The notes beneath the pieces are model-generated. The model ran no database searches, was not told the origin of the DNA, and was given only the letters and a program-made list of their open reading frames with translations. A stretch of 29,323 nt of DNA from contig NZ_JOEQ01000053.1 of assembly GCF_000721075.1 (NCBI RefSeq), positions 1 through 29,323 on the forward strand, in the 5' to 3' direction. The DNA comes from Streptosporangium amethystogenes. Lineage in GTDB: Bacteria; Actinomycetota; Actinomycetes; Streptosporangiales; Streptosporangiaceae. This document shows, piece after piece, positions 1-29,323 of the stretch. Both the position numbers and the translations under genes were made by a program. The stretch's first letter is position 1; the number at the start of each line of letters is the position of its first letter.

Positions 1-231
1 CAGGGCGCGCGGGTCACGATCACCGCCGGCAGGCTGAGCGTCACCGACGGCCCGTTCGCCGAGGCGAAGGAACTGATCAGCTACGCGCTCTACCAGGTCC
101 GCTCGAAGGAGGAGGCCGTCGAGTGGACCTCCCGTTTCCTGAAGATCCACCGGGATCACTGGGCGGGCTGGGAGGGTGAGGCCGACGTGCTGCGCGTCTT
201 CGGCCCCGAGGACTTCGCCGCCCCCGCCTGA
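1..231 (+). CDS. YCII/DGPF-domain protein, C-terminal part
   Basis: Open from the first base and ending at TGA 229-231, so only the last 76 residues are present. The stretch VTDGPFAEAKE is the DGPF motif of the YCII-related family (small ferredoxin-fold proteins of about 110-140 residues, many encoded beside ECF sigma factors). The remainder, with an HRDHWAGWEGEADVLRVFGP segment, fits the C-terminal half of that fold. Biochemical role is not known for the family. The start, and any sigma-factor partner, lie outside the window. A strong hairpin terminator follows 12 bp after the stop. Confidence 0.75.
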   Translation, partial: QGARVTITAGRLSVTDGPFAEAKELISYALYQVRSKEEAVEWTSRFLKIHRDHWAGWEGEADVLRVFGPEDFAAPA

Positions 232-243
232 TCCCACCGCCGT

Positions 244-285
244 GCACGAACCCCCGGCCAGGAACACCTGGCCGGGGGCTCGTGC
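244..285 (+). terminator. Strong hairpin terminator after YCII gene
   Basis: Perfect 12-bp stem CCCCCGGCCAGG (251-262) with CCTGGCCGGGGG (267-278) around an AACA loop. It is extended past one mismatch by GCACGA (244-249) with TCGTGC (280-285). The tail (GTTTC) is T-poor, as is usual for actinobacterial terminators. Confidence 0.85.
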
Positions 286-698
286 GTTTCCCGTGCCGGA
301 CGGGCCTGGCGCCGGCTGAGGAGCAGATCTTCGAGTATGGCCTCGTGTGAATCCTCTCCCGGTACGGTCTCAGGGCTGTTCGGGGTCTCCTTCCACTCGA
401 AGCCGAGCCGATCGGGATCCCAGCGCTTGCGCGGATTGGCCGATCCGACCGTGATCGTGCGCACGGTCGCGGAGATGATCGCTCGTCCTCAGCACTCTGG
501 CGGCGCTGACGTTCGGAAAACGGCTCTCAGGGTGACGCCGAAAACAGCGGGTATATGGTGGAAAGCGGACAGAGAGCCATTGTCTCCGGCCCGGATTTCG
601 GCCGTCACGGCCTCCTCGCAGTTCCCCTCGCGGACGACGACCGGCTGCTCCACCGGGCATCACGCGGAAGGGCGCCACGAGGGAACACGGAGGACGTC
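286..698. other. 413-bp intergenic region upstream of formaldehyde dehydrogenase
   Basis: No gene I can support. It is less GC-biased than its surroundings around 511-575, including a TATATG (552-557) that could be a -10 element, but I see no convincing -35 at the right distance. Antisense frames are open here but look like relics at best. The region probably holds the promoter and 5' leader of the gene at 699. Confidence 0.4.
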
Positions 699-1922
699 AT
701 GCCGAGCAACAGAGCCGTCTCCTACCAGGGGCCGGGCAAGGTGGAAGTCCAGAACATCGACTATCCCGAGTTCGAGCTCAAGGACGGCCCGGGGGTCAAC
801 CCCGCCAACGTGGGCCGCAAGGTGCCGCACGGGGCGATCGTCAAGACCGTCGCGACGAACATCTGCGGCAGCGACCAGCACATGGTCCGTGGCCGTACCA
901 CCGCGCCCATCGGTCTCGTCCTCGGCCACGAGATCACCGGAGAGGTCGTGGAGGTCGGTCCGGACGCGGAGTTCACGAAGGTGGGCGACCTCGTCTCGGT
1001 GCCCTTCAACATCTCCTGTGGCCGCTGCCGCAACTGCAAGGAGGGCAAGACCGGGATCTGTGAGAACGTCAACCCCGACCAGCCGGGTTCGGCGTACGGC
1101 TATGTCGACATGGGCGGCTGGGTCGGCGGGCAGGCCCAGTACGTCCTGGTGCCCTATGCCGACTGGAACCTGCTCAAGTTCCCGGACAGGGACCAGGCGA
1201 TGGAGAAGATCCTCGACCTGGCCATGCTCACCGACATCCTCCCGACCGGCTTCCACGGCTGTGTCACCGCCGGGGTGAGGCCGGGATCGACCGTCTACAT
1301 CGCGGGCGCGGGCCCGGTCGGGCTCGCGGCGGCGGTCTCGGCGTTCCTCCTCGGGGCCGCCGCGGTGATCGTCGGCGACCTGAACAAGGACCGCCTGGAA
1401 CAGGCCCGCAGCTTCGGCTGCGAGACCGTCGACGTGTCACGGGGCGAGCCCAAGGACCAGATCGAGCAGATCCTCGGCGTGCCGGAGGTCGACTGCGGCG
1501 TCGACGCGGTCGGCTTCGAGGCACGTGGCCACGGCGCGGACGCGGGGCAGGAACGCCCGGCCACCGTGCTCAACTCGCTCATGGAGATCACCCGCGCCGG
1601 CGGCGCGCTCGGCATTCCGGGCCTGTACGTGACCGGTGACCCGGGTGCCCACGACGAGGCGGCGAAGCAGGGGTCGCTCTCCATCCGGCTCGGCCTCGGC
1701 TGGGCCAAGTCGCTCTCCTTCACCACGGGCCAGTGCCCCGTCATGCGCTACAACTACTACCTGATGCAGGCGATCCTGCACGACAGGGTGCAGATCGCGA
1801 AGGCGGTCAACGCGGTGCCGATCCCGCTGGAGCGGGCACCCCAGGGGTACGAGGACTTCGACCAGGGCGCCGCGTCCAAGTTCGTGCTCGACCCCAACGG
1901 CGTGCTCGGCACGACGGGCTAG
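699..1922 (+). CDS. fdhA: Glutathione-independent formaldehyde dehydrogenase
   Basis: 407-aa zinc-dependent medium-chain dehydrogenase that closely follows the Pseudomonas putida formaldehyde dehydrogenase pattern (about 400 aa), which oxidises formaldehyde to formate with tightly bound NAD and no glutathione. Visible: catalytic-zinc C56 in NICGSDQH and H77-E78 in LGHE; structural-zinc cysteines C107, C110, C113 and C121; the nucleotide-binding IAGAGPVGLAAA; and the family-typical insert GYVDMGGWVGGQAQYVLVPY. The ATG at 699 is chosen because GGAGG (689-693) lies 5 nt upstream; an open frame extends further back to 555 but has no such signal. Monocistronic, with a hairpin 20 bp after the stop. 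A plausible job here is disposal of formaldehyde released by oxidative demethylation by the nearby P450 fusion; that link is inference. Confidence 0.92.
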   Translation: MPSNRAVSYQGPGKVEVQNIDYPEFELKDGPGVNPANVGRKVPHGAIVKTVATNICGSDQHMVRGRTTAPIGLVLGHEITGEVVEVGPDAEFTKVGDLVSVPFNISCGRCRNCKEGKTGICENVNPDQPGSAYGYVDMGGWVGGQAQYVLVPYADWNLLKFPDRDQAMEKILDLAMLTDILPTGFHGCVTAGVRPGSTVYIAGAGPVGLAAAVSAFLLGAAAVIVGDLNKDRLEQARSFGCETVDVSRGEPKDQIEQILGVPEVDCGVDAVGFEARGHGADAGQERPATVLNSLMEITRAGGALGIPGLYVTGDPGAHDEAAKQGSLSIRLGLGWAKSLSFTTGQCPVMRYNYYLMQAILHDRVQIAKAVNAVPIPLERAPQGYEDFDQGAASKFVLDPNGVLGTTG

Positions 1923-1942
1923 TGGTCCGTCACCGACGTCGG

Positions 1943-1962
1943 ATCCCGCGTGCGGGCGGGAT
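1943..1962. terminator. Hairpin between convergent genes
   Basis: ATCCCGC (1943-1949) pairs with GCGGGAT (1956-1962) around a 6-nt loop, between the convergent stops at 1922 and 2007. It could serve either strand. Confidence 0.55.
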
Positions 1963-2006
1963 GAAGCGGCAGGTCACCGCTCCAGATGGTCGTTCGGGCC
2001 CCGGAT

Positions 2007-2501
2007 TCAGAGTGCTTCGACGAACAGTTCGGCCTCGTGCTCGCCCATGCCGGTCTCGCCGCGTACCAGATAGACCGCCTGCTCGGCGCGGCCGGCGGCC
2101 TTGAGTTCGCGCACCCGGGTGGCCAGGTCGGGGCCCGCGGCGCCGGTGTGCGGCAGAGCGGTGGGTTGGGCGGGCTTGAAGCGGGCCATGGCGGGCTGAC
2201 TCCACAGATCGTGTCCCATGACCACCCCGTCGATGGTCATTTTGGCGTCCCGCAGGCTGAGCCCGGTGCGGCCGCGCAGCTCCTTGATCGCCTCGATTCT
2301 GCGTCCCGCGCGGACCAGGCCGGTGACGAGCTCCTGCAGCCCCTGCGGGGTGGGCATGGGCGTCGGCATGGGCATGGGCATGGGAGGTTGGTCGCCCTTC
2401 CTGGCGGCCATGACGATCCCGACGATGATCACCAGGACCATCGCGAACAGGATGGCGACGACCAGCAGCTCCACGGGTCCGATGTTCGGCATGTGCGGCA
2501 T
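2007..2501 (-). CDS. Membrane-anchored protein with two L7/L12 C-terminal-like repeats
   Basis: 164 aa. Residues 9-32 form one hydrophobic membrane segment, followed by a basic stop (ARKG) and a Met-Pro-rich linker (MPMPMPTPMPTP, 41-52). Residues 54-95 (LVTGLVRAGRRIEAIKELRG, then TGLSLRDAKMTID) resemble the ribosomal protein L7/L12 C-terminal domain, whose hallmark is a K-I-x-V-I-K-x-x-R-E-x-T-G-L-x-L-x-E-A-K helix pair. Residues 125-164 (RVRELKAAGRAEQAVYLVRG, then ETGMGEHEAELFVEAL) read as a second, more diverged copy. It cannot be ribosomal bL12 because it lacks the N-terminal dimerisation domain and has a membrane anchor. No strong ribosome binding site is seen; ATG 2492 is an alternative start three codons in. 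Last gene of the minus run, 111 bp after the P450. Confidence 0.75.
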   Translation of the reverse strand: MPHMPNIGPVELLVVAILFAMVLVIIVGIVMAARKGDQPPMPMPMPTPMPTPQGLQELVTGLVRAGRRIEAIKELRGRTGLSLRDAKMTIDGVVMGHDLWSQPAMARFKPAQPTALPHTGAAGPDLATRVRELKAAGRAEQAVYLVRGETGMGEHEAELFVEAL

Positions 2502-2551
2502 CGTATGACGGATCCGCGCGAGCGGTACAGGTGCGAGGGACGGAGGCGGGG

Positions 2552-2563
2552 CACCCGCGGGTG
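2552..2563. repeat. 12-bp perfect palindrome CACCCGCGGGTG
   Basis: Lies in the 111-bp gap between the P450 stop (2613) and the start of the L12-like gene (2501). Could be an operator or part of a weak terminator hairpin. Nothing else is recognisable in this gap. Confidence 0.35.
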
Positions 2564-2612
2564 ATTCCTCCTCCGCCCCCGCTCCTCGCTTCCTGCGGGT
2601 CTCGCCGGGCCG

Positions 2613-4838
2613 TCAGAGGTCCAGGACCAGGCGGGGTGACGACGAGCGGCCGACGCAGATCATCATCGTCCGGCCCGCCTCCCGCTCCTCTGCGGTCAGC
2701 AGCGAGTCGCGGTGCTCGGGCGTTCCCGCGAGCACCCGGGTCTCGCAGGCTCCGCAGTATCCCTTCTCGCAGTCGTAGGAGAGGCCGGGGGCGACCTCGC
2801 GGATCGCCTCGATGAGGCGCCGGTCGGGCTCGACCCGCACGGTCCGCCCTGTCCTGGCGAGGTGGACGTCGAAGGCGGTGTTGGCCGCCGGATCGAAGAC
2901 CACCTCCGGGGCGTCCCCGGCGGTGAAGCGCTCGACATGCAGCCGGTCGCCGATGCCCAGGCGCGCGCAGGCCCGCTCAACGGCCTCGATCATCCCGGAC
3001 GGGCCGCAGCAGTAGATCGCGGTGGCCGGCCCCGCCGAGGACAGGATCGCGTCCAGGTCGGGGAGGCCGAACTCGTCCTGTGGCATCAGCTCCGCGCGCT
3101 CACCCGCGCACTCCACCAGTTCGTCGCCGAAGGCCATGGACGTGCGGGATCTCCCGCCGTAGACGGCGCGCAGGGGGGTGCCCCGGCGGGCGGCGGCGCG
3201 GGCCATGGCCAGGATCGGGGTGATGCCGATACCCCCGGCGATGAACAGGTAGTCCTCGGCGGCCACCAGCGGGAAGTGGTTGCGCGGTCCCCGCACGCCG
3301 ACGGTGACGCCCTCACGGGCGATCTCGTGCACCTCGGCCGAGCCGCCGCGGCCGTTCTCCTCGCGCAGCACCGCCACCCGGTAACTGTCCCGCTGTCCGG
3401 GGTCGCCGCACAGGGAGTACTGCCGGAGGCGGCCCGACGGCAGGCGGAACTCCAGGTGCGCGCCGGGCTCCCAGGCGGGCAGTTCGCCGCCGCCCGCCCT
3501 GGCGAGGGTCAGCGCCAGCACACCGTCGGCGACCGGCTCGGCCCGGGTGACGACCGCCTCGAAGGAGGCGGCCTTGTTGAAAGGAGAGGTGAAGGCCGAC
3601 TGGGTGCCGGGCGCGGATCCGGCACCCAGCCGGGGTCCCGGTGGGAAGATCGCGGGGATCGCGTCCCAGCCGGACTGGTTCCCCCGCGTGGGGTAGGCGA
3701 CGAGCCCGTCTTCGAGCACCTGGAATTCGGGCAGCCTGGTCAGCACCTGGGTGATCATCTCGCGGAACATGGCGCGGGCCAGGTGAGCGCCGGCGCAGCG
3801 GTGCGTGCCGATGCCGAAGCTGAGGTGCCTGGTGGCGTCCCGGTCCAGGCGCACCTCGGCGGGGTCGGGGAAGACGGCCGGGTCGTGGTTGGCGGCGACC
3901 CACGGGATCAGCACGCGCTCGCCGGCCCGCACCGGGCACCCGCCGATCTCGGTGTCGGCGCGTACGGTGCGCGCCATGGACTGCGAGGGGGCGAACGCCC
4001 GGAGGAACTCCTCGGTGGCCGTGTCGAGCAGGTCGGGCGACTCGATCAGGCGGCGCCGCTGCTCGGGGTGGCGGCTCAGGTGCACGAGGACGCTGCCGGT
4101 CAGCGACGTGGTGGTGTCGACACCGCCCGCGATGAGCAGCCCGATCATCGACACCAGTTCGTCCTCGCCGTACGGGGTGCCGTCGGGACGGTGCTGTGCG
4201 GCCAGGACGCTCGTCGCGTCCGAGGTGGGTTCGGCCCGGCGTTGCCGGATGATCTCGCGGATCCGCCGTTCCATGTAGGCGAGGCCCTCGGCGCCCTTGC
4301 GGGCCCGGTCACTGTCGGCGGGCGCGGCGAAGATGTCGTGGATCGGCCCGGCCAGCCGGGCCCAGTCCTCCTCGGGGAAGCCCAGCCAGTCCAGGGTGAC
4401 CGCGGCGGGCAGCGGATTGGTCAGATCACGGACGAAGTCCGCCGAGCCGTGCTCGACGAACGCGTCGACGACACGCGTGGCGTGCCTGGCGATCATCGGC
4501 CGCAGCCGGTCGACGGCGTCCGGGGTGAGCAGGGGGTTGATCAGGTCGCGGTACTCGGTGGCCTGTGGAGGGTCCAACTCGATCGGGTACTGCTCCAGGC
4601 CCGGTCCGCTGGGGATGACGATCGCGACCCGGTCCTCGCCCGAAGAGGCCCTGGAGGAGGAGAAGGTGTCGTCGTCTCGGGCGATCCTGGTCACGTCCGC
4701 GTAGCGGGTCGTGTAGACGAAGCCGCCGTGGCTCGTGGTCCGGCCGACCGGGCACTGCTCGCGAAAGGAGTCGTAGTAGGCGACCGGGTCCGCGGTGCAC
4801 GCCGCGGAGTGGTGGTCGAAGTCAATCTGCTGGGTCAT
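2613..4838 (-). CDS. Self-sufficient cytochrome P450 (P450-FMN reductase-2Fe2S fusion)
   Basis: 741-aa monooxygenase with its own electron chain. P450 domain (about 1-400): I-helix AGGVDTTT near 237-244, K-helix E277-x-x-R280, heme loop FGIGTHRCAG with ligand C348. After a short linker (about 401-425) comes a phthalate-dioxygenase-reductase module: FMN-binding RQYS (472-475), RGPRNHF (516-522), nucleotide-binding GGIGIT (535-540). The C-terminal [2Fe-2S] domain carries C690, C695, C698 and C728. This is the class VII (P450RhF/CYP116B) layout and the reductase half is very like P450RhF. The heme half, however, has the FGIGTHRCAGAHLAR signature of free-standing bacterial P450s rather than the CYP116B FGYGSHQCMG, suggesting a swapped heme domain. 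Substrate unknown; O- or N-demethylation would fit the nearby formaldehyde dehydrogenase. ATG 4838 has only a weak ribosome site. Confidence 0.93.
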   Translation of the reverse strand: MTQQIDFDHHSAACTADPVAYYDSFREQCPVGRTTSHGGFVYTTRYADVTRIARDDDTFSSSRASSGEDRVAIVIPSGPGLEQYPIELDPPQATEYRDLINPLLTPDAVDRLRPMIARHATRVVDAFVEHGSADFVRDLTNPLPAAVTLDWLGFPEEDWARLAGPIHDIFAAPADSDRARKGAEGLAYMERRIREIIRQRRAEPTSDATSVLAAQHRPDGTPYGEDELVSMIGLLIAGGVDTTTSLTGSVLVHLSRHPEQRRRLIESPDLLDTATEEFLRAFAPSQSMARTVRADTEIGGCPVRAGERVLIPWVAANHDPAVFPDPAEVRLDRDATRHLSFGIGTHRCAGAHLARAMFREMITQVLTRLPEFQVLEDGLVAYPTRGNQSGWDAIPAIFPPGPRLGAGSAPGTQSAFTSPFNKAASFEAVVTRAEPVADGVLALTLARAGGGELPAWEPGAHLEFRLPSGRLRQYSLCGDPGQRDSYRVAVLREENGRGGSAEVHEIAREGVTVGVRGPRNHFPLVAAEDYLFIAGGIGITPILAMARAAARRGTPLRAVYGGRSRTSMAFGDELVECAGERAELMPQDEFGLPDLDAILSSAGPATAIYCCGPSGMIEAVERACARLGIGDRLHVERFTAGDAPEVVFDPAANTAFDVHLARTGRTVRVEPDRRLIEAIREVAPGLSYDCEKGYCGACETRVLAGTPEHRDSLLTAEEREAGRTMMICVGRSSSPRLVLDL

Positions 4839-4913
4839 GGCGCACAGGCCCCATATCCATACGAACGATGCGCGGTGTTGCCCAGCCGCGCCACTGGGTG
4901 TCTGGGTGCCGGA

Positions 4914-4949
4914 AGTCTACTCACGCACGGATCACGAGACAATGTCTCG
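4914..4949 (-). promoter_or_regulatory. P450 promoter overlapped by palindromic operator
   Basis: On the minus strand: -35 TTGTCT (4942-4937), 17-bp spacer, -10 TAGACT (4919-4914), giving a leader of about 70 nt before ATG 4838. The -35 lies inside a perfect palindrome, CGAGAC-AAT-GTCTCG (4935-4949). That placement is typical of repression by a TetR-like dimer. No regulator gene is adjacent. Confidence 0.65.
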
Positions 4950-4993
4950 CATATCGCAGCGATGTCACACGGTCTCCGGCGAGGACCGGGAGT

Positions 4994-6076
4994 TCAGAAG
5001 GTCAGGACGGCCTTCGCGGTCCTACCGGCGCGCAGGTCGGCGATCGCCTCGTTGATCTGCTCGAAGGGGTAGGACGTCATCATCCTGTCCACCGGGAACC
5101 GTCCCGCGACGTACAGATCAAGCAGCCTGGGCAGGAACACCTGGGGAAGGCTGCTGCCGCCGATGATTCCGGTGACGGTGCGCCCGTTGAGGATGCTGCG
5201 CCAGTCGAAGCTCATCTCCTGGCTGGGGCCGACGCCGATCACGCCGCACCGGCCGAGCGGGCCGAGCGCCTCGACGGCGGTGCGCAGCACGTCCTGGCGG
5301 CCGGTGGTGTCGATGACGAAGTCGAAGCCGTGCGGTGCGATCTCGCGCAGCGCCTCGGCCGAGTCCGAGACGGAGGAGTCGACCGTGTGCGTCGCGCCGT
5401 AGGAGCGGGCGGCCTCCAGTTTGGCGGCGTTGACGTCGACCGCCGCGACGACCGAGCAGCCGCTGATCGCCGCCGCGATGATCGCCGCGACCCCCACCGC
5501 GCCGGCCCCGAAGACGGCGATCGAGGAGCCGGGGGACGGGCGCAGCACGTTGAACACCCCGCCCGCACCGGTCTGCAGGCCGCAGCCGAACGGGCCGACA
5601 TGGGTCAGGTCGATGTTCTTGTCGATGGGGACGACGGCGCGCTCGGTCGCCACGACGTGCGTGGCGAAGGACGACTGCCCGAGGAAGTGGCCGTTGACCG
5701 GCGCGCCGTCCAGGGAGAGCGCAGAGGAGCCGTCGGGCCGCCTGCCGCCGAAGTTGAGGGCGTCGAAGCTCCGGCAGTAGGCGGGGGAGCCGGTCAGGCA
5801 GAGGGGACAGGCCCCGCAGGAGGTGAAACTCATCGCCACGTGGTCACCGGGGGCCACCGAGGTCACCCGCGAGCCGACCCGCTCCACGATCCCGGCACCC
5901 TCGTGGCCGAGCACCGCGGGGGTGGGGAAGAAGGTGGCGAACTCCAGGTCGGTGCCGCAGATGCCGGTGCTGCTCACCCGGACCAGCACCTCGTCGGGGC
6001 GGGGCTCTTCGAGTTCTGCCTCCCGGAGGGCGAAGGACCCTCCGGTGGTTTCCAGAACGGCGGCGGTGATACGCAC
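4994..6076 (-). CDS. Zinc alcohol dehydrogenase, aryl/benzyl-alcohol type
   Basis: 360-aa medium-chain NAD-dependent alcohol dehydrogenase. Catalytic zinc: C40 in GICGTDLEF and H58-E59 in LGHEG. Structural zinc: C87, C90, C93, C101. Rossmann motif VFGAGAVGVAA. The sequence (FGGRRPDGSSALSLDG, GPFGCGLQTGAG) matches the benzyl/aryl-alcohol dehydrogenase subgroup (XylB/AreB-like), which interconverts aromatic alcohols and aldehydes. GTG 6076 is chosen over longer frames because a perfect GGAGG (6085-6081) sits 4 nt upstream and the protein then starts at the family position (MRITAAVLE). It is divergent from an aldehyde dehydrogenase with 75 bp between starts, consistent with a two-step alcohol to aldehyde to acid route. 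Confidence 0.9.
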   Translation of the reverse strand: MRITAAVLETTGGSFALREAELEEPRPDEVLVRVSSTGICGTDLEFATFFPTPAVLGHEGAGIVERVGSRVTSVAPGDHVAMSFTSCGACPLCLTGSPAYCRSFDALNFGGRRPDGSSALSLDGAPVNGHFLGQSSFATHVVATERAVVPIDKNIDLTHVGPFGCGLQTGAGGVFNVLRPSPGSSIAVFGAGAVGVAAIIAAAISGCSVVAAVDVNAAKLEAARSYGATHTVDSSVSDSAEALREIAPHGFDFVIDTTGRQDVLRTAVEALGPLGRCGVIGVGPSQEMSFDWRSILNGRTVTGIIGGSSLPQVFLPRLLDLYVAGRFPVDRMMTSYPFEQINEAIADLRAGRTAKAVLTF

Positions 6077-6151
6077 GGATCCTCCACAGCTATTTTCATA
6101 AAACGAGATGGCATCTTGACATGCAGAACAAGGGGGGTCAAGGATTCCGAC
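6077..6151. promoter_or_regulatory. Divergent promoter with conserved 16-bp operator
   Basis: Region between the alcohol and aldehyde dehydrogenase starts. It contains CGAGATGGCATCTTGA (6104-6119), whose core AGATG-G-CATCT is palindromic. The same 16-mer with two changes recurs at 7797-7812. For the minus gene a -10 TATGAA with CATGTC 17 bp upstream brackets the operator. For the plus gene a TTGACA (6116-6121) overlaps its edge, but I see no good -10 for it. Confidence 0.55.
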
Positions 6152-7621
6152 ATGGCCGAACTTCTGATCCCTTCCGCCCAGCAACTGATCGACGGAGAGT
6201 GGGCAGCCGCTCGTGACGCCGGCGAGCTCCGCGTCGCAGACCCCGCCACCGGCCAGACCGTCCAGACGGTGGCCTGCGCGGGCCGAGCGGACGTGGACGA
6301 CGCCGTGCAGGCCGCCAGGCGGGCCTTTCCCGGCTGGGCCGCGACCTCGGCCTCCGAGCGCGGCAGGCTGCTGCGCCGCTGGTCGGAGTTGATCGGTGAG
6401 CACGTCGAGGACCTCGCCCGTTTCGAGGCCCGGGACGTGGGCAAGCCGCTGTCGGGTGGCCGGATGAACATCTTCATCACCCAGGGCATCATCGACTACT
6501 TCGCGGGCGCCGCCGACAAGCTGACCGGCGTTACCCTTCCCACCCGCACCCCCGACTACCTTGGCTACACCCTGCAGGAGCCGTACGGCGTCTGCGCGGT
6601 CATCATCCCTTGGAACGTTCCGGCCGTGCTCACCGCGGCCAACGTGGCCCCCGCGCTGGCCGCGGGCAACACGGTGGTGCTCAAGCCCTCGGAGGTGGCG
6701 CCGCTGGCGCCGTTCGCGCTGGCGGAACTGGCGCGGCGGGCCGGTTTCCCGCCGGGCGTGCTCAACGTGCTCGCCGGAGTCGGCGCCGACGCCGGTGCCG
6801 CGCTCACCTCACATCCCGGTGTGAACCACATCAGTTTCGTCGGCTCCACGACCACCGGCCGCGCGATCATGCGGGCCGCGGCGGACAACCTGGTGCCGGT
6901 CAAGCTGGAGCTGGGCGGCAAGTCGCCCAATGTGCTCTTCGCCGACGCCGATCTCGACGTCGCGATCCCGGCGATCGTGGGCTCCATCACCGAGAACGCC
7001 GGGCAGAACTGCTACGCGGGGTCGAGGCTGCTGGTCGAGGCGTCCATCAGGGACGAGGTCGTGGAGCGGGTGGCGGAGTCGATGCGCGCCGTGCGGATCG
7101 GCCCGTGGGACGCCGACCTCGACATGGGGCCGCTGGTCAACGAGGCGCAGTACCGCCGGGTGCTCGGCTTCCTGGAGAGTGCCCCCGCCGAGGGTGCCCG
7201 CCTGGTCACCGGGGGCGGTCCCGAGCGGCGGGCGGACGGCGGCTGGTTCGTCCAGCCGTCGCTCTTCGACGGCGTGGACCCGCGCTCCCGGCTGTCCAGG
7301 GAGGAGGTGTTCGGCCCGGTGCTCGCCGTGCAGGAGTTCTCCGGCGCCCGGCAGGCGGTGGAGATGATGAACGATACCGACTTCGGCCTGCTGGCGTGCA
7401 TCTGGACCAGCGACGTCTCCCGGGCGCTGCGCCTGGCCCAGGAGGTGCGCTCGGGGCAGGTCTCGGTCAACCAGTTCGCCGACGCCGGGGTCATCGGCTT
7501 CCCCTTCAACATGCAGAGGGACAGCGGCTTCAGCCGCGGCGGCGGGTACGCCGCCATGCGGGAGTACACGCAGGAGAAGGCTGTCGCGGTACGCCTGCTC
7601 GACCGGTCATCCGTGGAATGA
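6152..7621 (+). CDS. Aldehyde dehydrogenase (NAD(P)+)
   Basis: 489-aa class 3 (ALDH) enzyme that oxidises aldehydes to carboxylic acids. Visible: oxyanion N155 in IIPWNVP, cofactor K178 and E181 in LKPSEV, FVGSTTTGR (glycine motif), general base E253 in LELGGKSPN, and nucleophile C287 in ENAGQNCYAG; EEVFGPV is also present. Length is normal for the family (about 480-500). ATG 6152 is supported by AAGGA (6140-6144) 7 nt upstream and by the start matching the family; an upstream open frame is spurious. Paired divergently with the aryl-alcohol-type dehydrogenase, so an aromatic or branched aldehyde is likely; the exact substrate cannot be read from the sequence. Confidence 0.93.
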   Translation: MAELLIPSAQQLIDGEWAAARDAGELRVADPATGQTVQTVACAGRADVDDAVQAARRAFPGWAATSASERGRLLRRWSELIGEHVEDLARFEARDVGKPLSGGRMNIFITQGIIDYFAGAADKLTGVTLPTRTPDYLGYTLQEPYGVCAVIIPWNVPAVLTAANVAPALAAGNTVVLKPSEVAPLAPFALAELARRAGFPPGVLNVLAGVGADAGAALTSHPGVNHISFVGSTTTGRAIMRAAADNLVPVKLELGGKSPNVLFADADLDVAIPAIVGSITENAGQNCYAGSRLLVEASIRDEVVERVAESMRAVRIGPWDADLDMGPLVNEAQYRRVLGFLESAPAEGARLVTGGGPERRADGGWFVQPSLFDGVDPRSRLSREEVFGPVLAVQEFSGARQAVEMMNDTDFGLLACIWTSDVSRALRLAQEVRSGQVSVNQFADAGVIGFPFNMQRDSGFSRGGGYAAMREYTQEKAVAVRLLDRSSVE

Positions 7622-7736
7622 ACGTGGCAGCGACGGAGCGGCTGTTAAATGGCAGCGTTCCAACCTGCACATATTCACGCCACGCGACCCGCATGTAACA
7701 AGCATGTGACGCGCGGGGCAGTTGGCTCCAGAGGCA

Positions 7737-7820
7737 TTGACAGGCCTATCGGAGCGGCGGCAGAGTACGACGCATTGCGGGCGATAAATCACAATGCGAG
7801 ATGCCATCGTGAATGACGAT
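7737..7820 (+). promoter_or_regulatory. Promoter and stacked operators before oxidoreductase operon
   Basis: TTGACA (7737-7742), 18-bp spacer, CAGAGT (7761-7766) form a plausible promoter in a 216-bp gap. Downstream are three dyads: CGCATTG (7771-7777) with CAATGCG (7792-7798); the 16-mer CGAGATGCCATCGTGA (7797-7812) shared with 6104-6119; and ATCGT-gaatg-ACGAT (7806-7820). The upstream part of the gap also has a direct repeat GCATGT/GCATGT near 7691-7707. Confidence 0.55.
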
Positions 7821-7837
7821 CGCTTGGAGGGTTAGAG

Positions 7838-8866
7838 TTGCGAGCACTGGTCCAGACGGCCTTCGGAGGTCCGGAGGCGGTGAGCGTGCAACGGGTCGCC
7901 GACCCCGAGCCCGGCCCGCTCGATGTGGTCGTCCAGGTCGGCGCCTGCGCCCTCAACCGGCTTGACCTGCTCCAGCGGCGCGGCCCCGGAGTGCTCCCCG
8001 GCTTCAGCCTGCCGCACATCGCCGGCATGGACATCGCCGGCCGCGTGGCGGCGACCGGATCGGCGGTCACCGGCCTGACGGCCGGAGACCGGGTCGTGGT
8101 CGATCCTACGGTGGGCTGCGGATCGTGCCCGAACTGCCTGGCCGGTGAGCGCGGCCACTGCGCCCGGCTGCGGGTCATCGGCGGGAACATGCCGGGCGGC
8201 TACGCCGAGTTCGTGGCGGTCCCCGCCAACCTGGCGCACCCGGTGCCGGACCACGTCGACCTCGACGAGGCCGCGGCGCTGCCCACCCCGTGGAGCACCG
8301 CCTGGAACGCCACCTACGCCGTCGGGAAGGTGACCGCCGGCGACTGCGTGGTGATCCAGGGCGCCGCCGGCTCCGTCAGCATCGCCGCCGTCCAGCTGGC
8401 CAAGCGGGCCGGCGCCCGGGTGGTGGCCGTGGCCGGCAGCGACGAGAAGCTCGCCGTCGCGGCCGGGCTCGGTGCCGACCTGCTGGTGCGCAACGACGCC
8501 CCGATAGCCGACGCGGTCCGCGACTACACGGGCGGCAGGGGCGCCGACGTCGTCCTCGACCACGTGGGCGCCGCCACCTGGCGGCACTCGCTGAACTGCC
8601 TGCGGATCGGCGGCAGGCTGGTGACCTTCGGCAACACCAGCGGTGACCAGGTCTCCCTCTCCCTCGCCGAGATCTACCACCGGGGACTCCGCCTGCTGGG
8701 CGCCGGCGCCTACACCCCGGCCGACTTCACCGCCATGCTCGACGCGTACTTCGCGGGAGGCATGCGCACCCTCCGCGCCGCCGAGTGCGGCCTGGAGGAC
8801 CTGCACGAGAGCTTCGGGCTGGAGCGCTCGCGCGATCTGGTCGGCAGGGTGCTGGTGCGGCCATGA
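7838..8866 (+). CDS. Zinc-binding alcohol dehydrogenase / quinone oxidoreductase-like protein
   Basis: 342-aa medium-chain dehydrogenase. Structural-zinc cysteines C94, C97, C100, C108 (CGSCPNCLAGERGHC) are present and the nucleotide site is VIQGAAGSVSIAA. At the usual catalytic-zinc cysteine the sequence is ALNRLDLLQRRG, with no Cys, and HIAGMDIAG replaces GHE, so catalytic zinc is probably absent, as in quinone-reductase-like members. The start is TTG 7838: GGAGGG (7826-7831) lies 6 nt upstream and the protein begins MRALVQTAFGGPE, as expected. First gene of an operon; its stop overlaps the next start (ATGA at 8863). The substrate may be an enone or alcohol formed in the same pathway. Confidence 0.85.
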   Translation: MRALVQTAFGGPEAVSVQRVADPEPGPLDVVVQVGACALNRLDLLQRRGPGVLPGFSLPHIAGMDIAGRVAATGSAVTGLTAGDRVVVDPTVGCGSCPNCLAGERGHCARLRVIGGNMPGGYAEFVAVPANLAHPVPDHVDLDEAAALPTPWSTAWNATYAVGKVTAGDCVVIQGAAGSVSIAAVQLAKRAGARVVAVAGSDEKLAVAAGLGADLLVRNDAPIADAVRDYTGGRGADVVLDHVGAATWRHSLNCLRIGGRLVTFGNTSGDQVSLSLAEIYHRGLRLLGAGAYTPADFTAMLDAYFAGGMRTLRAAECGLEDLHESFGLERSRDLVGRVLVRP

Positions 8867-10302
8867 CGGAGAAGCGGGCGGAGCGGCCGGATCGAGCGGG
8901 GCATGACGCCACTCTGCTGATCGTCGGCGGGGACGTGGTGACGATGTCGCCACGCCGCGAGGTGGTCACCGGCGCCACCGTCGCCGTAGCCGGCGGGCGC
9001 ATCGCCGCGATCGGTCCCGCCGCCGTCCTGCGGAAGGACTTCCCAGGCGCCGCCGAACTCGACGCGGGCGGCTGCGTCGTCATCCCGGGCCTGATCAACG
9101 CCCACCAGCACACCACCGCCGACCCGCTGGTGCGCAGCATGATCCCGGACGACATCGACTCCCAGGAGGCGATCTTCGACTGGATCGTCCCGCTGCACGG
9201 CAAGGTCACCGGTGACGACGACGAGCTGTCCGCCACCCTGACCGCCGCCGAGTCGCTCCTGCGCGGGGTCACCACCGTCCTGGAGCCGGGCACCGTCGCC
9301 CATCCGCTGCGGGTGGCGGCGGGGCTCCGGGCGGCCGGTATCCGCGGCCGGGTCGGCCGGTGGGGCTGGGACACGCCCGGCGCCCTTCACGCGCTGCCCG
9401 CGGCCGAGACCCTGGCCCTGCAGGAGGAGACGGTACGCGCGCTGCCGCCGGGCGGGACCGTCACCGGCTGGGTCACCCTGGTGGGGCACGACCTGGCGAG
9501 CGACGAGTTGTTCACCGGCGCCGCCGAGCTGGCCGAGCGGCTGGACGTCGGCCTCACCTGGCACATCTCGCCGGGCGAGGCGGACGTGCACGCCTACGCA
9601 CGGCGCGCGGGCAGGCGGCCGGTGCTCCACTTCGAGCAGCTGGGCGTGCTGGGCCCGAGGCTGGTGCTCGGCCACGCCGTCTGGCTCGACGACGCGGAGC
9701 TGGACGCCCTCGTCGAGACGCGGACCGCGGTGGCATCCTGCCCCGGGGCCTACCTGCGCCTCGGCCAGGGCTACACCCGCGCCGGCCGGCACGCCGAGCT
9801 CGTACGCCGAGGCGGCAGGGTCGCCCTGGGGTGTGACTCCCACAACGCGGGCGACGTGCCCGACCTGTTGCGGGCCGCGTGGCTGCTGGCCGCGCTCGAG
9901 CGCGACCGCGACGCGCAGCCCGTCCTCCGCGCCGACCAGGTGTTCGCGCTGGCCACGGTCGACGGCGCCGCTGCGGTGGGCCTGGGCGACCTCGTCGGCT
10001 CGATCGAGGTCGGCAAGGCCGCGGACCTCGTGGTCCTGGACACCCGGGACCCCGTCTGGGTCCCGCGCGGTGATCTCGCGACCCACCTTGTCTGGGGCGC
10101 CCCGAGCCACACGGTCCGGGATGTCCTCGTCGACGGTCAGGTGGTCGTGCGCGACCGCCGGATCACCACCGTCGATCTCGAAGCCCTCTCGGAGGAGGCG
10201 CAGGCACGTTCCGCCGCGCTGCTCCGCAGGACCGGCATCGACGTTCCCCACCGCTGGCAGGCCCTGTCGGCGGAAGAGTACATCCAAGGAGTACGCGGAT
10301 GA
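8863..10302 (+). CDS. Amidohydrolase, TrzN/AtzA/cytosine-deaminase-like
   Basis: 479-aa metal-dependent hydrolase of the amidohydrolase superfamily. Metal-site residues visible: H81 and H83 (NAHQH), H234 (LTWHISPGE), H271 (LGHAVW) and D325 (LGCDSHN). The absence of the carboxylated lysine fits the mononuclear deaminase/chlorohydrolase subgroup (guanine deaminase, S-adenosylhomocysteine deaminase, TrzN, AtzA). The C-terminal KAADLVVLD beta-sandwich signature is intact. Such enzymes remove amino, chloro or alkylamino groups from purine, pyrimidine or triazine rings. Starts by 4-bp overlap with the preceding gene and overlaps the next (10299). A purine- or triazine-like substrate agrees with the nucleoside-type importer downstream, but this is inference. 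Confidence 0.85.
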   Translation: MTEKRAERPDRAGHDATLLIVGGDVVTMSPRREVVTGATVAVAGGRIAAIGPAAVLRKDFPGAAELDAGGCVVIPGLINAHQHTTADPLVRSMIPDDIDSQEAIFDWIVPLHGKVTGDDDELSATLTAAESLLRGVTTVLEPGTVAHPLRVAAGLRAAGIRGRVGRWGWDTPGALHALPAAETLALQEETVRALPPGGTVTGWVTLVGHDLASDELFTGAAELAERLDVGLTWHISPGEADVHAYARRAGRRPVLHFEQLGVLGPRLVLGHAVWLDDAELDALVETRTAVASCPGAYLRLGQGYTRAGRHAELVRRGGRVALGCDSHNAGDVPDLLRAAWLLAALERDRDAQPVLRADQVFALATVDGAAAVGLGDLVGSIEVGKAADLVVLDTRDPVWVPRGDLATHLVWGAPSHTVRDVLVDGQVVVRDRRITTVDLEALSEEAQARSAALLRRTGIDVPHRWQALSAEEYIQGVRG

Positions 10303-10967
10303 GGATCATCGATCTCGCAGACAGGACGCCGGCGCAGAAGCAGGGGCTGCTCTCCCAGCTCGTCGTGCCGCGCCCGATCGCGATGATCACCACGCTGGAC
10401 GCCAAGGGCGGCGTGAACGTCGCCCCGTTCAGCTACTACATGCCGGTCTCCGGGGAGCCTCCGCTGGTCGCGATCACGGTGGGCTCGGTCCGGGAGGCGA
10501 CGGACGAGCCCAAGGACAGCTGGGTGAATCTGAACGCCTCGGGTGAGTTCGTGATCAACGTGACCACGACCGCCCTGGCCGACCACATCGAGACGGTGGC
10601 CAGGGAGTATCCGGCGGGCGTCGACGAGGCCGACCTCGTCGGCTGGCGGACCGTGCCGTCGCAGGTCGTCCGGCCCCCGTCGCTGGCCGACAGCCCGGCG
10701 CACCTGGAATGCCGGGTGCGCGAGGTCATCGACCGGGGGGATTCGTCCTCCTGCTTCTCGGGTGTGCACATCGTGCTGGCCGAGGTGGTCTGCATAACGG
10801 TGGACGAGTCGATCATGGCGTCTCCCACCAGGATCGATCCGACCAAGGTGCACGCGGTCGGCAGGATGGGCTTTCCCTGGTTCGTCGCGGCGTCGCCGGA
10901 GTCGATTTTCAACCAGGACCGCATCGCCTACGCCGACCTGCCGGGTGGCGAGGAGGTGCTCGCCTGA
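10299..10967 (+). CDS. Flavin reductase-like (FMN-binding split barrel) protein
   Basis: 222 aa. The N-terminal half (VVPRPIAMITTLDAKGGVNV, then APFSYYMPVSGEPPLVAITVG) is characteristic of the flavin-reductase-like FMN-binding split-barrel family, which supplies reduced flavin to monooxygenases or acts alone as a flavoprotein reductase. FVINVTTTALADHIETVA and the AVGRMGF region near the C terminus are also typical. Ribosome site AAGGAG (about 10286-10291) precedes the ATG, which overlaps the previous stop by 4 bp. No flavin monooxygenase is encoded in the cluster, so the partner, if any, is elsewhere. Last gene before a strong hairpin. Confidence 0.8.
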   Translation: MRIIDLADRTPAQKQGLLSQLVVPRPIAMITTLDAKGGVNVAPFSYYMPVSGEPPLVAITVGSVREATDEPKDSWVNLNASGEFVINVTTTALADHIETVAREYPAGVDEADLVGWRTVPSQVVRPPSLADSPAHLECRVREVIDRGDSSSCFSGVHIVLAEVVCITVDESIMASPTRIDPTKVHAVGRMGFPWFVAASPESIFNQDRIAYADLPGGEEVLA

Positions 10968-10982
10968 CCTGCCGCGCGGGCA

Positions 10983-11012
10983 GGGGAGGGGCTCCGCTAA
11001 AGCCCCTACCCC
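10983..11012 (+). terminator. Hairpin between oxidoreductase operon and importer
   Basis: GGGGAGGGGCT (10983-10993) pairs with AGCCCCTACCCC (11001-11012) with a one-base bulge and a 7-nt loop. It lies 15 bp after a stop and 75 bp before the next start, so it probably ends or attenuates read-through into the importer genes. Confidence 0.6.
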
Positions 11013-11087
11013 CGTCGGCGACCAAGATTCATCCCCCACTCGCCGCACCGTGGGCGGTGCGCGAGCATTCAGATCGAGAGGATCGTC

Positions 11088-12194
11088 ATGGCCGCATACT
11101 ATCGAAGGGGCCGGGCCACGGCCGCAGTGACCGCCTGCCTGAGCGCGCTGGCGCTCGCCGGGTGCGCGAGCAACGACGCCACCGCGCCCCAGGCGGCGAC
11201 CCCCGCCCCGGCCGACGCGAGCGCGAAGACCGAAGGCGGCGTGCTGCCGGGTCAGCCGGACATCAACGGCGACGGCAAGGTCGTCATCGGGGTGCTGAGC
11301 CCGGGTGACATCAACGACAAGGGCTACTACCAGAGCTTCGTCGACACGGCGGAGGCGTTCGCCACGGAGAAGGGCTGGACGATCATCAAGCGCGGCAGCG
11401 TCAACACCAGCGAGGCGCTCAACGCCGCGCGGGCGCTCTGCCAGCAGAAGGTCGACATGGTGGCCCTCGGAGCCTCGGAGCTCCGGGACGCGATCCCGGC
11501 CTCGGAGGAGCCGGTGTGCGCGAACACCGCCTGGTACGTGCCGTCCGCCGACAACATCCTGCAGACCCCGAAGATCATGCTCTCCACCGACCAGGCCGAC
11601 CAGAGCATGCTGGCCGCGGGGTATGCGGCAGGCCTGATCATGAAGGACAACGGCGACACCAAGGCCGGGTTCGTGACCGGCCCCGAGGCCGACTTCACCG
11701 TCACCGCGTCCGCCGCGTTCAAGGCCGGAATCCGGCTGGTGGTTCCGGAGGCCACGCTGACGACCACCTACAGCGGAGACCTCAACGACTCCGCCAAGGC
11801 CAAGGAGGCCACCCAGGCGCAGATCAGCCAGGGTGTCAAGGTCATCTACCCCTACCTCGGCGGCGCCACCGACGCGGCGGCGGAGCTGGCCAACGCCAAC
11901 GGGGTCCTCACCCTCACCCCCGGTACCGACCGGTGCGACTCCACCAAGCCCAAGTTCGACATCTCGGTGCTCTTCAGCCCCGGAGACTACTTCAAGGCCG
12001 CGCTGGAGGAACTCGCCACCGCGAAGCTGCGGATGGGCGTGGAGAAGGTCTGGACGCTCGGCGTCGACCCGTTCCCGACTGTCAAGATCTGTAACGGGAC
12101 CCCCGAGCAGAACGAGAAGCTCGCGGCCTTCATCGCCGATGTCGGTAGCAAGAAGATCGACACCAAGGCGGAAGTGAAGAGGCTCGGTTCCTGA
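11088..12194 (+). CDS. BMP-family substrate-binding lipoprotein of ABC importer
   Basis: 368 aa. A lipoprotein signal peptide (positively charged start, hydrophobic run, lipobox LALAGC with C26) anchors it outside the membrane. The mature part (VIGVLSPGDINDKGYYQSFV, SMLAAGYAAGL, AGFVTGPEADFTV) is the PnrA/BMP (basic membrane protein) fold that binds purine or other nucleosides. GAGAGGA (11076-11082) 5 nt upstream supports ATG 11088. It is the first gene of a complete importer (ATPase, two permeases). Actual ligand unknown; nucleoside-like is the family default and fits a deaminase-type amidohydrolase next door. Confidence 0.9.
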   Translation: MAAYYRRGRATAAVTACLSALALAGCASNDATAPQAATPAPADASAKTEGGVLPGQPDINGDGKVVIGVLSPGDINDKGYYQSFVDTAEAFATEKGWTIIKRGSVNTSEALNAARALCQQKVDMVALGASELRDAIPASEEPVCANTAWYVPSADNILQTPKIMLSTDQADQSMLAAGYAAGLIMKDNGDTKAGFVTGPEADFTVTASAAFKAGIRLVVPEATLTTTYSGDLNDSAKAKEATQAQISQGVKVIYPYLGGATDAAAELANANGVLTLTPGTDRCDSTKPKFDISVLFSPGDYFKAALEELATAKLRMGVEKVWTLGVDPFPTVKICNGTPEQNEKLAAFIADVGSKKIDTKAEVKRLGS

Positions 12195-12195
12195 G

Positions 12196-13779
12196 ATGAC
12201 AGAGGACGAACGGGCGAGGGAGCTCACCCCGCCATCGGCGCCCGCGCTGCGGCTGCGGGGAATCAGCAAGAGCTACGGTCCGGTCGTCGCCTGCGACGCC
12301 GTGGATCTCGCCGTGCACCAGGGCGAGATCCACGGTCTGCTCGGTGAGAACGGGGCCGGAAAGTCGACGCTCATGAAGATCCTGCTGGGCCTCGTCCAGC
12401 GGGACGCCGGGACCATCCTGCATCATGACGGGCCCGTCGACATCGGCAGCCCACAGGAGGCCGTGGCTCTCGGTATCGGTATGGTGCACCAGCACTTCAG
12501 TCTGATCAATCCGCTGACGGTCTGGGAGAACGTCATCCTGGGGGACACCGGGAAGATCGACAAGGGCGCCGCCTGCGACCAGGTGCGAGACGTCTCGCAG
12601 CGCTACGGCCTGCCGATCGACCCGCTGGCCAAGGTCGAACGGCTCTCCGCGGGCGAGCGGCAGCGGGTCGAACTGATCAAATGCCTGCGCCGGGATCCGT
12701 CGGTGCTCATCCTCGACGAGCCGACGTCCGTGCTGACCCAGGCGGAGTCGGCCGAGCTGTTCGGCGTGCTGCGTCACGTGGTCCGCTCGGAGAACCGCGC
12801 GGTCATCCTGATCAGCCACAAGCTGGCGGAGATCACCGCGGCCACCGACCGGGTGACCGTGCTGCGCAAGGGGAAGGTCGTCTTCCAGAGCGCGACCGCG
12901 GAGACGGGGCCGCAGGAACTGGCCCGCCAGATGGTGGGCAGGGAGGTCTCCCTGGGCAGCGAGGCCGCGGCGCTCGGCCTGTTGCCGGTCGAGCCCCCGC
13001 GGACGGGTGAATCCGGAACGGGGAAGGTGGAGACCTCGGTGGCCGCGCTGCGGCTGCGCGGCCTGACCGTCACCGTCGACGGGGTGCGCGTGCTGTCCGA
13101 CCTCGACCTGGACGTCGCCCCCGGCGAGATCGTCGGCCTGTACGGGGTCGAGGGCAACGGCCAGTCGAACCTGGGCGACGTGCTGTCCGGGCTCGTCCTG
13201 CCGGACTCCGGTTCTGTCGAGATCTCCGGCAGGCCGGTGGACCTGAACCGCCCGGGGGCGCTGCACGCGGCCGGACTCGGCATCGTGCCGGAGGACCGGC
13301 ACGCGTCCGGGGTGGTGCTGGACATGAGCGTCGCCGAGAACCTGGTCATGAAGTCGCTGAACGCCGTGAGCGGCCGCGCGTTCGTCAGCCGCAGGAAGAC
13401 GCACGAGGTGGCCCGCCGCCTGGCTGCCGAGTTCAACATCGTCACCCCGTCGATGGACACCCCGGTGCGCAGCCTGTCGGGAGGCAACCAGCAGCGGGTC
13501 GTGCTCGCCCGTGAACTCTCGGCGGGACCACTCGTGCTGGTCGCCGCGCAGCCCACGCACGGGCTGGACGTGGGTGCCATCGAGGACATGTACCGGCGAC
13601 TGCGTGACGTCGCGTCAGGAGGAGTGGCCGTGTTGCTGATATCCACCGAACTGGAGGAGGTCATGGCGCTCTCCTCCAGGATCGCGGTGATCTCCTCCGG
13701 GAGGATCACCGGTGTGCTCTCCACCGGGGAGGCCACCGCCGAGCGGCTCGGGATGCTGGTGGGCGGGGTGGCCGCGTGA
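12196..13779 (+). CDS. ABC importer ATPase, duplicated cassette (nucleoside/sugar type)
   Basis: 527 aa with two nucleotide-binding domains, as in the RbsA/YufO/NupA-type ATPases. First cassette: Walker A GENGAGKST (50-58), signature LSAGERQRVELIK, Walker B LILDEPTSVLT. Second cassette: degenerate Walker A GVEGNGQSN, signature LSGGNQQRVVLARE, and LVAAQPTHGLD where the catalytic Glu is replaced by Gln. That asymmetry is normal for the family, with one hydrolytic site. ATG 12196 lies one base after the previous stop; the 3' end overlaps the permease start by 4 bp. Powers uptake through the two permeases that follow. Confidence 0.93.
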   Translation: MTEDERARELTPPSAPALRLRGISKSYGPVVACDAVDLAVHQGEIHGLLGENGAGKSTLMKILLGLVQRDAGTILHHDGPVDIGSPQEAVALGIGMVHQHFSLINPLTVWENVILGDTGKIDKGAACDQVRDVSQRYGLPIDPLAKVERLSAGERQRVELIKCLRRDPSVLILDEPTSVLTQAESAELFGVLRHVVRSENRAVILISHKLAEITAATDRVTVLRKGKVVFQSATAETGPQELARQMVGREVSLGSEAAALGLLPVEPPRTGESGTGKVETSVAALRLRGLTVTVDGVRVLSDLDLDVAPGEIVGLYGVEGNGQSNLGDVLSGLVLPDSGSVEISGRPVDLNRPGALHAAGLGIVPEDRHASGVVLDMSVAENLVMKSLNAVSGRAFVSRRKTHEVARRLAAEFNIVTPSMDTPVRSLSGGNQQRVVLARELSAGPLVLVAAQPTHGLDVGAIEDMYRRLRDVASGGVAVLLISTELEEVMALSSRIAVISSGRITGVLSTGEATAERLGMLVGGVAA

Positions 13780-15008
13780 ACGAAGTCCGTGAGGACCTCC
13801 GCCAGGACTCCCCCCAGAGGCCTGGGCGAAAGCCCCATCCGGCCCCCGGCACGGACGACACCTCCGGGCGTCGCCTGCTGGCCTTCCTCACCCCGAGTGC
13901 GGGCGGCTGGCAGACCGGCCTGGCGACCGTCGTGGGCGTGCTCGTGGCGCTCGCCCTGTCGTCACTGCTGATCGCGGTCACCGGGGGATCTCCCCTGGCG
14001 TCGGTGCAGGCGCTCTTCCAGGGAAGCATGGCCAACTGGACGGCCTGGACCTCCACGCTGCTGTACGCGGCACCGCTGCTGCTGGTCGCCGTGGGCGCCT
14101 GCGTCAGTGCCCGATCGGGCACGTTCAACATCGGCCAGGAGGGCCAGGTGCTGATCGGCGCCCTCTTCGGGGCCTGGGTCGGCCTGCGCCTGGCGGTCCC
14201 GGGGCCGCTGCTGCTGGTGATCGTCCTGCTGGCCGCCTCGCTGGCGGGCGGCGCCTGGGCCGCCCTCAGCTCGCTGATGTACCGGATCCGTGGCGTCAAC
14301 ATCGTGGTCAGCACGCTCCTGATGATCTTCATTGCCCAGCAGCTCGTCGCGTTCGCGGTGAACACGTCGTGGCTGCTGCAGGAGTCGCGGATCGGGGATG
14401 CCATCGTCTCGCCGCAGTCCAACCCGCTGCCGGCCGGCGCGCTGCTCGGCTCGGTCGGTGAGTACCCCAACCTTCAGGTCAACGGGGGCCTGCTGCTGGC
14501 ACTGGTCGGCGCCGTGCTGGTCGCGGTGGCGCTCGCCCGCACCCGGTGGGGGTTCCGGCTCACGATGCTCGGCCTCAACCCGCTCGCCGCCAAGCACGCG
14601 GGGGTGCGCGTCAACGCGCTGGGCGGTATGGCACTGGCCATTTCCGGCGCCTTCGCCGGTCTGGCCGGGGCCGTGCTGCTGACCAGCCCGGTGGGAGTCA
14701 ACCGGCTTCAGTCGGGCATAGCGATGAACATCGGCTGGGACGGCATGCTGGTGGCCCTGGTCGCGCGTAACCGGCCGCTGCTGACCATACCCGTCGCCCT
14801 GCTCTTCGGTGTGCTGCGCTCCGGTGGCGGCTTCCTCGCCGCGACCGGCGTGCCCCCGTTCCTCGTGGACGTGGTCAAGGCCCTGCTGGTGCTGGCCTTC
14901 GTCGCTCCGCCCGTCATCGTCGCCATGATCCGGCGTCGCAGGGCCGGTGTCCGTACCGCGCGCGCCGAGCACCGGCCCGCGCCCGTCGCAGAGGGGGCCG
15001 CGCTGTGA
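13776..15008 (+). CDS. ABC importer permease 1 (BMP/nucleoside type)
   Basis: 410-aa integral membrane protein with multiple hydrophobic spans starting near residue 46. The family segments GTFNIGQEGQVLIGALFGAW, RGVNIVVSTLLMIFI and GLNPLAAKHAGVRV identify it as the YufP/NupB-type permease of BMP importers (BPD_transp_2 family, usually 340-400 aa). The hydrophilic N-terminal 35 residues are longer than usual. GTG start overlaps the ATPase stop (GTGA). Forms a heteromeric pore with the next gene product. Confidence 0.9.
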   Translation: MNEVREDLRQDSPQRPGRKPHPAPGTDDTSGRRLLAFLTPSAGGWQTGLATVVGVLVALALSSLLIAVTGGSPLASVQALFQGSMANWTAWTSTLLYAAPLLLVAVGACVSARSGTFNIGQEGQVLIGALFGAWVGLRLAVPGPLLLVIVLLAASLAGGAWAALSSLMYRIRGVNIVVSTLLMIFIAQQLVAFAVNTSWLLQESRIGDAIVSPQSNPLPAGALLGSVGEYPNLQVNGGLLLALVGAVLVAVALARTRWGFRLTMLGLNPLAAKHAGVRVNALGGMALAISGAFAGLAGAVLLTSPVGVNRLQSGIAMNIGWDGMLVALVARNRPLLTIPVALLFGVLRSGGGFLAATGVPPFLVDVVKALLVLAFVAPPVIVAMIRRRRAGVRTARAEHRPAPVAEGAAL

Positions 15009-15919
15009 TCGCCGTAGACGACATCTCCACCATCCTGTCCAGCGGGATCAGGCTCACCATTCCGCTGGCCTTCGCGGCGTGTGGGGAGTACCTCGCCGAG
15101 CGGGCCGGCGCCATGAACATCTCCGTCGAGGCGATGATGCTGGGCGCCGCGTTCGGCTCGGTCGCCACGGCCAGCGCCACCGGCAGTGCCACCACCGGAC
15201 TGGTCGCGGGCGTGCTGATCGGGCTCCTGATCGGGTTCGTGCACGGCAACCTCTCGCACCGGCTGGAGATCAACACCTTTGTGATCGGACTGGTGCTCAA
15301 CGCCCTCGTGCTCGGGCTGACCAGTTACCTGATCACGGTCAGCTCGTTCGAGTCGCACCAGGTGTCGCAGGTCAGCATCCCCTGGCTGCGCGACATCCCG
15401 CTGATCGGCCACCCGCTGTTCGTCGAGCGCTGGCCGGTCTACCTGCTGATCGTCCTCGTCCCGCTGACCTGGTGGCTGGTGGAACGCAGCAGGTGGGGCC
15501 TGGAGTTGCGGGCGGTCGGCGAGCAGCCCCAGGCCGCCGACGTCACCGGTATCCGGGTCAACCTGCGCCGCCGCCAGGCGCTGCTGTGGTGCGGTGCGCT
15601 GGCCGGGCTGGGGGGCGCGTACCTGGCGGTCGGCGAGGTCGGCTCGTTCAACCAGAACATGACCGCCGGGCGCGGGTACATCGTCATCGCGGCGGTGATC
15701 TTCGGTGCCTGGCGGCTGCGGCGGACCCTGATCGGCTGCGCGCTCTTCGGCCTGGCCGACGCCATGCGCCTGGCGCTGCCGGCGCTGGGCCTGACGATGA
15801 ACTCGCAGCTGCTCGTGGTGGCGCCGTACCTGCTCGCGCTGCTGGCGATGCTGTTCTTCGCGAACCAGAACCGTGAACCCAGGGCGCTCGGCCAACCCTT
15901 CGAACGGGGGTCCACCTGA
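15005..15919 (+). CDS. ABC importer permease 2 (BMP/nucleoside type)
   Basis: 304-aa integral membrane protein, second permease of the importer (YufQ/NupC-type, about 300 aa). Typical segments: TIPLAFAACGEYLAERAGAM, NISVEAMMLGAAFG, EINTFVIGLVLNALVLGLTS, AVGEQPQAADVTGI, and FNQNMTAGRGYIVIAAVIFG. GTG start overlaps the previous stop by 4 bp, so the two permeases are translationally coupled. A GGGCCC-aggcc-GGGCCC hairpin follows the stop. Confidence 0.9.
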   Translation: MIAVDDISTILSSGIRLTIPLAFAACGEYLAERAGAMNISVEAMMLGAAFGSVATASATGSATTGLVAGVLIGLLIGFVHGNLSHRLEINTFVIGLVLNALVLGLTSYLITVSSFESHQVSQVSIPWLRDIPLIGHPLFVERWPVYLLIVLVPLTWWLVERSRWGLELRAVGEQPQAADVTGIRVNLRRRQALLWCGALAGLGGAYLAVGEVGSFNQNMTAGRGYIVIAAVIFGAWRLRRTLIGCALFGLADAMRLALPALGLTMNSQLLVVAPYLLALLAMLFFANQNREPRALGQPFERGST

Positions 15920-15924
15920 CGACA

Positions 15925-15941
15925 GGGCCCAGGCCGGGCCC
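15925..15941 (+). terminator. Hairpin after importer operon
   Basis: GGGCCC (15925-15930) and GGGCCC (15936-15941) are self-complementary arms around AGGCC, 5 bp after the permease stop and 43 bp before the next gene. Weak terminator or processing site; no T tract. Confidence 0.4.
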
Positions 15942-15984
15942 CGATGACCATCCACAGTGAAACGCATGATATTCGGAGGAATCA

Positions 15985-16437
15985 ATGAGTGATCTGACCC
16001 AGGCGAGATGGACCCACGTCGCGCTGCCCACCGGCGATCTCGACAAGGCGATCGAGTTCTACACGTCGCTGACGCCGCTGGTGGTCGTCGAGCGTTTCCG
16101 CGACGCCGACGGTGAGAGCGCCTGGCTCTCCAACGACAAGCAGGTAGAGACCCCGATGGTCCTGGTGCTCGTCTCGTTCAACAAGGACAAGGGCGGGCAG
16201 CTGGGGCTGCTGACACCGTTCGCGCACATCGGCATCGAGGTGCCCGAGCGCACCGACGTGGACGGCATCGCCGAGCGGGCGCGCGCGCTGGACTGCCTGC
16301 ACTGGGAGCCGCGCGACATGCCCGACCCGGTCGGCTACATCTGCGCGCTGAAGGACCCTGACGGCAACGTCATCGAGATCTCCCACAACCAGCAGGTCTT
16401 CAACACGGTGCGCAAGCTGTGGGCGAACCCCTCCTGA
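15985..16437 (+). CDS. VOC (glyoxalase/extradiol-dioxygenase fold) protein
   Basis: 150 aa. Starts with THVALPTGDLDKAIEFYTSL, the first beta-alpha-beta of the vicinal-oxygen-chelate fold; FAHIGIEV and the C-terminal LKDPDGNVIEI complete the pattern. H19-like and E residues in WTHVALP and NVIEI are at the usual metal-ligand positions. Members include glyoxalases, ring-cleavage dioxygenases and resistance proteins, so the reaction is open; in this cluster an isomerase or ring-cleavage role is plausible. GGAGGA (15974-15979) precedes ATG 15985 by 5 nt. The next gene begins inside its last codons. Confidence 0.8.
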   Translation: MSDLTQARWTHVALPTGDLDKAIEFYTSLTPLVVVERFRDADGESAWLSNDKQVETPMVLVLVSFNKDKGGQLGLLTPFAHIGIEVPERTDVDGIAERARALDCLHWEPRDMPDPVGYICALKDPDGNVIEISHNQQVFNTVRKLWANPS

Positions 16438-16829
16438 GCGGACAGCTCACCCGGGCCGCGGTCGCACGGTACGTCGAGGCGCTCAACGCGCACGACGCCG
16501 ATGCGGTCGCGGCCTGCGTGAGCGAGGACTTCGTCAACGAGCACACCTCGGCCCTGGGGCGGAGCGTGACCGGCAGGCACGGCTACCGCGCCAACCTCAC
16601 CGGCTTCCTGGCCGACTTCGTGGACCTGCGCTACGAGATCGAGGACCTCCTCGTCGAGGGCGACCGTGCGTCGCTCGCCTACCGGATGTCGTTCCGGCTG
16701 GCCTCGGCGGGCGGCAGGCCGGTGGTGGTGCGCGGGGTGTTCAGGTTCCGGGTCGACGCCGACGGCCTGATCGCGCACCGCACCGACTACTGGGACAGCG
16801 GCGAGGTACGGCGGCAACTCGACACCTGA
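16419..16829 (+). CDS. SnoaL-like / NTF2-fold protein
   Basis: 136 aa. RYVEALNAHDADAVAACVSE and the ending VFRFRVDADGLIAHRTDYWD are characteristic of the SnoaL-like (polyketide cyclase-like, NTF2-fold) family of about 120-150 residues, which contains isomerases, hydratases and dehydratases as well as many proteins of unknown activity. The frame starts at GTG 16419, 19 bp before the previous stop, suggesting coupling. No separate ribosome site is evident. Last gene of the plus run; two hairpins follow. Confidence 0.75.
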   Translation: MGEPLLSGQLTRAAVARYVEALNAHDADAVAACVSEDFVNEHTSALGRSVTGRHGYRANLTGFLADFVDLRYEIEDLLVEGDRASLAYRMSFRLASAGGRPVVVRGVFRFRVDADGLIAHRTDYWDSGEVRRQLDT

Positions 16830-16830
16830 C

Positions 16831-16847
16831 CCTAAACGCCCTTTAGG
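16831..16847 (+). terminator. Small hairpin after SnoaL-like gene
   Basis: CCTAAA (16831-16836) pairs with TTTAGG (16842-16847) two bases after the stop, with a 5-nt loop. Confidence 0.45.
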
Positions 16848-16976
16848 CCGATCAAGCTTACAAACGTTCCTAAATCGCCCGTGAGGGTTTGGTGGGCGCC
16901 GGGGGCCCGTCAGCGCCGGAACGGGCTCCGGTGGGCCCCTGAGGGCTTTCTGGGCGTCGTCGAAGGCCCCGAACGC

Positions 16977-17013
16977 GAGACGGCCGGTGGGGAGGAATCC
17001 CACCGGCCGTCTC
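16977..17013. terminator. Strong bidirectional terminator between convergent genes
   Basis: Perfect 15-bp stem, GAGACGGCCGGTGGG (16977-16991) with CCCACCGGCCGTCTC (16999-17013), loop of 7 nt. It sits 16 bp from the stop of the minus-strand dioxygenase and downstream of the plus-strand SnoaL-like gene. The rest of 16848-17029 contains nothing recognisable. Confidence 0.85.
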
Positions 17014-17029
17014 TTCGGTATGGCGCGGG

Positions 17030-18106
17030 TCAGTTGCCCCAGTCCTGGTTGGGCACAACCGCCTCGGCGATGCGGAAGCTGCCGCCCGGCAGCGGCTTCT
17101 TGTCCTCCTCGCCCCTCGCCTTCACGACGTTCTTGCCGAACCCCTCCACGAGCGGGCGGCCCACGTCGCGCTTGAGCCACAGGCGCAGCAGGTGCCGGCG
17201 GCGCTCCGGCTCGGGCCAGTCGACGTAGCCGGTCCGCGAGTGCAGGGCGGCGTAGTTCAGCAGCCACTGGACGTCGCCCGGCTGGAAGTCCATGTCGATC
17301 GCGAGACCCTGCTCCTGGCTGATCTCGTCGTAGAGGTGCAGCAGTTCGATCTGTGCCTCGGTGAGCGGCGGCACACCGGGGTACTTCTGGGCAGAGAAGA
17401 TCATCGTGCTGCCCGCGTAGGTGCTGAAGACCCCGTCGACGTAGCTGCAGATCGGGGAGACGTAGGTGTTCGAGATGGCGTCGGGGTCCTGGCCCCGCCA
17501 GTCCCAGTGCCAGGGCTCGAACAGCAGGGGAGCGAGGTCGGGGCGGCGGCGCAGGATCTCGTTGTAGATCGTCGTGCCGCTCACCAGGCTGCTGGAGCCG
17601 CCCTCCTTGGAGGCACGCAGGCACATCAGCGCGACCACGTCGGAGCTGTCGGAGTGGAAGGGCAGCCGGTCGCGCACCCGCGACGGCAGCGCTCCGGGGT
17701 CGTCGAGCGTCTTGTTGGAGGTCGCGATGACGTGGTCGAGCACGTTGCCGAGCTGGTTCTGCTCCATCGGCGTGCCGAGGTGCAGGCCCATCAGGAAGAA
17801 GATCGCGCCGGCCAGCGTGTCGCCGTACTCGTCGGTGCGCAGGCCGCGGACCAGGATGAAGCCGCGCCCGGCGTCCATCTGCCGCGCGCACTCCTCGATC
17901 ATGCCGCGCGCGGCGACGAGCGGGTAGCTCTCCGCGGTCACGTCGCGCAGGTCGGGGTCGTCCTCGACGAACCGACGGCCGAGGGTCTCCAGCTCCTCGC
18001 GCTCGGCGTCGCTGAGAAGGTAGATCCACTCGGTCGTTCCGGCCAGTTCGTCACCGCGCCAGGCGGAGGGGCCGGTGATGGGGGATGAGGAAAGGTCTGT
18101 GGTCAT
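17030..18106 (-). CDS. TauD/TfdA-like Fe(II)/2-oxoglutarate dioxygenase
   Basis: 358 aa. Iron ligands: H151-x-D153 in LPFHSDSSD and a distal H289 in ALHSRTGYVD; an arginine-rich segment (ERRRHLLRLWL, 301-311) supplies the 2-oxoglutarate-binding Arg. Such enzymes hydroxylate or cleave small substrates (taurine, aryloxyacids, amino acids, betaines) with release of succinate and CO2. Sequence features (QNQLGNVLDHVIATS, RLWLKRDVGRP) place it in the broad TauD/TfdA group without pointing to one substrate. Start ATG 18106 has GGAG about 7 nt upstream. It follows, on the same strand, an ArsR regulator, a short ORF and two competing hairpins, so expression is probably controlled in its leader. Confidence 0.85.
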   Translation of the reverse strand: MTTDLSSSPITGPSAWRGDELAGTTEWIYLLSDAEREELETLGRRFVEDDPDLRDVTAESYPLVAARGMIEECARQMDAGRGFILVRGLRTDEYGDTLAGAIFFLMGLHLGTPMEQNQLGNVLDHVIATSNKTLDDPGALPSRVRDRLPFHSDSSDVVALMCLRASKEGGSSSLVSGTTIYNEILRRRPDLAPLLFEPWHWDWRGQDPDAISNTYVSPICSYVDGVFSTYAGSTMIFSAQKYPGVPPLTEAQIELLHLYDEISQEQGLAIDMDFQPGDVQWLLNYAALHSRTGYVDWPEPERRRHLLRLWLKRDVGRPLVEGFGKNVVKARGEEDKKPLPGGSFRIAEAVVPNQDWGN

Positions 18107-18191
18107 GATGCGCTCCGAGTGCTCGGGGTCGTCTCAGAAAGTGCTCGCCGGGGCGGTACACGTGATCCGGGCGGGAACGCGACGGGAGAGG

Positions 18192-18225
18192 CCGCACGAA
18201 CCGGTCGTGCGGCGGAGCCCGCCGC
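18192..18225 (-). promoter_or_regulatory. Two mutually exclusive hairpins (attenuator-like) in dioxygenase leader
   Basis: In the minus-strand RNA, GCGGCGG pairs with CCGCCGC (18225-18209, 3-nt loop). Overlapping it, CCGCACGA pairs with TCGTGCGG (18212-18192, 5-nt loop). The two share bases 18209-18212, so only one can form fully. They begin 10 nt after the stop of the 42-codon ORF and lie about 85 nt before the dioxygenase start: the arrangement of a leader-peptide attenuator. Confidence 0.55.
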
Positions 18226-18235
18226 GACGCCAGGG

Positions 18236-18364
18236 TCAGAAGGGGGTCTGCGGATCCCCGGCGGCGGTACCTGGGCGCAGGCCCTTGCGCGGCGGGCGGA
18301 TCCGCATCGGATCCCTGGGACAGGGCAGGCTGGACCCGAAGCCTGGCACGGCTACCTGGGTCAT
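18236..18364 (-). CDS. 42-aa Pro/Arg-rich small ORF (leader peptide or peptide precursor)
   Basis: ATG 18364 is preceded by GGAGAG with correct spacing and by a good promoter (18426-18397), so translation is likely. The peptide begins MTQVAVPGFGSS and contains LPCPRDPMRIRPPRKG. It has nine prolines, six arginines and one cysteine, no membrane segment and no recognised family. It ends 129 bp before the dioxygenase, and two competing hairpins lie in that interval. It may be a regulatory leader whose translation controls the hairpins, or a small peptide modified by the dioxygenase. I cannot choose between these from sequence alone, and chance cannot be fully excluded. Confidence 0.5.
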   Translation of the reverse strand: MTQVAVPGFGSSLPCPRDPMRIRPPRKGLRPGTAAGDPQTPF

Positions 18365-18396
18365 GGTTCTCTCCTGCGGCTGGTGGTTCTCCCGCC

Positions 18397-18426
18397 ACGC
18401 TAGACCGGTGCCAAAGGTTCCGTCAA
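18397..18426 (-). promoter_or_regulatory. Promoter for small ORF and dioxygenase
   Basis: Minus strand -35 TTGACG (18426-18421), 18-bp spacer, -10 TAGCGT (18402-18397). Predicted transcription start about 26 nt before ATG 18364. It lies in the gap after the ArsR stop (18492), so the downstream genes need not depend on the ArsR promoter. Confidence 0.65.
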
Positions 18427-18491
18427 TAGAGATGTCGTCTCGCCCTCCGTTACGCCCGTGTGTCTTTGCGGCCCCCGGGGCGGAGACGGCC

Positions 18492-18833
18492 TCAGCGGGC
18501 CTCTCCGGTGCGGCGCTCCCGCTTTCCCCGGGTGATCTCGGTGCCCAGCGCGTCGAGGCGCTGGGTCCAGAAGTGCCGGTAGCGGTCGAGCCACATGTCC
18601 ACCTCCCGCAGCGGGGCGGGGTCGACGGCGTACAGGCGCCGCGTTCCCTGGGCGCGCACGGTCGCGAACCCGTTGTCTCGCAGCACGCGCAGGTGCTGCG
18701 AGACGCCGGGCTGGGAGATCCCGAACTCCTCCTGCACCACGGCGCTGATCTCGCCGGCCGCCCGCTCGCCGTCGGCGAGCAACTCCAGGATCCGGCGCCG
18801 GACGGGGTCACCGAGAACGTCGAGTGCGTGCAT
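18492..18833 (-). CDS. ArsR-family transcriptional regulator
   Basis: 113-aa winged-helix repressor: VLGDPVRRRILELLADGE, AGEISAVVQEEFGISQPGVS and QHLRVLRDNGFATVRAQGTR give helices and wing in order. No cysteine-rich metal-binding motif (such as ELCVCDL) is present, so it is probably a non-metal sensor, as in the SdpR/HTH_5 subgroup. A candidate -10 (GATAGT, plus strand 18845-18840) ends 6 nt before ATG 18833, and only a poorly spaced GAGG is present, so the transcript may be leaderless. Probable regulator of the dioxygenase unit behind it; the target site is not proven. Confidence 0.85.
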   Translation of the reverse strand: MHALDVLGDPVRRRILELLADGERAAGEISAVVQEEFGISQPGVSQHLRVLRDNGFATVRAQGTRRLYAVDPAPLREVDMWLDRYRHFWTQRLDALGTEITRGKRERRTGEAR

Positions 18834-18996
18834 GACCTCACTATCTCAGTGTCGGCTCAGATGGGGGAATTCCGCGGCCGACTGAACCGTCCGGCCGCCT
18901 CAATATGCCTCCCACCTGGACGTATGCGCCGCGGGATGATGCCATGGGAGGAGAGGGATGCCCGGAGAACCGGCACCTGTGATCCAGGAGGCCACA

Positions 18997-19191
18997 GTGA
19001 AGGCAACCGTAGGTGACAAGCTGATCGTGGAGGGGGCCCACAGCGGCGACCCCCGCAAGGTCGGGTTCATCGTCGAGCTCCATCACCAGGACGGAAGCCC
19101 GCCCTACGTGGTCCGCTGGGAGGACGACCAGCACGAGAGCCTCGTCTTTCCTGGGCCTGACGCCCGTGTGGTGTCGAAGACGCCGGAGTAG
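18997..19191 (+). CDS. DUF1918 small protein
   Basis: 64 aa beginning MKATVGDKLIVEGAHSGDPR and ending with VVRWEDDQHESLVFPGPDA, the standard DUF1918 sequence of actinobacteria (about 60 aa, SH3-like barrel, function unknown). GTG 18997 is preferred because AGGAGG (18986-18991) lies 5 nt upstream and it matches the family start. An in-frame ATG at 18958, with its own GGAGG, would add 13 residues and is a real alternative. Confidence 0.85.
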   Translation: MKATVGDKLIVEGAHSGDPRKVGFIVELHHQDGSPPYVVRWEDDQHESLVFPGPDARVVSKTPE

Positions 19192-19230
19192 GCGGCGCCT
19201 CAAGCCCGTTTGGTGAGAATCGCCCATGGC

Positions 19231-19255
19231 GGGGCGGCCGGGACCGCTCCGCCCC
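19231..19255. terminator. Hairpin between DUF1918 and aldo/keto reductase genes
   Basis: GGGGCGG (19231-19237) pairs with CCGCCCC (19249-19255), 11-nt loop, 40 bp after the DUF1918 stop. Confidence 0.4.
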
Positions 19256-19287
19256 GGACGAGGGCGATCCCACCGCGTCGCGCGGAC

Positions 19288-19293
19288 TACGAT
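19288..19293 (+). promoter_or_regulatory. -10 element for a leaderless aldo/keto reductase mRNA
   Basis: TACGAT (TAnnnT type) ends 7 nt before GTG 19301, which places the transcription start at or next to the start codon; no Shine-Dalgarno sequence is present. Leaderless mRNAs are common in actinobacteria. Confidence 0.5.
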
Positions 19294-19300
19294 CGCCGAT

Positions 19301-20278
19301 GTGCAGAAGCGTGAATTGGGTAGAACCGGCAGGAACATCGGCGTCGTCGGACTCGGCGCGTGGCAGTTGGGGGCCGACTGGGGTGAGGTCGGTGAGGACG
19401 AGGCGCTGGCCACCCTCAACGCCGCCGTGGACGCCGGGGTCACCTTCGTCGACACCGCCGATGTGTACGGCGACGGGCGCAGCGAGCAGATCGTCTTGCA
19501 GCTGATCAAGGACAGGCCCGGACTGACCGTGGCCACCAAGATGGGCCGCCGCGTCGCCCAGGAGCCGTCCGCCTACACCCTGGACAACTTCCGGGCCTGG
19601 ACCGACCGTTCCCGGGCAAATCTCGGTGTCGACACCCTCGACCTGGTGCAGTTGCACTGTCCGCCCACCCCGGTCTACTCCTCGGACAAGGTCTTCGACG
19701 CGCTCGACACCATCGTGGGGGAGGGCCGCGTGGCCGCCTACGGGGTGAGCGTGGAGACCTGCGAGGAGGCGCTGACCGCGATCGCCCGGCCGAACGTGGC
19801 CACCGTTCAGATCATCCTCAACGCCTTCCGGCTCAAGCCGCTGGAGAGAGTGCTCCCGGCGGCGGCCGCGGCCGGGGTCGGCGTCATCGCCCGTGTCCCG
19901 CTGGCCAGCGGCCTGCTGTCCGGCAAGTACGACGAGTCCACCGTCTTCGCCGCCGACGACCACCGCACCTTCAACCGGCACGGCGAGTCCTTCGACGTCG
20001 GTGAGACGTTCTCCGGGGTCGACTACGCCACCGGCCTGGAGGCGGTGCGCCGCCTGGCCCCGCTGGTGCCGCCCCAGATCACCATGGCGCAGTTCGCGCT
20101 GCGCTGGATCATCGACCAGCCCGGCGTCTCCGTGGTCATCCCCGGTGCGCGCAACCCCGTCCAGGCCCGTGCCAACGCGGCCGCCGCCGCGTTCGACGCG
20201 CTGCCCGAGGCCACTCTCCAGGGTGTGCGGGAGATCTATGACGAGCTGATCCGCCCCCAGGTCCACCAGCGCTGGTGA
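19301..20278 (+). CDS. Aldo/keto reductase
   Basis: 325-aa NADP-dependent oxidoreductase. Catalytic tetrad residues: D51 (FVDTADVYG), Y56, K80 (VATKMG) and H119 (LVQLHCPP). The C-terminal cofactor segment VVIPGARNPVQARANA is intact. Length is normal (about 320). GTG 19301 is selected because the protein then starts MQKRELGRTGRNIGVVGLG as in homologues; the longer open frame is arginine-rich and atypical. Reduces aldehydes or ketones; physiological substrate unknown. Its stop overlaps the next start (GTGA at 20275). Confidence 0.88.
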   Translation: MQKRELGRTGRNIGVVGLGAWQLGADWGEVGEDEALATLNAAVDAGVTFVDTADVYGDGRSEQIVLQLIKDRPGLTVATKMGRRVAQEPSAYTLDNFRAWTDRSRANLGVDTLDLVQLHCPPTPVYSSDKVFDALDTIVGEGRVAAYGVSVETCEEALTAIARPNVATVQIILNAFRLKPLERVLPAAAAAGVGVIARVPLASGLLSGKYDESTVFAADDHRTFNRHGESFDVGETFSGVDYATGLEAVRRLAPLVPPQITMAQFALRWIIDQPGVSVVIPGARNPVQARANAAAAAFDALPEATLQGVREIYDELIRPQVHQRW

Positions 20279-20463
20279 ACCGCGGTGGAAGTACGGAGGC
20301 GCTGACCGTCCTGCCCCGCTACCGCGACCTCGCGGAGCGGGAGTTCTCCGGCATCTGCGGGATCTGCCGCCACATGCTGAGACGCGCCGCGGGCGAGCGC
20401 GACGCCCTCCTGCACGCGCCGGCGCTCCTTTCGCCGCCCGGGGAGGCGGACCCCCTGGGGTGA
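20275..20463 (+). CDS. Hypothetical 62-aa protein with CxxC
   Basis: GTG 20275 overlaps the aldo/keto reductase stop by 4 bp, and a strong terminator starts at its last codon, which supports a real, translationally coupled gene. The protein has a single CGIC pair (FSGICGICRHML) preceded by RYRDLAEREF; nothing else is recognised. Two cysteines could bind metal in a dimer or be redox active. No independent ribosome site. Could also be chance coding before the terminator. Confidence 0.45.
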   Translation: MNRGGSTEALTVLPRYRDLAEREFSGICGICRHMLRRAAGERDALLHAPALLSPPGEADPLG

Positions 20464-20495
20464 GCCCGCCCTCCGCGAGGGCGGAGGGCGGGCTC
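20462..20495. terminator. Very strong bidirectional terminator
   Basis: Perfect 15-bp stem, GAGCCCGCCCTCCGC (20462-20476) with GCGGAGGGCGGGCTC (20481-20495), 4-nt loop, between the convergent stops at 20463 and 20507. Confidence 0.9.
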
Positions 20496-20506
20496 CGGGC
20501 GTACCG

Positions 20507-21478
20507 TCAGCCGAACAGGGCCCGGCGCAGCGCGACCACCCGCTCGGCGGAGGCGCGGCGGCTGATCTCCGCCTGCGGGAGCATCCCGTCGAAGCCGTGG
20601 AAGGCGCCCGGGTAGAGATGGAACTCGGTGGAGACACCCGCCTGAACCAGCCGCAGGACGTAGTCGACGCACTCGTCCCTGAAGACCTCCAGCTCACCGA
20701 CGTCGACGTACGCCGGGGGCAGGCCCGATAGGTCGGCCGCCCTGGCCGGGGCCGCGTACGGGGAGACGTCCTCGCCGCCCGCCCGCTCACCCAGCAGGGC
20801 CTTCCAGCCCAGGAGGTTCGCCGCCCGGTTCCACACGATCGCCTCGGCGAACTCCAGGCTGGACGGGGTGGTGTTGCGGTCGTCCAGCATCGGGCAGATC
20901 AGTAGCTGGAACGCCAGGGCCGGGCCGCCCCGGTCGCGGGCGAGCAGTACGGTTCCGGCGGCCAGACCGCCTCCGGCGCTGATCCCGCCCACCGCGATGC
21001 GGTCCGGGTCCACCCCCAGTTCGGCGGCGTTCTTGACGGTCCACACCAGACCCGCGTAGCAGTCCTCGACCGGCGCCGGGTCCGGGTGCTCGGGAGCCAG
21101 CCGGTAGTCGACCGAGACGATCACGCATCCCAGTTCGGCGACGTAGTCGTTGAGGCGCGCGTCCTCCATCTCGACCCCGCCGAGGATCATCCCGCCGCCG
21201 TGGATCCAGTACAGGCAGGGAACGGCTTCCCGCCGCCCGGCCGGCCGGTAGATACGTAGCCGGATGTCGGGGTCGCCGTCCGGGCCCGGCACCGTCCGGT
21301 CCTCGATCGTGACCCGCTCGTCCGGCGGGAGCGGAGCCATCGCGGCGCGCGCCGCGCTCAGCTGGAGACGGATGCCTGGCAGGTCCTCCAGCCGTAGGGC
21401 ACCGAGGTCCGCGACCGGCAGAGGATTCGCCTCAAGGGCGGCGGCCAGTCCGGGATCAAGGTTCGGATGAAATGCCAT
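20507..21478 (-). CDS. Alpha/beta hydrolase, HSL-type esterase/lipase
   Basis: 323-aa hydrolase of the hormone-sensitive-lipase family. Oxyanion motif HGGG (93-96), nucleophile S167 in GGISAGGG, acid D268 (VFRDECVDYV) and H294 (GAFHGFD). YRLAPEHPDPAPVEDCYAG is the family signature. Cleaves short acyl esters or related bonds. ATG 21478 is chosen because GGGAG lies 4 nt upstream; a longer frame exists but lacks support. Monocistronic and facing a strong terminator. Confidence 0.9.
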   Translation of the reverse strand: MAFHPNLDPGLAAALEANPLPVADLGALRLEDLPGIRLQLSAARAAMAPLPPDERVTIEDRTVPGPDGDPDIRLRIYRPAGRREAVPCLYWIHGGGMILGGVEMEDARLNDYVAELGCVIVSVDYRLAPEHPDPAPVEDCYAGLVWTVKNAAELGVDPDRIAVGGISAGGGLAAGTVLLARDRGGPALAFQLLICPMLDDRNTTPSSLEFAEAIVWNRAANLLGWKALLGERAGGEDVSPYAAPARAADLSGLPPAYVDVGELEVFRDECVDYVLRLVQAGVSTEFHLYPGAFHGFDGMLPQAEISRRASAERVVALRRALFG

Positions 21479-21746
21479 ATCACTCCCATGAGATCGGTCC
21501 CTTCCGTTGATCATGCGTGAACCCGCACTCCCTCCACAACCGCGACATGGCTGAGCCGAGGGCACCGCCGGCCGCCACCCGGCCGGCTCGGGGCCACGGG
21601 TGAGGGGGGAGAGGTGAATTCCGCACCGATCGCGGAAGCCACCGCCAGAAATAAACCCCGATAAAAATCATTGGCGCCGAGGCCGGCTTTGCCCTTCAAT
21701 GAACAAAGGCAGGGGCACCCGCCCCTGCTCAGGGAAAGGAGAGGCC
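21479..21746. other. 268-bp gap with two hairpins
   Basis: Contains a perfect 8-bp hairpin GCCGGCCG/CGGCCGGC (21567-21574 and 21580-21587) and a second, GCAGGGGC/GCCCCTGC (21709-21716 and 21721-21728, 4-nt loop). The second lies just before the ribosome site of the 31-codon ORF. An A/T-rich stretch around 21650-21672 may carry a promoter. No larger gene is supported. Confidence 0.5.
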
Positions 21747-21842
21747 GTGAACCACGGTGCATCGCCGGTCTGGCAGCTGAAGTTCCTCATGTCCTCCCTG
21801 CTCAACAGTCTCGGTCAGGTCCCAGGGCGGTCAGGCGGATAA
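21747..21842 (+). CDS. 31-aa small ORF between hairpins
   Basis: GTG 21747 has GGAG 5 nt upstream (AAAGGAGAGGCC-GTG) and runs to TAA 21840-21842. The peptide contains WQLKFLMSSLLNSLGQ, which would form an amphipathic or membrane-associating helix, followed by a Gly/Arg tail. A hairpin immediately precedes the ribosome site and a terminator follows within 50 bp, so it looks like a self-contained short transcript. No family recognised. It lies upstream of a tRNA array; whether it is functionally linked is unknown. Confidence 0.45.
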   Translation: MNHGASPVWQLKFLMSSLLNSLGQVPGRSGG

Positions 21843-21863
21843 ATCCCGAAAGGGAAACCGTCG

Positions 21864-21892
21864 AGCCGCCAGAGACCCCGTCGCAGGCGGCT
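21864..21892 (+). terminator. Terminator after 31-aa ORF
   Basis: AGCCGCC (21864-21870) pairs with GGCGGCT (21886-21892), followed by TCTTCATTT, one of the few T-rich tails in the window. Confidence 0.6.
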
Positions 21893-22056
21893 TCTTCATT
21901 TCCCCGGCCGGGTACGACCGCTTTCCCGGCGGTGACCGGACGGCTGTTTTCCACGATGGACAACTGCACAGTGCAGCACGTTGAACGCGAATTCGTTCGA
22001 GCTCCCCTTCCGGGGGGCGCGGAAGGATTCACCCCCGGGAGATTCCTGGGAGACAC

Positions 22057-22128
22057 GCCGCAGAGGCCGAACCGGTAAGGCAGCCGGCTTCCACCCGGCA
22101 GGACGGGGTTCGAGTCCCCGCTGCGGCT
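22057..22128 (+). tRNA. tRNA-Gly(TCC)-like gene
   Basis: Acceptor GCCGCAG (22057-22063) pairs 7/7 with CTGCGGC (22121-22127), discriminator T. D stem GCC/GGC is 3 bp. Anticodon stem GCCGG/CCGGC surrounds loop CTTCCAC, anticodon TCC (22090-22092), glycine. T stem CGGGG/CCCCG surrounds TTCGAGT. No CCA encoded. Position 8 is A instead of the conserved T and the D stem is short, so it is a non-standard or accessory tRNA. Flanking 21893-22056 shows a CCTTCC/GGAAGG hairpin and a CTGCA-cag-TGCAG dyad but no gene. A small GCCCT/AGGGC hairpin follows the tRNA. Confidence 0.7.
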
Positions 22129-22207
22129 CCGCCCTGAAAGAAGAGGGCCATGGGACTGGGACTCGGCGAGGGGAGTGGCGACCCCCGCCCGGTCGGCAGG
22201 CCCGCGG

Positions 22208-22245
22208 CGCGTCCGGTACGGCCCACGCCAACCGGCCCGGACGCG
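22208..22245 (+). repeat. 9-bp inverted repeat before the split tRNA
   Basis: CGCGTCCGG (22208-22216) and CCGGACGCG (22237-22245) form a hairpin that ends 3 nt before the tRNA-Pro-like 5' end; likely a processing or termination element in the tRNA array. Confidence 0.55.
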
Positions 22246-22248
22246 TGA

Positions 22249-22300
22249 CGGAACGTAGCTCAGCAGGAGGAGCATCCGGCCAGGGACCGGAAGGCCGCAG
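22249..22300 (+). pseudogene. tRNA-Pro(AGG)-like gene, 5' part, interrupted in T stem
   Basis: Acceptor CGGAACG (22249-22255), TA, D stem GCTC/GAGC, anticodon stem TCCGG/CCGGA with loop CCAGGGA (anticodon AGG, G37), variable AGGCC, then GCAG of the T stem ends at 22300. The missing 21 nt are at 24946-24966, beyond the inserted element. Together they give 73 nt with perfect acceptor and T stems. C1-G72, A73, G35-G36 and G37 are tRNA-Pro features; C33 in place of the near-universal T33 is odd. Confidence 0.85.
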
Positions 22301-22357
22301 ACATCCGATCTGCGTAAAACGTCAAGCCGTAGCTTTCAGACGCGGTGAAGAGGCCAC
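22301..22357 (-). pseudogene. Distal right end with relic of a transposase 3' end
   Basis: Positions 22321-22355 match 23280-23314 (the end of the intact transposase gene) at 26 of 35 bases, and all nine differences are transitions. The relic frame ends PRLKATA and stop where the intact gene ends PRLEAAA and stop. From each stop to the CT core is exactly 21 nt (22321-22301 and 23280-23260), so this is the right end of an IS110 element whose gene body has been lost or replaced. Confidence 0.75.
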
Positions 22358-22494
22358 TGTCCGGGACAGCGTGACGAACCTCAACGTGGCTCTGCGTGAT
22401 GGTCGTTCCGGTGGGCGGTTCTCGCCGACAGCGGTCACTTGCGGCCGGGGCGTCCCAATGATCTACAAGCGGTTCTCCAGTGCCGGCCTCTAGC

Positions 22495-22559
22495 CTCATC
22501 CGCGGCCCTTCTGCCCGACGCGACAGGGCTACGCGCGGGCAGGGGGCGACGCTGATGAG
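22495..22559 (+). repeat. Nested inverted repeats upstream of cargo gene
   Basis: Outer pair CTCATC (22495-22500) / GATGAG (22554-22559) encloses CTGCCCG (22511-22517) / CGGGCAG (22536-22542). It lies about 58 bp before the cargo start, so it could be a structured leader RNA or another guide-RNA-like element. The rest of 22358-22616 has no gene I can support. Confidence 0.4.
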
Positions 22560-22616
22560 AAAAGACCTTGACGAGGTCCGAGAACGGCCGGGTGCCCGCC
22601 GGCATACGGAGGCTCC

Positions 22617-23246
22617 ATGAGCGACGCGTACTCCCCCATCCCTGAGCTGAATCTGCTCAAGGAATTTCAGGACCGGCTCGAAGGCCGAGCCTACGCGCGT
22701 GACTTCAAGTTGGTCGACTACGGCAGAGAGATCAGTGGTCTTGACGATCCGGAGCTCAAGGAGCGGCTGATTTTCTTCGCCTACGCCACTGGTGCCCCTT
22801 CGTTGTACGCTCTGTGGCGGTGCGACGACCGGGAGGACCTCGCCACCCTGCCCGTAATCTTCTGCGGAGACGAGGGTGAGATCTTCATCGAGGCGCCCAA
22901 CCTGCGTGATCTGTTGCGGGTTCTCACTCTCGACGGCACCCACATCGACGGTATCGAACTTGAGGAGGAGGATCACACCGACGGCCACCGCGAGTATCTC
23001 GCCTGGCTGGACGAGCACTTCGGGCTGAAGCCGGTCCAGGACCCCGCCCCGATCCACAAGACGGCCTTCGAGCAGTACGGCCGGTCTTTCGCCGAATGGT
23101 GGCTGCGGCGCGAACCGGACTACGCCTCCCTTGCGGAAATGCTCCAGGAACTGGCCTGCCGGTGGCGGCTCGGCTCAACTCCGGACGGTCCGTGTTCCGG
23201 GTGTGGGGTTTCGGGGTGTGAGGTCGAGTGGGGCAGATCCCTGTAG
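22617..23246 (+). CDS. Cargo gene: acidic protein, possibly SUKH/SMI1-KNR4-like
   Basis: 209 aa, acidic, no signal or membrane segment. The central part (SLYALWRCDD, LATLPVIFCGDEGEIFIEAP, NLRDLLRVLTLD) recalls SUKH-superfamily proteins, many of which are immunity proteins of toxin systems; this is a weak resemblance. The last 30 residues (RWRLGSTPDGPCSGCG onward) look unlike the rest and may be read-through after a truncation. GGAGG (22608-22612) precedes ATG by 4 nt. Third-position GC is visibly lower than in neighbouring genes, suggesting transfer. Convergent with the transposase and ending 12 bp before the internal right-end core, it sits within the predicted mobile unit. Its role there is unknown. 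Confidence 0.75.
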   Translation: MSDAYSPIPELNLLKEFQDRLEGRAYARDFKLVDYGREISGLDDPELKERLIFFAYATGAPSLYALWRCDDREDLATLPVIFCGDEGEIFIEAPNLRDLLRVLTLDGTHIDGIELEEEDHTDGHREYLAWLDEHFGLKPVQDPAPIHKTAFEQYGRSFAEWWLRREPDYASLAEMLQELACRWRLGSTPDGPCSGCGVSGCEVEWGRSL

Positions 23247-23257
23247 CGCGGATAGCA

Positions 23258-23280
23258 AGGTCATAGGTGGTGCCAAGACG
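23258..23280 (-). repeat. Internal (proximal) right-end-like sequence of IS110
   Basis: Exactly 21 nt after the transposase stop is a CT core (plus strand AG, 23258-23259), the same spacing as at the distal end. The terminal bases on the element strand are CCTATGAC-CT, unlike the distal GATCGGATGT-CT, and the bridge RNA has no guide matching them. The flank beyond (TGCTATCCGCGC) does not belong to the tRNA. Confidence 0.6.
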
Positions 23281-24507
23281 TCAAGCCGCGGCTTCCAGGC
23301 GCGGCGGGAAGGCTACGTGCTCGTCGTAGATCTTGCGGCTCTGCAGGCAGTGGAACAGGCAGCCGAGCATCCGGTTGAAAGTGTTGCGCAGTGCGCTGGA
23401 GTGCCGGTCGCCTTCGGCGCGCCGGTAGTCGTAGTGGGCTCTGGGGCCTGGTGCTCGTAGGGAGGCGAAGGACCACACGTAGCCGACGGCGGCCAGGCGC
23501 TGGTTTTTGACCTTGCGGTGGTGGACGACCAGGCTCTTGCCCGAGGCGCGGGTGATCGGCGCCGAACCGGCGTACGCCTTGAGCGCGCGAGCGTCGGCGA
23601 AGCGGGTGCGGTCGTCGCCGAGCTCGGCGAGCACGCGGGCGCCGGTCAGGTCAGCAAGGCCCGGGAAGCTGGTGATGATGGCCGCGTCCGGGTGCCGGCC
23701 GAAGGCCTCGCCGGTGGCCTCGGCGAGGTCGTCGGCGGCGCGGCAGGCGGCGTCCAGTTGCAGCAGCAGGGCCTGGGCCTGGCGGCCGAGGGCTTCCTCA
23801 ACCAACGGGAGCCGGCGCAGCTGCTCTTCGCGGAAGATCGCCTGCAGCCGGTCGATCCAGGTCTCGATGTTGCGCTGGCGACCTGAGCCGCGTAGCAGGG
23901 CGTGCAGTCGGCGAAAGGTGAGTTTGGCGGCCGCGCCCGGGGTGGGCGCCGCCTGCAGGATGGTGCGGGCCTCGCGGGAGGTCAGGCCGATGTTCTTGAC
24001 GTGGAAGGCCTTCAACGCTGCGGGAAAGTACTCGCGCAGCAGCGACCGGAGCTGGTTGGCCAGTTGCTGGCGGTTCCAGACCGCGTCCTGCTGGGCGCGG
24101 GCCAGCACGGCGATCGCCTGGACCAGCTCGGAGTCATCCGGCAGCGGCCGGTGGTGGGCAGCGTCGACCCGCAGGATGTTGGCCAAGGTCATGGCGTCGG
24201 CGTGGTCGGACTTGGCCCGCGCCACGCTGTGGCGTTCGCGGTAACGGGCCACCGACAACGGGTTGATCGCGTATACCTTCCGGCCGGTGGCGCGCAGGCA
24301 CGACACCAGCAGGCCACGGCCGGTCTCGATCGCCACTGGGATCGGATCGTCCGGGCGGTCGCCGTGTTCGGCCAGCAATTCGACCAGGATCCGCCAGCCC
24401 TGGGCGTCGTCGCTGACGCGTCGTTTGGCCAGCAGCTTGCCGTCTTCGTCGATCAGGGCGATGTCGTGGTGTTTCTCGCTCCAGTCGATTCCGCATGTCA
24501 CCGTCAC
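23281..24507 (-). CDS. IS110-family DEDD recombinase/transposase
   Basis: 408 aa. The N-terminal RuvC-like domain shows the DEDD set: D8 (CGIDWSEKHHD), E61 (VAIETGRG), D101 and D104 (KSDHADAMTL). A coiled helical middle follows, then the transposase_20 domain: IITSFPGLADLTGARVLAEL, DARALKAYAGSAPITRASGK, with the serine of the A-S-G motif near S322 as likely nucleophile. Length is normal for the family. GTG 24507 has AAGGAG 5-6 nt upstream and the usual start just before the first catalytic Asp; a longer frame to 24561 lacks a ribosome site. Apparently intact. The 436 bp upstream up to the left end encode the candidate bridge RNA. Confidence 0.93.
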   Translation of the reverse strand: MTVTCGIDWSEKHHDIALIDEDGKLLAKRRVSDDAQGWRILVELLAEHGDRPDDPIPVAIETGRGLLVSCLRATGRKVYAINPLSVARYRERHSVARAKSDHADAMTLANILRVDAAHHRPLPDDSELVQAIAVLARAQQDAVWNRQQLANQLRSLLREYFPAALKAFHVKNIGLTSREARTILQAAPTPGAAAKLTFRRLHALLRGSGRQRNIETWIDRLQAIFREEQLRRLPLVEEALGRQAQALLLQLDAACRAADDLAEATGEAFGRHPDAAIITSFPGLADLTGARVLAELGDDRTRFADARALKAYAGSAPITRASGKSLVVHHRKVKNQRLAAVGYVWSFASLRAPGPRAHYDYRRAEGDRHSSALRNTFNRMLGCLFHCLQSRKIYDEHVAFPPRLEAAA

Positions 24508-24544
24508 CGGCGTCTCCTTCGTCGGTAGTTGGCCCAGGTGAGCC

Positions 24545-24930
24545 GCGCAGGGGCACGCCACGCCCTAATGAGAGAGCTCGGCGGCTCGACATCCGATCAG
24601 CGGTTCGTGGCCCCAGCCGGCCGCAGGCCCGCGCTCTGCGCAAGGGCTCGGTGGCCCTGGTGAATACGAGCGGTGTCTCCTGCGGCTGGCTCATGTCACG
24701 ATCCTGGCGAAAAGGTATGGCTGGCGGGTGGTGATCGAGAGGGACCGAGGCGCACGGTCTTAGCAGAGGACTCGCGGTCCGGTATCAGCACAGGCGTTCA
24801 CTCGGCCCCCGCCGACCACCACTCGCCGGTCGCTCATCCTCACCGTGTACGGCCTGCGATGAGAAGTCCAAGCTCCAGTTCGAATCGAGACGTCAGCGGG
24901 ATGAGCTCCCGAGTCGGGAAACTCGGGGTC
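24545..24930 (-). ncRNA. Candidate IS110 bridge RNA
   Basis: Lies between the left end and the transposase start, the IS110-group position. In 5' to 3' order on the minus strand: hairpin CCCGAGT/ACTCGGG (24927-24908). Target loop closed by GCTCATCC/GGATGAGC (24906-24899 with 24839-24832), containing GATTCGAAC (24886-24878) and TCGCAG (24859-24854). These pair with the left and right tRNA target halves, 9/9 and 6/6 with one wobble each. Donor loop closed by GCCACG/CGTGGC (24611-24606 with 24562-24557), with inner stem GAGC/GCTC, containing GATCGGATGTC (24598-24588), identical to the distal right end, and TCATTAG (24571-24565), complementary to the left end including the core. About 210 nt separate the two loops, longer than in IS621; ends are approximate. 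Confidence 0.8.
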
Positions 24931-24945
24931 GTACAAAGTCATTAG

Positions 24946-24966
24946 GTTCGAGTCCTGCCGTTCCGA
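24946..24966 (+). pseudogene. tRNA-Pro(AGG)-like gene, 3' part
   Basis: G (24946) completes the T stem begun at 22297. Then T loop TTCGAGT (24947-24953), CCTGC (24954-24958), acceptor CGTTCCG (24959-24965) and discriminator A (24966). CGTTCCG is the exact complement of CGGAACG at 22249-22255. No CCA encoded. Confidence 0.85.
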
Positions 24967-24969
24967 CGA

Positions 24970-25018
24970 CACCGTGTCACCCCGACAGGGACGAACCGGG
25001 CGATATGGGGACACGGTG
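24970..25018 (+). repeat. 9-bp inverted repeat after the split tRNA
   Basis: CACCGTGTC (24970-24978) and GACACGGTG (25010-25018), 31-nt spacing, starting 3 nt after the tRNA 3' end. It mirrors the hairpin just before the 5' half and was probably a terminator or processing signal of the uninterrupted tRNA. Confidence 0.5.
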
Positions 25019-25107
25019 ACCGTCGCCGGGAGGCGGGCACCACGGCGGCGCAGCACGGTGGTGCGGCGCCGAACACGGCACCACCGGCGCGCCGCCCGGC
25101 GCGCCCG

Positions 25108-25180
25108 GCCGCTCTGGCCCAACGGCAGAGGCGCCGCGCTCAGAACGCGGATGTTCAGGGTTCGAATCCCTGGGGCGGCA
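25108..25180 (+). tRNA. tRNA with CAG anticodon but class I shape
   Basis: Acceptor GCCGCTC (25108-25114) pairs with GGGCGGC (25173-25179, one wobble), discriminator A. TG at 8-9. D stem GCC/GGC. Anticodon stem CCGCG/CGCGG with loop CTCAGAA, anticodon CAG (25141-25143), nominally leucine. Variable region ATGTT, only 5 nt. T stem CAGGG/CCCTG with loop TTCGAAT. Genuine bacterial tRNA-Leu has a long variable arm, so this is an atypical tRNA whose charging is uncertain. The stretch 25019-25107 is GC-rich repeats without a gene. Confidence 0.75.
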
Positions 25181-25211
25181 CGCGATACGACGCCGGGGAC
25201 GGCAGGGGTGA

Positions 25212-25727
25212 CTATCCGCCGCTCCGCCAGGGCAGCAGGACCGGTTCGGCGGGAAGGTCTCCGGCCAGCAGGCCGGGCAGCAGGACCGGCAGGTCGACGG
25301 GGAAGACCGGCTCCCGGGTGGTCAGGAACTCCCGGTGCGGCCACCAGCGGTGCGCCGAGATCTGTGAGCGCTCCAGTTCCTCCTGCCCCGAGACGTCGAC
25401 CGTGTGGCCGGCGACGCGCAGGAAGAAGAACGAGTCGGTCGCCTCGACCAGGACGTCGCCGAACTCGGCGAGGCCGGAGGTGCGGGCCACGACGGGCCCC
25501 AGCCGCTCCTCCGCGACGTCCAGCCCGGTCTCCTCGCGCAACTCGCGGACCGCGGCGGCGGCCAGGCTCTCCCCCTCGTGCACCCCTCCACCCGGGGTGA
25601 CCCAGAAGTGCTCGGCGGACCAGTGCGCGGGAGCCCGGAACCGGAACAGCAGGAGGCGGTCGTCGGCGTCGACCAGCAGGACCCGGGCGCTGGGGCGGGA
25701 GATCGGGGCAGCCACCTTTCCGATCAT
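25212..25727 (-). CDS. NUDIX hydrolase
   Basis: 171 aa with a complete NUDIX box: G-x5-E-x7-REUxEExGU read as GVHEGESLAAAAVRELREET plus GLDV. The segment before it (FWVTPGGG) and the C-terminal HRWWPHREFL fit the MutT-like group that hydrolyses nucleoside diphosphates linked to other moieties. ATG 25727 has GGGAGG 5-6 nt upstream; upstream codons in frame look non-coding. The specific substrate cannot be told. Faces the tRNA array, with 31 bp between its stop and the tRNA end. Confidence 0.88.
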   Translation of the reverse strand: MIGKVAAPISRPSARVLLVDADDRLLLFRFRAPAHWSAEHFWVTPGGGVHEGESLAAAAVRELREETGLDVAEERLGPVVARTSGLAEFGDVLVEATDSFFFLRVAGHTVDVSGQEELERSQISAHRWWPHREFLTTREPVFPVDLPVLLPGLLAGDLPAEPVLLPWRSGG

Positions 25728-25831
25728 AGGAGCCTCCCGCCCTCGGGGCGTTCGAACACGGAAGCCGCCACCGGCGATCGACGGCCGGGGCACCCGCTCG
25801 TTTCGCACAGCGGCGAGAGCCGGTGATCGGG

Positions 25832-25914
25832 CGTCAAGCGGTCGTCAAGGTATGCCGGGCCCCGCGTGGGGGAGGCGTCAAGCCTGGGTGCCTGGGCGTA
25901 TGGAAACCGTCAAG
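25832..25914 (+). promoter_or_regulatory. Four phased CGTCAAG boxes in the kdp promoter region
   Basis: CGTCAAG at 25832-25838, 25843-25849, 25876-25882 and 25908-25914; start-to-start distances are 11, 33 and 32 bp, about whole helical turns. A TATGGA (25899-25904) could be a -10, with box 3 in the -35 position. Direct repeats of about 11 bp are typical of OmpR/PhoB-family regulators such as KdpE. Further down are hairpins AAAGC/GCTTT (25932-25944) and CCGCCC/GGGCGG (25958-25972). The remainder of 25728-26006 has no gene. Confidence 0.55.
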
Positions 25915-26006
25915 AGGCGCAATAGGCGCGAAAAGCAGCGCTTTCCTTGCATGTGCCCCGCCCGTCGGGCGGTGGTGAGAACAAATCCCGGATGCGAGGA
26001 GTGGGG

Positions 26007-26090
26007 ATGACAGACGTCATCTTCGTCGCCCTGACGATCGCGGTCTTCGCGATCCTCGGGCTGGTCGTCAAGGCGGTGGAACGGCTGTGA
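26007..26090 (+). CDS. 27-aa membrane micropeptide ahead of kdpF
   Basis: ATG 26007 is preceded by a purine-rich GAGGAG. The peptide begins [19 protein letters not shown] and ends VVKAVERL: one membrane helix with a charged C-terminal tail, the same design as KdpF. It overlaps the kdpF start by 4 bp (GTGA), so it is translated with the pump genes. Likely a small accessory subunit or stabiliser of the Kdp complex; function is inferred from position only. Confidence 0.7.
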
Positions 26091-26176
26091 GTACCGTCAA
26101 CGCGGCCGGTCTGGTCGTGGTCGTCGGCCTGGTGGTCTTCATGGTCGTGGCCCTGCTCTTCCCGGAGCGCTTCTGA
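26087..26176 (+). CDS. kdpF: K+-transporting ATPase small subunit KdpF
   Basis: 29 aa, starting GTG 26087. A single membrane helix ([18 protein letters not shown]) followed by FPERF, matching the KdpF pattern that ends in (R/F)PERF. KdpF stabilises the KdpFABC complex in the membrane. Its stop overlaps the kdpA start by one base (TGATG). Confidence 0.88.
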
Positions 26177-27837
26177 TGACGTCGACCACGGCGGGAATCC
26201 TGTTCGTCGGATCCCTCGTCGTCGCCCTCGCGGTGGTCCACAGGCCGCTGGGCGACTACATGTACCGCGTCTACCACGACACCGGGCACCTCGCCCCCGA
26301 GCGGATGGTCTACCGGTTCGCCGGCGTCCGGCCGGACGCCGAGCAGCGGTGGGGGCTCTACGCCCGTAGCCTGCTGGCGTTCTCGGCGGTCTCCGTCCTT
26401 TTCCTCTACGGGCTGCAGCGGCTGCAGGACAGGCTGTTCCTGTCGCTGGGCCGACCGCCGGTGACCGGCCACGTCGCGTGGAACACCGCGGTCAGCTTTG
26501 TCACCAACACCAACTGGCAGTCCTACTCCGGTGAGTCCACCATGGGCCACCTGGTGCAGATGTCCGGCCTGGCGGTGCAGAACTTCGTGTCCGCCGCGGT
26601 GGGCATGGCGGTGGCGATCGCCCTGGTCCGCGGCCTCGCCCGCCAGAAGACCGAGGAACTGGGCAACTTCTGGGTGGACCTGGTCCGCGGAACCCTGCGC
26701 ATCCTGCTGCCGATCGCCCTCGTCGGCGCGGTCGTGCTGCTGGCGGGCGGACTGGTGCAGAACCTCGCCTCCCCGCACGAGGTGACCACCCTGACCGGCG
26801 GCACCCAGGCGATCACCGGCGGCCCGGTGGCCAGCCAGGAGATCATCAAGGAGTTGGGCAACAACGGCGGCGGGTTCTACAACACGAACTCGGCGCACCC
26901 CTTCGAGAACGCCACGAGCCGGACCAACTGGGTGGAGATCTTCGCGATCCTCCTGATCCCCTTCGCGCTGCCCCGCACCTTCGGCCGCATGGTCGGCGAC
27001 CGGCGGCAGGGCTACGCGATCGTCGCGGTCATGGGGATCCTGGCACTGACCGGGGTCGCGCTGCTCGCCGGGCTGGAGACCGCCCACGGCGGTACGGTCC
27101 CGCAGGCGGTGGGCGCCGCGCTGGAGGGCAAGGAGATGCGCTTCGGCGTGCCGGACTCCGCCGCCTTCGCCGCCACCACCACCCTGACCTCGACCGGCGC
27201 GGTGAACTCCGCCCACGACTCGTTCACCGCGCTCGGCGGCATGATCACGATGTTCAACATGATGCTGGGCGAGGTCGCCCCCGGCGGCGCCGGCGCGGGT
27301 CTGTACGGCATGCTCGTCCTCGCGGTGATCACGGTCTTCGTGGCCGGGCTCATGGTCGGCCGTACCCCCGAGTACCTGGGCAAGCGGATCGGCTCCCGCG
27401 AGATCAAGTTCGCCGCGATGTACTTCCTGGTCACGCCGGTGCTGGTGCTGACCGGTACGGCACTGGCGATGGGTTCGGCCGAGCAGCGGGCCGGCATGCT
27501 CAACAGCGGCCCGCACGGCTTCTCCGAGGTGCTGTACGCCTTCACCAGCGCGGCCAACAACAACGGCTCCGCGTTCGGCGGCCTCACCGCCAACACGCCG
27601 TGGTACGACGTGGTGCTCGGTCTGTGCATGGTGCTCGGCCGGTTCCTGCCGATCATCTTCGTACTCGCGCTGGCCGGTTCCCTGGCCGTGCAGGCGCCGG
27701 TGCCCGTCTCGGCGGGCACCCTGCCCACCTACCGGCCGCAGTTCGTCGGCATGCTCGTCGGCGTGACGGTGATCCTCGTCGGGCTGACCTTCCTGCCCGC
27801 CCTGGCACTCGGCCCGCTCGCGGAGGGAATCCAGTGA
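26176..27837 (+). CDS. kdpA: K+-transporting ATPase subunit A (KdpA)
   Basis: 553-aa integral membrane channel-like subunit that selects K+ for the KdpFABC pump. The four pore-loop filter regions are visible: [42 protein letters not shown] and [13 protein letters not shown]. Length is normal (about 550-560). Starts one base inside the kdpF stop and overlaps kdpB by one base (TGATG), so the operon is tightly coupled. Expected to be induced by low K+ or osmotic stress; the sensor genes are not in this window. Confidence 0.97.
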
Positions 27838-29323
27838 TGTTCACCCGGACGTTCCAACTGCCGGGCCATACCCCCACCCCCGGAAACGGCAGGGTGGGCG
27901 GCGGCCTCCTCCACCCCGGGCAACTGATCACATCGCTGCCCGAGGCGCTCAGGAAGCTCAATCCGGCCACGCTCTGGCGCAACCCGGTGATGCTGATCGT
28001 CGAGATCGGCGCGGCCTTCACCACGGCGCTCGCGGTGGTGAACCCCTCGCTCTTCGCCTGGGCCACCGTCGTATGGCTCTGGCTGACCGTGCTCTTCGCC
28101 AACCTGGCCGAGGCAGTCGCCGAGGGGCGCGGCAAGGCGCAGGCGGCCACGTTGCGCGCCGCCAAGCGCGATATCACGGCGCGGCGGCTGCGTGGCCGCG
28201 ACTCCGCCGAGTGGGACGTCGTGGGGGCCCCCGAACTGCTGCGGGGAGACTTCGTCGTCGTGGAGACCGGAGAGATCATTCCAGGTGACGGCGACGTGGT
28301 CGACGGCATCGCCTCGGTGGACGAGTCGGCCATCACCGGCGAGTCGGCCCCGGTCATTCGCGAGTCGGGCGGCGACAGGTCGGCGGTGACCGGTGGTACC
28401 AAGGTGCTGAGCGACCGGATCGTCGTCCAGATCACGCAGCGGCCCGGTGAGAGCTTCATCGACCGGATGATCGCCCTGGTCGAGGGCGCCGGCCGGCAGA
28501 AGACGCCCAACGAGATCGCCCTCAACATCCTGCTGGCCGCCCTGACGATCATCTTTCTGGTCGCCACCGCGACCATGCAGCCGATGGCGATCTACGCCAA
28601 GGCCCAGAACCCCGGAGTCCCGGACTCGCCGGCCCTGACCGAGGACGGTGTCACCGGCGTCGTGCTGGTCTCGCTGCTGGTCTGCCTCATCCCGACCACC
28701 ATCGGGGCGCTGCTGTCGGCGATCGGTATCGCGGGTATGGACCGCCTGGTCCAGCGCAACGTGCTCGCGATGAGCGGCCGCGCGGTCGAGGCCGCCGGGG
28801 ACGTCAACACCCTGCTGCTGGACAAGACCGGCACCATCACGTTGGGCAACCGGCAGGCGTCGGCGCTCCTGACCGCCCCCGGAGTCTCCGCGGACGAGTT
28901 GGCGGAGGCCGCACAGCTGGCCAGCCTGGCCGACGAGACCCCCGAGGGCCGCTCCATCGTGGTCTACGCCAAGCAGGAGCACGGGCTGAGAGAGCGCCTG
29001 CCGGGAGAACTCGCCCGCGCCCAGTGGATCGGGTTCACCGCGCAGACCCGGATGAGCGGCGTCGACCTCGAAGGGCGCCAGGTCCGCAAGGGCGCCGCCA
29101 CCGCCGTGATGAAGTGGGTTCGCGACCACGGCGGCCACCCCGTCGAGGCGGTCGGGGGCATCGTCGACGCCGTCTCCGGCTCGGGGGGCACCCCGCTGGT
29201 CGTCGGTGAGATCGTCGACGGCAGGGCGCGGGTGCTGGGGGTGATTCACCTCAAGGATGTCGTCAAGCAGGGGATGCGCGAGCGGTTCGACGAGATGCGC
29301 CGGATGGGCATCCGTACCGTCAT
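27837..29323 (+). CDS. kdpB: K+-transporting ATPase subunit B (KdpB), truncated by window end
   Basis: First 495 codons of the P-type ATPase that powers the pump. Visible: actuator motif TGES (167-170), phosphorylation site DKTGT with D329, the transmembrane proline motif [14 protein letters not shown], and nucleotide-domain segments [19 protein letters not shown] and RKGAATAV (KGA motif). The N terminus has about 20 extra residues ([15 protein letters not shown]) before the first membrane helix, common in actinobacteria. Roughly 200 residues remain outside; kdpC and kdpDE are expected beyond. Confidence 0.97.

Follow-up and report, generated by a model that had tools for sequence, protein, structure and literature searches.

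A tRNA-splitting IS110-group element of Streptosporangium amethystogenes with a predicted bridge RNA carrying tandem target loops

How is the T-arm of a tRNA gene chosen as the landing site of an IS110-group insertion element, and does the RNA that would guide the choice hold one address or several? The question is raised by a 29,323 nt stretch of Streptosporangium amethystogenes DNA (the window), which contains a single complete IS110-group element. The element lies on the minus strand and runs from CT core to CT core (22301–24945), its ends being set by the donor guides and by the tRNA that results when the flanks are joined; the second copy of the CT core is at 22299–22300. It splits a plus-strand tRNA gene at the T-arm. 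The 5′ part of the gene occupies 22250–22300 and the 3′ part, from the T-loop on, occupies 24944–24967 (last base approximate), with the core AG at 24944–24945. When the flanks are rejoined, ARAGORN calls a 74 nt tRNA of type Pro(AGG).

The recombinase ORF (23281–24561, minus strand) has Pfam, NCBIfam and PDB matches to IS110 DEDD recombinases. The true start is probably about 20 codons inside the ORF, judging from where the alignments of relatives begin. Pfam DEDD_Tnp_IS110 and Transposase_20 (PF01548, PF02371) are above cut-off and NCBIfam transpos_IS110 (NF033542) reaches 167.8 bits against a cut-off of 140, which bears out an earlier assignment of the element to the IS110 group. The phmmer match to IS621 in the PDB (8wt6) is weak (E 2.3e-6 overall, neither stretch significant alone), with the catalytic motifs aligned. 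In a manual reading of this weak alignment, D26, E79, D119, D122 and S340 pair with IS621 D11, E60, D102, D105 and S241, residues named in PMC11208158. Residues 238–342 additionally give a weak NCBIfam TIGR_Tas_endo match (24.9 bits against a cut-off of 100), in agreement with the published IS110–TIGR link.

A multi-target bridge RNA of about 390 nt is predicted on the minus strand at about 24936–24545. Its folded features, all on the minus strand, start with a 5′ stem-loop, CCCGAGT..ACTCGGG (24908–24927), which is kept in close relatives. Target-binding loop 1 (24832–24906), directed at the tRNA T-arm, scores 12.0 bits with the loop model R2 described below and is closed by the 8 bp stem GCTCATCC/GGATGAGC (24906–24899 with 24839–24832). 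It holds left target guide 1, GATTCGAAC (24878–24886), and right target guide 1, TCGCAG (24854–24859). The donor-binding loop (24547–24616) holds the left donor guide GATCGGATGTC (24588–24598), equal to the right end at 22310–22300, and the right donor guide TCATTAG (24565–24571), the complement of the left end CTAATGA (24945–24939). All four guides, both element ends and an 8 bp closing stem had been read in an earlier note from the sequence, and each was recovered, the guides and ends at the same positions. It is the left end that holds the guides, not the right end, the IS1111-type position. A Rfam scan of the window gave tRNA alone above threshold, and no such match in the left end; sub-threshold matches, such as sR32 at 24844–24783, were dismissed as chance.

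The donor guides match the element ends at 17 of 17 positions, whereas the best of 2000 dinucleotide-shuffled left ends reaches 15. Target guides 1 match the occupied T-arm at 13 of 15 positions. Both mismatches are T for C, one in GATTCGAAC and one in TCGCAG, and are of the rU:dG wobble type. Since 62 of 2000 shuffles also reach 13, the target guides of the window taken alone are not far beyond chance and comparative evidence is needed. When the left ends of 72 loci were scanned against the target of the window, its own left end came 14th, level with or behind those of other elements. Comparison across relatives, given below, decides the matter.

About 210 nt separate the two loops. The earlier note had set this distance against the compact IS621 RNA; the distance stands, but it is no spacer: the gap is filled by two more guide loops, and these account for the wide separation of the T-arm loop and the donor loop. 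They were found through a loop model built on relatives, in which the matched target loop lies at varying distances from the gene. RNAalifold gave no base pairs for a first model (R1), and a structure was then set by hand after counting column pairs. The resulting covariance model (R2) has 7 pairs and rests on 26 of 31 matched loops, with L014 left out as a member of the window clade and L045, L019, L008 and L020 also left out. Covariation of its pairs is 0.444 against 0.182 ± 0.029 in shuffled alignments (0 of 500), and slid controls reach at most 0.153. The three best R2 matches of the window all fall in the left end. The top match of the whole 29 kb is loop 2 (24809–24741; 39.3 bits, E 6.9e-6), followed by the donor loop (24616–24547; 23.5 bits, E 0.01) and a third guide-loop module, M3, which adjoins the donor loop (24686–24618; 23.4 bits, E 0.011); the next match, outside the left end, has E 0.13.

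Loop 2 (24741–24809, minus strand) folds with the closing stem GGGGCCGAG/CTCGGTCCC. Its left guide, TGCTGATAC (24782–24790), is placed by the R2 match and by the sites of relatives, and reads AGTCGATAC in relatives such as L012 and L185. Its right guide, TGCTAAG (24759–24765), is placed by the R2 match and by the right flank CTTAGCA of L186. With two target loops and an extra guide-loop module, the predicted RNA departs from the single target loop of the IS110 group. As the loops are of the known type and other IS110 features are found, the RNA is taken as a variant.

Tandem loops are not confined to the window. An R2 survey took in 88 loci, with repeats, truncated ends, own-genome fragments and L011, L090, L091, L096 and L112 left out. 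Loops scoring at least 20 bits and lying upstream of the M3 slot were counted in 59 left ends with different first loops (near relatives counted separately, window excluded): one loop is present in 30, two in 25 and three in 4. Grouped by loop similarity, the 74 loci with at least one loop form 37 clusters. Multi-loop members occur in 20 of these, the longest member having two loops in 16 and three in 4, and the other 17 contain single loops only. Within the window clade, L034, L035 and L037 show only one of the two loops at 20 bits or more; loop 1 of L037 (17.8 bits) falls under this limit and is absent from the loop count, and L037 scores 9 in the fixed-register test below.

Whether the guides follow the sites was examined across relatives. 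Of 111 loci with a recombinase match, a left end could be parsed in 84 and both ends were present in 75; removal of repeats left 72. A right end was recognised as a copy of the left donor guide (8 bases, one mismatch allowed) followed by TCT, and a left end as the complement of the right donor guide; a 6-base left end is liable to misplacement. Because the ends were located through the donor guides, donor covariation is a test by finding rather than an independent alignment; a right end is present in 75 of the 84 parsed loci against about 1 % expected by chance (our estimate). The donor loop and right end of the same element share ATCGGATG, ATCGGAGG, GTGAGATG, GTGAGGTG, CTGAGATG and others, so that the donor guides co-vary with the element ends.

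For the target guides, a scan of whole left ends at the 72 loci compared the joint match to own and other targets. The own-pair sum is 1024, against 832 ± 8.6 in 10,000 permutations (maximum 866); thus co-variation of target guides with insertion sites, which had been proposed as a check, is found. Two further tests are partly circular, R2 having been trained on target-matched loops, a circularity from which the 72-locus scan is free. In a fixed-register test of 61 elements, the best loop of an element scores 14.0 of 16 on its own site against 8.19 ± 1.58 for the loops of other elements. By target cluster, 30 of 32 score at least 12, a level that only 15 of 3554 background pairs attain. L057 and L093 have two candidate left ends each, and the outer one was chosen by hand for these two tests. 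At rejoined sites a tRNA is called by ARAGORN only for the window and L012. Most relatives are located outside tRNAs, and the guides have therefore changed many times.

The position of the matching loop within the left end varies. Among the multi-loop loci for which both ends are known, 31 when repeat copies are counted, the best loop is the first in 16, the second in 12 and the third in 3; 30 of these loci score at least 12, and L078, a first-loop case, scores 11. Identical copies at different loop-matched sites provide the strongest, model-free evidence for the proposed use of more than one loop. In Streptomyces acidiscabies NRRL B-16521, three copies (L048, L049 and L050) have the same 1830 bases throughout and occupy two kinds of site: the L048 site, GTCAACGTC-CT-CTGGG, matches loop 2 at 15/16, and the L049 and L050 sites, GCTYTCAGC-CT-TGGCG, match loop 3 at 14/16 and 15/16. 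In G331, a genome listed with 9 % contamination, L018 and L031 agree in 1845 of 1846 bases; the L018 site, CTGGTACCC-CT-TGTCC, matches loop 1 at 15/16 and the L031 site, CGACATCAC-CT-TCGAC, matches loop 3 at 15/16. From these two (near-)identical sets it follows that, at least in those lineages, a single left end has made recent use of two of its loops. Within each of the related pairs L053/L054 and L068/L095 the two members have both loops in common, almost unchanged, and their sites are matched by different ones. Since identical copies occupy different sites, the multi-target claim is directly testable.

In the lineage of the window, loop-2 insertion is represented by two damaged, intergenic copies and by no single intact insertion among the lineage elements. 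L185 retains both loops and has a left flank ending in GTGACGATAC, but has lost the recombinase and the right end. L186 (= L016) retains the right end with the flank CT-TAGCACTC, its left end being deleted. Common upstream sequence, judged by reading, suggests that L185 and L186 are one locus. The left flank TGACGATAC of L185 and the right flank TAGCA of L186 combine to a site that matches loop 2 at 14/16. The earlier note had reasoned that the same target guides at another kind of target would speak against the reading; L185 is such a relative, yet its flank matches the second loop of the same left end.

Uninterrupted CGATACCTTAGCA is found at six sites in 54 genomes of the genus of that locus, compared with one match for a reversed-pattern control. 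The six empty sites follow TATCG, which forms a palindromic pairing with CGATA; the full string is GTATCG at five sites and CTATCG at the sixth, and a CCCC..GGGG hairpin lies beside three of the six. An interpretation of the loop-2 sites as one orthologous promoter was rejected, the ORFs of at least 100 aa near the six sites and L186 having no mutual similarity at E 1e-6. As no neighbouring ORF is held in common, the sites are described as a recurring motif. Rfam gave nothing at these sites up to E 0.5. As a separate observation, the intergenic motif TATCG..CGATACCTTAGCACT recurs in one genus (L193–L198, L185 and L186), partly beside a CCCC..GGGG terminator-like hairpin.

M3 has the loop shape, AG facing the core where readable, and variable flanks. 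As a general target loop it was rejected: against present targets in 42 elements, own sites score 8.5 and others 7.2 ± 1.6. One clear positive is L027, in which the M3 slot is the sole loop before the donor loop and matches the target at 15/16. M3 is taken as the original target-loop slot adjoining the donor loop.

Read together at the sequence level, the left end of the window element very probably specifies a multi-target bridge RNA with a 5′ stem-loop, at least two tandem target loops, M3 and one donor loop, the engaged loop picking the site. An ordinary two-loop bridge RNA, with loop 1 and the donor loop as its working parts and the other loops as inactive duplicates from earlier programmes, is unlikely. 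In its favour, only one loop matches each present site, the non-best loops of multi-loop loci averaging 8.5 against a background of 8.1. Loop 2 of L035 also looks decayed, and the host genome has no exact loop-2 site core (GATACCTTAGCA), with four one-mismatch matches against six in the reversed-pattern control. However, the two (near-)identical copy sets occupy sites of different loops, the second or third loop is the best in 15 of the 31 multi-loop loci, and loop 2 of the window scores best of all loops there. Multi-copy insertion sequences can be homogenised, and it is conceivable, if quite improbable, that different ancestors each used one loop and that gene conversion later stitched both loops into every copy. 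The window element does look recombinant, with a second recombinase end at 22357–22322, but tandem loops occur in 20 of the 37 clusters, many known from one locus only, and homogenisation leaves unexplained why complete loops are kept in series.

For loop 1 of the predicted RNA, the T-arm address can be followed through the lineage. The target guides of the window match one intact host tRNA gene without mismatch, tRNA-Arg(TCT) at G000:C21:135427–135500. GATTCGAACCTGC occurs at one other place in the host, on contig C12, but this is no tRNA gene and the remainder of the right guide is absent there. Elements with 82–100 % recombinase identity and a left end are located in T-arms in 7 of 7 cases, the window counted; the six close relatives (L012, L014, L034, L035, L036 and L037, 82–88 % amino acid identity, some under both G and L names) start straight after the T-arm, at GGATTCGAAC|CTAATGA, and L009, L016 and L030/L098, without a left end, are outside this count. 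The right target guide follows the tRNA type. It reads TCGCAG in the window, which fits tRNA-Arg(TCT), and CCGCAG in L012, L014, L034, L035, L037 and L185, which fits tRNA-Arg(CCT) T-arms (GCCGCAG); in these six, loop 1 scores 17.8–32.3 bits with R2. L036, listed also with L017, is a T-arm insertion in which both target loops have been lost from the left end and M3 and the donor loop are kept.

Across 341 genomes of the family, the left-end motif occurs at 11 places in 10 genomes, and 9 of the 11 follow a T-arm. The two others are L177 (= L185), which matches loop 2, and L181, which matches neither loop. The right-end motif GCAGATCGGATGTCT occurs at 28 places in 25 of the same 341 genomes, against one match when the pattern is reversed. 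Read by eye, a tRNA T-stem follows at 15 of these right ends, a loop-2 site at one, and at 12 other sequences that, as far as they were read, match neither loop; L173, cut by a contig end, was assigned to the T-stem group through its left end. The suggestion that the element is programmed for T-arms is supported by the 9 of 11 left ends and the exact match to tRNA-Arg(TCT). It is very improbable that the T-arm match is a coincidence of the common TTCGAA and that the site is chosen by, for example, a protein or homology: TTCGAA is found in many tRNA genes and the loop-1 match is equalled by 62 of 2000 shuffles, but 9 of the 11 lineage left ends share one T-arm position and the guides track sites in 30 of the 32 target clusters.

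A mechanism can be proposed for the multi-target RNA. Excision would circularise the element, so that the −35 of the right end meets the −10 of the left end and the joined promoter drives transcription of the bridge RNA. In the window, the −35-like TTGACG (22320–22325, minus strand) stands 18 nt from TCTAAT over the circle junction, as identified by comparison of layouts. This junction layout (TTGAC, TTGCC or TTGTC, spacer 15–20, TCTAAT) is present, as a raw count, in 63 of 63 distinct junctions, and the spacer is 17–19 in the 12 of the 63 displayed; the junction sequence would thus form a promoter. The recombinase would then use the donor loop and one of the target loops while holding the circle junction; the engaged target loop would choose the site, and strand exchange would take place at the CT core. 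Loop 1 would aim at T-arms of the tRNA-Arg type, the occupied tRNA being read through two wobbles, and loop 2 at the palindrome-flanked intergenic motif.

IS621 (PMC11208160, PMC11208158) and the window element share a DEDD recombinase with catalytic motifs in line, a left-end RNA, a 5′ stem-loop, two-guide internal loops and a CT core, together with the layout of a circle-junction promoter (PMC11208158), which in the window is a likeness of sequence. The IS621 RNA, as there described, has one target loop and one donor loop and is numbered to nucleotide 177, whereas about 390 nt, two target loops, M3 and a donor loop are predicted here; unlike that of IS621, the target in the window is a tRNA T-arm. 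The IS1111 group with its seekRNA (PMC11187229) likewise has an RNA-guided DEDD transposase and site-specific insertion. However, its RNA is in the right end and it has long subterminal inverted repeats (PMC11208160); in the window the guides are in the left end and no such repeats were noticed on reading the ends. TIGR-Tas arrays (PMC12045711) are similar in having tandem units with two short guides each that read opposite DNA strands, but their proteins have Nop domains, and the window protein is an IS110 recombinase with TIGR_Tas_endo under cut-off.

In the accessible text, a bridge RNA is described as a 5′ stem-loop and two further stem-loops (PMC11208160), the IS110 RNA as a single two-stem unit (PMC12045711), and a 2026 review has two loops (PMC13199778). 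The portions available of PMC11208160 describe no multi-target bridge RNA, and those of PMC11187229, PMC12859917 and PMC13174815 hold nothing against the novelty of tandem target loops. A literature search that covered sources other than bioRxiv and most subscription papers, partly in excerpt, gave no report of tandem target loops in bridge RNAs or of tRNA- or T-loop-directed bridge RNAs, and the literature on IS117, to the same extent, has nothing on multi-loop or tRNA-directed bridge RNAs. As far as the literature searched goes, tandem target loops thus appear new for an IS110 bridge RNA.

It is probable that actinobacterial IS110 elements carry target-loop arrays by which a single RNA, with a single recombinase, reaches several unrelated addresses, that such arrays stand as a stage between the two-loop RNA and TIGR-type arrays, and that the addresses of the window lineage include tRNA T-arms, among them displaced, island-border-like ends. 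If true, this is a naturally multiplexed RNA-guided transposon. Tandem loops would let elements shift or widen their range while keeping an old address, would connect IS110 RNAs with tandem-guide (TIGR) arrays, and may make natural multi-target bridge RNAs possible starting points for genome engineering. Some tyrosine integrases use tRNA genes as attachment sites; loops that read T-arms would be an RNA-guided route into this classic integration site. The tRNA site is common to both, but in the window RNA guides are predicted to read the address, and the insertion leaves the tRNA gene in two parts instead of restoring it.

The right side of the window element is made longer by a passenger gene, a plus-strand ORF of 209 aa (22617–23246) with no Pfam or NCBIfam match at E 0.001. 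Directly before the right end is a remnant of a second recombinase 3′ end (22322–22357, minus strand; VASSPRLKATA and a stop, compared with VAFPPRLEAAA and a stop). The passenger ORF lies between the intact recombinase and this remnant, as if two element copies had recombined around it. Some 500–1300 bases also lie between recombinase end and right end in L036, L060, L062, L064, L066, L068, L069 and L070, and in L074, L079, L091, L103, L105, L110, L111 and L112; with 16 such relatives, passenger DNA at that place recurs.

The element is located in a cluster of tRNA calls: Gly(TCC) at 22057–22130, the split Pro(AGG)-like gene at 22250–24967 and Leu(CAG) at 25108–25181. The Leu(CAG) call is 74 nt, short for a leucine tRNA, and relative L012 is inserted in a comparable Leu(AAG) call. 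These clustered tRNA genes of the window are unusual and look like supernumerary tRNAs.

In L014, L035, L036 and L037 the interrupted tRNA consists of a 3′ half only, diverging at the anticodon loop. An uninterrupted copy called tRNA-Arg(CCT) is present elsewhere in the genomes of L014, L034 and L036 (G163, G204 and G096), and the genome of L035 (G176) has two further copies of the 3′ segment, of which the one examined is not called a tRNA. Because tRNA-Arg(CCT) 3′ ends repeat in the same genomes, the split tRNAs of these four elements may be displaced ends at the far side of integrated islands, and splitting them would cost the host little. ORFs in the right flanks of L035–L037 were listed; the proposed island border is placed from the tRNA repeats. 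The 3′ segment of tRNA-Arg(CCT) also occurs as several direct repeats within tens of kb in G174:C1:1957453–2025448, G176:C310, G181:C1 and G182:C1, the pattern expected if islands had accumulated at a single tRNA gene in these genomes.
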